Below, one piece after another: positions 1 through 64,000 of a stretch of DNA of 64,000 nt. Below the pieces are notes generated by a model. The model was not told where the DNA came from. It saw only the letters and a program-made list of their open reading frames with translations, and did no database searches. How positions within the stretch are numbered: the first letter of the stretch is position 1; the number at the start of each line of letters is the position of its first letter. This DNA is from Vulcanimicrobiota bacterium (GTDB taxonomy: Bacteria; Vulcanimicrobiota; Vulcanimicrobiia; Vulcanimicrobiales; Vulcanimicrobiaceae), in NCBI GenBank assembly GCA_003151115.1, contig PLWS01000002.1:496001-560000 (forward strand), in the 5' to 3' direction. The translations under genes were made by a program, and so were the position numbers.

Positions 1-333
1 AAAACAGCGCTCGTGTTCGATGAAATCGACCTTGGGATTGGCGGCGCTACGGCCACCGCCGTCGGCGTGCGCTTGGGACGCCTCGCGCGCGAAGCGCAGG
101 TAATGTGCGTCACCCATCTCGCGCAGATCGCTGCCTGGGCCGACGAACACTACGTGCTGGAAAAAACCGAGTCGCGTGCTGCCACGACTATTTCGGTTCG
201 CAGAGTTGACAAGGATGCCGAGCGCACGAGCGAACTGGCCCGCATGCTTTCCGGCGAAACGCATGACGCGGCGCTAAAACACGCGCGAACATTATTGCGA
301 CAAACAACCGAACGGAGGTCGGCAATTGCGTAG
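1..333 (+). CDS. recN: DNA repair protein RecN, C-terminal end (partial)
   Basis: Only the last 110 codons are inside the window; the reading frame is open from base 1. The fragment begins with a Walker B segment, VFDEIDLGIGG, followed by VTHLAQIAAWADEHYVLEK, the switch-region histidine motif typical of RecN and other SMC-like ATPases. RecN is a cytoplasmic ATPase that tethers DNA ends during double-strand break repair. The stop codon overlaps the TTG start of the next gene, so the two are probably co-transcribed. The identification rests on these two motifs and their order. Confidence 0.9.
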   Translation, partial: KTALVFDEIDLGIGGATATAVGVRLGRLAREAQVMCVTHLAQIAAWADEHYVLEKTESRAATTISVRRVDKDAERTSELARMLSGETHDAALKHARTLLRQTTERRSAIA

Positions 334-796
334 CTCGCTAAACGTGTGCACTTTCGCCCTCATACTGTTCCTTGGCCTGACAGCGTCGGGACCTTCGGCA
401 GAGCGCCCAGACGTAACAAAAGCGTACAAGCTCATCACGCTTCCTTATAGCCAAGTGCAAATGAAGATTCCCGCTGGAGCGAATTTGGAACGCGAAAGAA
501 TCAATTGGGAGACCGATAGATTCGATCTCTTGTTACAGGGCGATGAATTAATCCAAATATTACTTGGTGGCGGCGCGCATGATCTGCATGGCCTACGAAA
601 GATCTGCCTCAACGGGAAGCGCGCGTGGGACTCAGGTCAATTGAATGGTGCGAGGACTGTCGTGTTAGGAAATCCTGGAATGGATAGTATGGAACTGAGT
701 TATACTGGACTTTCTCAAGTCGCGCGACGCGTGGCCGATGCCGTGATCGCTTCGGTCCGATATAATGAGGGTGGCTACTCGTGCAAAGCGAGCTAG
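326..796 (+). CDS. Small secreted protein of unknown function
   Basis: A 156-residue protein starting at TTG, with a GGAGG ribosome site at 314-318 and an overlap with the recN stop. Residues 1-25 form a Sec-type signal peptide (basic start, hydrophobic core CTFALILFLGL, then SGPSA). The mature part is a small alpha/beta-looking domain with two cysteines. I do not recognise the family. Its position behind recN is conserved only as far as this window shows, and no function is inferred beyond export to the envelope. Confidence 0.75.
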   Translation: MRSSLNVCTFALILFLGLTASGPSAERPDVTKAYKLITLPYSQVQMKIPAGANLERERINWETDRFDLLLQGDELIQILLGGGAHDLHGLRKICLNGKRAWDSGQLNGARTVVLGNPGMDSMELSYTGLSQVARRVADAVIASVRYNEGGYSCKAS

Positions 797-865
797 CGAG
801 CGGCGGTACGCTCTGGCGTAAGCTCTAAGTGAGCTCTCAGCAAATGCGGGTACACATCCAACGCA

Positions 866-1480
866 ATGGTGGAGATACGCCGAATCCCCGTCCTCGTGCT
901 CGCATTTGTCGGATTCTGCGCGGCGGTCCCAAGCGGATCCGTGGGCCAGATCTTGCAGCGGCTCGCTTCCAACCCGTCGGCGCCGAGCCAATATACCGCG
1001 AATGTTCAAGTCCGCATGCATATGCGCGGTTTCCCCTGGATTACCAAGACCGTGAGCGGCAGCGAAGTCTACAAGCATCCCGGCTTTTACCAGTTCGCTT
1101 TTAAAGACGCGCCCAAATCGCTCGACCAGCTGAGCGGTTTGGAAGAAGACCTCGCCGATCCGAAAGCATGGCCCCAACGCTATAACGTCTCGTTACTTGT
1201 TCCGGGGTCGCCCACAGTCGAGCCGGTTGTTCGGCTTGTGCCAAAAACCGTGAAGCTAGTCAAAACGCTGGACATCACAGTGGATATGGCTAGGGCGCAT
1301 ATTGACAAAGCCGTTTGGTCGCGCACCGACGGCGGCACGATTACAATGACGCAGAAATATAACACCGTTGCGTCGCGTGAGGTCGTTTCCGAACAAGATG
1401 CGGCCGTGCGCATTCCTAGCATGTCCGCGGACGTCACCGCTACGTATAGTGGCTTCAACGTCGATAGCGGTACGCACTAG
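866..1480 (+). CDS. Secreted protein, possibly LolA/LolB-like fold
   Basis: A 204-residue protein with an N-terminal signal peptide (VLVLAFVGFCAAVPSGSVG) and then a beta-rich sequence. The stretch around YTANVQVRMHMRGF and SGSEVYKHPGFYQF resembles the start of outer-membrane lipoprotein-sorting (LolA-like) or DUF2092-type proteins, where strands alternate with lipid-facing residues. That is only a fold-level guess. The ATG at 866 was chosen because it leads directly into the signal peptide. It is followed by a short repetitive stretch rather than another gene. Confidence 0.65.
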   Translation: MVEIRRIPVLVLAFVGFCAAVPSGSVGQILQRLASNPSAPSQYTANVQVRMHMRGFPWITKTVSGSEVYKHPGFYQFAFKDAPKSLDQLSGLEEDLADPKAWPQRYNVSLLVPGSPTVEPVVRLVPKTVKLVKTLDITVDMARAHIDKAVWSRTDGGTITMTQKYNTVASREVVSEQDAAVRIPSMSADVTATYSGFNVDSGTH

Positions 1481-1483
1481 CCT

Positions 1484-1562
1484 GCGGCTTTCGACTCGCT
1501 TCGCTCGCTCAAGCGTGGTTCGACTACGCGCATCGAAGATGCGCTGCTCACCATGACACCCT
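1484..1562. repeat. Imperfect palindromic intergenic repeat (REP-like)
   Basis: This spacer between convergent genes holds GC-rich, self-complementary sequence. A perfect stem GCGCATC (1528-1534) and GATGCGC (1538-1544) has a GAA loop. Just before it lie iterated CGCTTCGCTCGCTC-type bases. The stretch ends in CTCACCATGACAC, a tail commonly seen in dispersed REP-like elements. It may also end transcription of the two converging genes, although no T-run follows the stem. Confidence 0.45.
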
Positions 1563-1588
1563 TTTGATGCCGCCCTTACAACACAGGG

Positions 1589-3016
1589 TTACGGTATCTG
1601 GTGGATTTTTAGCAGGTTCGTGCCGCCGGCGCCGACCGGCATGCCGGTCGTGAAGGCAACGCAGTCGCCGTTGCTGACGAGTCCTTCCGAAAGCATGCGT
1701 TGTTCCATGATGTGCAGCAGCACGTCGATCGACGAGTAGCGCTCGATCACGAGCGACTCGATGCCCCACAGCAGCGCCAGCCGACGCGCGACTTCAGGAA
1801 GCGGCGTGAGCGCGATGATCCGGGCCTTCGGCCGGAATGCCGAGATGTGGTGCGCGGCATTGCCCGTTGTCGTGCCGGTCACGATGTAGGGTAATTGCAG
1901 TTCGGCGCTCGCTCGCGTTGCGGCTTCGGCGATCGAGGTTGCGATGTCGGGCGTTACGCCCTCCAGCCGCCGCAGCTGCAACCGTTCGTGCGGATATTGC
2001 TTTTCGACCTCGCGCGCGATCTCAGCCATCACGCGCACGGCTTCGGTAGGATAGGCGCCGAGGGCCGTTTCGCCCGAGAGCATGACGGCGTCGGTGCCGT
2101 CGAGGATCGCGTTGGCAACGTCGGTCGTCTCCGCGCGCGTGGGCCGCGGGCTTGAAGTCATCGACTCGAGCATCTGCGTGGCCGTTACGACGGGCTTGCT
2201 CGCGCGGTTGCAGCGCGCGATCAGGTCTTTCTGCACCATCGGGACGCGCTCAAGCGGGATTTCGATTCCTAAATCGCCACGCGCGACCATGATGCCGTCG
2301 GCGTGCGCGATAATGTTTTCGATATCTTCGAGCGCCTCGTGTTTTTCGATTTTGGCGAGCACGCGCGTCGTCTTCTTGCGTTCGGCGATGAACGTCTTGA
2401 CGCGCGCAATATCTTCGGCCGTGCGCACGAAAGAAACGGCCACATAGTCGACGTCTTTTTCCAGTCCGAAAGCCAAATATTCGAGGTCGCGTTCGGAGAC
2501 GGCTGAGAGATTGAGAGAGCCATCGGGATAGTTGATGCCTTGCGAGGGACGCAAGTCGCCGCTGGCTTCGACCGTCGTGTGGATCTCCGTCGCGTTCTTG
2601 TCCATGATGCGCAGCACGATCGCGCCGTCTTGCAGATAGATGCGTTTGTCCACGGCGACATCGGCCGGAAGATGGCGGTAGGTGACCGAGACACGCTGCG
2701 AATTTCCCGGCACGTCTTCGGTCGTGAGTGTAAATGGTGCGCCGCGCTCGAGATGCACCGAAGGCGCATCGCCGAGTTTGCCGGTCCTCACCTTGGGCCC
2801 GGGCAGATCTTGTAGGACCGCGATGTGGGTTTCCAGCTCGTCGGCGATCTTGCGAATCGCATCGATGGTCTTGCCGTGTCCGGCCGGTTCGCCATGCGAG
2901 AAATTCAAGCGGAAGACGTTGGCGCCCGACAGGACGAGCGAGCGAATGATTTCCGGATCGCTTGAGGCGGGACCGATCGTCGCGACGATCTTGGTGCGTT
3001 TTTGGATCGTTTCCAT
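1589..3016 (-). CDS. pyk: Pyruvate kinase
   Basis: A 475-residue enzyme catalysing the last step of glycolysis, transferring phosphate from phosphoenolpyruvate to ADP. The N-terminus KRTKIVATIGPAS is the standard pyruvate kinase start. NFSHG lies at 38-42, AKIEKHEAL with the catalytic lysine at 221-229, the metal-binding MVARGDLGIE at 243-252, and the nucleotide-site stretch from TRAETTDVANAIL to MLSGETA at 293-318. The ATG at 3016 was preferred over a longer open frame reaching 3205, because the extra 63 residues are low-complexity and precede the conserved start. Length is normal for a bacterial enzyme without an extra C-terminal domain. Confidence 0.95.
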   Translation of the reverse strand: METIQKRTKIVATIGPASSDPEIIRSLVLSGANVFRLNFSHGEPAGHGKTIDAIRKIADELETHIAVLQDLPGPKVRTGKLGDAPSVHLERGAPFTLTTEDVPGNSQRVSVTYRHLPADVAVDKRIYLQDGAIVLRIMDKNATEIHTTVEASGDLRPSQGINYPDGSLNLSAVSERDLEYLAFGLEKDVDYVAVSFVRTAEDIARVKTFIAERKKTTRVLAKIEKHEALEDIENIIAHADGIMVARGDLGIEIPLERVPMVQKDLIARCNRASKPVVTATQMLESMTSSPRPTRAETTDVANAILDGTDAVMLSGETALGAYPTEAVRVMAEIAREVEKQYPHERLQLRRLEGVTPDIATSIAEAATRASAELQLPYIVTGTTTGNAAHHISAFRPKARIIALTPLPEVARRLALLWGIESLVIERYSSIDVLLHIMEQRMLSEGLVSNGDCVAFTTGMPVGAGGTNLLKIHQIP

Positions 3017-3087
3017 CGGCAAGTACCGCGCTTGCGAGGCCCGCTCTGGAGGCTCCTGCGCCGAGGTGGGCGCATTAGTTTCCAATC

Positions 3088-4437
3088 GTGCCGCGCGACG
3101 ACAACGATCGCCGTCACCCGCAGCGATTGACGACGAGTTTTGTCGCCTCGTTATTTCTGCATGCCCTCGCCGCGTTTTTGCTGTTTTCGCTGGCGACCTC
3201 GTCATCGGAGCAGGCCTCTTCGGAATCCGTGCAAGGCGCGCAGATCGTCACCGTCACGAGCCAGGCCGTTCCTAAGACGGTTGCGGTCGCCGCCCCGCAT
3301 GCGGCGCCGCCCGTTCCGCATTCGCGGACCGCGCCGCAGCAGGCCGCCGCGCAGCCCCGCTCGGCGCCGCCGCATCCGCGCATTCATCACGAGCTCTCAA
3401 AGTTCGCGCCGACCGCACCGCCCAATCCAACGCCCGCGCCGGAGGCCTCGGCTGCCCCCAACCCGCAGCCCACGCAGCCCGAAATCGCGCTGACGCCGCT
3501 GCCCATTGTCGCCGCCGTCCCAACGAGCGTTCCGGCGCGAGTCGTCGCGGCGACCATTCATGCTCCGCCCACCGCGCCGCCGACGCAAGCCCCGACCGCT
3601 GCGCCAACCGCGCGGCCTATTCCGAAGATCGAGCAGCCGAAGGCGCCGGAGGCAACCTTTGCTCCGCTGATCGCACGGGCTACCCCGCAAGCCGTCGTGA
3701 CGCCCGGATTAACGGCGCAGGTGCAGATCCGCAAGCCGGCGCCGGGCGTGCCTAGCCCCGGACCAACGCGTCTGCCGCAGCCGTCGGTTTCGCATGGCGG
3801 CGCTGCAAGCCCGGGACCCAAAACTGTCGGTTCGCCGGGACCAAAGGGCATCGCGCCCGTCAAATCGAGCGCGCCCGCCAAGCCGATTCAAACGGTTCCA
3901 TCCACGCCGCGGCCGGCGGCCGCTCAAGGAAAACCGAGCTCGAAAGCGTCCCGCAATTTGAATCAACGGCTACGCAACATATTGCCGACGCCCGGCCCGT
4001 ATGTGATCGCGACGCCGCGCATGTACAAGGCCGACGTCAGCAGCCTCAGGCCGGTTGAACCAACGCCTCCGCCGGCCGTCCTGGCACTCACGAAATATAT
4101 TTACACGGAGAACGTTGGCGGGAACTGGAAAATCTGGCCGCTGGGATCGGCGCCTGAAGAGCGCACGATAAAAATGTATGTGACGTCGGTCCGGCACGTC
4201 GCCGGCGTGACGATGTGCACGGGATGGGTGGTCCGCCAGCCGATCGCCGGCAAGGATCCGTGGATCGTCGAACCCGACCAGACCTTTCCGTGCGGCGGCC
4301 ATCTGGTGCCGTACACGCCCCCAGCCCCGCTCCGCCGTAGGGAACTCTGTCTAGCGAACCTGGTGCCGGGCGAGCGATTAACCATGCCAAAAGCGAGGCC
4401 GGCATCAGGTGAGTATTATCCACAGCTTGCTTCTTGA
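3088..4437 (+). CDS. TonB-like proline/alanine-rich membrane-anchored protein
   Basis: A 449-residue protein with one transmembrane segment near residues 16-38 (SFVASLFLHALAAFLLFSLA), as in TonB-type energy transducers. A long proline/alanine/threonine-rich linker covers about 70-330, and a small globular C-terminus about 335-449 contains three cysteines. The linker could span the periplasm. The C-terminus lacks a clear TonB YP motif, so coupling to outer-membrane receptors is only a possibility. It starts at GTG, divergent from pyk with 71 bases between. Its stop codon overlaps the -35 element of the next promoter. Confidence 0.6.
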   Translation: MPRDDNDRRHPQRLTTSFVASLFLHALAAFLLFSLATSSSEQASSESVQGAQIVTVTSQAVPKTVAVAAPHAAPPVPHSRTAPQQAAAQPRSAPPHPRIHHELSKFAPTAPPNPTPAPEASAAPNPQPTQPEIALTPLPIVAAVPTSVPARVVAATIHAPPTAPPTQAPTAAPTARPIPKIEQPKAPEATFAPLIARATPQAVVTPGLTAQVQIRKPAPGVPSPGPTRLPQPSVSHGGAASPGPKTVGSPGPKGIAPVKSSAPAKPIQTVPSTPRPAAAQGKPSSKASRNLNQRLRNILPTPGPYVIATPRMYKADVSSLRPVEPTPPPAVLALTKYIYTENVGGNWKIWPLGSAPEERTIKMYVTSVRHVAGVTMCTGWVVRQPIAGKDPWIVEPDQTFPCGGHLVPYTPPAPLRRRELCLANLVPGERLTMPKARPASGEYYPQLAS

Positions 4438-4462
4438 AACCCGACATTTGTCGGCGTACAAT
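4434..4462 (+). promoter_or_regulatory. Strong sigma70-type promoter with palindrome in the spacer
   Basis: TTGAAA (4434-4439), a 17-base spacer and TACAAT (4457-4462) give a near-consensus housekeeping promoter with a predicted start near 4469. The spacer contains the perfect inverted repeat CCGACATTTGTCGG (4441-4454), placed where a bound repressor would block RNA polymerase. A perfect DnaA-box sequence, TTATCCACA, lies at 4416-4424 just upstream. The promoter points toward the hairpin-rich stretch and the rimP operon. Confidence 0.7.
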
Positions 4463-4466
4463 CAAG

Positions 4467-4640
4467 CTGTCTCAACGAGACAGAAGACAAGGAGGGCGGT
4501 TGGAACCGCAAGATCCACCGGGCAGTAGAGCCCGCGGAGCACGCAAGATTTAAAGAGCGCTAGACGAGCGCCCAGCGGCAACCGGACGTAGACCGGAAAA
4601 AGAGCGTGCTCGTACCGCGCAAGCGATAAAGTAGGTCAGA
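4467..4640 (+). ncRNA. Candidate structured leader or small RNA upstream of rimP
   Basis: A non-coding stretch starting at the predicted transcription start. It can form consecutive stems: CTGTCTC/GAGACAG (4467-4483), GCGGTT/AACCGC (4496-4509), and CGGGC/GCCCG around an AGTAGA loop (4519-4534). An 8-base closing stem GAGCACGC (4537-4544) with GCGTGCTC (4604-4611) encloses the small hairpins GCGCT/AGCGC (4557-4571) and CCGG/CCGG (4582-4596). I could not match it to RNase P, 6S, tmRNA, SRP RNA or tRNA. It may be a 5' leader or a separate RNA. This is a pairing-based call only. Confidence 0.45.
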
Positions 4641-4664
4641 GCGAGGGGCCCGCCCCACCTGGGG

Positions 4665-4694
4665 TTGCGGCCCGTCGCATTTTTCGGGTATGCT
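4665..4694 (+). promoter_or_regulatory. Possible secondary promoter for rimP
   Basis: TTGCGG (4665-4670), an 18-base spacer and TATGCT (4689-4694) form a weaker sigma70-like promoter about 60 bases before the rimP start. It overlaps a GC hairpin (GGGCC at 4646-4650 with GGCCC at 4669-4673) followed by five T residues at 4680-4684, which could act as an attenuator for the upstream transcript. Confidence 0.35.
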
Positions 4695-4754
4695 ACTCCG
4701 TGGTAGGTCAAAGCGTGGGCAGGTCCCGCGCTTCGTTGTTCTTTGGGGGTCTTT

Positions 4755-5258
4755 GTGGAGAGGTCGTTGGCAGGCGAATTCGGGCGCGCGGTTGAGGAGA
4801 TTGCGCGCGACGATCGTTTTGCCGGCGTGGAGATCGTGCAGTCCAGTACGCGAGGTTCCGGAGACAAAAGCGTGCTGAGCGTGACGATCGATCGCGAAGG
4901 CGGCGTCGACGTGAAAACGTGCGAGCGCATCGCATCTGCGATAAATCACCGCCTGCAAACTTTTGAAGAAGCCTACCGGCTCGAAGTCGAGTCCGCCGGC
5001 TTGAACCGGCCCCTGACCAAGCCCGGAGACTACACCCGTTTTGCGGGCCGCGAGGCTAAGATCACAACGTCGCTGCTCGTGCGCGGAACCAAGACGCATC
5101 GCGGCGTCTTGCAAGGCGTTCGCGGAACCGCGGTGATTCTGCAAACGGAAAGCGGCGAGTTGCCGCTGCCGATCGAGACCATAAGAACCGCAAATCTAGA
5201 ATACGACGTGCGCGCAGATTTGAAGCGCGCAAAGGACAAAAAAAGACAGCATGCCTGA
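4755..5258 (+). CDS. rimP: Ribosome maturation factor RimP
   Basis: A 167-residue protein needed for late assembly of the 30S ribosomal subunit. The N-terminal domain carries the family pattern VEIVQSSTRGSGD, VTIDREGGVDVKTCERI and YRLEVESAGLNRPLT, and the C-terminal half forms the small SH3-like domain. The GTG at 4755 was chosen because a GGGGG ribosome site sits 5-9 bases upstream. An in-frame TTG at 4743 lies before that site. It is the first gene of the classic rimP-nusA-ylxR-infB-rbfA-truB order and overlaps nusA by 8 bases. Confidence 0.92.
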   Translation: MERSLAGEFGRAVEEIARDDRFAGVEIVQSSTRGSGDKSVLSVTIDREGGVDVKTCERIASAINHRLQTFEEAYRLEVESAGLNRPLTKPGDYTRFAGREAKITTSLLVRGTKTHRGVLQGVRGTAVILQTESGELPLPIETIRTANLEYDVRADLKRAKDKKRQHA

Positions 5259-6456
5259 ACAAATGACCGAAGAGAACCTCCTAGACGTTCTGCAATACAT
5301 CTCGCGCGAACGCAACATTCCGTTCGAGATGTTGATTGAAGCGCTGGAAGCGGCGCTCTTGACCGCTTACAAACGGCACTTCGGAAGCGAGGCGAACGCG
5401 ATCGTCTCCGTCGACCGGCAGACCGGCGAATACAAAGTCTTTCACCGCCGGATCGTGGCCGAAGAAATCACCGATCCGAAGTTGGAGATTACGCCCAAAG
5501 AGGCGGGGCCGCAGTATCAGCCCGGCGATTACTTCGACGAAGAGGTTACGCCCAAAGATTTCGGCCGCATTGCCGCGCAGACCGCCAAGCAAGTCATCGT
5601 TCAGCGCATCCGCGAAGCCGAGCGCGACACCGTTTACAACAAGTACGCGGCCAAGCTCAACGACATCGTCACCGGTACCGTCCAGCGGTTCGAACAGCGC
5701 AACATGTACGTGCTGCTCGACGGCAAGGACGAAGCCATGCTGCCGCTCTCGGAACAAGTCCCGCGCGAAAATTTCCGCATCAACGATTTCATCCGCGCCT
5801 ATGTTTTGGACGTGCGCAAATCTCCCAAAGGTCCGAGCGTGATCCTGTCGCGTTCGGCCGAGGGCCTGGTGCAGCGACTGCTCGAGTTCAACGTCCCCGA
5901 AGTCGAGGACGGTACGGTCGAGATTATGGCGATTGCGCGCGAGCCGGGCAGCCGCACTAAAGTCGCGGTGCGCAGCAACCGCACCGAAGTCGATCCGATC
6001 GGCGCGTGTCTGGGACCAAAGTCCAGCCGCATCGCGAACGTTTCCGACGAACTGCGCGGCGAGAAAATCGACGTCATCAAATGGGATCCGGATCAAACGA
6101 CGCTGATCATGAATGCGCTCGCGCCGGCCAAAGTGCTGAGCGTCGAGCTCTTCGAAGACGACGGCGTTGCGCTGGTGATCGTGCCGGATTATCAGCTCTC
6201 GTTGGCGATCGGCAAGGAAGGCCAAAACGTCCGGCTGGCGGCGCAGATGACCGGCTGGCGTTTGGACATTACGAGCGAGACCGAAGCGGCGGAGGCGCGC
6301 GAACGCTACCTGGCCGAGCGGGCCGAACGGCAAGCCGAAGTGCCGGCAGCCGCGGAAGCCGGCGAAGCAGTCGAGGAGGGCGAGGAGCTGCCCGCGATCG
6401 ACGAAGACCTCATCCGCAAGCTCGAGGAGTTCAAGCGCGAGCGGCTGAGCGAGTAG
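5251..6456 (+). CDS. nusA: Transcription termination/antitermination factor NusA
   Basis: A 401-residue RNA polymerase accessory factor controlling pausing, termination and antitermination. The N-terminal polymerase-binding domain covers about 1-125, S1 about 135-200 ([17 protein letters not shown]), and two KH domains about 205-345, with [11 protein letters not shown] in KH1 and [13 protein letters not shown] in KH2. A short acidic tail rich in Glu and Ala ends the protein. It lacks the C-terminal acidic repeats of E. coli NusA, which is usual outside gammaproteobacteria. Confidence 0.95.
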
Positions 6457-6463
6457 GCGGCCT

Positions 6464-6718
6464 TTGAGCGACCATGTCCCGGTGCGGCAATGCGCCGGCT
6501 GCCGCGAGCGCCGGCCTCAGGCTTCCCTGCGTCGCTTCGTCCGGACCGGGCCGCGGGAGTGGCGTCCGGACGCGGCCAAGCGGCTATCGGGGCGCGGAAC
6601 CTACCTGTGCGCCTCCCCGGAGTGCCTCAAGGCGGCCGAGAAGAACCGCCGCTATCCGGGGCTTGCATCTGCGGCCGCCGAAGATGGGTTTCAACAAGGT
6701 TCGAGTTCTGTGAAATGA
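6464..6718 (+). CDS. ylxR: YlxR family RNA-binding protein
   Basis: An 84-residue protein starting at TTG seven bases after nusA. The opening VPVRQCAGCRERRPQASLRRFVR matches the DUF448/YlxR signature, with CAGC as the CxxC pair and a later cysteine pattern GTYLCASPECLKAA. YlxR-type proteins sit almost invariably between nusA and infB and are thought to act as nucleoid- or RNA-binding regulators. Synteny and motif agree. Confidence 0.9.
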   Translation: MSDHVPVRQCAGCRERRPQASLRRFVRTGPREWRPDAAKRLSGRGTYLCASPECLKAAEKNRRYPGLASAAAEDGFQQGSSSVK

Positions 6719-6740
6719 TGATGCTTAACCACTATGATTA

Positions 6741-6851
6741 GGCGCGCCGGGCGCGCCTCCAAGGAGCGTAGCATGAGGTGAGGACGGCGCAGGCGTCCTC
6801 GGCTTACGTTCCGAGGTACACATACACGCCTGCGAACGTGAAAGGCAAACT
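6741..6851 (+). promoter_or_regulatory. infB leader with overlapping, mutually exclusive hairpins
   Basis: The 133-base gap before infB contains a hairpin of two GGCGCGCC words (6741-6757) and then three successive stems that share bases. Stem A is GAGGACG/CGTCCTC (6780-6800). Stem B is CCTCGG/CCGAGG (6797-6816). Stem C is TTACGTTC/GAACGTGA (6804-6841, one G-U pair). A and B share CCTC; B and C share a base. Stem C ends just before the AAGG ribosome site at 6842-6845. The layout suggests attenuation or translational control of IF-2. Confidence 0.45.
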
Positions 6852-9314
6852 TTGGCTACCGGAAAAGTTCGGATATTCGAGCTCGCAAAAGAGGTTGGAC
6901 TCACTTCAAAAGAGTTGATCACGCTCTTCAACGAGCGCTTGAACGGCGTCTTCGAGGCGAAGAATCAGCTCAGCGTCGTTCCCGACCAGATCGCAGACCT
7001 CGTTCGAAAAGTCTTGGCCAAGCCCGCGCCCGCTGCAAAAGCGCCGGCCGCGACGGCGGGCCCTGTCAAAGCCGCGCCCAAGCGCGCGGTCAAACCCGCG
7101 GCCGCCGCGCCCGACAAAGTCGAAGCGCCCGCTGCGGAACCGATTCCCACGCTCAAGCCGGTCACTGCGACTCGCCGTCCGGCAGTCAAACCCATCGCTC
7201 CGCGCACCGGCGATGGAACGGCGCGTCCGGCGGCACCTCCGCCGACCACATCTGCGTCAGCTTCACCCAGTCCGCGCGTTCCTCAACCCGGACGTTTGAT
7301 TCAAGCCGCACCGCAGCGCCGGCCGCAAGGGAACGGGCCGTTCCGTCCGCTCACGCCGCCGCGTCCGTTCCGGCCCGCGATCGGTTCGGTCACCGAAGGC
7401 CCCGCGCCCAGCTCCGGCGGGCGCCCGGGCGATCGTGTGCGCGTGCATGAGGACAAACTCAGCAAGAAAGATCGCGAGAAAGAGCTGCTGCTCGAAAAAG
7501 AGCGCACGCGCAAGAAGCGTCCCGAACCCGTTGCGCAGCCGCCTGCCGCCAAACTCGAGACGATTGAAATTCCCGACCTGCTCACCGTGCAAGAGCTGGC
7601 GACTTCGATGATCGTTCCGGCCAAAGACATCATCGGCGAGCTGATCAAGATGGGCACGATGGCGACCATCAATCAAAATATTCCGAGCGACGTCGCCATT
7701 TCGGTCGCCAAGAAGTTCGGCTTCAACGCGGTCGTGAAGGAAGCCGGCGAAGAAGTCACCGTCGAGCAAGAGGAAGACAAGCCCGAGATGCTCACGCCGC
7801 GGCCGCCCGTTGTCACGGTGTTGGGGCACGTCGATCATGGCAAGACTTCGCTACTCGACAAGATTCGCAGCGCGAACGTCGCCGGCGGCGAAGCCGGCGG
7901 CATCACGCAGCGCATCGGTGCATACACGGTCGAAAGAAACGACCGCAAGATCACGTTCATCGACACGCCGGGCCACGAAGCGTTCACGGAGATGCGCGCG
8001 CGAGGAGCCAAAGTCACCGACGTCGCGGTGCTGGTCGTGGCCGCCGACGACGGCGTCATGCCGCAAACCAAAGAAGCGATCGCGCACATCAAAGCCGCGG
8101 GCGTTCCGATCGTCGTTGCGATGAACAAAATGGATCGAGCCGAAGCGCAGCCCGAACGCGTGAAGCAGCAACTTTCCGAAGAAGGTTTGCAAGCCGTCGA
8201 TTGGGGCGGCACGATCGAAATGGTGCCGGTTTCGGCGCGCACCGGCGACGGCATCGACAAATTGTTGGAAACCGTTCTGCTCGAAGCCGACATCCGCAAT
8301 CTGCAGGCCAACAAGAACCGCCGCGCGACCGGCGCGGTCATCGAAGCACGCCTGGATCGCGGCCGCGGAGCCGTAGCGACAGTGCTTGTACAAAACGGCA
8401 CGTTGCGCGTCGGCGACATCGTGGTTGCAGGCGGAACGTTCGGAAAGATTCGTGCGCTTGTAGACGACACCGGCAAGCAAGTCAAAAAAGCCGGCCCTTC
8501 GATTCCCGTTGAGGTTATGGGCTTGCAAGACGTGCCGGCCGCCGGCGACGCGCTCATGGTCGTGAGCGACGAACGCGTCGCGCGTGAAGCAGCCGATAAG
8601 CGCAAGACGCGCCGCCGCGACGTGCGCATCGAAGCTGCGGGCGGTCAAAAAGTTTCGCTCGAGACGTTCATGTCGATGCCGGCCGAAGGCAAGAAGACGC
8701 TCAACCTGATCATCAAAGCCGACGCGCAAGGCTCGGTCGAAGCGCTGCGCACGCGCATGGAATCTCTCTCAACCGAAGAGGTGGACATCCGCGTTATTCA
8801 CGGCGCCGTCGGCGCGGTGACGCCCAACGACGTCAACCTTGCGAGCGCATCCAACGGCGTACTGATCGGCTTTAACGTGCGGCCCGACGAGACTGCAAAG
8901 CGACTGGCCGAGAACGAAGGCGTCGATTTGCGCTTCTATCAGGTGATCTACGAAGTCGAAGACGATCTGAAGAAGGCCATGCGCGGCATGCTCGCACCGG
9001 TCAAGCGCGAGGTGACGCTCGGCCACGCCGAAGTGCGCGAGATCTTCAAGGTCAGCAAGGTCGGCAGTATCGCAGGCTGCTACGTCAAGGACGGCAAGAT
9101 TCAGCGCAACGCCAAAGTGCGCGTACTGCGCGACAGCGCCGTGATCTTCGACGGCGAAATCGAATCGCTGCGCCGCTTCAAAGACGACGCGCGCGAAGTG
9201 GCCGAAGGCTTCGAGTGCGGCATCCAGGTGGCCCGTTACCAAGACCTCAAGGTCGGCGACATCATCGAAGCCTACGCGATCGAGACGGTGGCTGCAGAAT
9301 TGACGCCGGCGTGA
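6852..9314 (+). CDS. infB: Translation initiation factor IF-2
   Basis: An 820-residue GTPase that places initiator tRNA on the 30S subunit. The N-terminal IF2-N domain begins VRIFELAKEVGLTSKELI. A long Ala/Pro-rich linker covers about 55-200 and a second IF2-N-like domain about 235-310. The GTPase core has GHVDHGKT at 325-332, DTPGHEA and NKMD. Domains II to IV follow, with the C-terminus containing VGSIAGCYV. It starts at TTG with an AAAGG site. Length is typical. It overlaps the start of rbfA by four bases. Confidence 0.96.
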   Translation: MATGKVRIFELAKEVGLTSKELITLFNERLNGVFEAKNQLSVVPDQIADLVRKVLAKPAPAAKAPAATAGPVKAAPKRAVKPAAAAPDKVEAPAAEPIPTLKPVTATRRPAVKPIAPRTGDGTARPAAPPPTTSASASPSPRVPQPGRLIQAAPQRRPQGNGPFRPLTPPRPFRPAIGSVTEGPAPSSGGRPGDRVRVHEDKLSKKDREKELLLEKERTRKKRPEPVAQPPAAKLETIEIPDLLTVQELATSMIVPAKDIIGELIKMGTMATINQNIPSDVAISVAKKFGFNAVVKEAGEEVTVEQEEDKPEMLTPRPPVVTVLGHVDHGKTSLLDKIRSANVAGGEAGGITQRIGAYTVERNDRKITFIDTPGHEAFTEMRARGAKVTDVAVLVVAADDGVMPQTKEAIAHIKAAGVPIVVAMNKMDRAEAQPERVKQQLSEEGLQAVDWGGTIEMVPVSARTGDGIDKLLETVLLEADIRNLQANKNRRATGAVIEARLDRGRGAVATVLVQNGTLRVGDIVVAGGTFGKIRALVDDTGKQVKKAGPSIPVEVMGLQDVPAAGDALMVVSDERVAREAADKRKTRRRDVRIEAAGGQKVSLETFMSMPAEGKKTLNLIIKADAQGSVEALRTRMESLSTEEVDIRVIHGAVGAVTPNDVNLASASNGVLIGFNVRPDETAKRLAENEGVDLRFYQVIYEVEDDLKKAMRGMLAPVKREVTLGHAEVREIFKVSKVGSIAGCYVKDGKIQRNAKVRVLRDSAVIFDGEIESLRRFKDDAREVAEGFECGIQVARYQDLKVGDIIEAYAIETVAAELTPA

Positions 9315-9664
9315 ACAAGCAGCGCCTACAGCGGATCGATCACGAAATGCAGCGCGTTCTCGGAACGCTGATTACTCAAGAACTGAAAGATCCGCGGATG
9401 GGATTTACGACGGTGACGCGCGTGGAGATATCTCAAGACCTCCAGCACGCTAAAGTCTTCGTTTCGATCATCGGCGATCGCCACGTCGCGCGCCAGACGA
9501 TGGATGCGCTGGGAGGCGCCGCGCGCTTCTTGCGCGGCGAACTCGGCCATCAGATCGCTTTGCGCCACACGCCGGCCCTGACGTTCATCGAGGACCGCAC
9601 GACAGAGCGGGCGATTTCATTGGCCAAGACCTTGCGCGAAGACGCACGCGGAGCCGGCGAGTGA
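9311..9664 (+). CDS. rbfA: 30S ribosome-binding factor RbfA
   Basis: A 117-residue KH-fold protein that binds the 30S subunit and helps 16S rRNA 5'-end maturation. Family pattern RLQRIDHEMQRVLGTLITQELKDPRMGFTTVTRVEIS is present at the N-terminus. The GTG at 9311 overlaps the infB stop by four bases and was preferred over a longer frame starting inside infB. It is followed by a four-base overlap with the DHH phosphoesterase gene. Confidence 0.93.
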   Translation: MNKQRLQRIDHEMQRVLGTLITQELKDPRMGFTTVTRVEISQDLQHAKVFVSIIGDRHVARQTMDALGGAARFLRGELGHQIALRHTPALTFIEDRTTERAISLAKTLREDARGAGE

Positions 9665-10641
9665 TCGGCGAGAAGCCGGTCGCTGCGACGACCGAAGAAG
9701 TCGTCGCCGAGCTTCGCAAGCGCAAAGCGTTCGTGATGGTTAGCCACGTGAAGCCCGACGGCGACACGCTCGGCGCCGGTTTAGCGCTGGGTTTGGCCTT
9801 GAAGCACCTCGGCAAACGCGTGCACTATTTCCAAGGCGAGACCATCCCGCGCAACCTGCGGTTTCTGGCGGATGCCGATCTCGTGAGCAATGTCGTGCCG
9901 GCCGATTTACCGGCCGACGCGCTCTGGGTCTTTTGCGACATGAGCGACACGGCGCGCGCCGGTGAAACGCTGCCGCAACTTTTGCGCGAAAATATCCTCG
10001 ACATCGATCACCATCTGGGCAATTCCCATTTTGGTGCGCTCAACTACGTGCTGCCGCACGAATGTTCCACCGGCACGTGCGTCATGCACTTGCTGCGGGT
10101 CATGAACGTTTCGGTCACGCCGGAGATCGCGACGTGTTTGCTGACGACGATTATGACCGACACGGGCGGCTTCATGCACAGCAACACGACGCCCGAAGTG
10201 TTGACGCTCTCAGCCGAACTGATTCGCTCGGGCGCCGACAAGGACCAGATCACCGAGGAGATCTTTGCGAATAAACGTTTTGCGGCCCTAAAACTGTTAG
10301 GGCGGGCGCTCGACAAAGCGACGATGGCGCACGATGGGCGGTACGTCTGGTCGGTCGTTGACGACGCGATGCTGGCTGAATGCCACGCCGACGGGGAAGA
10401 CACCGAGGAGATCATCGGCCATCTGCGATCGATCGAGGGCGTGGACCTCGCGGCGCTCTTCAAGGCGTACGACGGCGAGATTCGCGTCAGCTTGCGCAGC
10501 AGCGGACGCATCAACGTGCAGGCTGCCGCAGCTCGCCTCGGCGGCGGCGGACATTTTCGCGCGTCCGGCCTTACCTATGAGGGATCGCTGCCCGAAGCGA
10601 TCGCGGGCGTAGATGCGGCGTTGGTGGCAGAAGGGCTTTGA
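9661..10641 (+). CDS. nrnA: DHH family phosphoesterase, NrnA-like oligoribonuclease/pAp phosphatase
   Basis: A 326-residue cytoplasmic enzyme of the DHH/DHHA1 superfamily. SHVKPDGDTLGA (28-39) and the DHH triad in DIDHHLGN (114-121) give the metal site. A C-terminal DHHA1 domain has GGGGHFRASG near 295. Enzymes of this subfamily degrade short RNA oligonucleotides and adenosine 3',5'-bisphosphate. Its place between rbfA and truB is a common arrangement. GTG start. Confidence 0.88.
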   Translation: MIGEKPVAATTEEVVAELRKRKAFVMVSHVKPDGDTLGAGLALGLALKHLGKRVHYFQGETIPRNLRFLADADLVSNVVPADLPADALWVFCDMSDTARAGETLPQLLRENILDIDHHLGNSHFGALNYVLPHECSTGTCVMHLLRVMNVSVTPEIATCLLTTIMTDTGGFMHSNTTPEVLTLSAELIRSGADKDQITEEIFANKRFAALKLLGRALDKATMAHDGRYVWSVVDDAMLAECHADGEDTEEIIGHLRSIEGVDLAALFKAYDGEIRVSLRSSGRINVQAAAARLGGGGHFRASGLTYEGSLPEAIAGVDAALVAEGL

Positions 10642-11510
10642 TCGGCTTCGTCAATGTCTTTAAGCCCGCCGGGCCGACTGCCGCGCACGTCGTTGCGCGA
10701 ATCCGGCGAATCTACGGATTGTATAGCCGCGACACTCGCATCGCGGCCGGGCACTTAGGAACGCTCGACCCGCAGGCCGCAGGCGTTCTGCCCGTTGCGA
10801 TCGGCAAAGCGACACGCCTGATTCCGCTGCTGACCGATCAGCGCAAAGCGTACGTGTGCACCTTTGTTCCCGGACGCAGCACGACCACGGCCGACTCGCA
10901 CGGTGAAGCGATCAAAGAGGCGCTGCTGCCGGTGGACTGGATGAAACGCCTTGAGGACGTGCTTCCGACGTTCATTGGGAAAATCGAACAGGTTCCACCG
11001 ATGTACAGCGCCGTTCATCACGAGGGCAAGCGCCTCTACGAACTCGCGCGCGAAGGGAAGACCGTCGAGCGGAAAGCGCGCAGCGTTACGATCTACGGCA
11101 TAACCTTTCTTGGCGCTGAAGAGAACACAGCCCGTTTGCGGATCGCGTGCAGCGAAGGCACGTATATTCGGACGCTGTGCGAAGATCTGGGCGCGGCGAT
11201 CGGATTACCGGCGCATATGGGAGCGCTGGTCCGTGAAGGTTCCGGGGCGTTCTTGCTTCAGGATAGCCTTACGCTCGAACAAATCGCGGACGGTCCGAAA
11301 GAAGCCCTGATCGCGCCCGAAGCGATCATTCCATTTCCGACGATCGTATTGGATTTACGCCACTCGGCCGATTTTCGCGCCGGCCGCATGGTGCCGCTGC
11401 CTGCCGGTGCGCCGGCGAAGCACGTGTTCGTTCGCGACGTCTCGCGCACTCTGGTCGGCGTTGGCGAAACGCACGGCGCGCTGTTGGCGCCGCGCAAAGT
11501 ATTTCTTTGA
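10638..11510 (+). CDS. truB: tRNA pseudouridine(55) synthase TruB
   Basis: A 290-residue enzyme that isomerises U55 in the T-loop of tRNAs. The N-terminal GFVNVFKPAGPTAAHVV is diagnostic, and the catalytic aspartate is D44 in GHLGTLDPQAAGVL. YMYSAVH-like residues (PPMYSAVHHEGKRLYELAR) and a C-terminal SEGTYIRTLCEDLG complete the fold. It starts at TTG with a four-base overlap with the upstream gene and overlaps ribF by four bases. Confidence 0.95.
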   Translation: MIGFVNVFKPAGPTAAHVVARIRRIYGLYSRDTRIAAGHLGTLDPQAAGVLPVAIGKATRLIPLLTDQRKAYVCTFVPGRSTTTADSHGEAIKEALLPVDWMKRLEDVLPTFIGKIEQVPPMYSAVHHEGKRLYELAREGKTVERKARSVTIYGITFLGAEENTARLRIACSEGTYIRTLCEDLGAAIGLPAHMGALVREGSGAFLLQDSLTLEQIADGPKEALIAPEAIIPFPTIVLDLRHSADFRAGRMVPLPAGAPAKHVFVRDVSRTLVGVGETHGALLAPRKVFL

Positions 11511-12424
11511 ACGTACATTACACGCTCGAACGCAGCGACGACACGCCGCTCGTGCTTGCGATCGGATTTTTCGACGGCATGCATCGTGGGCATCGCGACA
11601 TCGCGCACAAAACGCGCGCGCTTCGCAAACCGGGCTGGAGCGCCGGCGTGCTGACGTTCTCAAACCACCCCTCCGCTTTTTTACGCCCGGGCTCGGAGCC
11701 GCCGCTGATTTCGACGCCGGAAGAGCGCGTCGATCTCCTTGCGCGCGCAGGCTACGAGGAATGTTACTTCATTCCGTTCGACGCCGCCGTTGCAAACCAA
11801 ACCCCCGACGAATTCTTGAAGAAGACGCTGATCGGAAGCTTAGGCGTACGCGGCGTCGCCGTCGGGCGCACATTTCGTTTCGGACACGGCCGCGAAGGCG
11901 ATGTGACGCTCATGGAGCGAGTCTTGAAAGAGAATGATGTTGCTTTCGCGCCCGTGGATATCGCTGCGGACGAAAACGGCGAGCGTATTTCCAGCACGCG
12001 CATCCGGAAGCTCATCGCAGACGGCGACGTGCCCACCGCGGACCGCTTGCTCGGACATGCTTACGAACTGCGCGGAAAAGTTGCGGCCGGTGCGGGTCGC
12101 GGTCACGGAATGGGTTTCCCCACCGCCAATATCGCCGTTCCCGAAAAATTGCTGCCTTGCGACGGCGTCTACGCCGGAACGGCGCGGCATGAAGGCCATG
12201 ATTACGCGACGCTCGTCTCAATCGGAACGAACCCGACGTTCGACGGGAAGAACCGGACGGTCGAAGCGTGGCTGCGCGACTTCCACGACACGATTTACGG
12301 CCACGAGCTGGCGCTGCGCGATCTTCGTTTCGTGCGGGAGCAGCGGAAATTTGCCAACGCGGACGAACTGCTCGCGCAAATGGAAGACGACGCCCGCGCC
12401 GTCCCATATCCGGCGTTCGGCTAG
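11507..12424 (+). CDS. ribF: Bifunctional riboflavin kinase/FAD synthetase
   Basis: A 305-residue enzyme making FMN and FAD from riboflavin. The N-terminal nucleotidyltransferase domain carries HRGH (26-29) in IGFFDGMHRGHR and ISSTRIRKLI. The C-terminal flavokinase domain carries GRGHGMGFPTANI (about 193-205) and VSIGTNPTF. The TTG start overlaps truB by four bases. This closes the translation operon, as in many bacteria. Confidence 0.95.
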   Translation: MNVHYTLERSDDTPLVLAIGFFDGMHRGHRDIAHKTRALRKPGWSAGVLTFSNHPSAFLRPGSEPPLISTPEERVDLLARAGYEECYFIPFDAAVANQTPDEFLKKTLIGSLGVRGVAVGRTFRFGHGREGDVTLMERVLKENDVAFAPVDIAADENGERISSTRIRKLIADGDVPTADRLLGHAYELRGKVAAGAGRGHGMGFPTANIAVPEKLLPCDGVYAGTARHEGHDYATLVSIGTNPTFDGKNRTVEAWLRDFHDTIYGHELALRDLRFVREQRKFANADELLAQMEDDARAVPYPAFG

Positions 12425-12433
12425 GAGATTCCG

Positions 12434-13048
12434 ATGATTGCTACTTTACTGCTGGCTGTTGCAATCGGCGGCCCACAAACCCCGCAAGCGGGCGCGCTGG
12501 CGTTTTTGCGGCCGACATCCGATCGCGCGCAGCCGGTTGTGCGCGTCGTCGTCCAGACGCCACGGTATGCACTCGTGCAATACAGTCACGCCAAGATTGA
12601 AGGCTGGGCGTCCGCGGGACAGATTCTCGTCGAGAAATTCGCATTTGGATGGCAGGCGATAGACATTAGCAACATCGGCGCGCTAACCACTTGCTCAGTG
12701 CGTGCCCACCAGGTACCTCAACAGGATTACTCCCGGCTTCGCGGGGCATTGAGCGCCACGTGCCCAACGGGCGTTGATGCCGACCAGCGCGATGTTGGCC
12801 CCGCCACCGACGTGAGCGCGGTGCGCGCGCTGATGATATCGAGTTCGGAAATCGTTCCGTTCGTGCGCGTCGTCGAGAATTACGCTTACGCTCCGTGGTT
12901 TGGCAGTGGTGGAGGCGAGAATTTCTACAAGAAGACAGCGACCGGATGGAAGGAATTCGCCGGCGGTGGCGGCGCGTACCAATCCAGTGAACTGCATAGC
13001 CATTATGGTGTGCCGCTAAGCATCGCCCGCGCGTTACTGCGCCGATGA
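12434..13048 (+). CDS. Secreted protein of unknown function
   Basis: A 204-residue protein with a short N-terminal signal (MIATLLLAVAIGG) and a strong AGGAG ribosome site at 12424-12428. The mature part has a central Ser/Val-rich region, two cysteines (probably a disulphide in the periplasm) and a glycine-rich loop GSGGGENFYKK. I do not recognise the family. It overlaps the following thioredoxin-like gene by four bases, so a role in the envelope linked to that redox protein is possible. Confidence 0.7.
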   Translation: MIATLLLAVAIGGPQTPQAGALAFLRPTSDRAQPVVRVVVQTPRYALVQYSHAKIEGWASAGQILVEKFAFGWQAIDISNIGALTTCSVRAHQVPQQDYSRLRGALSATCPTGVDADQRDVGPATDVSAVRALMISSSEIVPFVRVVENYAYAPWFGSGGGENFYKKTATGWKEFAGGGGAYQSSELHSHYGVPLSIARALLRR

Positions 13049-13536
13049 TGATAAGGTTTTGCCCCGCGCTGGCATGCATCGCGCTACTCATATCGGCATG
13101 CTCGCAGAATTCCAAGCAGGTCGCGCAAGTCGGGAAGCCGGCGCCGGACTGGACGCAGCCGTTATCGGCTGGCGGAACGCTGACGCTGTCGTCACTGAGG
13201 GGAAAGCCCGTGTACCTGAATTTCTTTGCCACATGGTGCCCGCCATGTAAAGACGAAGCCCCGTTCATCAACAAAATGCAGCAGCAGTACGCTTCCCGCG
13301 GATTGCACGTCGTCGGCGTCGATGAGCTTGAAAGCGCCGGACAAGCCGAAGGATTCCGCAAGCAATTTCACCTGATTTATCCGGCGGTCACCGATAGCGG
13401 GACGCTTCAAGGGCAGTACCTCATTAACGGGTTGCCCGTGCACGTATTCATCGGGCGCGACGGCGTCATCCGGAAGATCGTGGCCGGCGAGATGGCGCAC
13501 GCCGAAATTCAAAAGGCCGTCCAAAGCATTCTGTGA
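13045..13536 (+). CDS. TlpA/ResA-like thioredoxin-fold lipoprotein
   Basis: A 163-residue protein with a lipoprotein signal (lipobox LISAC, cysteine about residue 19) and a thioredoxin fold. VYLNFFATWCPPCKDEAPF holds the CPPC active site, and the cis-proline lies in INGLPVHVFI. Such proteins reduce disulphides outside the cytoplasmic membrane, for example during cytochrome c maturation. No cytochrome genes are nearby, so the partner is unknown. Start ATG-ATG overlaps the upstream gene; the stop overlaps the GTG of the next. Confidence 0.85.
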   Translation: MMIRFCPALACIALLISACSQNSKQVAQVGKPAPDWTQPLSAGGTLTLSSLRGKPVYLNFFATWCPPCKDEAPFINKMQQQYASRGLHVVGVDELESAGQAEGFRKQFHLIYPAVTDSGTLQGQYLINGLPVHVFIGRDGVIRKIVAGEMAHAEIQKAVQSIL

Positions 13537-14099
13537 CGCTTGAAGCGCTCGGCACGGCAGCGGCCGTCGGAACGTTTCTGGTTATTGCGGCCACGGCAAT
13601 CGCCGCTCTCATCCAGCTTCGGCACCTTCGCATCAGCAACCAATTGCAGGGACTTCTAGCGATCTTGAGTTTGCCGTACGAACCTATCCTGCACGAATCG
13701 TTTCAATTTGTCAGCCACGAACTCGAAGCTCGCATGCGCGACCCGGCGTTCAGACACGAATTGGAAAAACCGCAGGTCGATCGCAAGATTCATAAAGAAA
13801 TGCAAGTTTGCGATTACTACGAGCGTTTAGGCTCGATCGTGAAGAACGGCTTGATTCCCGAAGATCTGTATTTTGACAACAGCACGCCCGAGCAGTATTG
13901 GAAGCTACTGAGTCAAGTCATCGCAATCAGACGGCGTGTTCGCGGCCCGGTCGCGTACGACAACTTTGAATATCTCGTCGCGCGTTCACGGGCTTACGAT
14001 CGCATGCACCCGAATGGAAATTATCCGCCTGCGGAGCCTCGCATCGAGATCGAAGACGTTTGGCTGGCCGAAGATCGCCCTTCGACAAGCTCAGGGTAA
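13533..14099 (+). CDS. DUF4760-like membrane-anchored protein with REP-derived C-terminus
   Basis: A 188-residue protein with one N-terminal transmembrane helix (AVGTFLVIAATAIAALIQL), then a cytosolic helical region. The pattern TIGTF-like, IAALIQLRHLRISNQ resembles DUF4760-family proteins of unknown function. The last seven codons (RPSTSSG) are translated from a REP-type palindrome at 14078-14096, meaning the original stop has been replaced by a repeat insertion or the repeat supplies the stop. GTG start overlaps the previous stop. Confidence 0.65.
   Translation: MTLEALGTAAAVGTFLVIAATAIAALIQLRHLRISNQLQGLLAILSLPYEPILHESFQFVSHELEARMRDPAFRHELEKPQVDRKIHKEMQVCDYYERLGSIVKNGLIPEDLYFDNSTPEQYWKLLSQVIAIRRRVRGPVAYDNFEYLVARSRAYDRMHPNGNYPPAEPRIEIEDVWLAEDRPSTSSG
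14078..14096. repeat. REP-type palindrome CCCTTCGACAAGCTCAGGG
   Basis: A 19-base near-palindrome in which CCCT at the left end pairs with AGGG at the right end and TTCGA overlaps its own complement. This word is a common dispersed repeat in many bacterial genomes, normally intergenic. Here it forms the 3' end of the upstream coding sequence and lies between convergent genes, where it could form a hairpin in both transcripts. Confidence 0.6.
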
Positions 14100-14100
14100 A

Positions 14101-16050
14101 CTAGGCGGCGCGGACAACCAGAGCGCCGGCCTCAAAGGTGACGTCCGCAGCTGAACCCTTGGGCAGCTCGCCACGTAGAATAGCGGACGAAAGCGGCGTG
14201 CTCACGTGCCGCGCCACGATCCGGTGAACGTAACGCGCGCCGCTGCCGGCGCTCATGGCCTCGCGCGCTAGAAAACTTCGCGCGTCCGGCGAGAGTTGCA
14301 GCGTAACGTCCCGCGCGCCCAGCCTTCCGGCCAGTGACTCCACGTGTATCGCGACAATCTGCTCGATCTGTTCCAGCCCCAGCGAATTGAAGTGCACGAC
14401 GTCGTCGATGCGATTGAGAAACTCCGGACGAAACGCGACAGGCAGTTCTTCGTCGGAAAGATTGGTCGTCATGATGATCAGCGCGTGGCGGAAATCGATC
14501 GTGCGGCCTTTGGCGTCGGTCACGCGCCCATCGTCGAGAATTTGCAGAAGGATCGCGGCGACGTCGGGGTGCGCTTTCTCAAGTTCGTCGAAAAGCACCA
14601 CGCAATACGGCCGGCGCCGCACGGGTTCGGTAAGTTGCGCCGGTTCATCGTGTCCTTGGTATCCGGGCGGCGCGCCGAGCAGCCGCGACATCGTGTGCGC
14701 TTCGGTGAATTCTGAAAGATCGATGCGTACCAGTGCGGCTTCGCTGCCGAAGAGCGCTTCGGCCAGCGCTTTGGCCAGTTCGGTCTTGCCGACGCCGCTG
14801 CCGCCCATGAAGAGAAAACTTCCCAGCGGTTTGCGCGGATCGTGCAAGCCAGCGCGGGCGCGGCGGATCGCCTCGCTGACGGCGGCGATCGCTTCGCTCT
14901 GACCGATGACACGCTTGCTCAGCACGGGTTCGAGCGCGAGCAAATTGTTGATCTGCGATTCCGTGAGCGTCGTCTGCGGAATGCCCGTCCATTTCGTGAC
15001 GATCGCAGCCACGTCGTCGGCGTGCACGGTCGAGCGTCCGAGTTTCTCCTTCGTGCCGAGCGCAACCGAAGCGGCCGCTTCGTCCATTAAATCGATCGCT
15101 TTGTCGGGCAAGAACCGGTCGGCAATATAACGCGCCGAAAGTGAAGCGGCGGCTTTGACGGCGTCGTCGGTAATCTCCACGCCGTGGTGGCGAGCGTAAC
15201 GTTCGCGCAGCCCGCGCAGAATGAGCTCCGTTTGCTCGATCGACGGCTCGCTGACCATGACCGGCTGGAACCGGCGTTCGAGCGCCGCATCCGATTCGAT
15301 GTACTTGCGGTATTCGTCGAACGTGGTCGCGCCGATGCACTGCAGATCTCCGCGCGCCAGCTCCGGCTTGATCATCGAGCTCAAGTCCAGCGAGCCTTCG
15401 GCCGCGCCGGCGCCGACCAGCGTGTGCAGCTCGTCAATGAATAGGATCACGTCGCGCGACGCGCGTCGGACTTCATCGAGTATCTTCTTGACGCGCCCTT
15501 CGAATTCGCCCCGATACTTCGTGCCGGCGACGAGCGGGCCAAGCGATAACGCGAGCACGCGCTTGTTGCGCAGCGCGGCCGGGACGTCGCCGGAAACGAT
15601 GCGCTGCGCCAAACCTTCCACGATGGCGGTTTTTCCGACGCCGGGTTCTCCAACGAGCACCGGATTATTCTTGCTCCGCCGCGCGAGAATTGAAATGACG
15701 CGTTCGACTTCGTCTGCCCGTCCGATGACCGGATCCAATTTTTCCGTGCGCGCGAGCTCGGTTAAGTCGCGCGAGAACGCGGCCAACGTCGGCGTACCGG
15801 GGCGCAAGCGCCGCGCAAAATCTTCGATCGGATTCGGGTTCGCGGTTCCGCCTTCGCGCCGGCTCATGCTCTCGAGCAGGAACGCTCCGCCTGCGACGAG
15901 CGCGGCAGCGGTCAGCGCGGCGCCGGCCAGCGGGATGGCGGCTTTGGTTGCGCGGCGGCGCGCGGCACAAGAAGGGCAGAGATTGCTCTTGCCTTCGCGC
16001 ACCGTCGCCGGCCTGAGCCCACAGAGTTCACACGTGCCGGTCATCTGCAC
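14101..16050 (-). CDS. Membrane-anchored Clp-type AAA+ ATPase with N-terminal zinc finger
   Basis: A 649-residue double-ring AAA+ unfoldase. It starts with a zinc-finger pattern C7-x2-C10-x14-C25-x2-C28, recalling ClpE, and then a transmembrane helix at about 38-60 in place of the usual Clp N-domain. The first AAA module has GEPGVGKT (134-141), VILFIDE (201-207) and pore loop KYRGEFEGR. The second has GGSGVGKT (416-423) and [11 protein letters not shown]. The middle domain of ClpB/ClpC is absent. The ClpP-docking (V/I/L)GF loop also appears missing: only about ten residues separate TTN (528-530) from RPEF (541-544). It may act without ClpP, at the membrane. GTG start. Confidence 0.85.
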
Positions 16051-16082
16051 GTTCTACCTTTCGGCACAGCGGGGAGTTTCGC

Positions 16083-16826
16083 TTAGGGCTGCGCGAGGTA
16101 GACCACGGTAACGTTGGCGCTCACGTCGAGGCTCGACGGCGGTGAAATTTGCGTTGGCGCGTTATAGACGCTTGCCATGGCGATCGGCGCGAAGCGCCCT
16201 GCGACCGCACCCATAGGCATGCCGCTCGGACTGTTTATCGATGCAATGTGAACGATATGCAACCCGGCCGCCTGCGCCATCGCGTCGCCCTCGCTTCGCG
16301 CGGAAGCGATCGCCTGCGCGAGCGCGCGCAAGAAAAGCGGCCGCGTGTTCGCAATGGAGTAGTCCACGCCCTGGACATTGTTTACGCCGGCCGCGACCGC
16401 GGTGTCGATGATTTTCCCAACGGCATCCAAGTGATGGGTGGTCACGCTCACGGATCGGGTTACGAAATAGCCGTAACTCTGCGGATCGCGTACGCACGGG
16501 GCTACCGCCTGTACGAACTCCGCGTTTGGCGTGGTCGATCGTGGTTGCATAGGCATTGGCGGACACGGGGGCGGCGGCGGAACGTGATTCAGATTGTAGC
16601 TGGTGGTTTTGATGTCGGCCGCGGCGATGCCGATCGTGCGCATCCCCGTGTTGAAGTGTGCGTAGATCGTATTGTTTTCTGATGTCGCTTGCTCCGCCGT
16701 CTGCGCGTGAGTGTTCAGGCTGAACGAGATCGTCGCGACATCCGGAGCGGCGGAAACGGTCGCCTGGCCCGAAGCATATATGGTCGTTTGACCGACCAGG
16801 GCGGCGATGACCAAAATATTCATCAT
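16083..16826 (-). CDS. SIMPL domain (DUF541) secreted protein
   Basis: A 247-residue protein with a signal peptide (NILVIAALVGQTTIYASG) and the SIMPL-domain start ASGQATVSAAPDVATISFSLNTHAQTAEQA. The middle carries a proline-rich insertion (VPPPPPCPPMP). The rest contains the family pattern of alternating strands with VNNVQGVDYSI. SIMPL proteins are periplasmic or surface proteins of unclear role, linked to oxidative stress in some bacteria. The two adjacent ATGs at 16821-16826 begin the signal; the longer frame upstream is low-complexity and overlaps the divergent gene. Confidence 0.85.
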   Translation of the reverse strand: MMNILVIAALVGQTTIYASGQATVSAAPDVATISFSLNTHAQTAEQATSENNTIYAHFNTGMRTIGIAAADIKTTSYNLNHVPPPPPCPPMPMQPRSTTPNAEFVQAVAPCVRDPQSYGYFVTRSVSVTTHHLDAVGKIIDTAVAAGVNNVQGVDYSIANTRPLFLRALAQAIASARSEGDAMAQAAGLHIVHIASINSPSGMPMGAVAGRFAPIAMASVYNAPTQISPPSSLDVSANVTVVYLAQP

Positions 16827-16893
16827 GCTGGCTTCAACGCCACCGCAGGCAATCCGCGTGACCTGGCCCGGGGGGCCGTGGTAGACTCGACCC

Positions 16894-17157
16894 ATGCTTT
16901 GGACAATCATCGTTTGGATAATCTTCGGGCTCATCGTCGGGCTGGTCGCCCGCTGGCTCGTGCCGGGCGCGGTCGGCGGCGGTATCCTCACCGACATCAT
17001 CGTCGGCATCGTGGGCGCGCTGATTGGCGGCTTCATCTACCGCTATTTCGGCCACGGCCAGCTTGATACGCTGTGGAGCTTTATCTACGCGTTAATCGGC
17101 GCGGTGTTACTTTTGTTGCTGTTGCGGGCTTTTTCAGGACGCCGTCCGGCCGTTTAA
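16894..17157 (+). CDS. GlsB/YeaQ/YmgE family stress-response membrane protein
   Basis: An 87-residue hydrophobic protein with three predicted transmembrane helices. The glycine-rich pattern IIFGLIVGLVARWLVPG, GGILTDIIVGIVGALIGGFI is the signature of the transglycosylase-associated (GlsB/YeaQ/YmgE) family. These small inner-membrane proteins are induced in stress or stationary phase; no enzymatic activity is established. It is divergent from the SIMPL gene with 67 bases between. Confidence 0.9.
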   Translation: MLWTIIVWIIFGLIVGLVARWLVPGAVGGGILTDIIVGIVGALIGGFIYRYFGHGQLDTLWSFIYALIGAVLLLLLLRAFSGRRPAV

Positions 17158-17196
17158 GGGGAGGCCCCGGTACTCGCGCCTGCGTAATACGCAATA

Positions 17197-17439
17197 ATGG
17201 CTTACATAATTACCGAACCGTGCATAGGCACCAAGGACAAGTCCTGCGTGGATGTTTGTCCCGTCGACTGCATTCACGGTAAAGACGATGACACGATGCT
17301 GTACATCGATCCCGAAGTCTGCATCGACTGCGGCGCGTGCGTTTCGGCGTGCCCCGTCGAAGCGATCTTCGCGGACTCGGACGTTCCGGAAAAATGGCAG
17401 AACTACACCGCCATAAACGCCGAGTATTTTAAAAAATAG
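17197..17439 (+). CDS. fdxA: Ferredoxin, 7Fe or 8Fe type
   Basis: An 80-residue cytoplasmic electron carrier. The N-terminal half has C9 followed by CVDVCPVDCI, and the second half CIDCGACVSACPVEAI, a full 4Fe-4S motif. The wider spacing of the first cluster (C9-x7-C17-x3-C21) is typical of FdxA-type ferredoxins with a 3Fe-4S and a 4Fe-4S centre. It lies 13 bases before a methyltransferase gene and could supply electrons to the FAD oxidoreductase encoded further along. Confidence 0.88.
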   Translation: MAYIITEPCIGTKDKSCVDVCPVDCIHGKDDDTMLYIDPEVCIDCGACVSACPVEAIFADSDVPEKWQNYTAINAEYFKK

Positions 17440-17452
17440 AAAGTAGGGTCCT

Positions 17453-18121
17453 GTGCTGCGTGCGGCAGGACGCGAGCTTCTCGACGATACCGTCGCGTCA
17501 ATCGGCGAACTCGAAGAAAACTTTCGCGACATCGAACGATCGAACCGCCTGCTCGGCGGGCTTTCTGCGGTGGAATCCGCGATGCGCGCGCTCGTTCCCC
17601 AAACCATCTTGGACGTCGGCTGCGGTTCGGGAGATACCGCGGCATTCTTGGCGCGCAAAGCTCGCGCGGCCGGCAGACGTCTAAGCGTCACGTGTCTGGA
17701 CGTCAATCCCGACGTCTTAACCATCGCGAAGAAACGGAACGGCGATCCGGATCTGCGTTTCGTGCGGGGCAACGGTGCTAACGCTCCTTTTGACGATGCG
17801 AGCTTCGACGTCGCGATGTGCAACCTAACGCTGCATCACTGCGATCCGTCCGCGGCAGTCGCGCTTCTGCGCGAGTTGCGCCGCGTTGCGCGCGCGCGGC
17901 CCGTGGTCACGGACTTGCGGCGCTCGCGCGCCGCATGGGCGGGTGCGGCGCTCCTGGTCTCGATCTTTACGCGCAACCGGCTCACGCGTCACGACGCGCC
18001 GCTTTCCGTGCTGCGCGCGTACACGCCGCGCGAAGCGCTCGAACTCGCGCTTGAAGCAGGCTGGAAGAATCCGCACGTGCGCACCGCGCCGTTCTATCGT
18101 ATGGTGCTCTGGGATGATTGA
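17453..18121 (+). CDS. Class I SAM-dependent methyltransferase
   Basis: A 222-residue protein with the Rossmann methyltransferase motifs: ILDVGCGSGDTAAFL (motif I), VTCLDVNPDVL (motif II), and FDVAMCNLTLHHC (motif IV). The C-terminal part, with RNRLTRHDAPLSVLRAYTPREALELA and PHVRTAPFYRMVLW, resembles methyltransferases found beside geranylgeranyl-reductase-like oxidoreductases. A small-molecule substrate is likely given the operon. GTG start; overlaps the next gene by eight bases. Confidence 0.85.
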   Translation: MLRAAGRELLDDTVASIGELEENFRDIERSNRLLGGLSAVESAMRALVPQTILDVGCGSGDTAAFLARKARAAGRRLSVTCLDVNPDVLTIAKKRNGDPDLRFVRGNGANAPFDDASFDVAMCNLTLHHCDPSAAVALLRELRRVARARPVVTDLRRSRAAWAGAALLVSIFTRNRLTRHDAPLSVLRAYTPREALELALEAGWKNPHVRTAPFYRMVLWDD

Positions 18122-19283
18122 TGTTGTCATTGCGGGCGGTGGTCCGGCAGGTTCGAGTGCCGCGATCGCGCTGGCCGGAGCCGGACTGCAGGCGCTCATC
18201 ATCGACAAATCGCCATTCCCGCGCAATAAGGCTTGTGGAGAGTACCTGAGCGCCGGCGCGGTCGCGCAGTTGCGCGAACTCGGTGTGGACCGCACGCTCG
18301 CGCCGCTGGCTGCCCCGCTGGACGGAATTCGATTGAGCGGAAACGGCGCGCGTGTCGAATTACGTTTCTCGCAGGCGGGATGGTCGTTGCCGCGCCTGCG
18401 GCTCGATGACGAACTGCTGCGCGCCGCGCTCGATCGCGGTGCGGCGTTTTTGCAAGCGCGAATCGAGGATGTGCGTGAAGAAGAATCCGGCAGCTTGCTG
18501 ACGGTGAGAGAACCAAGCGGCGAGACTCGAGACCTGCCGGCGCGTTTTGTGATCGGCGCCGACGGCGCGCAGTCGATCGTCGCAAGAAAATGTGGCTTAA
18601 GCGCCGCACCCCACGGCGAACAGCGTTTTGCTTTAGGCGGGCATTACGCCGGGTTGCGCGATCTCGATCGCTTCGTTGAGATGTTCGTAGAGGGCAGCAG
18701 CTACTTTGCAGTTAATCCGTTCGATGCGGCGCACGCAAATATTATGGTGATCGTGCGCGAAAAGGACCTCAGTGCCCGCAAGAACGACGTAGACCGGTTC
18801 ATTCGCGAGCGAGCCCGCGCGCTGAGTGGCGATTCCGCGCGCTTTGCGGAGGCGCGTTTAGAAGGCAAGCGCGTGGCTGTCGGCCCGCTGGCTCATTCCA
18901 CGCGCGCCGTAACGGCTGGAAACGTTTTGCTGGCGGGCGACGCGGCCGGCTTCATCGATCCGTTTACGGGACAGGGCGTTTACCTCGCATTGCGAGCCGG
19001 CATCGCGGCGGGACGCGCGATTGTAGAAGCTGTTGCATCGCCCTCGTCGGCGCGCAGGGCTATCGAACACTACGGCGCGGATCTCTCCGGCGAGATGCGG
19101 CGCCGCGCCAAACTCTCGTGGATCGTGCGATCGTTCGTCGGCTACGCCGCGCTTTCAAAACGGGCGGCGCGAAACGTGGAACGCGATCCGGAGCGCGCGC
19201 AAGTCTTGATCGATGCGATTGCCGGCTGCGGACCGGTCGAGCCGGCCCTTCGGCTCGGTACCTTGCTGAGGCTGGTCGCGTAA
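18114..19283 (+). CDS. FAD-dependent oxidoreductase, geranylgeranyl reductase/UbiH-like
   Basis: A 389-residue flavoprotein. It opens with the dinucleotide-binding motif VVIAGGGPAGSSAAIALAGAG, has KACGEYLSAGAV shortly after (the pattern of the geranylgeranyl reductase family), and near residue 265 the FAD motif NVLLAGDAAGFIDPFTGQGV. Enzymes of this family reduce isoprenoid or polyketide double bonds or hydroxylate aromatic rings. The ATG at 18114 begins the Rossmann motif. It overlaps both neighbours, which suggests translational coupling in a four-gene operon. Confidence 0.88.
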   Translation: MIDVVIAGGGPAGSSAAIALAGAGLQALIIDKSPFPRNKACGEYLSAGAVAQLRELGVDRTLAPLAAPLDGIRLSGNGARVELRFSQAGWSLPRLRLDDELLRAALDRGAAFLQARIEDVREEESGSLLTVREPSGETRDLPARFVIGADGAQSIVARKCGLSAAPHGEQRFALGGHYAGLRDLDRFVEMFVEGSSYFAVNPFDAAHANIMVIVREKDLSARKNDVDRFIRERARALSGDSARFAEARLEGKRVAVGPLAHSTRAVTAGNVLLAGDAAGFIDPFTGQGVYLALRAGIAAGRAIVEAVASPSSARRAIEHYGADLSGEMRRRAKLSWIVRSFVGYAALSKRAARNVERDPERAQVLIDAIAGCGPVEPALRLGTLLRLVA

Positions 19284-19711
19284 TGTTCGCTCGCAACGAG
19301 ATCGTCGTACACGCGTCCCCGGCGCGCGTCTACCGGTATGCCTCGGATACCGAGCGCTGGCCCGAATATCTGCCGCATTACCGCTACGTGCGCGTGCTCA
19401 AGAACACCGGCGAACGGCGCGTGGTCGAGATGGCTGCGCGCCGCAGCGGCATACCGGTTCGCTGGCGCGCCGAACAGACGAACGATCCACTGACGCCTTC
19501 GATCGTTTTCCGGCACTTGGGCGGCTGGACCAAAGGCATGGACGTCGTGTGGAACTTCGAGCCGGTTGAAGGTGGAACTCGCGTTTCGATCGATCATCGC
19601 GCGCCACTGATATTTCCGATGAATTGGATCGTTGGAAAGTTCTTCATCGACCACGTCGCCACGCGTACGCTGCGCCGGATAAAAGAATTAGCCGAGGGCA
19701 GCGATGGCTGA
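19283..19711 (+). CDS. SRPBCC/polyketide cyclase-like protein
   Basis: A 142-residue protein matching the START/SRPBCC pattern: NEIVVHASPARVYRYASDTERWPEYLPHYRYV at the start, VVWNFEPVEGGTRVSIDH in the middle and a long C-terminal helix (ATRTLRRIKELAEG). The fold makes a deep hydrophobic pocket; members include aromatase/cyclases of type II polyketide pathways. Position between an oxidoreductase and a ketosynthase supports a biosynthetic role, but the ligand is unknown. ATG overlaps the upstream stop by one base. Confidence 0.85.
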   Translation: MFARNEIVVHASPARVYRYASDTERWPEYLPHYRYVRVLKNTGERRVVEMAARRSGIPVRWRAEQTNDPLTPSIVFRHLGGWTKGMDVVWNFEPVEGGTRVSIDHRAPLIFPMNWIVGKFFIDHVATRTLRRIKELAEGSDG

Positions 19712-20942
19712 TTTGCATCGCGTCGCCATCACCGGAATGGGCGTGATCACGCCGCTCGGAACCGGAACGCGCGTATTTTGGGACAACCTGCTCGCCGGCA
19801 AGGTCGCAGTTGCGCCGCTGACGCGTTTCGAATGCGAGGGTTTTCCTTCGCGCGTTGCCGCCCAGATCGACGACTTCGATCCTTCAGATTATTTGTCGAA
19901 ACGGCGGCTGCAGTGGACGGACAGGTTCTCGCAGCTCGCCGTCGCATCGGCGAAGCTTGCGGTAGAGGACGCGACATTCTCCGTCGACGGCAACCGCGCC
20001 GAACTCGGCGTGTACACGGGTTCGGCGTTGGGCGGTTTGGCTTTTGCGGAAGAACAGATAGAAGTTTTCCGGCGCGAAGGCTTGCGTTCGGTGCGGCCGC
20101 TGCTGACGATCTCGGTTTTTGGCGGAGCCGCGGCCAGCAACGTTGCGATCGAATTTGGCATCACCGGGCCGACGATGGCTAACTCGGATTCGTGCGCTGC
20201 CGGGGCGATCGCGATCGGCGAGGCGTACCGCGCGATCAGGCGCGGTGACGTTCGCGCTGCATTGGCGGGCGGCATTGAAGCGCCGCTCGCACCGCTGACG
20301 TTCGGCGCGTTTACCGTTGCGCGCGCGATGTCGACGCGCAACGACGATCCGGCGGGCGCGAGCCGTCCGTTCGATGCGGCGCGAGACGGGTTTGTGATGG
20401 CAGAAGGCGCCGGTATGTTCGTGCTCGAGCGCTACGACGACGCCGTGCGGCGCGGGGCGACGATCTATGCGGAGATCACCGGTTTCGGCACGTCAAACGA
20501 CGCATATCACATGTCCGCGCCGCTTGCCGACGGCTCGCAGACCGCCGGCGCGCTTAAACGCGCGCTCGATGAGGCGCGCGTCTTGCCGGCCGAAGTCGAG
20601 GCGATCAATGCGCACGGCTCGTCGACACGGCTGGGCGATCGCGCCGAAGCGGTTGCGTTCGAACGAGTCTTCGGCGATCGGCTCGCGCAGATTCCCGTCT
20701 CCGCGACGAAAGGCCAGCACGGTCACGCGCTGGGTGCGACCGGCGCGTGGGAAGTTGCGATCGCGGCGATGGGCATGCGGGACCGCGTCGTTCCCGGGGC
20801 TGTCAATTTGGAAAACCGCGATGAAGAGTGCGCCGTGCGTTGCGAGCGCGAGACGATCACTGCAAACGCGCGCGTCGTACTTTCGAATTCGTCGGGGTTC
20901 GGCGGAATCAACGCCGCGTTGGTGTTGCGCGCGGCGGAGTAG
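19704..20942 (+). CDS. Beta-ketoacyl-ACP synthase (FabF/KS-alpha like)
   Basis: A 412-residue thiolase-fold condensing enzyme. The catalytic cysteine is in MANSDSCAAGAIAIG, the first histidine in NAHGSSTRLGD and the second in KGQHGHALGATGAWE, so the Cys-His-His triad is intact. VAITGMGVITPLG at the start and NSSGFGGINAAL at the end are typical of FabF-type enzymes. No acyl carrier protein, malonyl transferase or ketoreductase is adjacent, so a specialised condensation rather than bulk fatty acid synthesis is plausible. Last gene of the operon. Confidence 0.88.
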   Translation: MADLHRVAITGMGVITPLGTGTRVFWDNLLAGKVAVAPLTRFECEGFPSRVAAQIDDFDPSDYLSKRRLQWTDRFSQLAVASAKLAVEDATFSVDGNRAELGVYTGSALGGLAFAEEQIEVFRREGLRSVRPLLTISVFGGAAASNVAIEFGITGPTMANSDSCAAGAIAIGEAYRAIRRGDVRAALAGGIEAPLAPLTFGAFTVARAMSTRNDDPAGASRPFDAARDGFVMAEGAGMFVLERYDDAVRRGATIYAEITGFGTSNDAYHMSAPLADGSQTAGALKRALDEARVLPAEVEAINAHGSSTRLGDRAEAVAFERVFGDRLAQIPVSATKGQHGHALGATGAWEVAIAAMGMRDRVVPGAVNLENRDEECAVRCERETITANARVVLSNSSGFGGINAALVLRAAE

Positions 20943-22466
20943 CTACGCAGGCTCCCGGTTGAGCACCATGCTTAGGCAGGTTCCGTGCTGGGCTGAATTG
21001 ATGCGAACGCGATCCATCAGTTCGTGCATGAGCACCATTCCGCGCCCCCGATCGTCGCGTTTTTGGAACGTTCGCCAATGCCCGCGGTCTTCGACGTCGA
21101 CGGTGACGCAATCGCTTCGCGCTTCCAAGCGCAGCTCGAACTTGCCGGCGTCCTCACCTTGGTACGCATGTTCGATCGCGTTCGCGACCGCTTCGCCGAC
21201 TGCGGACGTCAGCGCAAAGCGCTGATCCGGCGAGATATTATTCTGATCGCAGAAACGGTTGACCATGGCGCGCACGATCGGCGCGGTCATCGGAATTGCG
21301 GAAAACTCCATGCGGCTGGGCACGGGCCCGTCGAAGCACGAAAGCGCGAGCGTGGCAGCGTCGTCGCGATTGACTGATGTGCTGAAGATGCGTTCTTGCA
21401 ATGCGATTGCCGGATTTTCCGGATCCGATTCGCACGCGCGCACGCTGGCTTCGAGCAGCCGTTCCTCGCCCGCGATCACGTCGCGTTCGTACTCCGTCAT
21501 GCCGTCGGTGTAAAAAACGACCCAGCTGCGCGGCGGCAGCGTCATCACCCAATCGCGGGCGCCGATGTTGTCGCCTATTCCGAGCGGCACGCCGCCGCCC
21601 GGTAGATACCCGGCAAAACCGTCTTCGATCACTAAGGCCGGCGGCGGATGTCCGGCCACCGCATAGGTCAGCTCGCGGCTGACGGGGTCGTAGTAACCGA
21701 ATATGGCGGTGACCATGCCGATGCCGCTGCGCAAGTTCGTCACGCCGTTGATCTGTTCTAAGACGGCAGCCGGAGATCGCTCGCTTACGGCAGCGGCGCG
21801 CAACGCGATCCGCACCTCGCCCATGATGGTCGCGGCCTCGAGCCCGTGACCGGCGACGTCGCCCATCGATATCGCCAAGCGGTGGTCGGGCAGTTCGAAC
21901 GCGTCGTACCAGTCGCCGCCGACCTCGGCCTCCTCGCTGGCGGGGCGGTAGGCGCCGTCCAGCTGCCCGCCGGCCACGCGCGGGAAGCTTGCCGGCAGAA
22001 GCGCCCGCTGGAGGCGGTCCGCCACGCGGTGGCTGCGTTCCAAGAGCGTGGCTTGATCGAGCGCGTTGGTCAGCTGAAGGCCCAGGATCTCGGCGATCTT
22101 GCCAGTCCCGTCCTCGAAGCGCTCTGCATCCTTGGCCGCCAGGACGAAGACGCCGCTTTCGGCGTGCCGGCCGGGCAGCGGGATGACGAGAATGCTTTGG
22201 TACCCCCGGGAGCGCAGGCCCGCCTCGATTTGGGTCCGGTCGCCGCGGCGCAGGCGCAATTTCTTGCCCTGGCCCGCTTCGTGGAAGAACTCCTGGTCGC
22301 TGCGGTCGCTTCCGGCTATGACGCAATAGTCGGCGAGCCGCTCGACGCAGAGCTGCGCCACACGGGGCAGAGTCGCCGATAACTCAAGCGATGAGGCAAG
22401 GAGCCGGCTCGCATCCGCCAGCAGCTCGAGTGCCTGGGAATGGCGAAGGTCGCCGCGCTCAAGCAT
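20943..22466 (-). CDS. GAF-SpoIIE phosphatase fused to anti-sigma-type HATPase
   Basis: A 507-residue cytoplasmic signalling protein. A GAF-like sensor covers about 1-145 ([28 protein letters not shown]). A PP2C/SpoIIE serine phosphatase covers about 150-370, with [27 protein letters not shown] and [10 protein letters not shown] carrying metal-binding aspartates. An RsbW-like HATPase covers about 375-505, with [15 protein letters not shown] and [14 protein letters not shown]. Such fusions act in partner-switching, dephosphorylating an anti-anti-sigma factor and binding it or a sigma factor. No STAS gene is in the window. Divergent from the large hybrid kinase. Confidence 0.9.
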
Positions 22467-22504
22467 ACGTGCCCGGCATTTCTGGGTTCTGCCCCTGCCC
22501 CCCG

Positions 22505-22536
22505 TTTGCTAAACCTGCAAGCCCAAGTTTGGCAAA
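22505..22536. promoter_or_regulatory. Operator-like inverted repeat between divergent signalling genes
   Basis: TTTGCTAAAC (22505-22514) and GTTTGGCAAA (22527-22536) form a ten-base inverted repeat with one mismatch and a 12-base spacer, or 22 bases (two helical turns) from arm centre to arm centre. It lies between the start of the SpoIIE gene (22466, minus) and the likely starts of the hybrid kinase (22551 or 22593, plus). The spacing suits a dimeric regulator controlling both genes. Confidence 0.45.
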
Positions 22537-22592
22537 GGACGAATCGGGCAATGAGGAAGTCAGCCGCATCCACTACGGAGCAACTTTCATTT

Positions 22593-25500
22593 ATGGCGAC
22601 AACGACCCGTACGAAATCGGCGCGCAATGGCAAGACGCTGTCAAACGGCGCCCCAAGTCAGCATTCGGCCAACGGATCTTCGTATAACCGGAAACTACTG
22701 AATGCGCTGCGCTCTTTCCGCGACGGAAACTTTGCAGTCCGGCTGCCGGTGCGCGGCGTCGGGCTCGAAGCCGAACTCGCCGAAGCGTTCAACTCTTGCG
22801 TGCAGATCAAGCAGCACATGCTGCGCGAGATCATGCGCGTCAGTCGCGTGGTGGGACGCGAGGGTCGCGTCAACGAGCGCGCACTGCTTCCGGAAGCGAC
22901 GGGCGGGTGGAAAGAACAGGTCGAGGCGTACAATCACCTGATCGACGACCTGACTGCGCCGATGGCCGAAACCAACCGCGTGCTGGGGTCGGTCGCGCAA
23001 GGCGATCTCGGACAGCGGATTCCCGTGGATATCGACGGCCGTCCGTTGCGCGGCGAATTCTTACGCTCCGCAAAATTGATCAACGCGATGGTCGACCAGC
23101 TCAACGCGTTCGCATCCGAAGTGACGCGCGTCGCGCGCGAAGTCGGCTCCGAAGGCAAACTGGGCGGCCAGGCCAGCGTCAAAGGCGTCGCCGGCACGTG
23201 GAAAGATTTGACCGACTCGGTCAACACGATGGCCGGTAACTTGACGTCGCAGGTACGTAACATCGCCGACGTTACGACCGCAGTCGCTCGAGGCGACCTC
23301 TCGCGCAAGATCGCGGTCGAAGCCGCCGGCGAAATTCTCGAACTCAAAAACACGATCAACACCATGGTCGACCAGTTGAACGCGTTCGCATCCGAAGTCA
23401 CGCGCGTCGCGCGCGAAGTCGGTTCCGAAGGCAAACTGGGCGGCCAGGCCGAGGTGCAAGGCGTCAGCGGCACGTGGAAAGATCTCACCGAGTCGGTGAA
23501 CTTCATGGCCTCCAACCTGACCTCGCAAGTGCGTAACATCGCCGAAGTGACCACCGCCGTCGCCAAGGGCGACCTTTCGAAGAAGATTACCGTAGACGTG
23601 CGCGGCGAAATCCTCGAGCTGAAGAACACGATCAACACGATGGTCGACCAGTTGAACGCGTTCGCATCGGAAGTCACGCGCGTCGCTCGCGAAGTCGGAT
23701 CGGAAGGCATCCTGGGCGGCCAAGCACAGGTGGCGGGCGTCAGCGGCACCTGGAAAGACCTCACCGAGTCGGTGAACTTCATGGCCGCCAACTTGACGTC
23801 GCAAGTGCGTAACATCGCCGACGTGACGACCGCCGTCGCCAAAGGCGACCTTTCCAGAAAGATCACCGTCAGCGTTCGCGGCGAGATTCTCGAACTCAAG
23901 AACACGATCAATACGATGGTCGACCAGCTCAACGCGTTCGCGGGCGAAGTTACGCGCGTCGCGCGCGAAGTCGGTTCCGAAGGCAAACTCGGCGGCCAGG
24001 CCGACGTCAAAGGCGTCAGCGGCACGTGGAAAGACTTGACCGACTCCGTGAACCGGATGGCGTCGAACCTCACCTCGCAAGTGCGTAACATCGCCGACGT
24101 GACGACCGCCGTCGCCAAAGGCGACCTCTCCCGTAAGATCACCGTCGACGTGCGCGGCGAAATTCTGGAACTCAAAAACACGATCAACACGATGGTCGAC
24201 CAGTTGAACGCCTTCGCATCGGAAGTGACGCGCGTCGCGCGCGAAGTCGGCTCCGAAGGGAAGCTGGGCGGTCAAGCCCAGGTGGCCGGCGTCAGCGGCA
24301 CGTGGCGCGACTTGACCGAGTCCGTGAACTTCATGGCCTCGAACCTGACGAACCAAGTGCGTAACATCGCCGAAGTCACGACCGCCGTTGCGAAGGGCGA
24401 TCTTTCAAAGAAGATTACGGTCGACGTGCGCGGCGAGATTCTCGAACTCAAGAACACGATCAACACGATGGTCGACCAGCTCAACGCGTTCGCGTCCGAA
24501 GTCACACGCGTCGCGCGCGAAGTCGGTTCCGAAGGGAAGCTGGGCGGTCAGGCCGAGGTGGCCGGCGTCAGCGGCACCTGGCGCGACTTGACGCTCTCGG
24601 TGAACTCGATGGCGTCGAACCTCACCAACCAAGTCCGTAACATCGCCGAGGTCACGACCGCCGTTGCGAATGGCGACCTTTCCAAGAAGATCACCGTCGA
24701 CGTCCGCGGCGAAATTCTCGAACTCAAAAACACGATCAACACGATGGTCGACCAGTTGAACGCGTTCGCATCGGAAGTGACGCGCGTCGCGCGCGAAGTC
24801 GGTTCCGAAGGCCGTCTGGGCGGACAAGCGTTCGTGCGCGGCGTGGCCGGCACGTGGAAAGACTTGACCGACTCGGTGAACACGATGGCTTCGAACCTGA
24901 CGTCGCAGGTGCGTAACATCGCGAAGGTGACGACGGCCGTTGCGCTCGGCGACCTTTCGAAGAAGATCACGGTCGACGTGCGCGGCGAAATTCTCGAACT
25001 CAAAGACACGATCAACACGATGGTCGATCAGTTGAACGCGTTCGCATCGGAAGTCACGCGCGTCGCTCGCGAAGTCGGCTCCGAAGGCAAACTGGGCGGC
25101 CAAGCGCAGGTTCCGGGCGTCAGCGGCACATGGAAAGACCTCACCGACAACGTGAACTTCATGGCCGCCAACCTAACCAACCAAGTGCGCGGCATCGCGC
25201 AGGTCGTGACGTCGGTCGCCAACGGCGATCTCAAACGCAAACTCACGCTGGAAGCCAAAGGCGAGATCGCGCGCCTTGCGGACACGATCAATTTTATGAT
25301 CGACACGCTGGCGACGTTCGCCGACCAGGTGACGACCGTTGCGCGCGAAGTCGGTTTCGAAGGGAAGCTGGGCGGACAAGCCCAGGTGCCGGGCGCGGCC
25401 GGTTTGTGGCGCGACCTGACCGACTCCGTGAACCAGTTGGCGGCACAGTTGACCTCGCAGATTCGCGCCATCGGTGAAGTCGCCACCGCTGTTACCAAGG

Positions 25501-28349
25501 GCGACTTATCGCGAGCGGTACAAGTCGAAGCGCGCGGCGAGGTCGCCGAACTGACGCGCAACGTCAACGAAATGATTCAGAACCTGCGCGACACGACGCG
25601 CAAGAACACCGATCAGGACTGGCTCAAGACCAACGTCGCGCGATTCACCGCCATGCTGCAAGGCCAGCGCGATACCAAGACCGTCAGCCGGATGATCATT
25701 TCGGAGATCGCTCCGCTGGTCAGCGCCTACTCGGGCGCGTTCTACGTGACCGAGCCGATCGGCGACGAACAAGTGCTGCGCCTGATGGCGAGCTACGCCA
25801 TCAGTAAGAAGAAAGCTGCGCAGCGGACGATCCGCGAAGGCGAGGGGCTCGTCGGGCAGTGCCTGGTCGAACGCCAGCGCATCTTGTTAACCGAAGTGCC
25901 GCCGGACTACATGGCGATCGGTTCGGGCTTGGGTGAAACCAAGCCGCTCTCGCTGATCGTACTGCCGGTGCTGTTCGAAGGCGAGGTCAAAGCCGTCATC
26001 GAGCTGGCTTCGACCGAGCGGTTTAACGAGACGCAGCTGCAGTTCTTCGATCAATTGACCGAGTCGGTCGGCGTCATCCTGAACACGATCGGCGCGACGA
26101 TGCGCACCGAAGAACTGCTCAAGCAGTCGCAAGCGCTGACCAACGAGCTGCAGAGCCAGCAGATGGAGCTGCAGCAGACCAACGACGAATTGGAAGAGCG
26201 TTCGCGTCTCTTGCAAGAGCGGAACGAAGAAATCGAACGGCGTACGCGCGAAATCGACGAAGCGCGCCAAGAGCTCGAAAAGAAAGCCGAGCAGCTCGCG
26301 CTTACGTCCAAGTACAAGTCGCAGTTCCTAGCAAATATGTCCCACGAGCTGCGCACGCCGCTCAACTCGCTGCTGATTCTCTCCAAGCAGTTGGCGGACA
26401 ACCCCGACGGCAACATGACCAACAAGCAGATCGAGTTCGCGCAGACGATTCGGGCTGCGGGTACCGACCTGCTGACGCTCATCAACGACATCCTCGATCT
26501 GTCGAAAATCGAATCGGGCACCACGTCGATCGATCTGCAAGAGATTCCGTTCCAAACGATCGAGGACGACATCGCCCGCACGTTCAGTCAGGTTGCGGCC
26601 GACAAGGCGCTGAATTTCACGATCAAGCGCCACGAAGACGTCTCCGAGAACCTGGTTACCGACGCAACGCGGCTGCAGCAGATCCTCAAGAACCTGCTTT
26701 CCAACGCGTTCAAGTTCACCACCGAAGGCGGCGTAACGCTGGAAATTTCGCTGCTCAAGGAACACCGCCTCAGCTCGATCAAGGGGCCGGCGGTCGCGTT
26801 CGCGGTAACGGACACCGGCATCGGCATTCCGCCCGACAAGTTCAATGTGATCTTCGAAGCGTTCCAGCAAGCCGATATGGGAACGTCGCGCAAGTTCGGC
26901 GGTACCGGTCTGGGACTGGCGATCAGCCGCGAAATTGCGGGATTGCTCGGCGGCGAGATCGGCGTGGAAAGCACGATTGGCGAAGGCAGCACGTTCACGT
27001 TCTATCATCCGGCGGAACGCATTGCCGGCCCGTCGATCGCGCGGCCGTTCGGCATGATCGGGGAGGCGCATCCCGCGCGCCAGGGGCCGCAGCCGCGCGA
27101 TGCGACGCCGGCGCGCACACTCGAAATGTCGCCGTCGCTCGAAGCGATCGCCGACGATCGCGGCAAGATCGAGAGCACCGACAGGGTGCTGCTGATCATC
27201 GAAGACGACGCCATTTTCGCGCGTATTCTGCTCGGGCTGGCGCGCGACCGCGGGTTCAAAGCCGTCGTCGCGCTGAGCGGTGAAGAGGGCGTTGCGTTCG
27301 CAAGAAAATACCTGCCCGACGCGATCACGCTCGACATCGGATTGCCCGACGTCGACGGCTGGAAGCTGCTGGCGGATCTCAAGCACGATTCGTCAACTGC
27401 GAACATTCCGGTGCACGTCATCTCCGGCGAAGAGCAATGGCAGCGCGCGCTAGACGCGGGCGCCATCGCGCACCTGCGCAAGCCGGTGACCGAAGAGGCG
27501 TTGACCGAAACGTTCGATAACCTGCTCGGCTTCGCGGACCGGCGCACCAAAAATCTGCTGGTGATCGAAGACGACATCACGCAGCTGAACGCCATGGTGA
27601 ATCTCATCGGAAGCGGCGAGGTCGCCGTGACGGCCGTGCGTTCGGGCGACGAAGCGATCGAAGCCCTCAACACGGGCAAGTTCGACTGCATCGTTGTCGA
27701 TCTGGGTCTGCCCGACATTCCGGGAGATCAGTTGATCGAACGCATCCGCATGCAAGCCGAACACGCTCGCACGCCGATCGTCGTTTACACCGGCCGCGAT
27801 CTCTCGCGGCAAGAGGAAGCCAAGCTCAGCAAGCTCAGCGAGGCCGTCATCGTTAAAGACGCGATGTCACCCGAACGCCTGCTCGACGAAACGCGGTTCT
27901 TCTTGCATCAAGTCGAGTCGCGTCTGCCGGCTGCAAAACGGACCAGCGACATACCCCCGCTCGGCACGGCGACGCTCGAGAACAAGAAGGTGCTGATCGT
28001 CGACGACGACGCGCGCAACATCTACGCGCTGAGCACCGCCCTCGAAGCGCATCACCTGATGCCCGTGAGCGCGGAGAGCGGTCAGGAAGGCATCGACAAA
28101 CTGATGCAAGACCCGTCGATCGACATCGTGCTGATGGACATCATGATGCCGGAAATGGACGGCTACGAAACGATCCGCCGCATCCGTTCAAATCCGCGTT
28201 TCGAAAACATGCCGATCATCGCGCTCACCGCAAAAGCGATGAAAGGCGACCGCGAGAGTTCGATCGCCGCCGGCGCTTCGGAATACATCAGCAAGCCCGT
28301 CGACATGGATCAGCTCATCTCGCTGCTGAGGGTATGGCTCAACCGGTGA
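22593..28349 (+). CDS. Poly-HAMP hybrid histidine kinase with GAF and three receiver domains
   Basis: A protein of about 1918 residues with no transmembrane helix, so probably cytosolic. Order: one divergent and nine near-identical 92-residue HAMP units (22810-25562), a GAF domain (about 25640-26085), a coiled coil (about 26090-26310), HisKA with the phospho-accepting histidine in [14 protein letters not shown] (His codon 26343-26345), HATPase with GTGLGLAIS (to about 27020), then three receivers near 27180-27520, 27550-27890 and 27980-28340, each with a phosphorylatable aspartate ([30 protein letters not shown]). The architecture matches the group III (Nik1/Os-1) osmosensor kinases. ATG 22593 and ATG 22551 are both possible starts. 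It overlaps the CheR-like gene. Confidence 0.9.
23079..25562 (+). repeat. Nine tandem 276-base repeats encoding HAMP units
   Basis: Units start at 23079, 23355, 23631, 23907, 24183, 24459, 24735, 25011 and 25287, exactly 276 bases apart. Each encodes the pattern [20 protein letters not shown], then [21 protein letters not shown] and GDLS. Units 1-7 are nearly identical; 8 and 9 diverge. The same invariant words recur at DNA level, so the block is prone to recombination and copy-number change, and to collapse in assembly. Confidence 0.93.
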
Positions 28350-29218
28350 TCATCGAGGAGCGGCCGGCGGCAACGCCTCCGGCCGCCGATCGCAACCACA
28401 CCGACGAACTCGCTAGCATCGAGCTTTCGCTCTTGCTCGATGCGGTGCTGCGCTGGCGCGGCTATGATTTTCGTGACTACAGCGCCGCGATGCTCAAGCG
28501 CCGCGTCGCCGAGCGTATGCGCGCCGAAAACGCGGAGACGATCTCCGGCCTGCAGGAACGCTTTCTGCACGACGAGGATGCGCTGCGGCGCTTCGTCTTT
28601 GCGATGTCGGCCAATACCAACAGGCTCTTCCGCGCGCCGGAATACTTCCGCGCGATCCGGCAGCGCGTCATCACGTTCTTACGCACCTACTCGTTTGCGC
28701 GCATCTGGTTCCCCGCATGCTCGACGGGCGAAGACGTCTACACCGTGCTGGCGATTCTCTTCGAAGAAGACCTCCTCGACCGGTGCATGCTGTACGCCAC
28801 CGATCTCAGCGATCTCGCGCTCGCGCAAGCGCGCGAAGGCGTCTTCGAAATCAACTCGTACGAGGAGTTCTCCAACGATTATCTCTTGAGTGGCGGGCGC
28901 AAGTCCGTGTCAGACTTCTCCGAATACGCCGACGGCAAGGTGAAGTTCAACGAGTCGCTGACGCACAATCTCATCTTCGCGACGCACGGCCTCGCTACCG
29001 ATGCATCGCTGAACGAATTTCATGCGATCGTGGCTCGCGGCGTCTTACCGCAGTTCAACAAGACGCTGCAGTATCGCGTCCACAACCTGTTCTTGCAAAG
29101 CCTCTCGCGTTTCGGCTTCATCTGCTTGAGCTCGGCCGAGTCACTGCACTCGACTCCGCACGAGGGCGCCTTCAAAAAAGTCGACGACGTTTTCCCAATC
29201 TACCGCCGCATGCGCTAA
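28334..29218 (+). CDS. CheR-like SAM-dependent methyltransferase
   Basis: A 294-residue protein with the CheR layout: an N-terminal helical domain with [17 protein letters not shown], then the Rossmann domain with [17 protein letters not shown] (family CSTGEEPYS), [18 protein letters not shown], and a C-terminal LSSAESL. The usual NPTxFFRD and CRNVLIYF motifs are altered to [12 protein letters not shown] and VARGVLPQF. CheR methylates glutamates on chemoreceptors, and here the target may be the poly-HAMP kinase, whose gene it overlaps by 16 bases. No cheB is present. Confidence 0.8.
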
Positions 29219-29223
29219 GAGTC

Positions 29224-29383
29224 AGAGTGGGCCACCCCAAGGCCCCGTGAAACCCCTGGCAAAAAAACGTCCATGTTTTTTTGCCGTTTGAGCACTTTTT
29301 CGAGAGAACAAAGTTTTGAAGTCGACATCCTGTCGAGCTCGAAAAAGTTGCACATTTCCCGGAGCCTCGGGGCGGCCCACTCT
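29224..29383. ncRNA. 160-base multi-branched palindromic element, candidate structured RNA
   Basis: The gap after the CheR-like gene folds almost completely. The outer stem pairs 29224-29252 with 29355-29383, beginning with ten perfect pairs AGAGTGGGCC/GGCCCACTCT and continuing with few mismatches. Inside are two arms: GGCAAAAAAAC/GTTTTTTTGCC (29258-29285, loop GTCCAT) and ACTTTTTCGAG/CTCGAAAAAGT (29294-29348). The second arm contains TCGACA/TGTCGA (29322-29336). It is either a structured RNA, a mobile palindromic element or a complex bidirectional terminator. Confidence 0.55.
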
Positions 29384-29449
29384 CCCTCTGGGCTTGCTTG
29401 GGCGCTTTCAAGGAAAAGCGAAGACGGGTGAGCGAAACCCTCGATTCGC

Positions 29450-29686
29450 ATGGTTTCGTCCCAGGTAATCAACGAGTTTTTCGCATGGGCTCCGTTCGTG
29501 GTGCTCGCCGTGATTCTCGTGGTCGCTTACGTGTTGACCCGCGGCGAGAAGCAATTGGCTGCGCCTATAGGCAAGACGTATTCTTGCGCTAGGTGCGGGC
29601 GCCGCGGCGTGCGCGAGCACATGGTTCCGGTGACGGTAGAAGGCGCGGTCGTCTGGTATTGCGGACGCTGCGTGCACGCGCACTAA
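29450..29686 (+). CDS. Small membrane protein with zinc-ribbon
   Basis: A 78-residue protein with one transmembrane helix (FVVLAVILVVAYVLT, about 15-30) followed by a cytoplasmic zinc-ribbon: CARCGRRG and, 20 residues later, CGRC. The four cysteines in two CxxC pairs probably hold one zinc. I do not recognise a named family. It lies 22 bases before glutamate dehydrogenase; no clear ribosome site is visible before its ATG. Confidence 0.65.
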   Translation: MVSSQVINEFFAWAPFVVLAVILVVAYVLTRGEKQLAAPIGKTYSCARCGRRGVREHMVPVTVEGAVVWYCGRCVHAH

Positions 29687-29708
29687 ATTTGGAGGACTCT
29701 AAAAAAGT

Positions 29709-30980
29709 ATGACCTTGGATCTCTCCGCCGTTTCGTCATCCGAAAATGTGTGGCAGATGGCTCAGCATCAGCTCGACGACGTCGCGCGTCTGATCGGGCT
29801 GAACGAATCGATGCACGGGTTTTTGCGCGAGCCCAAGCGCATTCTCGAAGTCTCCGTGCCCGTACGCATGGATACCGGCCCGACGAAGATTTTCAAAGGT
29901 TTCCGCGTGCAGCACAACATGTCGCGCGGGCCGACCAAGGGCGGCATTCGCTTTCACCCGGATGTGACGCTGGATGAAGTCAAAGCGCTGGCGATGTGGA
30001 TGACCTGGAAATGCGCGCTCGTGAATATTCCGTTCGGCGGCGCCAAGGGCGGCGTCATCTGCGATCCGCGGACGATGTCGATGCAAGAACTCGAGAACTT
30101 GACGCGGCGCTTTACGAGCGAGATCTCGATCATCATCGGTCCAGAAAAAGATATTCCAGCGCCCGACGTGTACACGACGCCGCAGATTATGGCGTGGATC
30201 ATGGATACGTTTTCGATGCAGAAGGGTTATTCGGTGCCCGGCGTGGTGACGGGCAAGCCGATCGCGATCGGCGGATCGCTCGGGCGCGACAAAGCGACCG
30301 CGCGCGGCTGTCTTTTCGTGGTGGACGAAGCGATGCAGACGCTGGGCTTGACCATTGAAGGCGCTCGCGTCGCCGTGCAAGGGTTTGGCAATGCCGGCAT
30401 GTACGCCGCGGAGCTCATGTCGCAGCGCGGCTATACGATCGTCGCCGTTACGGATTCAAAAGGCGGCGTCGCCAATCCCAAAGGTCTCGACGTAGCCGGC
30501 ATCATGGCCCACAAGGCCGAAACGGGATCCGTGGTCGGGTTCACCGGCGGCGACCGCATCAACAACAAAGAAGTTCTGGAGTACGACTGCGATGTGCTCG
30601 TTCCGGCCGCACTCGAAAAAGTCATCACCAAAGACAATGCGCCGCGCATTCGTGCGAAGATCGTGGCGGAAGCGGCAAACGGGCCAACCATGCCCGATGC
30701 GGACGCCATTCTTTTCGAGCGCGGCGTCATGGTGCTTCCCGATATTCTCGCCAATGCGGGCGGCGTGAGCGTTTCGTACTTTGAATGGGTTCAGGACTTG
30801 CAAGAAAACTTCTGGGAAGAAGACGAGATCAACGATCGCCTCAAACGCAAGATGACGCGCGCGTTCCGCGAGACGCACGAACAGGCCCAGCGCCATTCGA
30901 TCGACATGCGCCGCGGTGCGTATTCGGTTGCCGTCGGCCGAGTCGCCGAAGCGACGAAGCTGCGCGGACTCTACCCGTAA
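29709..30980 (+). CDS. gdhA: Glu/Leu/Phe/Val dehydrogenase, glutamate dehydrogenase
   Basis: A 423-residue enzyme interconverting glutamate and 2-oxoglutarate plus ammonia. FRVQHNMSRGPTKGGIRFHP begins the substrate region, the catalytic lysine lies in NIPFGGAKGGV, and the nucleotide-binding motif is VAVQGFGNAGMYAAELM. Length and the ending YEWVQ-like YFEWVQDLQENFW match hexameric bacterial/archaeal-type GDH. A clear GGAGGA site sits at 29692-29697. It is followed two bases later by the beta-propeller gene. Confidence 0.94.
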   Translation: MTLDLSAVSSSENVWQMAQHQLDDVARLIGLNESMHGFLREPKRILEVSVPVRMDTGPTKIFKGFRVQHNMSRGPTKGGIRFHPDVTLDEVKALAMWMTWKCALVNIPFGGAKGGVICDPRTMSMQELENLTRRFTSEISIIIGPEKDIPAPDVYTTPQIMAWIMDTFSMQKGYSVPGVVTGKPIAIGGSLGRDKATARGCLFVVDEAMQTLGLTIEGARVAVQGFGNAGMYAAELMSQRGYTIVAVTDSKGGVANPKGLDVAGIMAHKAETGSVVGFTGGDRINNKEVLEYDCDVLVPAALEKVITKDNAPRIRAKIVAEAANGPTMPDADAILFERGVMVLPDILANAGGVSVSYFEWVQDLQENFWEEDEINDRLKRKMTRAFRETHEQAQRHSIDMRRGAYSVAVGRVAEATKLRGLYP

Positions 30981-30981
30981 C

Positions 30982-31641
30982 GTGGAGGCGATCGAAGAAA
31001 TCGCGCGGCGGCCCTCACCGGCTCCGCGGCCGCAATCGCTGGCCTTCGACGGCGAGCTGCTGTGGATGGGTTCGCTTGAAACGCAGCGGCTCTACGCGAT
31101 CGACCCGAACACGTGGGGCGTGCGTGAGGAAGCGCAAGCGCCGGGCCGGCCGATCGGCATGGTGGCGGTCGGCGACGAGCTTCGCGTGGTCTCGAGCGAA
31201 ACCGAAGAAGACCACCGCATCATCAAGAAATTCATCCCCGGTCACGGCTTCAAGAAAGAAGGCGCCATTGAGTGCCCGGACGACACCGGTTCGTTCTTGG
31301 GGTACGACGGCGATCTGCTCTACGTGAGCCAATTTTACAACCGGAAGATCATCTCGGTCGATGACGACGGCCATTTTGGGACGCCCATCCCGGCGCCGCA
31401 CGACATTTGCGGGCAAGTGATCGTCGACGGCTGCTTTTATCTCATAACGACCGATGACGAAGAGACCGACGACTACTTTCTGACGCGTGTGGACGCGCGC
31501 AACGGCAAGGTCGTTGCGGAAGACATCGCGCGCGTCCCCTTCAAGGCTCGCGCGTTAGCGTACGACGGCAAGCGTTTTTGGACTAATCATCGCGAACAGC
31601 ACGAGATCGTAGCATTCACGGCATCTATTCCGCGACACTAA
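30982..31641 (+). CDS. Beta-propeller-like cytosolic protein
   Basis: A 219-residue protein without signal peptide, starting at GTG two bases after gdhA. It has repeating strand patterns such as LAFDGELLWMGSLETQRLYAIDP, FLGYDGDLLYVSQFYNRKIISVD and LAYDGKRFWTNHREQHEIVAF, the spacing of six-bladed NHL or glutamine-cyclotransferase-type propellers, though only about four blades fit. Function unknown. Its 3' end overlaps the probable start of the DapA-family gene. Confidence 0.7.
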   Translation: MEAIEEIARRPSPAPRPQSLAFDGELLWMGSLETQRLYAIDPNTWGVREEAQAPGRPIGMVAVGDELRVVSSETEEDHRIIKKFIPGHGFKKEGAIECPDDTGSFLGYDGDLLYVSQFYNRKIISVDDDGHFGTPIPAPHDICGQVIVDGCFYLITTDDEETDDYFLTRVDARNGKVVAEDIARVPFKARALAYDGKRFWTNHREQHEIVAFTASIPRH

Positions 31642-32417
31642 CCCCCTTCGACCGCGATCACAAGCCGGATCCATCGCTCGCAGTTCCTTATTATCGTTCC
31701 CTGATCGATCGCGGATGCGACGGCCTCAATATTTTGGGCACGACCGGCGAAGCGATGTCGGTGGCAGTCAAGGACCGCTTGCGCTTCATGGAAAGCATTG
31801 CCGCAAGTTTACCGGCGCCCACGCTCATGGTCGGAACGGGAGCGACGGCATTTCACGACTCCCTCGAACTCACGAAAGCCGCGTTTGCAAACGGCTTCGG
31901 AGCGGCGTTGGTCCTACCGCCGTTCTACTATCGCGAAATCACTGACGACGGCATCATGCATTTCTTCGGCGATCTGATAGAACGGGCCCAGCCGCCGCCG
32001 CGCGGCCTCTTTCTCTATAATTTTCCGCGCATGAGCGGCATCACGTTTCACGCCAGGCTGGTCGATCGGCTCCTAAAAGAATTTCCCGGCGTTATTGGGG
32101 GCATGAAAGACAGCTCGAACGACCTCGCATTGGAGCTCGAGCTTCACGCCGTCTATCCGGAGTTTGCGATCCTTCCGGGTTCTGAAGAGCTGCTGCCCGA
32201 GGTCTTGGGCGAGGGGCTCGCAGGCTGCATTTCCGGCACCGTTTGCTTGTGGCCGGAATTGGCTGCGCAAGCCTTGCGCGAACGCGACATGGCGAAAGCG
32301 CTGCAAGTCCGCGATTTGCGTATGGCGCTGCCCAAGCCGCTGATTCCGGCCGTTCGCGCGCGCGTGGCCGCGGAACAGAAAAACGAAGCTTGGCTTCGTT
32401 CGATTCCTCCGCTTTAG
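31614..32417 (+). CDS. DapA-family (dihydrodipicolinate synthase-like) aldolase
   Basis: About 267 residues, a TIM-barrel class I aldolase. GIYSATLTPFDRDHKPD is the family N-terminus. NILGTTGEAM supplies the GTTGE pyruvate-binding loop, LYNFPRMSG the tyrosine, and GGMKDSSND the Schiff-base lysine. No ATG, GTG or TTG precedes the conserved N-terminus in frame, since a stop lies at 31584. An ATT at 31614 is the best start, overlapping the previous gene by 28 bases. The first canonical codon is TTG 31734, which would delete the first strand. Substrate is uncertain: DapA, or a KDG/sialate-lyase-type aldolase. Confidence 0.82.
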   Translation: MHGIYSATLTPFDRDHKPDPSLAVPYYRSLIDRGCDGLNILGTTGEAMSVAVKDRLRFMESIAASLPAPTLMVGTGATAFHDSLELTKAAFANGFGAALVLPPFYYREITDDGIMHFFGDLIERAQPPPRGLFLYNFPRMSGITFHARLVDRLLKEFPGVIGGMKDSSNDLALELELHAVYPEFAILPGSEELLPEVLGEGLAGCISGTVCLWPELAAQALRERDMAKALQVRDLRMALPKPLIPAVRARVAAEQKNEAWLRSIPPL

Positions 32418-32423
32418 CGCAAC

Positions 32424-32657
32424 TCAGACCTGGACGACTTCCTTAATTTCCGGAACGTCAGCGCAGACAACTTGCTCGATCGCGCCTTTTAAAGTCATGT
32501 TGGATGCGGGGCATCCGCCGCAAGCGCCGAGCATCTGCACGAATGCAGTTTCGTTTTCGATTTTGATGAGCCAGACTTCGCCGCCGTCCATTTGTATGCC
32601 GGGGCGGACTTTGTCGAGCGCGGCGTTGACGCGCTCCTCGAGGTTGTTACTGGCCAT
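32424..32657 (-). CDS. nfu: Nfu-type iron-sulfur scaffold protein
   Basis: A 77-residue protein consisting only of the NifU C-terminal domain. The pattern ERVNAALDKVRPGIQMDGGEV and the cluster-binding LGACGGCPASNMTLKGAIE are diagnostic; the CGGC pair bridges a 4Fe-4S cluster between two subunits. It delivers clusters to target proteins. It is downstream of, and overlaps by 11 bases, the class I aldolase gene on the same strand. Confidence 0.92.
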   Translation of the reverse strand: MASNNLEERVNAALDKVRPGIQMDGGEVWLIKIENETAFVQMLGACGGCPASNMTLKGAIEQVVCADVPEIKEVVQV

Positions 32658-33555
32658 AACCTTTCATCAATTCGTGCATTTTACCGGCGACCAAGAGTGC
32701 GTCGTCCCAGTCGCGCTGCCACATGTTGCGCCCGAAGATCAGACCGACGCAGCCCGCTTCCATGGCGATCTGCGCTTTGTGAAGCGTGTCCTCGTCGCCC
32801 ATTTTGCTTCCGCCTGAAACCAATACCAGCGAGCGGCCGGCCGACTTCACGACTTTGCGCAGTCCATCAAGCTCCGACAGCTCGAGCGTGTCGTAAGGTT
32901 TCGGCATGGCCTTTGCGGTGGCGGCGTCCCACTTCGGAACGTTGAGTTTGATGACGTCGGCCCCCATTTCGCACGCGACGCGCGCGGCGTAGTCGATCGC
33001 GTACAGGGAATCGATCCCGCCCTTGGCTTTGACCGCCGAGCCGCGCGGGTACGCCCAGATGACCAGCGGCATGCCGTAACGCTCGCAGTCGCGGCGCACT
33101 TCGCCGCATTGCGCGATGTCTACGTCCTGCGCGGGACTTCCGACATAGAGCGTGTAGCCGACCGCATCTGCGCCCAGGCGGACCGCGTCTTCGACCGACG
33201 CCGTCATCGAACTGAACGCTTCATCGTCGGGCGGAAGGTTGGTCTTGCCGTTGATCTTGAGGATCAGCGGCACCTTGCCCGCGTACGGTTTGTGGTACTT
33301 TTCGGCCAGCCCGACGTGCAGCGCCATGCCAGAAAAGTTGCCCTCGACGGCCAGGCGGTAGATCCAATCCGTGTCGATGGATTCCGGGTTGCTGAAAAAA
33401 TCGATCGGACCGTGTTCGAGCCCCTGATCGATCGGCAAGAGCATCAAAGTACCGTTGGCCGGCCCATGCTCGTACATGAAACGGTGCAGCCGCACGCGCT
33501 TTCCCGTCGAGAGATTCAGTTCGTCAAATGTCGGTCTGCGGACCGGTGCCAGCAT
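32647..33555 (-). CDS. fbaB: Class I fructose-bisphosphate aldolase (DhnA/FbaB type)
   Basis: A 302-residue TIM-barrel aldolase. TLMLLPIDQGLEHGPIDFF is the DhnA-type signature, with GYTLYVGS, PLVIWAYPRGSAV and DVIKLNVPKW later; the lysine in KLNVPKW is the expected Schiff-base residue, and GLIFGRNMWQR binds phosphate. It cleaves fructose 1,6-bisphosphate in glycolysis and gluconeogenesis. The ATG at 33555 has a strong GGGGAGG site just upstream and was chosen over a longer frame to 33735 that overlaps phoB. Confidence 0.9.
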   Translation of the reverse strand: MLAPVRRPTFDELNLSTGKRVRLHRFMYEHGPANGTLMLLPIDQGLEHGPIDFFSNPESIDTDWIYRLAVEGNFSGMALHVGLAEKYHKPYAGKVPLILKINGKTNLPPDDEAFSSMTASVEDAVRLGADAVGYTLYVGSPAQDVDIAQCGEVRRDCERYGMPLVIWAYPRGSAVKAKGGIDSLYAIDYAARVACEMGADVIKLNVPKWDAATAKAMPKPYDTLELSELDGLRKVVKSAGRSLVLVSGGSKMGDEDTLHKAQIAMEAGCVGLIFGRNMWQRDWDDALLVAGKMHELMKGYGQ

Positions 33556-33622
33556 GCTCGCCTCCCCTTCGCCTATAAAGGAAGATTGGATTGAGGGCCG
33601 CCAAATCATCCCGGGGACTAGG

Positions 33623-34357
33623 ATGAGCACCACTCTGCCGACCAAACGGGGAAGCTTCAACAAGCATCCCGACTTCAACAAGAAGATTCTCATCGTTGAC
33701 GATGAGGCTGCAATATTGCAGACGCTGCGGTACAACTTGGAGCGCAGCGGCTACGAAGTCGTGACGGCCAGCGACGGCCGAACTGCGATTGCGATGGCAC
33801 AAAACGAGGAACCCGATCTCATCGTCCTCGACATCATGCTGCCGGTGCTCGACGGCATGGAAGCGTGCAAGGAAATCCGCAAGACCAGTTCGGTTCCGAT
33901 CATCATGCTGACCGCCAAAGATCAGGAAATCGACAAGGTGCTTGCACTGGAGTTGGGAGCCGACGATTACGTCACCAAGCCTTTCGCGCTGCACGAATTT
34001 CTCGCGCGCGTCAAAGCGCGGCTGCGGCGCCCGACGCCCGCGAAACCGGATCGCGACCAGGCGATCGTGCTGGGCGGCATCGTTTTGGATCCGTCTCGCC
34101 AGCACGTGACCGTGCGCGGCAAAGAGGTCGCGCTCGCGCCCAAAGAGTTCGCGCTGCTGCGCGTACTGATGGAAAATCATGGCCGCGTCGTCACGCGTCA
34201 GACCCTGCTCGACAAGGTATGGGGTTACGATTTCGAAGGCGAGCAGCAAACCGTCAGCGTGCACGTTCGCTGGCTGCGCGAAAAGATTGAAGAAGACGCG
34301 CGCAGTCCGCGCCACATCGTAACCGTGCGCAGCCGCGGCTACATCTTCAAGGAATAA
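33623..34357 (+). CDS. phoB: PhoB-like response regulator
   Basis: A 244-residue OmpR-family regulator. The receiver covers about 20-135: ILIVDDEAAIL, phosphorylated aspartate in LIVLDIMLPVLDG, ITLTAKD-like IIMLTAKDQ, and VTKPFALHE. The winged-helix DNA-binding domain covers about 150-243, with LAPKEFALLRVLMENHGRVVTR and VSVHVRWLREKIEED. It heads the phosphate cluster, and PHO-box-like repeats downstream are its likely targets. The ATG at 33623 was chosen because the longer frame overlaps the divergent aldolase. Confidence 0.9.
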   Translation: MSTTLPTKRGSFNKHPDFNKKILIVDDEAAILQTLRYNLERSGYEVVTASDGRTAIAMAQNEEPDLIVLDIMLPVLDGMEACKEIRKTSSVPIIMLTAKDQEIDKVLALELGADDYVTKPFALHEFLARVKARLRRPTPAKPDRDQAIVLGGIVLDPSRQHVTVRGKEVALAPKEFALLRVLMENHGRVVTRQTLLDKVWGYDFEGEQQTVSVHVRWLREKIEEDARSPRHIVTVRSRGYIFKE

Positions 34358-34358
34358 G

Positions 34359-35489
34359 ATCATCCGCTGGTTCAGACGATCGCGCGCGTCGCCCGAACCG
34401 CAGCCGGAACGCGCCGACCGTAACGAAGCGCGCCTCGACGACCGGTTCGACGCGCTGGTGCGCGCGCTGCCGCTCGGCGTCATGATGCTCCGGCGCACCA
34501 AGCGTTTACGTTTCGCAAATCGCGCAGCCGCCGCCATTTTCGGATTCGATCGCGCGCGTGCGAAAGGTCTGCACTTGATCGAAGTCATTCCTTCGATCGA
34601 ATTAGAACGGCGCGTGGATAGCGTGCTCGCCGGCGAGGCATCCGCGGCGGCGCCGCTCATCGTCTCCGGAAAACGCACCGACCGCAGCTACGCGGTCTCG
34701 GTATATCCGCTGACGACCGCGCGTACGGATGACGAAGAACACGCCGGTGAGGTCTCCGGCGCTCTGGTCATTGCGGAAGATCAAACCGAACAACTGGCGC
34801 TGGAGCGCACGCGTCAGGAATTTCTTTCGAACGTTTCGCACGAACTGCGCACGCCGCTCTCGTCGGTCAAACTCATGCTCGAAACGCTGGTCGCCGGCGG
34901 CGACGACGATGCGCGCGCCTATTTTCTTCCGCAAGCGCTTCGCGAGGTGGACCGGCTGGCATCGCTCGTGCAGCGATTCTTAGAACAGGCCCGCGCGGAG
35001 TCGGGCATCCCCGCGCTGCGCATTGAGGAAGTCGATCTCGAAGCGGTGGTGCGTTCCGCGCTGCGCTCCTTCGAGCAGCAGGCGGCGGCGAAGCAGATAT
35101 CGCTCGAAGTGCGCGCGCACCGCCCCGTGATCGTGGAAGCCGACGAATCGCAGCTCTTGCAAGTTCTCGTGAACTTGATCGATAACGGCCTGCGCTTCAC
35201 GCCGGATGGCGGCGCGGTAGCGGTCGATTTGGACGTGGAAGACGGCTACGCGCGGTTCGTCGTTTCCGATACGGGCATCGGCATCCCATACAAAGATTTG
35301 CCCTTTATCTTCGAGCGGTTTTTCGTGGCGGACCGTTCGCGGGCGCGCGGTATAAGCGGCGCCGGTTTGGGTCTCTCCATCGTGAAGCAGATCGTCGAAT
35401 CGCACGGAGGAACGATCGACGTTCAGTCGGTACTCGACGCGGGCACGCAATTCACGATTCGGATTCCCATGATCGCGCGCGTTTCTTAA
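34359..35489 (+). CDS. phoR: PhoR-like histidine kinase without membrane anchor
   Basis: About 376 residues: a basic N-terminal helix, a PAS domain (about 35-140), HisKA with the phospho-histidine in [17 protein letters not shown], and HATPase with NLIDNGLRFTP, SDTGIGIPYKDLPFIFERFF and GAGLGLSIVKQIV. No transmembrane helix is visible, unlike classic PhoR. The coding frame runs back to two ATC codons (34359, 34362), five and eight bases after an AAGGA ribosome site; the first canonical start, GTG 34458, would remove 33 residues. The stop codon lies inside the PHO-box region. Confidence 0.85.
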   Translation: MIRWFRRSRASPEPQPERADRNEARLDDRFDALVRALPLGVMMLRRTKRLRFANRAAAAIFGFDRARAKGLHLIEVIPSIELERRVDSVLAGEASAAAPLIVSGKRTDRSYAVSVYPLTTARTDDEEHAGEVSGALVIAEDQTEQLALERTRQEFLSNVSHELRTPLSSVKLMLETLVAGGDDDARAYFLPQALREVDRLASLVQRFLEQARAESGIPALRIEEVDLEAVVRSALRSFEQQAAAKQISLEVRAHRPVIVEADESQLLQVLVNLIDNGLRFTPDGGAVAVDLDVEDGYARFVVSDTGIGIPYKDLPFIFERFFVADRSRARGISGAGLGLSIVKQIVESHGGTIDVQSVLDAGTQFTIRIPMIARVS

Positions 35490-35539
35490 TATTCCTTAAG
35501 ATAGTCTTAAGATTATCTTATTCTTTGGTTCCGTAAGAT
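35485..35539 (+). promoter_or_regulatory. PHO-box direct repeats and promoter before pstB
   Basis: CTTAAGAT (35495-35502), CTTAAGAT (35506-35513) and CTTATTCT (35517-35524) recur every 11 bases, with a fourth weaker copy CTTAATAT at 35485. Ten bases further lies TAAGAT (35534-35539), a plausible -10. Direct repeats at 11-base spacing replacing the -35 are the hallmark of PhoB-activated promoters, so the downstream pst genes should be induced in phosphate starvation. Confidence 0.75.
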
Positions 35540-35610
35540 GAAGTGACTTGTCTAGTGCGCCTGCCGCTCATCTTCGGGCCTTCAGAGGCGCTCGCGCCTC
35601 CGACTTTGCC

Positions 35611-36399
35611 ATGAGGTTTTCGGTGCAGGCGGCGGGAGAAGAGACGACCGCCAAGGTCCAAGTGGACGATTTGAGCGTCTATTATGGCAAGGTGGCCGCC
35701 GTCAAGCATGCGTCCCTCAAGGTTCACGAAAACTGCGTCACCGCGCTGATCGGTCCCTCGGGCTGCGGAAAAACGACGTTCATCCGGGCACTTAATCGCA
35801 TGCACGACCTTACGCCCGGCGCGCGCGTGGAAGGCCGGGTCGTGCTTGACGGCATCGACATTTACGCTCCAAACGTCAATCCGGTTCTGCTGCGTCACAA
35901 GATCGGGATGGTCTTTCAGCGGCCAAATCCATTTCCAAAATCGATTTTCGACAACGTCGCCTATGGTCCAAGAATACACGGCACGCGCAACGGCGCTTCG
36001 TTAGAAGCACTGGTCGAACGAAGCCTACGGCGAGCGGCCCTCTGGAACGAAGTAAAAGATCGGCTCGACCGGTCCGCGCTGGATCTCTCCGGCGGCCAGC
36101 AGCAGCGTCTTTGTATCGCCCGCGTATTGGCAGTCGAGCCCGAAATCATTCTTATGGACGAGCCGGCGTCGGCTCTGGACCCCATCGCAACGAGCAAAAT
36201 CGAAGATCTGATCAACGATCTCAAGCGCGAATATACGGTCATTATCGTGACCCATTCCATGCAGCAGGCGGCGCGGATGTCGGATTATACAGCATTCTTC
36301 CTGTTGGGGGATCTGGTCGAAAGCGGACCGACCCGCGACATGTTCACGCGCCCTTCCGACAAGCGGACTGAAGACTACATCACCGGCCGGTTCGGCTGA
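35611..36399 (+). CDS. pstB: Phosphate ABC transporter ATP-binding protein PstB (first copy)
   Basis: A 262-residue ABC ATPase. [21 protein letters not shown] begins it; Walker A is GPSGCGKTT, the PstB-specific [10 protein letters not shown] follows, then signature [13 protein letters not shown] and Walker [14 protein letters not shown]. It ends in the PstB tail [12 protein letters not shown]. The ATG at 35611 was preferred over an upstream codon giving 21 unmatched residues. It powers phosphate import with PstA and PstC. It is first after the PHO box, an unusual gene order. Confidence 0.93.
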
Positions 36400-36407
36400 G
36401 GAGAGAC

Positions 36408-37430
36408 GTGTTGAAACGAGCGGTTTTTACGGCGTTAGCATTGCTTATTGCCGGATGTTCCTCGGGTTCGGGCGGAACGACGCTTACGGGCGCGGGTTCG
36501 TCGTTTGACTATCCGTTTTTTTCGAAGGCGTTTGACACCTATTCCAGCCAGCACCCCGATGTGACCGTCAACTACCAGTCGATCGGAAGCGGCGGCGGCA
36601 TTCAGCAGTTCATTCAAAAGACGATTGATTTCGGCGCATCCGACGTTCCGATGAACGGCGACGAACTGACGCGCGCGGGTCAACCGGTCATTCAGATGCC
36701 GGTCGCGCTCGGGGGCGTGGTGCTTTCGTACAACGTGAACGGAGTGCCCTCGGGGCTGCGGTTGGACGGAGACGCGATTGCGGGAATTTACCTCGGGCGG
36801 ATCAAGTCTTGGAACGACCCGCGGTTGAAAGCGCTCAACCCCGGCGTGAATCTTCCGAACACCGCAATCGTCGTCGTTCACCGTTCTGAGGCATCGGGTA
36901 CGTCCTATATCTTCACCGACTACCTTTCGTCCGTGTCCACCGAGTGGAAAACGAAAGTCGGAAAAGGGAAAGCTGTTTCATGGCCGGCGTCGGGGAGCGT
37001 AGGTGGAAAGGGTAACGAGGGCGTCGCCGGCCTCATCCGCGCCACGCCCGGCGCGATCGGCTACGTAGAATTGGCTTACGCCTTGGAAAACAACATGGCT
37101 ACTGCCGCGATCAAGAATTCAAGCGGTGCATGGGTGGCCTGCTCACCGAACACGGTGCAAGCGGCCGCCGCGAGCAAACCAAACGTCACTAATACGGATT
37201 TTTCAATCGTCGATCGCCCCGGAGCTCGGTCCTATCCGATCTCCGGTTACTCGTGGGTGATGGTGTATACGAAACCCGCCGATCCGAAGCGCGGCCGTAT
37301 GATTCAAAACGTGCTTCAGTGGCTGGATGGAAATCAAGCGCAGCAAATCGCCGCTTCGTTGCATTACGTGGCCCTTCCGGTCAACGTACAAGCAAGCGCG
37401 CAGCGAGCGCTACAGTCAATGAATCTCTGA
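36408..37430 (+). CDS. pstS: Phosphate-binding lipoprotein PstS (first copy)
   Basis: A 340-residue periplasmic-face binding protein with lipobox LIAGC near residue 17, so tethered to a membrane. The phosphate-site patterns are GAGSSFDYPFFSKAF, NYQSIGSGGGIQQFI, DFGASDVPMN and HRSEASGTSYIFTDYLS. Starts at GTG or the adjacent TTG after GGAGAGA. It shares high similarity with the second PstS in this cluster, but that copy has a cleavable signal instead of a lipid anchor, so one may be free and the other membrane-bound. Confidence 0.93.
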   Translation: MLKRAVFTALALLIAGCSSGSGGTTLTGAGSSFDYPFFSKAFDTYSSQHPDVTVNYQSIGSGGGIQQFIQKTIDFGASDVPMNGDELTRAGQPVIQMPVALGGVVLSYNVNGVPSGLRLDGDAIAGIYLGRIKSWNDPRLKALNPGVNLPNTAIVVVHRSEASGTSYIFTDYLSSVSTEWKTKVGKGKAVSWPASGSVGGKGNEGVAGLIRATPGAIGYVELAYALENNMATAAIKNSSGAWVACSPNTVQAAAASKPNVTNTDFSIVDRPGARSYPISGYSWVMVYTKPADPKRGRMIQNVLQWLDGNQAQQIAASLHYVALPVNVQASAQRALQSMNL

Positions 37431-37431
37431 T

Positions 37432-38379
37432 TTGATCGTGCGGCGCCTAGGAGCTCGAACCGGCTCGAAGATTGTCGATCAGATCTTTGTAGCTGTCCTT
37501 CTGGGTGCTGCAATCGTTTTTCTCGCTATCATTCTCGGGCTGGCTGCGTCGCTGGTGAAGGGCTCGCTGCCGTCGCTGCGCACGTTCGGCTTTGCGTTCC
37601 TGTGGACGTCCAGTTGGAATCCCGTTACGAGTATTTTCGGCGCGCTTCCGCTGATTTACGGCACGGTTATCAGTTCGCTCATTGCGACCGTCTTGGCCGG
37701 AGTCTTTGGGATTTTCGCGGCCGTTTTTTTATCGGACTTCGCGCCGGCGTTCTTGGCTCGGCCGCTGAGCTTTATGATCGAATTGCTTGCTGCCGTACCC
37801 AGCGTCGTGTTCGGGCTTTGGGGCCTCTTCGTGCTCGCTCCCGCGATGCGCAACACGATCGACCCCGCGCTCCAGAGAACGCTTGGGTTTCTCCCGATTT
37901 TTTCAGGCCCTTCGTACGGCGTCGGCCTGCTCACCGCCGGAGTCATTTTGGCGCTGATGATCATTCCAACCGTGACCGCCATCTCACGCGACGTGCTAAC
38001 GACGATCCCGGCGGATCAGCGCGAAGCATCGATGTCGCTCGGCGCCACCAAGTGGGAAACGATGATGAAAGTCGTGGTGCCGGCCGCGCGGGCCGGCATT
38101 TTCGGGGCCATCATTCTCGCACTCGGGCGCGCACTTGGCGAAACGATCGCAACCACGATGGTCATCGGAAACCGCCCGGAGATTGCCGTTTCCCTGTTTG
38201 CGCCGTCGTACACCCTCGCAAGCGTGATCGCCAACGAATTCACCGAGGCGACTTCGGACATCTATTTGAGCGCATTGATCGAGCTCGGGTTGCTGCTGCT
38301 GATCGTGAGCGTCGTCGTCAATGCCCTAGCGCGGATTCTCATGTGGTCGGTCTTCCGCGGAGCCCGGAGCGCCCGGTGA
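37432..38379 (+). CDS. pstC: Phosphate ABC transporter permease PstC
   Basis: A 315-residue inner-membrane permease with about six transmembrane helices. [48 protein letters not shown] and the cytoplasmic loop [25 protein letters not shown], the EAA motif that contacts PstB, identify it. It starts at TTG one base after the pstS stop and overlaps pstA by four bases. Confidence 0.93.
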
Positions 38380-39221
38380 AAAGTTACCGGTCCCGCCGCA
38401 TTGCGGACGCCGTGGGCGTAACCTGGAGCTTTCTCTGCGCCTTCCTAGCGGCCGCAGTGCTCCTCATCATTCTGGGGTATATCGTCGTGAAAGGTGCGGC
38501 AGCGATCAATTGGCAGTTCCTGACGCAATTGCCCCACCCCGTGGGCATAGAAGGCGGCGGCGTAGCCAACGGCATCGTGGGCAGCATCATCACGGTCGGC
38601 ATTGCGGTGTTGATCGCGAGCCCAATCGGAATCATGACGGGATTGTATCTCGCACTTTTCTCACGCGGCGGGTTTGCGTCGACGGTGCGTTTTCTTTCCG
38701 ACGTTCTCTCCGGCATCCCGAGCATTACGATCGGTCTCTTCGCCTATGCGCTGCTGGTCGCGCCGTTCAAGCATTTCTCGGCCTTGTCGGCATCGTTTGC
38801 GTTTGCGGTGCTGATGCTGCCGCTGCTCGTACGCACTTCGGAAGAAGCGATCCGTTCCGTCCCGCGCGCCATTCTCGAAGGCGCTCTCGCCCTCGGGATG
38901 ACGACGTTTCGCAGCACGCTGCGGATCGTTCTCCCGGTCGCATGGCCCTCGATCGTCACCGGGCTGCTCCTGGCGATCGCGCGCGTTGCGGGCGAAACTG
39001 CGCCGCTCTTATTCACCGCGTTCGGCAGCCCGTTTTGGGAACTGAACCCGACCAATCCCATGGCGGTGCTGTCGCTCCAGGTTTTCACGTACGCCATTTC
39101 GCCCTACCGCAGCCAGAACGTGCAATCCTGGGGTGCAGCGCTGCTGCTCGTGGTTGCCGTGCTGGCATTGAACCTTCTGGCGCGCGTCCTCTTGCGAACG
39201 CGCATCAGGGCCGCGCCGTGA
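38376..39221 (+). CDS. pstA: Phosphate ABC transporter permease PstA
   Basis: A 281-residue permease partner of Pst[57 protein letters not shown] and the EAA-type loop [26 protein letters not shown] are typical. The GTG at 38376 overlaps the pstC stop; the much longer open frame reaching back to 37602 is a shadow of pstC. Overlaps the second pstB by four bases. Confidence 0.93.
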
Positions 39222-40003
39222 TCGAGTTAGCCACTCCTACGCGAGCGTCACTCGAATCTCGCGAACTGAATGCGTATTACGGCGACCATCATGCGCTCGC
39301 CGACGTTACACTTGCCTTTCGCCCTTTAGCCGTAACGGCGTTGATCGGTCCGTCGGGTTGCGGAAAGACGACATTCCTGCGTACGCTCAACCGCATCCAC
39401 GAGATCGCTTCGGGCGCGCGAGTGACCGGCCAGGTGTTACTCGACGAGGAGAACGTCTACGATCCGAGCGTCGATCCGATTGCCTTGCGGCGGCGCGTCG
39501 GCATGGTCTTCCAGCGCCCCAATCCTTTTCCGACTTTGTCCATCGCCGATAACGTTTCGTCCGGTCTTACAAAGCTGCGGGGCGAAAAGCGCCAAGAAGC
39601 CGTGGAGCGGGCCTTGCGTGCCGTCGGCCTCTGGGATGAGGTCAGCGACCGGTTGCGCTCATCGCCGCTAGCGCTCTCGGGCGGACAGCAGCAGCGTCTG
39701 TGCATGGCGCGCGCGCTGGCGGTGGAGCCGGAGGTGTTGTTGATGGACGAACCTACCTCGGCCCTCGACCCAATCTCATCGGCTAACATCGAAGAACTCA
39801 TTCGGAGACTCTCGGATCGGTACACCATCGTGATCGTGACGCACAATATGCAGCAGGCCGCCAGAGTCTCGGACTTCACCGCATTCATGCTGGCTGATGA
39901 GTCTGGTTCCGGACGCCTGATTGAGTCAAACGAAACCAATCAGATATTTTTTCATCCGCAGGACCGGCGAACCGAGGATTATATCAGCGGCCGTTTCGGA
40001 TAA
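39218..40003 (+). CDS. pstB: Phosphate ABC transporter ATP-binding protein PstB (second copy)
   Basis: A 261-residue ABC ATPase with Walker [27 protein letters not shown], signature [13 protein letters not shown], Walker [14 protein letters not shown] and tail [12 protein letters not shown]. Compared with the first copy it has a longer loop before the C-terminal tail ([17 protein letters not shown]). GTG start overlaps pstA. It occupies the normal position after pstA, so the upstream copy is the additional one. Confidence 0.93.
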
Positions 40004-40009
40004 TCTGTT

Positions 40010-40043
40010 CTTAAAGCACCCTTAAGCCCGCGCGGGTTATAGA
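40010..40043 (+). promoter_or_regulatory. PHO-box and promoter before the second pstS
   Basis: CTTAAAGC (40010-40017) and CTTAAGCC (40021-40028) are two direct repeats 11 bases apart; TATAGA (40038-40043) lies ten bases after, the same geometry as the first PHO box. The second pstS and the porin may therefore be transcribed separately from the upstream operon under PhoB control. Confidence 0.65.
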
Positions 40044-40096
40044 TTGAGAAGAGCGGCCTCGTTGTCGCTGCGCAGAACTTCTCGAGAGGATCAGGC

Positions 40097-41122
40097 GTGA
40101 TTGATTTCATCAAACGGGCGTCGGTCGTGGCGCTCGTTGCGCTCTTAAGCGCGCCGGCGCTTGCCGCCACCCAGCTCACGGGGGCAGGCTCCACGTTCGA
40201 CAACCCGTTTTTTTCAAGAGCTTTCTATCAGTATAACCAGATGCACCCCGACGTTGCGGTCAATTACCAGTCGATCGGCAGCGGCGGCGGCATTCAGCAA
40301 TTCACCGCCAAGACGGTAGACTTTGGAGCTACCGACGTTCCTATGAACGCGGACGAGCTCAACCGGGCGGGCGGGAACGTGCTGCAAATCCCCGTGGCAC
40401 TGGGCGGAGTGGCCGTGAGCTACAACTTGCCGAGCATACACTCCGGCGTGCGCCTCACGCGCGACCTGGTCGCAAACATTTTTCTGGGGCGAGTCACGAA
40501 ATGGAATAATCCCCAGATCGCGCGGTTAAACCGCGGCACGAAGCTGCCGGACCTTTCAATTGTCGTCGCGCACCGTTCGGATGGCTCAGGCACGACCTAC
40601 ATCTTCTCCGATTTTCTGAGCCACATTTCTCCGGAATGGAAGAGCAAAGTCGGAACCGGCAAGAGCGTGCAATGGCCGGCGTCCAGCAGCGTCGGGGGCA
40701 AAGGAAACGAAGGCGTGGCGGGCATCGTTCGCAACACGCCGGGCGCCATCGGTTATGTCGAATTGGCTTACGCAATCGAAAACCATATCGACACCGCCGC
40801 ACTGCTCGATCAAGCCGGCGATTGGGTGAATTGCTCCAAGCCGACGGTGGCTGCCGCAGCAGCCAGCAAGCCGAACATCACGGCTCAGGACTTCAGCATA
40901 GTCGACGCGGGCGGAAGACGGGCCTATCCGATCGCCGGATACTCCTGGGCCGTGGTGTACCGCGATCCGTCTGACAAAAACCGCGCAAGGGTTCTTCGCG
41001 ACGTTCTGTCGTGGCTGGTCGGCGGGCAAGCTCAAGGAATCGCCAGTTCCCTCAACTACGTTCCCTTGCCGGCGAGCGTGCAGCGCACCGCTATTTCTGT
41101 CATCAGACAGATGAGCGTTTAG
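40097..41122 (+). CDS. pstS: Phosphate-binding protein PstS (second copy, secreted)
   Basis: A 341-residue periplasmic binding protein with a Sec signal peptide ending ALLSAPALA, and no lipobox cysteine. GAGSTFDNPFFSRAF, NYQSIGSGGGIQQFT, DFGATDVPMN and HRSDGSGTTYIFSDFLS are the phosphate-binding loops. GTG start with a GAGGA site. It has its own PHO-box promoter and runs into the porin gene with no spacer, suggesting capture of phosphate as it enters through that channel. Confidence 0.93.
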   Translation: MIDFIKRASVVALVALLSAPALAATQLTGAGSTFDNPFFSRAFYQYNQMHPDVAVNYQSIGSGGGIQQFTAKTVDFGATDVPMNADELNRAGGNVLQIPVALGGVAVSYNLPSIHSGVRLTRDLVANIFLGRVTKWNNPQIARLNRGTKLPDLSIVVAHRSDGSGTTYIFSDFLSHISPEWKSKVGTGKSVQWPASSSVGGKGNEGVAGIVRNTPGAIGYVELAYAIENHIDTAALLDQAGDWVNCSKPTVAAAAASKPNITAQDFSIVDAGGRRAYPIAGYSWAVVYRDPSDKNRARVLRDVLSWLVGGQAQGIASSLNYVPLPASVQRTAISVIRQMSV

Positions 41123-42646
41123 GTGTTTGTGAGCCGTTTTTTCTTCGCCTTAGTTGCGGTCATGGCCGCGCAGCTCGCTGCGCCGGTCATGGCTGCCCCG
41201 GCTCCCAAGCCGACACCCACGCCGAATCCGTTCCAGTACAGCGGGTATGTCCGTTCGTACTACTTCACCCGTCAGAATGCGACGGGCTACCCGCAAACGT
41301 TTAAAGCAATAAACCAGGCGTCATTCAACACGGCCATCAGTTTACACTTACAATACACGTTCGAAAATAGCCCGATTACGATCGGGGGGACCTACCTGTA
41401 TGCCAACCCGCTCAACGGATGCACAACACCTGTTTCCCATTTATCTTTGCCCTGCGGCAAGCAGAGCTTCACGGGCCAATTCAATGTCCCGACCAATCCG
41501 GACGACACGCTGCCGGGCTTTGTCCTCAGCACACTGTACGAAGCGTACGTGCAATACAAGGACCCGACGCTGTATTTTAAGATCGGCGATCAACTATTCA
41601 CGACTCCGTGGGCCAATCCGTCGGATTCACGCCTCAAACCGGTCGCGTTCGAGGGCGGCGACTTGACGTACAATTTCAACAGGCAGTGGACGGGCGAGGC
41701 GGCCTATATGGACCGCTTCGAGAGCCGCGCCAGCTCCGCATTCGACAACGCGACAATGCTGACGAGCCACCCCGTCGACGGGCCGGGAGTAGCTGCAAAT
41801 ATCTTCACGCCGGGCGGTTCGTCGATCACGACCAGCGGGTTCGGCTATGCGCGGCTCGGCTATAGCGGAACGTTTACGGCAAATCTGCACTTCTATGATT
41901 TCATCGATATTGCAAACGCGCTCTGGTTCGACGGAAAGTATATGTGGGCGAAGAGCCATTCCAAGCCTTTCATCGCATGGCAAGCGGGCGCCGAACAAAA
42001 TACCGGCCGCGCCGTGATCGGGAAAATCAGCAGCTCGATTTTCGGGTTGCAGCTCGGTGTCTCGCCGTGGAAAAACGTCGATCTCACGGTGGGGTACAAC
42101 TACGTCCCGCAGCAGAGCGACACGATCACGCTTCCTGCAGGCGTGGCCTGCGGCTCAAACAATCAGATAAAAATTACGACGCCAGGCGTCACGTTTCCGT
42201 ACTTTCTTCCATCCGGCGGCACTACCAATTGCTTCGTCAACGCCACCGGAACAACGACCGTCTATTACGGAGGCTGGGCGAGCCCGTACACGGACTCGTA
42301 CGCCACCGACACGCTCTTTTGCACCAGCATCAGTCAAGGTCTGATCGACCGGCGCAGTCCGGGCTCGGGAGTGAAGTTTGCGGTGACGCTGCAAACCGGC
42401 GATCACCGGGGCAGGCTCATCGCAAGCCAGGCCTATTACCAGTACGGAAATTCCGCCGCAGGAACTTCACCGACACAAGAGACGGACGTTGATGGAACTT
42501 GGTTTTTTCGCAAGCCGGCCAGCGGCCCCTACCATGGTCTCTTGATTCGGCATCGATACGCCGAGCGGGATCAAAAAAACACGCTCCTGTACGGTGGTAC
42601 ACCGGTCTTCAAATACAACCGCACGCAACTGGAATTCGATTTCTAG
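41123..42646 (+). CDS. Outer-membrane beta-barrel porin, phosphate-regulon linked
   Basis: A 507-residue protein with a signal peptide (FFFALVAVMAAQLAAPVMAA), a short proline linker and alternating amphipathic strands through to a C-terminal phenylalanine (NRTQLEFDF), the outer-membrane insertion signature. Aromatic-rich turns such as GFGYARLGYSGTFTANLHFYDF and VDLTVGYNYVPQ fit an OprD/OprO-like specific porin of about 16-18 strands. Four cysteines occur in surface-loop-like stretches. Its position immediately after pstS suggests a phosphate-selective channel. GTG start adjoining the pstS stop. Confidence 0.85.
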   Translation: MFVSRFFFALVAVMAAQLAAPVMAAPAPKPTPTPNPFQYSGYVRSYYFTRQNATGYPQTFKAINQASFNTAISLHLQYTFENSPITIGGTYLYANPLNGCTTPVSHLSLPCGKQSFTGQFNVPTNPDDTLPGFVLSTLYEAYVQYKDPTLYFKIGDQLFTTPWANPSDSRLKPVAFEGGDLTYNFNRQWTGEAAYMDRFESRASSAFDNATMLTSHPVDGPGVAANIFTPGGSSITTSGFGYARLGYSGTFTANLHFYDFIDIANALWFDGKYMWAKSHSKPFIAWQAGAEQNTGRAVIGKISSSIFGLQLGVSPWKNVDLTVGYNYVPQQSDTITLPAGVACGSNNQIKITTPGVTFPYFLPSGGTTNCFVNATGTTTVYYGGWASPYTDSYATDTLFCTSISQGLIDRRSPGSGVKFAVTLQTGDHRGRLIASQAYYQYGNSAAGTSPTQETDVDGTWFFRKPASGPYHGLLIRHRYAERDQKNTLLYGGTPVFKYNRTQLEFDF

Positions 42647-42675
42647 CGGCGGTTACACGCTGACGACTCAGGCGA

Positions 42676-42710
42676 GGGCCCTGTCCGTCAAGCTTAGACG
42701 GGCGGGGCCC
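42676..42710 (+). terminator. GC-rich hairpin after the porin gene
   Basis: GGGCCC (42676-42681) with GGGCCC (42705-42710) and the inner stem CCGTC (42685-42689) with GACGG (42697-42701) make a strong hairpin 30 bases after the porin stop. There is no T-run, so it may stop transcription weakly or stabilise the 3' end of the pst transcript. Nothing else is seen in 42647-42868. Confidence 0.4.
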
Positions 42711-42868
42711 GCGGGAATTCTTAACCCAGCATGCCGCAGCTCCGCAAACAGTTTCCCAGCGCTTACGAGTGCGTCGGGCCGGCCCGGCGCACCGTCGTGG
42801 ATTTTGCCCGGCAATGGTTTTCCGGCGAAGATCTGGGCGACATCGAGTACGCGGTCGGTGAAGCGCCG

Positions 42869-43105
42869 TCACGTTCTACCAGGCCCGGTGCGGTTCGTCC
42901 GAAGCGTGACAGGTTCCGCACTCGAGGCACGACTCGATGGCGTCTGCGTCTTTGCTTCGACGGCGAGTTGGGCGTCGAGAAGTGCGCCACGATTTTCCGC
43001 CGAAGGGCGAGCCTCGAGCTCTTTCTCGGCATAAACTCTTTGCTCTACGGCTTCTCGCAGATCGTAGATTGCTTCGATTTTGTTGGTTTTTTCTGTATCG
43101 TCCAT
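42869..43105 (-). CDS. Possible small helical protein, unknown
   Basis: A 78-residue open frame on the minus strand. The first 50 residues are charged and helix-forming (KIEAIYDLREAVEQRVYAEKELEARP), with a heptad-like pattern, which is unlike random GC-rich translation. The C-terminal 25 residues look less natural. A frameshift near 42930 would join it to the other frame, which reads AIESCLECGTCHAS, a cysteine-rich ending. No good ribosome site is visible. It is divergent from the threonine dehydrogenase gene. Confidence 0.4.
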   Translation of the reverse strand: MDDTEKTNKIEAIYDLREAVEQRVYAEKELEARPSAENRGALLDAQLAVEAKTQTPSSRASSAEPVTLRTNRTGPGRT

Positions 43106-43194
43106 CGTCGCTCGCGTGAGGCAGCGGTTGCTCGAAAGGCGCTTGGGTAAGCGAGGGATGTAATCCTATCGCGCCTGCGAATAGGATGGCTTTC

Positions 43195-44235
43195 ATGCGC
43201 GCGCTCTGCAAGACGGCGCCCAAGGCGGGGTTCGAAATTTGCGACGTTCCGGTCCCGGCATTGGGACCTTCGGACGTCCTCATTCGCGTCGAAAAAGCCG
43301 GGATTTGCGGCAGCGACCTCCATATATTTTCGTGGGACAAGTGGGCGCAGAGCCGCATTAAGCCGCCGCTGGTGATGGGGCACGAGTTCATGGGTCGGGT
43401 CGAGGCCGTGGGCGGCTCCGTGCGCATGGTTGCTCCCGGCGACCGCGTTTCGGCCGAAGGCCACATCGCCGACGGCACCTGTTTTTTGTGCCGCACCGGT
43501 CAAGCGCACTTGTGCGAAAATCTGAAGATCATCGGCGTCGATCGCGACGGCGCGTTCGCCGCGTATATCGCGATGCCCGAAAGCAACGTTTGGAAACTCG
43601 ACGCTGCCATTCCCGATGAATTCGCCGCGGTTTTCGATCCGCTCGGCAATGCGGTGCATTCGGTCATGGCGGCGGGCGTCAGCGTAAAGTCGGTTCTCAT
43701 CATGGGCGTGGGATCGATCGGGCTAATGGCAATACTCGTCGCACGAGCGGCCGGAGCTTCGGCGGTCTATGCCGTTGACGTCAATCCCGCGAAGTTGGAG
43801 CTCGCAAAAAAACTTGGCGCGGACCAGACGTTCGCCGCAACCGATCCGCAGATCGTCGAGAAGATCCTGGCCGCAACGCGCGGCGAAGGCGTAGACGTGC
43901 TGCTCGAGATGTCGGGGAACCCTCAGGCGCTGGACAACGGTCTGCGCGCCGTACGCAAGGGCGGGCGCGCGTCGCTGCTCGGCATTCCGTCCGAGAACAT
44001 CACGATCGATTTGGCGGACCGCATAATCTTCAAGGGTTTGACATTGCTCGGCATCAACGGGCGCCGCATGTTCGAAACGTGGTATCAAACAGAAGAGCTC
44101 GTTCGCAGTGGTCGCGTCGACCTGAAGCCGATCATTACGCATGTCATCCCGTTCGAAGATTTCGAACGGGGTTTTGCTTTAATGCGCAGCGGTGAAGCCG
44201 CGAAAATCGTTTTGGACTTGAAAGGAACCGCGTGA
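43195..44235 (+). CDS. tdh: L-threonine 3-dehydrogenase
   Basis: A 346-residue zinc-dependent medium-chain dehydrogenase oxidising threonine to 2-amino-3-ketobutyrate with NAD. The catalytic zinc region is VEKAGICGSDLHIF with GHEFMGRVEAVG, and the Rossmann motif is VLIMGVGSIGLMAILVARAAG. The structural-zinc loop reads HIADGTCFLCRTGQAHLCEN: three cysteines remain and the first is replaced by aspartate. The ATG at 43195 has an AGGA site eight bases upstream; a second ATG at 43186 overlaps that site. Overlaps kbl by four bases. Confidence 0.9.
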   Translation: MRALCKTAPKAGFEICDVPVPALGPSDVLIRVEKAGICGSDLHIFSWDKWAQSRIKPPLVMGHEFMGRVEAVGGSVRMVAPGDRVSAEGHIADGTCFLCRTGQAHLCENLKIIGVDRDGAFAAYIAMPESNVWKLDAAIPDEFAAVFDPLGNAVHSVMAAGVSVKSVLIMGVGSIGLMAILVARAAGASAVYAVDVNPAKLELAKKLGADQTFAATDPQIVEKILAATRGEGVDVLLEMSGNPQALDNGLRAVRKGGRASLLGIPSENITIDLADRIIFKGLTLLGINGRRMFETWYQTEELVRSGRVDLKPIITHVIPFEDFERGFALMRSGEAAKIVLDLKGTA

Positions 44236-45422
44236 ATACGGCTTTCGAGCACAGTCTTCAAAGCGAGATTGAAAAGCTGAAGGCGGCGGGCACGTACAAG
44301 ACCTTGCGCCACCTGACGACGCCCATGGCTCCGGAAGTGCATATGGAAGAGGCGGGCGACGTGATCGTCCTCTCCAGCAACAACTATCTTGGGTTATCGG
44401 ATCAAGTGGAGGTGGTGGAAGCCGGCAAACGCGGTTTGGATCGATACGGCGCCGGCACGGCGTCGGTGCGTTTCATTTGCGGCACCTTCGATGTTCACCG
44501 GCAGCTCGAAGATCGCATCGCGGAGTTTTTGCGGACGGAAGCTTCGCTAACGTACGTCTCTTGCTGGAATGCCAACACCGGACTCTTTCCAACCATCTGC
44601 GACGCCGGCTCGGCGATTATCTCCGACGAGCTGAACCACGCGTCGATCATCGACGGCTGCCGTCTAGCCTCCAAATCGCGGCGCGAGCGGTACAAGCACA
44701 GCGATATGCGCGACCTCGAAGAGAAGCTGAAAGCCGTGGAAGGTTCGGCTCCGATCCTGATCGTGACCGACGGCGTCTTTTCGATGGAAGGCAGCCTGGC
44801 AAAGCTGCCGGAGATCGTCGCGCTCGCAAAAAAATACGGCGCCGTTACGGTGGTGGACGATTCGCACGGAACCGGCGTAATGGGGAAGACCGGCCGCGGC
44901 ACGATCGAACATTTCGGATTGGATGGACAAGTCGACATCATCACGGGAACGCTTGGAAAAGCTTTGGGCGGAGCCGCCGGCGGGTTCGTTGCGGGCAGTC
45001 ACGCGCTCATCGATACGTTAATCCAGCGGTCGCGCCCGCAGCTGTTTTCAAACGCGCTGCCCGCCACCGTGGCATGCAGCTCGCTCGAGGCGATCGATTA
45101 CCTCGACGCGCATTCCGAATTGGTCGACCGTTTGCGCGAAAACACGCGCTACTTCCGCGAGGAATTGCTGAAACTCGGGTTCAAGCCGCTCGAGGGAGAG
45201 AGCGCGATCGTGCCGATCATCGTGGGCGAGACTTCCTTCGCCATTGCCATGAGCGACAGGCTCCTCAAGCGCGGCGTTTTCGTGACCGGTTTCGGCTTCC
45301 CGGTCGTACCCGAAGGCACCGCGCGCATCCGCGTGCAAATCAGCGCCAAGCTTACCAAGGACGAAATGGATCGCGCCTTGGAGGCGTTCGCCGGCGTCGG
45401 TAAAGAGGTCGGCTTAATCTAA
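44232..45422 (+). CDS. kbl: Glycine C-acetyltransferase (2-amino-3-ketobutyrate CoA ligase)
   Basis: A 396-residue PLP enzyme of the alpha-oxoamine synthase family, cleaving 2-amino-3-ketobutyrate with CoA to glycine and acetyl-CoA. VLSSNNYLGLSDQ, GAGTASVRFICGTFDVHRQLE, VVDDSHGTGVMG and the PLP lysine in ITGTLGKALGGAAGG are all present. With tdh it completes threonine degradation to glycine. GTG start overlaps tdh by four bases. Confidence 0.95.
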   Translation: MNTAFEHSLQSEIEKLKAAGTYKTLRHLTTPMAPEVHMEEAGDVIVLSSNNYLGLSDQVEVVEAGKRGLDRYGAGTASVRFICGTFDVHRQLEDRIAEFLRTEASLTYVSCWNANTGLFPTICDAGSAIISDELNHASIIDGCRLASKSRRERYKHSDMRDLEEKLKAVEGSAPILIVTDGVFSMEGSLAKLPEIVALAKKYGAVTVVDDSHGTGVMGKTGRGTIEHFGLDGQVDIITGTLGKALGGAAGGFVAGSHALIDTLIQRSRPQLFSNALPATVACSSLEAIDYLDAHSELVDRLRENTRYFREELLKLGFKPLEGESAIVPIIVGETSFAIAMSDRLLKRGVFVTGFGFPVVPEGTARIRVQISAKLTKDEMDRALEAFAGVGKEVGLI

Positions 45423-45438
45423 GAGAGGCCGTTTCAGC

Positions 45439-46416
45439 ATGAGGAGCTTATACGCACTCCTGATTGGCGCATTGCTGCTTAGCAACGCGCTCCCGTCGTC
45501 TGCACAAACGACGCCCTTGCCATCACCCTCTCCCGCGGTAGCGCCGGCCGCGACTTTCGTCGCGCCGCCGGATTGGGTGCAACTGCCGCGCGGATTTACG
45601 CTGACCGAGATCAAGAATCTCTGGCGCGGACCCAGAACAGGCGGCCCCGCCGGCGGCGGAGTCTTCGCGCAAGCAGTGCTCCCGCTTCCGTCAGGGATCG
45701 TCGCCGCATTGCTGGGCCAACTTCGCGGCGTGCTCGCGAACTCGAAGACGAAAAAGAAGCTCTCTATGATGACGGCCTCGCCCAAAATATGCGGCTCGAC
45801 CGCCAGCGTTTCAACTTTGCATCTAGGTGGCGCCAAACCGGCAATCATTGAAACGACTACGCTCTCGCAGCGCGGGCTAACCTACGCGACGGTCTACGTG
45901 CGCACGTCGAGCAAGCCGGATCCTGCGATTGAATCGGCGCTGCGCTCCGCGTGCCCGCTACCGAACGGCGGTTTGCCTGATGCGACACCACCCCGCGGAT
46001 GGAGCGCGGTGCAAAAGGGATTGGACTTCGAACTCGGCGGCATCTGGCTTGGCAACGCGCCGCTGCAGATCATGACGATGCTCAAGGCGCGCGGAATGCC
46101 GGATCTGATGTCGACTGCGCAGATGGCGCCGACGACGACGTCAGGCACGCAGCATTCAGTGAAGTATCGGGCATCGATGCAAAAACTGAAGTTCTGCGGT
46201 ACTCCCGGATTGCTGGCCACGGCGCAGTTCATCGTTCCGCCGGGGTTCGGCATGACGTACAGCGTGGCAGTGGCGCAGGGCATGGAAGGCACGTTCGTGC
46301 TTTCCTATTTCCATCCGTCGAGTTATACGGATGCGGGAGCGCAGCAATCGATGCGCACGCTGTGCGCAGGCTCGCCGCTGCCTTCACCGTCGCCGTCGGC
46401 ATCGCCGCACGCATAA
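45439..46416 (+). CDS. Secreted protein of unknown function
   Basis: A 325-residue protein with a signal peptide (LYALLIGALLLSNALPSSAQ), a Pro/Ser linker, and what look like two related halves. Each has a pattern DWVQLPRGFTL or GWSAVQKGLDFELGGIWLG, followed by a CG(S/T) segment (KICGSTASV and KFCGTPGLL) and AKxxIIETTTLSQRG or AQFIVPPGFGMTY. This suggests an internal duplication. It ends in a low-complexity SPSPSPSASP tail. No family recognised. Confidence 0.7.
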   Translation: MRSLYALLIGALLLSNALPSSAQTTPLPSPSPAVAPAATFVAPPDWVQLPRGFTLTEIKNLWRGPRTGGPAGGGVFAQAVLPLPSGIVAALLGQLRGVLANSKTKKKLSMMTASPKICGSTASVSTLHLGGAKPAIIETTTLSQRGLTYATVYVRTSSKPDPAIESALRSACPLPNGGLPDATPPRGWSAVQKGLDFELGGIWLGNAPLQIMTMLKARGMPDLMSTAQMAPTTTSGTQHSVKYRASMQKLKFCGTPGLLATAQFIVPPGFGMTYSVAVAQGMEGTFVLSYFHPSSYTDAGAQQSMRTLCAGSPLPSPSPSASPHA

Positions 46417-46452
46417 AAAAAGAGCGCGGTCCCCTGACTGCGCTCTTTTTTT
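46415..46452. terminator. Bidirectional rho-independent terminator
   Basis: Seven A residues and GAGCGC (46415-46427), a 12-base loop, then GCGCTC and seven T residues (46440-46452) form a perfect 13-base stem flanked by T-runs on both strands. It separates two convergent genes and should stop transcription from either side. Confidence 0.92.
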
Positions 46453-46464
46453 ACCCGCGACCCG

Positions 46465-48663
46465 CTAGAACGACTGAACCGTGATCGTTATCGCCCTCGG
46501 ATTGTTGTTATCGACCAGCACCGAACTTTGATTGCAATTATCATCGTAGGCGAACCCATAGGCAGCTCCGTTCGGCGCGTTGGGGAACTGAGGCACACTG
46601 TATTGGTGCATAAGTTTTGAGTACAGATTGGTGGGGCTGGTCTGATAGAATAAGTTGAGAAAGGCCGTCGGGCAGGGAGCATTGCGATACATGCTCTGGC
46701 TGGTCAGCAAGCTCGTCCGGTTGACGCCCGCGCTCAACATACTCTCGAGTTCTTTGCACGCCAAGAAAAGCGGATTCGGCGCCGTGTTGGGTGGCGGAGG
46801 ACCCCAGGCACTGCACGCAGCGTCCATGCCCCCGTTGCCGGCGATTGCGTCCGTCGTCGACGGGAGCCCAAATACGACGTCGGGCTTATTGGGCTGCGTA
46901 AAGACCAGCTGATTGGAAGCATTTACCGTTCCGGTGTAGGTACCGAACGCCGACGTGTTCGCCGTCGATGTGTGCGACGTGTAGAAATTCCAGACATTGG
47001 CAATGTACGTGTCGTAATATGAGCTGTTGGTCCACTGCGGAACCCCGGGGTTCTGAGTTTTGACGTTGTTTATTGCCTCGTTGACGGCGATTGCGCGAAT
47101 CGGGCTGACATTCGTCCCCGTCGCGGTGCCGTTCACCAAGATGGGTTTGAACGTCGTATCGGCACTCAGAGCGTTCATGATCGCCGTTCGCGATCCGGAA
47201 ACAAAACCGGATTGCTGGGCGTTTCCGGACGCGCTCGTTAGCGTGAACGCAAGCGGCAACCCAAACATTTGCACTTCGGTCGTGTTCACACCCATTCCGG
47301 GCTGATGGCTGTCCGGGCTGATCACGTAATCGTACTCGAAATTGTCCCATAGGACATTCCAGTTCGGATCGGCTGAACTTCCCCAACCGTTCGCGGCTAC
47401 CCAAGTGAGATCGGGATTCAACTCAGTCTTGAACTTTGCGCCGAGCGAAATGTATATTCGCCCGGAACGAAGCAACGGAAGCGGAAACGGCGTAGCGCCT
47501 GGCGACGGAAACGGAATATTGAAATCCGCTGTTCCGTCGGCTCCGCGGTCCGCCTGAACAATTTTCACGACTGCGCCTGTTGCCGTGACGCGATAGAATG
47601 TGGGATCGCCTCGATCGTTGGGATTATTACCGGTGATCGTAAAGTAAGCGGGCGTTATTCCCGAATTGTTAACGAAAGTTGTCGGCAACGAACCCTGGGT
47701 CGTCGTAACGACGCTGTAATAAAGACCGTTTGAAGAACCCACGGCGTAGACAAAGGTCGTGTTAGTCGCAATATTGACCGCGGAACCGCCAGGCTGCGTA
47801 TAGTTCTGCGCGTCGAGGTCGAAGTAGAAGATCGTGTTGCCGCTTCCACTCGATGGATAGCCCAACACGAAGAGGCCGGCGTTCTTAGTGGGCGCGATCG
47901 CCGATGCCGAACCGGGCAGCATGGCGAACGTTGCGCTGGTATTTTCGTAATAAATGTTTCCAGCGGAGTTGAGGATATAAACGCCACCCGGCGCGACCGT
48001 ACCGCCGCCATTGTTGATGTTGTAGGTTTGCGTGTCCCAGTTGGCGGCGATGCGAACGCCGGATCCCGCCGCCTGCGTCCAAGCGCCATTGACGTAATGC
48101 CAGATCGCCTGATCGCTGCCGGCCGTGGCGCCATTTGAGAGAACGTAAATCGTACCGTCGCTTGCTACGGTGATATCGCTGCAGCCGCCGCCCAACGGCG
48201 TAAACGTGTTGGTCCCGGAATTATACTGGTAGGCGCCGCCGCTGGAGTTCATGGCATACAGCGTTCCGTCCGGCGCAACCGCGAGTCTTGATGCCGTGCC
48301 CGCGGCCTGCGTCCATACTCCATTGACATAGTGATAGATGAATTTGTCCGCACTGGCCGGCTGGTCCGACAAGGCCCAGATCGAACCGTCGGGAGCGGCG
48401 GCGATAAACGTTCCCGTGCCGGGAATCGGCTGCCAGTTCGCCGGACCGATCGCATCCATGGGCTTGACGGTGCTCATGGGTGTTATCTCGGGCTTGGCCA
48501 TCGGAGCGACCGGAATTTGTGCCGGCGAAACTGATTGCCGAGTAGCCGGAATCGCGAATGACGTGCTGGGTGTGACGCCGTGCCCGGCGCACGATGTGAC
48601 GAACGCAATCGCGGCAATGCCGGCGAGCAGGCGGTACGCGCGGCTTTTCAAGAATCCGGTCAT
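46465..48663 (-). CDS. Lipoprotein with tectonin-like repeats and a GH64-like beta-1,3-glucanase domain
   Basis: A 732-residue exported protein. The N-terminus carries a lipoprotein signal (IAAIAFVTSCAG, cysteine about 25). Residues about 70-330 contain repeats such as IAAAPDGSIWALSDQ, LAVAPDGTLYAMNSSG and ITVASDGTIYVLSNG, the tectonin beta-propeller pattern. From about 330 the sequence matches the GH64/thaumatin-like glucanase fold: YFTITGNNP, YISLGAKFKTELNPD, NVLWDNFEYDYV, TTEVQMFGLPLAFTL, and a C-terminal YGFAYDDNC. GH64 enzymes cut beta-1,3-glucan. The second ATG (48663) is better spaced from a GAGGA site than the first (48669). Confidence 0.8.
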   Translation of the reverse strand: MTGFLKSRAYRLLAGIAAIAFVTSCAGHGVTPSTSFAIPATRQSVSPAQIPVAPMAKPEITPMSTVKPMDAIGPANWQPIPGTGTFIAAAPDGSIWALSDQPASADKFIYHYVNGVWTQAAGTASRLAVAPDGTLYAMNSSGGAYQYNSGTNTFTPLGGGCSDITVASDGTIYVLSNGATAGSDQAIWHYVNGAWTQAAGSGVRIAANWDTQTYNINNGGGTVAPGGVYILNSAGNIYYENTSATFAMLPGSASAIAPTKNAGLFVLGYPSSGSGNTIFYFDLDAQNYTQPGGSAVNIATNTTFVYAVGSSNGLYYSVVTTTQGSLPTTFVNNSGITPAYFTITGNNPNDRGDPTFYRVTATGAVVKIVQADRGADGTADFNIPFPSPGATPFPLPLLRSGRIYISLGAKFKTELNPDLTWVAANGWGSSADPNWNVLWDNFEYDYVISPDSHQPGMGVNTTEVQMFGLPLAFTLTSASGNAQQSGFVSGSRTAIMNALSADTTFKPILVNGTATGTNVSPIRAIAVNEAINNVKTQNPGVPQWTNSSYYDTYIANVWNFYTSHTSTANTSAFGTYTGTVNASNQLVFTQPNKPDVVFGLPSTTDAIAGNGGMDAACSAWGPPPPNTAPNPLFLACKELESMLSAGVNRTSLLTSQSMYRNAPCPTAFLNLFYQTSPTNLYSKLMHQYSVPQFPNAPNGAAYGFAYDDNCNQSSVLVDNNNPRAITITVQSF

Positions 48664-48675
48664 GCTCATATTTCC

Positions 48676-48723
48676 TCAGTTAAAACGGTTGCACCGTGAT
48701 TGACAAAGAGAAATCTTGCTCAT
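48676..48723 (-). CDS. Possible 15-residue leader peptide
   Basis: An ATG preceded at eight bases by a strong GGAGG site encodes MSKISLCQSRCNRFN and stops at TGA, within the ribosome-binding sequence of the GH64 lipoprotein gene. Translation of this short frame could open or block initiation downstream. There is no run of one amino acid, so classic amino-acid attenuation is not suggested. Confidence 0.4.
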   Translation of the reverse strand: MSKISLCQSRCNRFN

Positions 48724-49093
48724 ACGGTCACCCTCCGTTTTTTGGCCGCTTCACCCGCCTAAGCAAGAATCCTCTCGGCTACTTTTCAACGTGCGAAGCA
48801 GCAAAAGGCGACGGTCGGCCGGACGGTTGCTCGCTCTTTGGAGGCGCCGTGAAGACTTCTCGGTCTTGCCATATGTACGGCGGCGATCTTTTGCTTTGCC
48901 GCCGGCCCGGCCGCGGCGCGAACCCGTACCTACTATATTGCGGCGCAAGAAGTGCCATTCGGCGTTTTTATCCGACCAACGAAATCCCGAGCATCAACTT
49001 CTTCGTGTACGGTACGATGCCCATGCCCGAACTAAAACTCGGACAGCACGCACGATTGGTGGGCGGCATGATCGCCCGCTACCGGGTGACGCG
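48724..49093. other. Unassigned intergenic stretch
   Basis: Between two minus-strand genes. On the minus strand it is upstream of the lipoprotein and probably contains its promoter and 5' leader. It is rich in short complementary words (for example GGCGACGGTCGGCC and GGCGCCGTGAAGACTTCTCGG), but I could not match it to a known riboswitch. Open frames cross it on the plus strand, one reaching 49097, but they lack a convincing start or family signature. Confidence 0.4.
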
Positions 49094-49957
49094 CTAGCTC
49101 GGCGTCTCTCCGCTTCGTTCAAGAGCGAGCGCAATGTAGTCGCGGTCCCCCAGACCGCTCTCAGCTGCGCTCTGCACTTCGGGCAGCACGCAGTCCAAGA
49201 CCGGCGTGGGAACGTCGACGGCTTGCGCGGCCGCTCGAGCCAGTTGCAGGTCTTTCAGCAGCGCGTTCAACGAGAAGCGCGGCTCCGAATCACGATCGAG
49301 CAGCTGCTGGGTCTTTGAGTTTGCAACTCTGCCGAACGCGCCGCTGAATGATTCTACCGCCGTACGGCGATCGACGCCTGCGCGCTCGGAAATGTGAAGC
49401 AATTCGGCCAGCGTTTCCGCGACTACGCCGATGACGGTGTTATTTCCAAGTTTCAGGTACGCGCTGGCGCTGACGGAACCGGTATACGTCACAGTGCTTC
49501 CGAGCGATTCCAAAAGCGGCCGCGCGTGGTCGAATGCCGTTCGGCTGCCGCCGGGCAGAACCGTAAGCGAACCCTTCTGGGCCAAGGGAACGCTGCCGAG
49601 AACCGGCGCTGCGAGAAACTCTATCCCTTGCTTGGACGCCGCGGTCTCGAGCGTTTCATACATAGAAGGAGAGAGCGTCGACATTTCAATGACGAGTTTC
49701 GGCGCGCGCGCTGCCGGAATGACTTGCTTCAACGTCACTTCCCGCGCCGCGTCGTCGCCCCAAAGCATTACGATAACGGCGTCGACTGCCTCGACCAGCG
49801 CCTTGAGTGAGGCCTGCGGCAGCGCGCCGGCACCCGCAAGTGCAGCGACGGGCTCCGGAGATCGGTTCCAAACGGAAACCTGATAGCCGCGTGTGAGCAA
49901 ATTGCGCGCTATCGCGCTGCCCATCTTCCCAAGACCAACTACACCGACATGCATCAT
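49094..49957 (-). CDS. Beta-hydroxyacid dehydrogenase (3-hydroxyisobutyrate dehydrogenase family)
   Basis: A 287-residue NAD(P)-dependent oxidoreductase. The Rossmann motif is VGVVGLGKMGSAIARNLLTRG with SVWNRSPEP after it, substrate-binding APVLGSVPLAQKGSL, and catalytic lysine in AYLKLGNNTVIG. Family members act on hydroxyisobutyrate, tartronate semialdehyde or glyoxylate; the substrate cannot be fixed from sequence. It starts MM; no co-directional partner is nearby. Confidence 0.88.
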   Translation of the reverse strand: MMHVGVVGLGKMGSAIARNLLTRGYQVSVWNRSPEPVAALAGAGALPQASLKALVEAVDAVIVMLWGDDAAREVTLKQVIPAARAPKLVIEMSTLSPSMYETLETAASKQGIEFLAAPVLGSVPLAQKGSLTVLPGGSRTAFDHARPLLESLGSTVTYTGSVSASAYLKLGNNTVIGVVAETLAELLHISERAGVDRRTAVESFSGAFGRVANSKTQQLLDRDSEPRFSLNALLKDLQLARAAAQAVDVPTPVLDCVLPEVQSAAESGLGDRDYIALALERSGETPS

Positions 49958-50089
49958 CGCACCACTGCCTCAAGCGGAGGCGCCATGAACTCAGGGCCGA
50001 CCGGATCTTTTACTTCGATCTGCGCGAATTCCATTTTACCTATTAACCTTAAGCGAGAGGAACGGCGCGAGCCCATATGTTAAGGGCTG

Positions 50090-50614
50090 ATGATGGCCAA
50101 GGCCTTGCGTACAGCGCAAACCGCGCGAAGCCCGCAAACCCCCCAGCAGCGGCAGCACGTCGTTCTTCAGATCATTCAGCCTGGATTAGCCGGTTTGATG
50201 GATGGATCGGTGTCAACGCTGGCGCCAATTTTCGCGGCGGCTTTTGCAACGCACACGTCGCGGGCTGCATTTCTGGTTGGTTTAGCGGCGGCGGTTGGCG
50301 CCGGGATCTCGATGGCATTTTCGGAAGGACTCTCGGACGACGGCTCCCTGACCGGGCGTGGAAATCCCATCATTAGAGGCTCTATTACCGGAGTCATGAC
50401 GTTTTTCGGAGGCGTCATGCATACGTTGCCGTTCTTGATTCCGAACGTGCACTCCGCGCTTACGCTTGCGTACTTCGTCGTGGGCTGCGAATTGTTGATC
50501 ATCGCATACGTTCGCTACCGGTTTTTCTCATCGAGTTTCTGGATTTCGGCAATCGAGGTCATCGTGGGCGGCTCACTCGTTTTCGCCGCCGGAGTAATTA
50601 TCGGAAGCTCGTAG
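50090..50614 (+). CDS. VIT1/CCC1-like membrane protein
   Basis: A 174-residue protein with about four to five transmembrane helices. GLAGLMDGSVSTLAPIFAAAFA and VGLAAAVGAGISMAFSEGLSDDG resemble the VIT1/CCC1 iron/manganese transporter core, in which charged residues in the first helices and the amphipathic loop bind metal. It is shorter than most VIT proteins and lacks an extended cytoplasmic metal-binding helix. Metal transport is therefore a family-based guess. Confidence 0.75.
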   Translation: MMAKALRTAQTARSPQTPQQRQHVVLQIIQPGLAGLMDGSVSTLAPIFAAAFATHTSRAAFLVGLAAAVGAGISMAFSEGLSDDGSLTGRGNPIIRGSITGVMTFFGGVMHTLPFLIPNVHSALTLAYFVVGCELLIIAYVRYRFFSSSFWISAIEVIVGGSLVFAAGVIIGSS

Positions 50615-50636
50615 ACTCGGTTTTGGGCCAGAAAGT

Positions 50637-51269
50637 CTAGATGTAGCCGCGGCGCAAGGCGAGCACTGCCGCCTGAGTACGATCGGCCGCCGCAAGTTTC
50701 TCCATAATGTCGCGGACGTGGCCTTTGACCGTGCCGAGGCCGAGATGAAGGCTCTTTGCGATGTCTGTGTTGCCGTTGCCCTCAGCAATCAGACGCAGTA
50801 CGTCAGTCTCACGTTTGCTGAGCGGCGATGTTTCGGCCGGGCGGGCGTCCGAGCTGAATCGGGCGAGCACGATGCCGGCGATGCGCGGATCGAAGTATGC
50901 TCCCCCCTCCGAGACAATACGGACAGCCTCAATAAGTCGTTCCGGCTCGGCGCTCTTGAGACAATAGGCGTCGGCTCCGGCTGCCAGTGCCGCAATGACC
51001 TCCTCTTCCAAATCGATCATCGTGACGATAACAACACGTGTGTCGCGGCGTTGAGCGCGCACACGTTTGGTGAGTTCGATGCCGTCCATTCCCGGAAGTC
51101 CAATATCGATAACGGCTACGTTCGGCTGCGTGCTTAAGATTAGGTCCAGGCCGGCGATTCCGTCGCTGGCCTCACCAATGACCTCGAAGTCGGCGGAAAG
51201 CGAGGTTCGCAGACCAACTCGCGTGAGAGCGTGATCCTCAATAATCACTACTCGAACTCGATCAGCCAT
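50637..51269 (-). CDS. NarL/FixJ-type response regulator
   Basis: A 210-residue two-domain regulator. The receiver has VVIIEDHALTRVGLR, the phosphorylated aspartate in VAVIDIGLPGMDG and IVTMIDLEEE; the C-terminal LuxR helix-turn-helix has LSKRETDVLRLIAEGNGNTDIAKSL and VKGHVRDIMEKL. The ATG at 51269, with a GGAGCG site, overlaps the stop of the histidine kinase gene by eight bases, so the two form a two-component pair. It is not a KdpE (OmpR-type) regulator. Confidence 0.9.
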   Translation of the reverse strand: MADRVRVVIIEDHALTRVGLRTSLSADFEVIGEASDGIAGLDLILSTQPNVAVIDIGLPGMDGIELTKRVRAQRRDTRVVIVTMIDLEEEVIAALAAGADAYCLKSAEPERLIEAVRIVSEGGAYFDPRIAGIVLARFSSDARPAETSPLSKRETDVLRLIAEGNGNTDIAKSLHLGLGTVKGHVRDIMEKLAAADRTQAAVLALRRGYI

Positions 51270-52833
51270 CAGTCGCTCCATCTGCCGTTGGAAACAACAG
51301 GGTAAAGACGCTGCCGGTGGGTTCACGCGGCGTATACTCCACGCGCCCGCCATACTTTTGCGCGATCAGACGCACTATGTAGAGTCCCAATCCGGTTCCG
51401 CCGCCGGCCTGCCGGTCGCCGGTCCCAAACCGCTCGAAGAGCTGCGCGCGTCGTTCTGGCGGCACGCCGTATCCGTCGTCTTTCACCAAGACGCGCGCAG
51501 TTCTGTTCTCGCTTTGGACATCGATTTCCACGATGCCGTTCAGCGGTGTTGCCTCAATGGCGTTTGCTATCAGGTTCGAAATAGCCCGGCGCAGCTCACC
51601 GCCATCTCCCAGCACGACCGGATGACCTTCGAGCCGGGTCTTTAGCGACACGCCCTTGACCTCCGCAATCGGTTGCAATTCTTCGGTCACGCGAAGGGCC
51701 TGTGCGCCGAGATCCACAGGTTCGCGCAGTGTCGAACTCTCGCCGGACTCGAACCGCGCTACAAGCAACAGCGTCTCGACTAGTCTGCGCAAATCTGCAT
51801 TGCTTGAAACTGTCGTTCGCAGAATCTGCCGATATGATTCCGGCAGGTCGCCGTACTTACCCTCGATGGCTTGTTGCATTGTGAGGTTTGCCGCCGCAAG
51901 GGGCGTACGGAGATCGTGTGCAAGCGCATAAACGATATCGCGAATAACGCGACTTCGATCTTCCAGGGCGTCACGTTGCGACGCTATCTCTTGGTTACGC
52001 TCTCCGAGCTGCATAAAAATCTGCGCCTGTTCCAGCGCCACGGAAGCGCCCTCGGCAAAGGTTTGCAACAGGCGCTCCGATCCGCGCGCAAATTCATCTC
52101 CGAATACGAGCAGCACGGCAGGCGTGCCCCGGCCCAGACGCACGGAAACCAAGCTCTTCGAGCCGCGCGGGTCGAGCGCCATCCGAGCTACCGGATCGTC
52201 AGGGGAGGCGAACGTCACGCGCGCCTCATCGGAAGCTCGCTGAACGAGCGACGTTAACGCTGAGTCCGCCGGTTTACGTTCCAGCGTGACGTCTCGCGCG
52301 TTGCGTTCGCTACGGTAGACGCTTGGAAGTTCGAGTTGTGATGCCTGAAGGACAAGCAACGCCTCGCGCGCGCCTATAAGCGGCAGCACTTCGCGCACTA
52401 TCGCCTGAAGCACCAGCTCGACATTAAGAGTAGCACGCACGGCATCAAGCGCGCGGCGTAGATTCTTTTCCCCGGCGGCGGTTTGCGAGCGTTCGGTCGC
52501 CGATCCCGCATTGCGCGCATATTCTTGGGCACGGATCGTCAAGTAGGCGACCAGCAAGAACGATGCTCCGGATAAGACGCGATCGCCGATCGCGATGGTA
52601 TCCCATCGATAATGGTCTTGAACGCCGTTTACGTATCCGGCGAGAAGGTTTGCGATTTCGGCGAAAGCTACGAGTCCTGCGGTCAGGCGAGTGTTGAGGG
52701 CCAGGCCGCTGAGTGCGATTGGGCCGTTCAAGAGTATCGCGACAACGAAAACCTGGGGAGTAAACAGATCGACCAGCCACACGACAAGGCCGAGTGCGTA
52801 GCAAAGGATTGCAATAATCGGCAGGCGTTTCAT
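51262..52833 (-). CDS. Membrane histidine kinase with GAF domain
   Basis: A 523-residue sensor. Residues 1-105 contain about four transmembrane helices (IIAILCYALGLVVWLVDLF, FVVAILLNGPIALSGLAL and others); a GAF domain covers about 140-275, then HisKA with phospho-histidine in ALAHDLRTPLAAANL, and HATPase with NLIANAIEATP and GGTGLGLYIVRLIA. It is encoded just beside a kinase-less KdpD, so it may supply the catalytic function that KdpD lacks. GGAAG site at eight bases. Confidence 0.9.
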   Translation of the reverse strand: MKRLPIIAILCYALGLVVWLVDLFTPQVFVVAILLNGPIALSGLALNTRLTAGLVAFAEIANLLAGYVNGVQDHYRWDTIAIGDRVLSGASFLLVAYLTIRAQEYARNAGSATERSQTAAGEKNLRRALDAVRATLNVELVLQAIVREVLPLIGAREALLVLQASQLELPSVYRSERNARDVTLERKPADSALTSLVQRASDEARVTFASPDDPVARMALDPRGSKSLVSVRLGRGTPAVLLVFGDEFARGSERLLQTFAEGASVALEQAQIFMQLGERNQEIASQRDALEDRSRVIRDIVYALAHDLRTPLAAANLTMQQAIEGKYGDLPESYRQILRTTVSSNADLRRLVETLLLVARFESGESSTLREPVDLGAQALRVTEELQPIAEVKGVSLKTRLEGHPVVLGDGGELRRAISNLIANAIEATPLNGIVEIDVQSENRTARVLVKDDGYGVPPERRAQLFERFGTGDRQAGGGTGLGLYIVRLIAQKYGGRVEYTPREPTGSVFTLLFPTADGATDG

Positions 52834-52850
52834 CGGCAGCTTCCAAGTCT

Positions 52851-55013
52851 TTGATTATGGCTCGCGGATCGCCGGACCTGGACGCTACTCGCCGCCGCAA
52901 GGCCGAGGAAATCCTGGAAGAGTTCGGCACACGCGCGCGCTTGCTGGTCTATATTGCGAGTGCTCCCGGCGCGGGCAAAACACGGCGGCTGCTCGACGAT
53001 GCGCGCCGGCTCCGGGCAGCCGGAAAGAACGTCGCAATCGGCTGGGTCGACTTGAAAGGCCGCACCGATCTGGGACGCCTCGCGGCGGATCTGCCGCGGG
53101 TCCCACCGCGCAACGTGGAGATTTCGGGTGAAGAGTTTCCTGAATTTGACTTTGACGGCGCAGTCAGATTGCATCCCGATGCAATCGTCTTGGACGAACT
53201 CGCTCACGACAACTTGCCCGGATCGGTTCACGCAAAACGGTGGCAAGATGCACTGGCTCTGCGCGAACGAGGAATATCGGTCTTGGGCGCTTTCAACATC
53301 GCGCACCTCGAGACGGTCGCACCGGTGGCGCAGGCGGCGCTCGGTTATCCCGTGCGCGAAATAATCCCGGTTTCGTTCTTGCGGGCAGCGGACGAGGTGA
53401 TCGCGCTGGACGTTTCTCCGGCGTTGCTGGCAAGCCGACTCCGGTCCGGAAAGGTTGTTCCGGCCGAGGACGTAGACCGCGCTCGCGATGGCGCTTTTAG
53501 CGATCGCTCGTTGTACGTTTTGAGAGAGCTGTTGCTTCGAACCATTGACGATCTGACGATTCCGGCAGTTTCGGCCGCAAGTGTATCCACCGCAGCCGCA
53601 TTGATTTTGCCCGGAACGGACGCCGAACCGTTTCTTCGGCGCAGCGCGGCAATCGCTCATGCGCTCGATCTTGCCCTTCACATATATTGTCCACCTTCGA
53701 TCCAGGCGGAGGACATTGAGCCAATTGCTCACGAGCTCGACGCCGAAGTGCTCACTGCCAATTTTGACGAGAAGCATCTTGACCTAGCCGAACTGCCCGC
53801 CTCGCTCATCGCCGTTCCATTGGGAAAGCTTGCGCGGAGGCTAGCAAATCAGCGGCTGGATCGGGACATCTTTATTGCGGGGATCGGACAGACATTTCTC
53901 GCGCCGGGGTCGGACAGGGAACAACGCACCACGCGCGCTTTTGGCGACCGCATGCGTGCCGGTTACGGGAAACTCACCGTTTTTCTTGGCCCGTCGGCAG
54001 GTTCGGGCAAAACCATGGCCATGCTGGATCGCGGGCACCAGTTGAAGGATGAAGGCATTGACGTCGTCGCCGGCTTTATCGAAACGCACGGCCGCAAGGA
54101 AACCGCCGGGCTCGTCGCGGGCCTGGAGCTCGTTCCACGCAAGCGTGTCAGCGTGGGCGGCCTTACCTATGAAGAATTGGATCGCGACGGAGTTATCGCC
54201 CGCAAACCGAAGGTCGCTTTGATCGACGAATTGGCGCACACGAATGCGCCCGGGTTTCAGGCGCACAAACGCTACGAGGATGTCTTGGCGATTCTGCGCG
54301 CCGGCATCGACGTCATCACCACACTGAACATCCAGCATTTGGAAGCGCTCACCGATGCGGTCTTGCGCCTCACCGGGACAAACGTGCGCGAAAGATTGCC
54401 CGATGAAATCCTCACGCTTGCAGATGAGGTGGTCCTGATCGATATCACTCCCGAAGCCTTACGCGAGCGACTGCGGCTGGGCAAAATTTATCCGCCCGAG
54501 CGCATCGAATCGGCATTGGCAAATTTCTTCCGGCCTGAGAATCTGCGCGCGCTGCGTGAGTTGGCGTTACGCGAAACCATCGCCGCCAAAGGCCGTGAGC
54601 GCGTGAAGGTGCCTTTTGAACGGCTTTTGTTGACGGTCGCCCCTCGGCGAGCGGACGGATCGTATATCGAACGTTGCGCAAAGGTTGCGCGCCGGCTCTC
54701 GATTGATTTCGCGGTTGTCTGCATCACGAACCCGCGGGCTGTAACGGACGAAGCGATCCTGACCGACCTGCGGGAGCAGACGCGACGGTATGGCGGCGAG
54801 TGGATCCGGGAGACCGGCAATAACATTCCGGGCAAGGTGCTCGAAGTGGCGCGGGCGAGGCCCGAGACCACGGTCGCCGTCGGCCGCGCCGTTCGCAATC
54901 CGCGCTGGCTCGAGCACGGGCCGTTTGCCAAGCGCCTCATCGACGCAGGTGCGCGCGAACTCCTGATACTGGCGCGACGCGATCCAACGCAAGATTCAGA
55001 GCTAGAACGTTGA
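52851..55013 (+). CDS. kdpD: Tandem-duplicated KdpD sensor region lacking the kinase
   Basis: A 720-residue soluble protein made of two KdpD N-terminal modules. Module 1 (about 25-260) has Walker A ASAPGAGKT and AIVLDELAHDNLPGS, followed by a USP-like domain (about 265-370). Module 2 (about 375-580) has GPSAGSGKT, VALIDELAHTNAPGF and TTLNIQHLEALTDAV, followed by a second USP domain (about 585-712). Membrane helices, HisKA and HATPase of full KdpD are absent. KdpD-N binds ATP and USP domains bind nucleotides such as c-di-AMP. TTG 52851 or ATG 52857 start; no ribosome site seen. Its end overlaps kdpC by 77 bases on the opposite strand. Confidence 0.85.
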   Translation: MIMARGSPDLDATRRRKAEEILEEFGTRARLLVYIASAPGAGKTRRLLDDARRLRAAGKNVAIGWVDLKGRTDLGRLAADLPRVPPRNVEISGEEFPEFDFDGAVRLHPDAIVLDELAHDNLPGSVHAKRWQDALALRERGISVLGAFNIAHLETVAPVAQAALGYPVREIIPVSFLRAADEVIALDVSPALLASRLRSGKVVPAEDVDRARDGAFSDRSLYVLRELLLRTIDDLTIPAVSAASVSTAAALILPGTDAEPFLRRSAAIAHALDLALHIYCPPSIQAEDIEPIAHELDAEVLTANFDEKHLDLAELPASLIAVPLGKLARRLANQRLDRDIFIAGIGQTFLAPGSDREQRTTRAFGDRMRAGYGKLTVFLGPSAGSGKTMAMLDRGHQLKDEGIDVVAGFIETHGRKETAGLVAGLELVPRKRVSVGGLTYEELDRDGVIARKPKVALIDELAHTNAPGFQAHKRYEDVLAILRAGIDVITTLNIQHLEALTDAVLRLTGTNVRERLPDEILTLADEVVLIDITPEALRERLRLGKIYPPERIESALANFFRPENLRALRELALRETIAAKGRERVKVPFERLLLTVAPRRADGSYIERCAKVARRLSIDFAVVCITNPRAVTDEAILTDLREQTRRYGGEWIRETGNNIPGKVLEVARARPETTVAVGRAVRNPRWLEHGPFAKRLIDAGARELLILARRDPTQDSELER

Positions 55014-55545
55014 CCCGCGGCTCGCCGAGAAAACGCCACGTGCGTTCGCGAACGGCGCCCTGCACTAGGGTCGTGAGCTTGCGGACGGATATGCCGCGCG
55101 CCTTCGCGACGCGCGGTACCTGATAGTAGGCGGCGGCGGGGCTGATATCGGGATCGATACCGCTGGCGCTGGAGGTGACGAGATCCATTGGGACCGACAG
55201 CGTCGCGTCCGGATTTTCTTTCTTGAGAGCCGCAATGGCGGATTTGGTAGCGTCGATGAGTTTCTTGGAGGTCGGCGCCAGATTCGTGCCGCCCGTGCTT
55301 GTCGGATCATAGCCGTTCTTGCCGGCAGCCGACGGCCGCCCGTGAAAATAGTAAGGTTCGTGCCACGACTGTCCGATGATCTCGGAACCGACAATCGATC
55401 CATGCGCGTCCTTTACGAAAACACCGCCGGCCTGATACGGGAAAACCGCTTGTGAGAGACCCGTCATCGCAAAGGGGTAGACGAATCCGAAGATCGCAAT
55501 CGAGACGACGGTAAGGCGGAGCGCGATTCCAAAATGTTTTAGCAT
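54937..55545 (-). CDS. kdpC: Potassium-transporting ATPase subunit KdpC
   Basis: A 202-residue single-span membrane protein of the KdpFABC potassium pump, bridging KdpA and KdpB. ALRLTVVSIAIFGFVYPFAMTGLSQ is the N-terminal helix; GSEIIGQSW, YFHGRPSAAG and SASGIDPDISPAAAYYQVPRVAKARG are conserved. The C-terminus extends about 15 residues beyond the usual end (VLALNLALD) and overlaps the 3' end of kdpD on the other strand. Confidence 0.95.
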   Translation of the reverse strand: MLKHFGIALRLTVVSIAIFGFVYPFAMTGLSQAVFPYQAGGVFVKDAHGSIVGSEIIGQSWHEPYYFHGRPSAAGKNGYDPTSTGGTNLAPTSKKLIDATKSAIAALKKENPDATLSVPMDLVTSSASGIDPDISPAAAYYQVPRVAKARGISVRKLTTLVQGAVRERTWRFLGEPRVNVLALNLALDRVAPVSGVRAHLRR

Positions 55546-55549
55546 AGCA

Positions 55550-57601
55550 TCACGTGAGGTGCAGCACGGCGAGGATTACGTCGATGATCTTGATGCCGAT
55601 GAAGGGTACGATGATCCCGCCCAGGCCATAAAGCAAGACGTTCTTGCGCAGCACGGCGTTGGCGCCGCGAGGTTTATAGTCGACCCCGCGCAGAGCCAAA
55701 GGAATCAGCGCGACGATGATCAGCGCGTTGAAAATAATGGCCGAAAGGATCGCACTCTGCGGCGTCGAGAGACGCATAATGTTTAGGGCATTCATAGCCG
55801 GATAAGCCGCCGCAAACATGGCGGGTAGGATCGCAAAGTATTTTGCGACATCGTTGGCGATCGAAAACGTCGTGAGTGCGCCGCGCGTCATCAGGAGCTG
55901 CTTACCGATCTCAACGACCTCAATCAGTTTGGTGGGATCGGAGTCGAGATCGACCATATTAGCGGCTTCTTTTGCGGCTTGAGTGCCGGAGTTCATGGCC
56001 ACGCCAACGTCGGCTTGCGCCAGCGCCGGCGCATCGTTCGTGCCGTCTCCGGTCATCGCGACTAATCGGCCGGCTTGCTGCTCGCGCTTGATCAAGTCCA
56101 TCTTCGTCTCCGGAGTGGCTTCGGCCAGGAAATCATCGACCCCGGACTCGCCTGCAATCGCAGCCGCCGTGAGCGGGTTATCGCCGGTGATCATGACGGT
56201 GCGAATACCCATCGCCCGCAGCCGGGCGAAGCGATCGCGCATGTTCGGTTTGAGAATATCTTTGAGGTGAATAACACCTACGATCTGCGTGTTGCGCGCG
56301 AGGAGCAGCGGCGTTCCGCCGGCGCGCGCAATTCGCTCAACGTCCGGCGCGAGATTGGTCTGCGCATCGCCGCCGTTCTCGCGCACCCAGGCCAAGATCG
56401 AGTCCGGTGCGCCCTTGCGAATGGAAGTGCCGCCGAAATCAACGCCGCTCATGCGCGTATAGGCGCTAAACGGCACGAACGTAGCACCATCCGGGAGCGC
56501 GTCTTCCTTAGATACTCCGTTCCGTTCCGCCAGCGCAACGATGGAGCGGCCCTCGGGCGTTTCATCGGAAAGGGACGAGTAGAAGGCGATGCGCGATGCC
56601 TCGAGCTGTTCGATGCCTTCGGCGGTGATGAACTCTACCGCTTGCCGCGCGCCCAGGGTAATGGTGCCGGTCTTATCGAGTAAGAGCGTGTCGACGTCAC
56701 CGGCCGCCTCCACAGCGCGGCCGCTCATCGCCAAGACGTTGCGCTGCATCACCCGATCCATGCCCGCAATCCCGATCGCCGAGAGCAGTCCGCCGATGGT
56801 CGTGGGAATCAGGCAAACCAACAACGCGATGAGCACGGTGACGGTTTGACGCTCACCGGAGTAGATCGAGAAGGGCAGCAGCGTGGCGACCGCGATCAGG
56901 AAGACGATCGTCAGGCCGGACAGCAAAATTGAAAGCGCGATCTCGTTGGGCGTTTTTTGACGCTGGGCTCCTTCGACCAGGGCGATCATGCGATCGAGAA
57001 AACTTTCGCCGGGATTGGCCGTCACGCGCACGGTGATAGAATCGGAAAGGACGCGCGTGCCGCCGGTCACCGCGCTACGATCGCCGCCCGATTCGCGTAC
57101 GACCGGAGCCGACTCACCGGTGATGGCCGATTCATCGACCGTTGCGGCGCCCGCGATGACATCGCCATCCGCGGGGATGATCTCGCCAGCATCGATCCGC
57201 ACGATATCGCCTTTGCGTAAAGAATTGGCCGCAACGATTGTAAAACGGTCGCCGTCGACTTTACGCGCCGTCGTTTCAGTTTTGGTGCGGCGCAAAGCGT
57301 CCGCCTGCGCTTTGCCGCGTCCTTCCGCCATCGCCTCGGCGAGATTTGCAAACAGCACGGTGAACCATAGCCAAGCGGAGATCGCAAAATCGAAGCCGGC
57401 GGGTGCGTGCCGTGCAAGATCGCGGATGAGGAAGAGGGTCGTGACGGCGGCTCCGACTTCGACGATGAACATGACCGGGTTGCGCGCCATCGCGCGAGGA
57501 TTGAGTTTCTTGAACGAATCGAGGATCGCCGGACCGAGGATCGCGCGGTCGAGAAGCGGGCGCGATTTGGGGCGGCGTTCCAGGCGGCGTTGAGCTAGCA
57601 T
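55550..57601 (-). CDS. kdpB: Potassium-transporting P-type ATPase subunit KdpB
   Basis: A 683-residue catalytic subunit. The A-domain TGES lies in [11 protein letters not shown], the phosphorylated aspartate in [12 protein letters not shown], the nucleotide domain has [11 protein letters not shown] and KGAPDSI, and the hinge [30 protein letters not shown] is the typical KdpB entry helix. ATP hydrolysis drives high-affinity potassium uptake through KdpA. The ATG overlaps the kdpA stop by one base. Confidence 0.96.
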
Positions 57602-59301
57602 CAGAACGTTTTTCCTTGCAGCATCAGAAGGTGCTCGACGATCGGACCGAGCGCGTCGGCCGGGAAGAACGTCAGCGCGCCCACGATTAAGATCGTCCCG
57701 ACGAGCAGTACCACAAAGATCGTTGAGTTCGTGGTGAACGTGCCGATGCCGGGCGCCACTGCTTTCTTACCGGCAAGCGCGCCGGCGAGCGCCAGTGCCG
57801 GTATCGCAACCGCGAAGCGCCCGAAGAACATATTTACGCCGGTCGCGATATTCCAGAAAAAGTTCGAGCCTAGACCGCCAAATGCGCTGCCGTTGTTGGC
57901 GTTGGTCGATGAGAACGCGTAGAGAATCTCGGAGAGGCCATGTGGCCCAGCATTGCCCAGGGTTGCCAGTGCGTCGTGCTTGACGGACGCGATCGCGCTG
58001 GGAATCAACACGAGCACCGGCGTGACGAGAATTGCCAGAATCGCAAACTGCACTTCCCGCTTCTCGATCTTTTTGCCGAGAAATTCCGGCGTGCGCCCCA
58101 CCATGAGCCCGGCTATGAAGACCGTCAGGACGACAAAGACAATCATTCCGTAGAGTCCGCTGCCGACGCCGCCGAAGATAACCTCACCCAGCTGCATGTT
58201 GACCAGTGGAACTAAACCCCCCAGCGGCATGAATGAATCGTGCGAGGAGTTGGCCGCGCCGCACGACGTGTCGGTGGTTACGGTTGCAAACAATGCCGAC
58301 GCGCCGACGCCCAGACGGCACTCCTTGCCTTCCATATTCGGCCCGTTGACGCCGAGCTGATGGATAAGCGGATTTCCCGCGCCTTCAAACGCGTATGCAA
58401 TGCAGAACCCCGCAACGAAAACAATCGCCATTGCAGCAAAGATGGCCCAGCCTTGCCGCGTGTCTTTGACCATTTTCCCATACATGTACGTCAGCGACGC
58501 GCCGATCAGGAAGATCATTACCATTTCAAAGAGGTTGGAAAACGGCGTTGGATTTTCGTTAGGCGACGCGGAGTTTGCGTTGACGAAGCCGCCGCCGTTG
58601 GTGCCCAGTTCTTTGATGACTTCTTGGGAGGCCATCGGACCGCCGGTGATCGTTTGTGCAGCGCCTTCCACCGTTTTCACGGTGTGATATGCGTTGAAGT
58701 TTTGGGGAACGCCCTGCATCACGAGGACGAGCGTTCCAATCACGCAGATTGGCAACAAGAGATAGAGGCAGCAGCGCGTCAGGTCAACCCAAAAATTTCC
58801 GATCGTCTTTGTCGTTGTGCGCGCAACTCCCCGAATCACCGCTACCGAGATTGCGATGCCGACGCCGGCGGACACGAAGTTGTGCCAAGCCAGGGCGGCC
58901 ATTTGCGAGAAGTAACTCATCGTGCTCTCGCCGGAGTAGAACTGCCAGTTCGTGTTCGTGGTGAAACTAATGGCCGTGTTCCACGCGAGGTCAGGCGCCA
59001 AGTTTGGGAAATGCTGCGGGTTGAACGGCAGCCACTGTTGCGTGCGAAGCACGAGGTAGATCCAGGCCAGCGATACAGCCGAGAACGCAAGCATCGCCAA
59101 CGCGTAAACGTGCCACGGCATCTCTTCATCGGCGCGCACTCCGGAGAGACGGTAGATGAATCGTTCGACCGGCGCGAACACGGGCGAAAGCCATGTGCGC
59201 TCGCCTTCAAAGACGCGCGCCATGTAGCTTCCCAGCGGTTTTGTCAGCGCGATGATAATGATGAAGAAGGCGGCAAATTGCAGCCAGCCGGCGGTGGTCA
59301 T
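57601..59301 (-). CDS. kdpA: Potassium-transporting ATPase potassium-binding subunit KdpA
   Basis: A 566-residue channel-like subunit with about ten transmembrane helices. Selectivity-loop glycines occur in [41 protein letters not shown] and [15 protein letters not shown], the four pore repeats. It binds and passes potassium in the KdpFABC pump. ATG at 59301, two bases after the kdpF stop. Confidence 0.96.
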
Positions 59302-59303
59302 GG

Positions 59304-59393
59304 CTAGAAACGCTCCGGGCGCAGCATCGCGTAGAGCAGGTACGCCAGTCCGAGCAGGGCCAGCGCCAAACCTAAGAGGTCGTCAAGTTGCAT
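59304..59393 (-). CDS. kdpF: KdpF small subunit
   Basis: A 29-residue peptide, MQLDDLLGLALALLGLAYLL followed by YAMLRPERF, consisting of one transmembrane helix and the conserved basic RPE(R/K)F end. KdpF stabilises the KdpFABC complex. It lies immediately before kdpA on the same strand, its normal place. Confidence 0.88.
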   Translation of the reverse strand: MQLDDLLGLALALLGLAYLLYAMLRPERF

Positions 59394-59397
59394 CGCG

Positions 59398-59481
59398 TTA
59401 GACTCTTTCGCAGCCCGCGACGTAATAGTCGAGAACGACGAACAGCACAATGGTTGCAACGACGATAGCGGCTTCCAACAC
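59398..59481 (-). CDS. 27-residue membrane peptide upstream of kdpF
   Basis: GTG start overlapping the stop of the porin gene by one base; encodes VLEAAIVVATIVLFVVLDYY followed by VAGCERV, a single hydrophobic helix with a short GCER tail. Small peptides of this kind occur in front of kdpF in some bacteria. Its tight placement in the operon argues it is translated. It may be an accessory KdpF-like subunit; this is inferred from position only. Confidence 0.6.
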   Translation of the reverse strand: MLEAAIVVATIVLFVVLDYYVAGCERV

Positions 59482-60605
59482 TAGTGCATCACTCCCACTT
59501 CAAAGCCGATGCGGCTTTGGAATGCACTGAGCCCGTTTGCGCCAAAGCCCAGCCCGGGCGTAAAAGACGAAAGCGAAACGCTCGAATACTCCAGCCGCAA
59601 AACGCCATTGCCGGGAAAATGAAACGCTGGCGTAGCCGTGAAGCTGCGCGCGCCGCTGCCCGGCCCGTAGCCGACGAGATCGGCGTTTGGATTTGTATCC
59701 GTCGCCGAGCTGTTATTGCGCACGGTTTCATAACGTACCGCAATCGACCACGGCGCGGAGAACGTCCAGGTAGCGATCAGCACGCCTGCTGTAGCTCGTT
59801 CGTTTTGCGTGTATCCCAGGGTGGCCGATGCGGGCGAGTTGACCCACAAAAAGTACGGCAACAGCTGCAGCTTGCCGATCTGTTGCGTGAACATCAGATC
59901 GTATTCGGCCTTGTTCGCGATCGCAACCGTCGAATTCGGCGGCGTATTGGCCCCGGGCACGATTGCGGCGAACTGTACGGTCGTCGATGCAGCCGGCGCG
60001 TAGCCGATCAGCCCTTCGAAGGCCCGGTTGCGTCCCGAGTAATATCCATCGTTCTCCTGAAGCGTGAGCGTCAATGGTCCGTTCGCATAGGCTGCCTGAA
60101 CGCCGCGGCTGATCGTCGGTTCCATCGCCCACCCGAGGCCGCGCTGAATGTTCACGTTCTGAAACGTAAAGGGCGACTCTTGGCCGAGCAGCGCCGCAAA
60201 CTTGCCGACGGACATGCTGACGTGCGAGTCAAAATTGTAGGTGATGGCCGCAACGGGCAGCGCGCTGTACAGATTCACGTTCGTGCCGCTTTGCAAATCC
60301 GGGTTCAAGGCGGCGCCAAGTGTCGGAAAGGCGTACTCACCGATCGTCGCGTTGGCCCGCAATTTTCCACTGGTGGCGCTGATGTTCAACAGCAGGTTGG
60401 AGAGATCGGCGCGGTCGGGAAGATCCACGCCGGTAGGCGTGTCGAGTGCACCGAGGGCGTTCACGCCGGCGGTATGGAACGCGTATATTGTGAAGTCGCC
60501 GCCGACAATGAGCGCCGGAGCCGGAGGCGGCGTCGGCGTCGGAGTGGGAGCCGGTGTTGGAGCTGGTGCAGCAGCGAGCAGCGCAGCTAGAACCACGTGA
60601 AGCAT
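59481..60605 (-). CDS. Outer-membrane beta-barrel porin, kdp-operon linked
   Basis: A 374-residue protein with a short signal (MLHVVLAALLAAAPAP), a Pro/Thr-rich linker (about 15-30) and alternating strands to the end. Patterns such as VGGDFTIYAFHTAG, YGKxA-like SVGKFAALLGQE, GVQAAYANGPLTLTLQENDGYYSG and FHFPGNGVLRLEYSSVSL are those of BBP2-type (putative beta-barrel porin 2) proteins. It is the first gene of the kdp operon, which suggests that it admits potassium across the outer membrane. It ends in HH-free GVMH rather than phenylalanine. Confidence 0.8.
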   Translation of the reverse strand: MLHVVLAALLAAAPAPTPAPTPTPTPPPAPALIVGGDFTIYAFHTAGVNALGALDTPTGVDLPDRADLSNLLLNISATSGKLRANATIGEYAFPTLGAALNPDLQSGTNVNLYSALPVAAITYNFDSHVSMSVGKFAALLGQESPFTFQNVNIQRGLGWAMEPTISRGVQAAYANGPLTLTLQENDGYYSGRNRAFEGLIGYAPAASTTVQFAAIVPGANTPPNSTVAIANKAEYDLMFTQQIGKLQLLPYFLWVNSPASATLGYTQNERATAGVLIATWTFSAPWSIAVRYETVRNNSSATDTNPNADLVGYGPGSGARSFTATPAFHFPGNGVLRLEYSSVSLSSFTPGLGFGANGLSAFQSRIGFEVGVMH

Positions 60606-60644
60606 TCTTCCATGTTAGTGCGGAGAGCGTGCGCGTGCCAGCCT

Positions 60645-60821
60645 CCGAACGGATGATCCGTTCGGCTCGCGGGCACAACGGCGACCCGCCGGAAAATCAA
60701 CAGGTCCAGAAACTAGGTTGTTTCTGGACCTGTGCAGGTTGCGGGGGCACAGGTCCGGATATTGTTTTTTGACCGGAAAAAGGTTCATTTCCGGTCTTTT
60801 TGGTCCGGAAACTCTTTCCGG
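60645..60821. promoter_or_regulatory. Cluster of inverted repeats upstream of the kdp operon
   Basis: Four palindromes are packed in 180 bases: CCGAACGGAT/ATCCGTTCGG (60645-60665), ACAGGTCCAGAAAC/GTTTCTGGACCTGT (60700-60733, perfect 14-base arms), GACCGGAAA/TTTCCGGTC (60771-60796) and CCGGAAA/TTTCCGG (60805-60821). The word TTTCCGG or its complement recurs. They may be operators for kdp control, or terminators of the upstream winged-helix gene. Confidence 0.5.
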
Positions 60822-60864
60822 TCGAGGCGGAGCGCAAATATTTCCGACTAGTTTCCGACCCGAA

Positions 60865-61536
60865 TCAGACCTCTCGGGAAAGCAGTTTGAGCAGAGCGCG
60901 AAGTTCCACCGCGGCCGCGAAATCGGGATTCATCGAAACGACTCGCCGTTCGCCCGTATGATTGAATCGTACGATCCCCTCGCGCTCCCAGCGGCTGACG
61001 GCCGCGAACGCCGACATCCAGTTCAAATTCAGGCCAGCTGTTATCGCTGCGACGTCCGTTTTCGCGGTCGCGGCGATGAAGATCAGGACGCGGGTTCGCG
61101 TGGCGGACTGGAAGATGGAAGGGGGAGACCGTCGGGGCGCTGTCCCCTCCCACGGCGTCGGACGAAGAGGGTGTTTTTGTCCTGACGAGCGACGCACCGG
61201 CCACTCACGATCGATCGCGAGCAGCAGGCGCTCAAGAGCCGGGTAGATCGTGAGTCGGCGATTGATGGAGATCGGGCGCCTTCGCTGACCGGCTTTTCCC
61301 CCTTTGACGGCCAGGCCGAGGCCGACGAGGTCACCTACGATCCTGAAGACGGCCGGCGGCGGCGATCCGATCGTCTCGGCGATCTGCTTTAGGTGCATGG
61401 GGCCGTTGACCGCCAGGCAGAGAAGGACGCGCTCCCGGAGCCCTCGGCCGAAGAGGTGCGGAGGTTTGGCCAGGAATTCTTTAGCACGGAATTTCGGAAC
61501 GGTGTGCGGCATGCCGTGTGCCCGCGCACCGTTCAT
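60865..61536 (-). CDS. Putative transcriptional regulator with two winged-helix domains
   Basis: A 223-residue protein. The first winged helix (about 30-90) reads RERVLLCLAVNGPMHLKQIAETI with PPPAVFRIVGDLVGLGLAV; the second (about 140-222) reads SIFQSATRTRVLIFIAATA, WMSAFAAVSRWEREGIVRF and MNPDFAAAVELRALLKLL. The second domain is clearly related to the protein encoded at 62365-62718. It could act on the palindromes downstream of it. ATG 61536; a second ATG at 61512 is possible. Confidence 0.65.
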   Translation of the reverse strand: MNGARAHGMPHTVPKFRAKEFLAKPPHLFGRGLRERVLLCLAVNGPMHLKQIAETIGSPPPAVFRIVGDLVGLGLAVKGGKAGQRRRPISINRRLTIYPALERLLLAIDREWPVRRSSGQKHPLRPTPWEGTAPRRSPPSIFQSATRTRVLIFIAATAKTDVAAITAGLNLNWMSAFAAVSRWEREGIVRFNHTGERRVVSMNPDFAAAVELRALLKLLSREV

Positions 61537-61827
61537 TAATTGGTTGTCTTACTTAAAATTTTCTTTCCGGCAAAGATTTCGCAAGAAACATATGGTTATC
61601 CACAGGCTACTCACAGCTTAAGCGCAACATTTTGTGCTCGAACGGCAGTTCGACACTAGGCCTTTTGGCTTTCTCTCTAAAATAAAGGAAGCGACGGCGC
61701 CTCAAACGCCGTCGCTTATCACTCGAGGCGGGTCGCCCAAGCGACCGCGATGCCCCTAGTCTGAAGGCCTCGCGTTCAACATGCGATTCCCGCCTCCTAC
61801 CAGCTGCTGTAGCGGCGAGGAGACGAG
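61537..61827. other. Intergenic region with DnaA box and two hairpins
   Basis: An AT-rich stretch follows the divergent regulator start. It holds one perfect DnaA-box word, TTATCCACA (61596-61604), an 11-base stem AAGCGACGGCG/CGCCGTCGCTT (61689-61717) and a second stem GGTCGC/GCGACC (61731-61746). The hairpins lie before the DUF3892 gene and may act as a terminator or leader structure. A single DnaA box does not make an origin. Confidence 0.5.
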
Positions 61828-62130
61828 ATGGCCATTAAAACGACTGCTCGGGAAATGGCTCCGAGCGGAAACAAGCATGAGCACATTGCGTGGCTCAAAT
61901 GGATGGACCCCGACACGAAAGCCGGCGGGTGGAAAACGCGCGCCGACATGGTTGCCTACGTCGAGAAAAATGGCACTGAGTCCGTGTGGTGTCCTGATCG
62001 CGATCCGAGTAAAAAGGGTGCATGGGTGCACGTAAACCACAACGACTACGTGAAATATGTCCAGACCGTTGCCGACGGCAGATGGACGGACAATCTCCTG
62101 TCATTGCCGGAAATGACGCACGGAACGTAG
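61828..62130 (+). CDS. DUF3892-like small protein
   Basis: A 100-residue soluble protein with a good GAGGAGA site. HIAWLKWMDPDTKAGGWKTRADMVAYVEKNG followed by VKYVQTVADGRWTDNLLSLP resembles the DUF3892 family, small proteins of unknown function often found in accessory regions. No catalytic residues are evident. Confidence 0.7.
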   Translation: MAIKTTAREMAPSGNKHEHIAWLKWMDPDTKAGGWKTRADMVAYVEKNGTESVWCPDRDPSKKGAWVHVNHNDYVKYVQTVADGRWTDNLLSLPEMTHGT

Positions 62131-62364
62131 GCTCGGGATCGCCGGCCGAGACGGTGCGGCTGACCTCCAACATGATATCGGTATTAGCGTGTAGTTTCAT
62201 GGTTAGGGGTTGCCATGATATTTCCGAAGATGAATGGAGAAGAGCGCAACGTTCATGCACATGTTGGCCGAATTACGTTCGGTTCAGTAGCTGGATCGCA
62301 TGAAGTTTTTGTAAGGGTGCTACGTCGAGCAATGTAATGTCGATGCGGAAATCGGCGTTTGCGC

Positions 62365-62718
62365 TTACCGGCCACCGCCGACTAGCACTTCGAGCAACGC
62401 ACGTAGCTGTTTTGCGGCGGCGAAGTCGGGGTTCAGCAAAACGCGACGATTTCCGTCGAAATAATCCGAGCGGACAACCCCCTCTTTCTCCCATCGCTTC
62501 ACGGCCGCTTTAACAGACATCCAGTCGACACTTAAAGCCTCAGCCATCGTGACGTAATCTGCTTTGCCGACCAGTGCAAGATAAACCAGTACCCGTTCTC
62601 GCGTCGCCGATTGGAAAATCGGCCTAGAGAGCTGCTGCGACATGTTGCTCTTCTTCTCGAGATCGCGCAATGCGCGCTCCAATAGCGTGCGCGCCGCGCG
62701 AGCGCTGGTCGCAACCAA
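62365..62718 (-). CDS. Single winged-helix regulator, paralog of the 60865 protein
   Basis: About 117 residues. After a helical N-terminus it contains PIFQSATRERVLVYLALVG, WMSVKAAVKRWEKEGVVRS and LNPDFAAAKQLRALLEVL, aligning without gaps to the C-terminal domain of the protein at 60865-61536. The start is uncertain: TTG 62718, just after the upstream glycosyltransferase stop, or ATG 62643. The longer frame upstream overlaps that gene and is not conserved. Confidence 0.6.
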   Translation of the reverse strand: MVATSARAARTLLERALRDLEKKSNMSQQLSRPIFQSATRERVLVYLALVGKADYVTMAEALSVDWMSVKAAVKRWEKEGVVRSDYFDGNRRVLLNPDFAAAKQLRALLEVLVGGGR

Positions 62719-62729
62719 CTCGGAACGAT

Positions 62730-64000
62730 CTACGGCCTGATGAGTCGGCCCGTGTACTGGTCGCGGTACGCATGCGCAAGCGGCAGTACGCGCCACAATT
62801 GATGCGCTGAATCCAGCTGACCCGCTGGTAACAGCCGTACACTTATTGCCGATGGGACCGAATTGCCTAGCCAATATACCCTTTGATTTCTCAGCCAAGA
62901 AGAGTAGTATGGAGCGTAATCCGTAAACCAGCCGGCTACGATCACTCGCTTCTCAAGAGATCGATCGACATAGGCTCCATAGGCGAGGGAGGTTGCGTCG
63001 AGCCAGTTCGTAACGACCACGCTGCCTGTTGGTATATGCGAGGCCGCTTCGTTGATCAGTGTTCGCCCGCCGACGTTGTTTCTGTGCTCAAAGAGTACGC
63101 GATTATTCAGCAGCGTTTCACTGGCCCATACCAACATCAACACGCAGACCACGGACGCGCGCAGACTATTTCGCTGATTAAAGGCGCTCTGCCGTATCGA
63201 AGCTGCACCGCCCATGAGGATTGGTACAAGCCACAAAGAGAGCATACGGTAGCGCTCAGGGTCGCCCTCGACATTAGCGTAAGCAAACGAGAACGGTACT
63301 ACGGACAGCGCGAGCAGCAAGAGCGTCGACGTAAGCCTCCAATTGATTGACCACAACCGCGCTAATCCGACGAACGCGAGTATGATGCCGAATGCCCCGT
63401 ACGTTGAGTCAAGCATGGCTAACCAGTTCCACACGTACGCTTGAAGATTGCCTGAATGGAATAGAGACAGAATCGTGCCCGCAGCACCAAACTGGCTTCC
63501 CGTGACCTCTGCGACGAACCCAGACCACGTCGAGGGATCGTTGTAGTTCCAAAAAAGGCCGCCGTGTATTCCGGCGAGGGCCGAGGTCGGATCTAGATGC
63601 TCGAACTTGATGATCGCGGAGCGCATGGGTAGATAGGCGTACAGCGACAAACAAGCGAGAATGATGAGCATTGCGCGAGCAAGATCTTTAAGCGTGACCC
63701 GCTTTACGCAACACGCGAACGCGGCGCCCGGCAGAAGCCAGATAGCCAGCGGATGCGTTGCCATCGCAAGACCGAGACTCGCCACCGCACCGAAAAACAT
63801 GTCTCTGCGGCCTTGCTTCAGCCAACTGACCCAAAACAGAACGCTAAAAGCACACAACATTAGCGCGAGATCATGTGCCTCCGCACGCGTCGCGTGATCC
63901 CATATAACGCCGGTGACTGCAAACCACACGGCGCCGATAAGGGCGATGACCTTTGGGATGTCAAATTCGCGAGCCGTAAGATAGAGCGCTAGACATGCAG
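62730..64000 (-). CDS. GT117/DUF2723 membrane glycosyltransferase-like protein (partial)
   Basis: The last 420 or so residues; the frame stays open to the window edge, so the true start is outside. About ten transmembrane helices alternate with loops. RAEAHDLALMLCAFSVLF, the residues after a conserved WDHATR, and the polar lumenal segment THPLAIWLLPG fit the DUF2723 (GT117, protein O-glycosyltransferase-like) family. The soluble C-terminal end contains GSVVVTNWLDATSLAYG. It would act on the outer face of the cytoplasmic membrane. Confidence 0.8.
   Translation of the reverse strand, partial: ACLALYLTAREFDIPKVIALIGAVWFAVTGVIWDHATRAEAHDLALMLCAFSVLFWVSWLKQGRRDMFFGAVASLGLAMATHPLAIWLLPGAAFACCVKRVTLKDLARAMLIILACLSLYAYLPMRSAIIKFEHLDPTSALAGIHGGLFWNYNDPSTWSGFVAEVTGSQFGAAGTILSLFHSGNLQAYVWNWLAMLDSTYGAFGIILAFVGLARLWSINWRLTSTLLLLALSVVPFSFAYANVEGDPERYRMLSLWLVPILMGGAASIRQSAFNQRNSLRASVVCVLMLVWASETLLNNRVLFEHRNNVGGRTLINEAASHIPTGSVVVTNWLDATSLAYGAYVDRSLEKRVIVAGWFTDYAPYYSSWLRNQRVYWLGNSVPSAISVRLLPAGQLDSAHQLWRVLPLAHAYRDQYTGRLIRP

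Follow-up and report, generated by a model that had tools for sequence, protein, structure and literature searches.

The element under study is located between a CheR-type methyltransferase gene and a small open reading frame with a CxxC...CxxC pattern, which is followed by a glutamate-type dehydrogenase gene. The coordinates, given as positions in the window (the whole 64-kb stretch of DNA that was analysed), are listed in Table 1. Positions 22440-28349 encode a hybrid histidine kinase of 1969 aa, in which numerous nearly identical repeat units precede the kinase and receiver domains; by eye, these units appear to form a HAMP-like tandem.

Table 1. Parts of the element and adjoining genes in the window.
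Feature	Position	Strand	Remarks
Whole element	29224-29383	minus	RNA 5' end at 29383, 3' end at 29224
P1 closing stem, 5' arm	29352-29383	minus	outer part hypervariable; inner GGAAA more conserved
P2, 5' arm	29338-29351	minus	
Hairpin HP3	29322-29336	minus	UCGACA-GGA-UGUCGA; C-G closed stem, A-GGA-U loop
Conserved segment UUCAAAACUUUGUU	29307-29320	minus	on the 3' side of HP3
P2, 3' arm	29292-29304	minus	
Hairpin HP4	29258-29285	minus	A7/T7 stem, loop C-AUGGAC-G
P1 closing stem, 3' arm	29224-29255	minus	ends 5 nt past the stop codon of the CheR-type gene
CheR-type methyltransferase gene	28334-29218	plus	antisense to the element RNA; stop codon adjoins the element
Small ORF, CxxC...CxxC pattern	29450-29686	plus	no Pfam match

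The 160 bases had been described as a single closed fold, and this was borne out on both strands. The folding energy is -79.6 kcal/mol for the plus-strand RNA (z = -8.03 against dinucleotide shuffles) and -90.7 kcal/mol for the minus-strand RNA (z = -10.57), and none of 200 shuffles reached the native value. An imperfect outer stem of 29 pairs had been read from the plus strand; the long stem itself stands, but the minus strand gives 30 pairs, among them 24 contiguous outer pairs (G-U included). Two 11-pair arms and a nested stem had been described; one arm is an A7/T7 hairpin of 11 pairs, and the other is a stem of 13 pairs that bears a 6-pair hairpin. No other inverted repeat in the window scores as high. 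The strongest simple hairpin of the window is a different one, an A7/T7-flanked structure at 46414-46453, which is probably a bidirectional intrinsic terminator.

A dispersed family with covarying pairs

The initial annotation is correct but understates the case. The search for further copies that it had proposed revealed seven by blastn in the own genome (2.56 Mb in eight contigs), so the element is not unique, and a covariance model built from the alignment of these seven gave nine matches in the same genome. Compensatory double changes were found in 33 of the 51 pairs among the seven copies. Over 39 model matches, an alignment which is fitted to the model and hence favours its structure, and in which three rows duplicate other copies through weak matches on the reverse strand, 94.8% of the pair cells hold standard pairs and all 51 pairs covary with double changes. 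The covariation score of this alignment is 0.919, compared with 0.216 after shuffling and at most 0.173 with the partners slid. A MAFFT-only alignment of the seven own-genome copies agrees with the structure.

Model searches detected the element throughout the genus (7 of 7 genomes) and in about half of the family (30 of 61 genomes); a single genome has up to 35 copies, although copy counts are uncertain in fragmented assemblies. Across the phylum it occurs in 44 of 149 genomes, mostly metagenome-assembled; all 44 belong to the same family, and no match lies outside it in this set. The named relatives are Candidatus Eremiobacterota, a hardly studied phylum. Rfam gave no match at the gathering score and, at E values up to 1, just one microRNA model, which is irrelevant and scores far short of its cut-off. 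No match was found in plasmid and phage sequences, and no earlier description of such an element in the open-licence literature. Pattern matches in contigs of Pirellula, Desulfobacteraceae, Hydrotalea, Gloeocapsa and Prochlorococcus do not fit the model and are attributed to chance. The element belongs, as one of its copies, to a clade-specific, dispersed and strongly conserved family of RNA-like structure in Ca. Eremiobacterota that had not been catalogued before.

One copy (L086, 1950-2163) has a near-perfect P1 of 51 pairs which runs to the end of the L086 sequence and may be an assembly artefact.

The outer stem and the sites that carry it

P1 is locus-specific: it typically comprises 20-30 bp (median 27 pairs), its sequence differs in almost every copy, and its pairing persists. 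Between paralogues, P1 is 38% identical and the core 76%. Compared with a copy that another species carries at a different locus, the window copy shows 96% identity in the core and 19% in P1. At orthologous loci, core identity is mostly 80-98%, the lowest value being 61% (window locus, genomes G000 and G002), as against 27-85% for P1, in which pairing is retained. Cores up to 98% identical across species sit within stems without remaining resemblance. Matched changes in both P1 arms were seen at the L152 locus and at the L148/L158 (rho) loci.

The core is inverted between species at four shared sites. G005 carries the inverted core at the window locus, and G006 does so at the L152 and L164 loci. 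The fourth site adjoins the rho gene, which lies directly 5' of a copy in six of seven species (G000 C6:475320; L148, L158, L169, L172, L173, L179); these copies fall into two species groups of opposite orientation, G000 and G002 on one side and G001, G003, G005 and G006 on the other. Template switching is a documented cause of both concerted stem re-pairing and spacer inversion (PMC8794818, PMC8604942). The hairpins described there share with the element the concerted multi-base changes in both arms and the inverted spacer, but in the element the whole spacer is inverted, and it consists of a structured, conserved core some 100 nt long. P1 offers an unusually clear natural record of long-stem re-pairing and spacer inversion.

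Some orthologous sites lack the element. G002 lacks the copy at C6:481568 together with both of its arms (about 205 bases in all), a difference which is unpolarised as to gain or loss. At the L152 locus, G002 retains a single arm, ACGTACCGGCTCCGAAACTCAAG, with neither core nor second arm; G001 has a short gap there and G003 a different repeat. At the L164 locus, where a separate intrinsic terminator adjoins the element, G002 has a truncated copy and G000 a long hairpin without core. A long core-less hairpin of G000, TGATATGTGCCGAGGGG...CCCCTCGGCGCATATCA (C4:267.3-267.6 kb; L232, about 1470 bases in), lies at a place where relatives have the element.

Working strand and hairpin loops

A DNA palindrome by itself would be expected to be indifferent to strand. 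On the sense strand of the element, which is the minus strand of the window, the mispairs of P1 are G-U in 120 and A-C in 33 cases (79 copies; p = 8e-13, an optimistic value because the genus copies are mutually non-independent). The genus copies alone give 69 G-U and 7 A-C; nearly all of them were also recovered by strand-blind blastn, which makes a bias of the model search unlikely. The excess of G-U argues for selection on single-strand folding, and judged by these mispairs the working strand is the minus strand. RNA would be the simplest reading, a stage as single-stranded DNA being the alternative. The new structured RNA that had been listed among the options is well supported by this strand-specific bias together with the covariation of all pairs, while a pure DNA cruciform leaves the bias unexplained.

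The gene context was derived for the 43 genus copies with a purpose-written codon-usage gene caller and is approximate. Most copies adjoin stop codons, in either orientation: 21 are antisense to both neighbours, 11 are sense to both, nine lie between convergent and two between divergent genes. In 23 of the 43, no sense-oriented gene is located upstream. The neighbouring genes are of mixed function and therefore indicate no link to a pathway.

On the minus strand, both hairpins expose A(N)GGAX loops on C-G closed stems. The loop of HP3 occurs as CA-GGA-UG or CAUGGAUG, and HP4 of the window copy reads CAUGGACG. Of 91 aligned rows, 70 have GGA in both loops; taken singly, nearly every HP3 loop and about four-fifths of the HP4 loops have it, and about a dozen copies show CGA instead in HP4. 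The stems below vary freely and covary, the loops being constant. The high-affinity Csr/Rsm site, as described for RsmZ and RsmE, is an ANGGAX hexaloop placed directly on a C-G closed stem, and SL3 and SL4 of RsmZ are A-GGAX pentaloops lacking the N (PMC4005645). The two loops of the element look like sites where CsrA, a global regulator, could dock.

A canonical CsrA of 60 aa is encoded in the own genome, and csrA was found in 50 of the 61 family genomes. Presence of the element and of csrA are not associated: among genomes at least 90% complete, csrA is lacking in 3 of 21 element carriers and in 3 of 23 non-carriers. The element shares the A(N)GGAX loops on C-G closed stems with the CsrA-sequestering sRNAs CsrB/CsrC and RsmX/Y/Z. 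Unlike these, it is dispersed up to 35-fold, has no Rfam match and has just two such hairpins on a long closing stem of free sequence. The 5' flanks of the copies show no enriched promoter motif, and TTTT follows within 15 nt of the 3' end in just 4 of 79 copies; as far as sequence signals go, the promoter and terminator of a CsrB/RsmZ-type sRNA are thus lacking.

Role, spread and origin of the outer stem

The element is best read as a dispersed structured RNA with CsrA as its probable ligand, the pairing of P1 being kept by selection together with template switching. The long closing stem would present two arms, P2 capped by HP3 on the one hand and HP4 on the other. Where a copy is transcribed, the two GGA loops could bind CsrA dimers and make it a CsrA sponge or docking site; the junction and P1 would hold the two sites in fixed geometry, and P1 would stabilise the fold. 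Pairing would be the sole sequence constraint on P1, which may drift and then regain its pairs through compensatory changes and through a switch of template from one arm to the other, the latter being able also to flip the enclosed core. Copies of the core would spread among intergenic sites adjoining stop codons. To this reading in full, a minus-strand RNA element of Eremiobacterota with two CsrA-binding loops, a P1 free in sequence and dispersed core copies, we give an even chance. CsrA binding appears to be the best match to loops and strand, though for half of the copies sense transcription is not evident. If it is true, a covarying multicopy RNA with CsrA-type loops would amount to a so far unrecognised level of control by CsrA beyond the classical Csr/Rsm systems.

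The main rival to the CsrA reading is a mobile single-stranded DNA. The element would then be a miniature of the MITE/REP class without a regulatory role, its core being recognised by a transposase on folded single-stranded DNA and its stem acquired or repaired locally. The copies are indeed multiple, dispersed, in either orientation and absent at orthologous sites, to which extent the MITE-like nature suggested at the outset was upheld; moreover, cores are common to different loci and P1 is not, and the tolerance of G-T pairs in single-stranded DNA would yield the same strand bias. However, direct repeats at the junctions are no longer than in shuffled pairs, so target duplications do not exceed chance, and the ends are not conserved: the outer repeats are unshared, and P1, at half the identity of the core, is unlike the terminal inverted repeats of a MITE. 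The loops, in addition, are constrained to a specific protein-binding motif. REP, BIME and REPIN elements with their RAYTs are likewise palindromic, intergenic, adjacent to stop codons, found in either orientation and folded as a single strand, but they are hairpins of 20-40 nt and not a 160-nt three-way junction with a sequence-free outer stem in a host without Y1 transposase. The Y1/RAYT transposase (PF01797) was detected in none of the element-bearing genomes among the 61 searched, only in G042 and G048, where no element was found, and a REP/RAYT element was rejected. ERIC- and NEMIS-type repeats resemble the element as multicopy, clade-specific, imperfect intergenic palindromes of about 100-160 nt; they retain conserved terminal repeats, whereas its outer repeat is locus-specific. 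On balance we regard mobile DNA as possible but unlikely. A retron-like element, also proposed initially, finds no support in the dispersed-repeat pattern or among 20 flanking and nearby genes at the window copy and at other copies, none of which matches a reverse transcriptase.

Rather doubtful is a selfish or domesticated RNA, in which a module with two CsrA loops would acquire a P1 rebuilt at each locus by foldback synthesis or template switching, the copies spreading without shared ends. We know of no bacterial repeat that spreads without shared ends by means of a locally rebuilt stem.

An element at the 3' end of mRNA, a terminator or stabiliser for the transcript of the gene that ends in the adjoining stop codon, would account for the position of the copies, just 2 of 43 of which lie between divergent genes. 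We consider it improbable. In the 20 copies with both neighbouring genes antisense to the element, the mispairs of P1 are 41 G-U and 3 A-C, so the signal tracks the strand of the element and not that of the mRNA; orientation flips at one and the same locus, the L164 locus has an intrinsic terminator of its own beside the element, and a U-run is rare.

Insertion of the core into the loops of pre-existing hairpins, with P1 as the target and not a part of the element, would explain why P1 differs at nearly every locus, the long hairpin of G000 at L164 and the sequence matching one P1 arm at the core-less L152 site of G002, but it is very improbable: 614 kb of same-genus sequence contain no simple short-loop hairpin with at least 17 net pairs, so that P1 does not come from a pool of ready-made hairpins, and the clearest comparison with a missing copy (L148 versus L158) shows neither arm.

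As to how P1 arises, an inverted duplication of target or flank on arrival of the core, by foldback synthesis, is compatible with the preferred CsrA-binding RNA and is put forward tentatively. The lone arm at the L152 site of G002 would be expected from such an event, and the arm on the gene side at L163 takes in the conserved end of the upstream gene for the 49-kDa subunit of NADH dehydrogenase, which the distal arm mirrors. The one-armed site, however, fits a deletion remnant equally well, and at L163 the sequence that is mirrored, TCGATCGA, is a palindrome in itself.

Another repeat, GTCATCCTGAGCnTGTCGAAGGAC, is likewise dispersed between genes and was noticed at L187 (1467-1490), L218 (2224-2247), L148 (5636-5659) and 11 other loci. 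It sits at some of the intergenic sites that lack the element, namely at the L157 and L163 loci.
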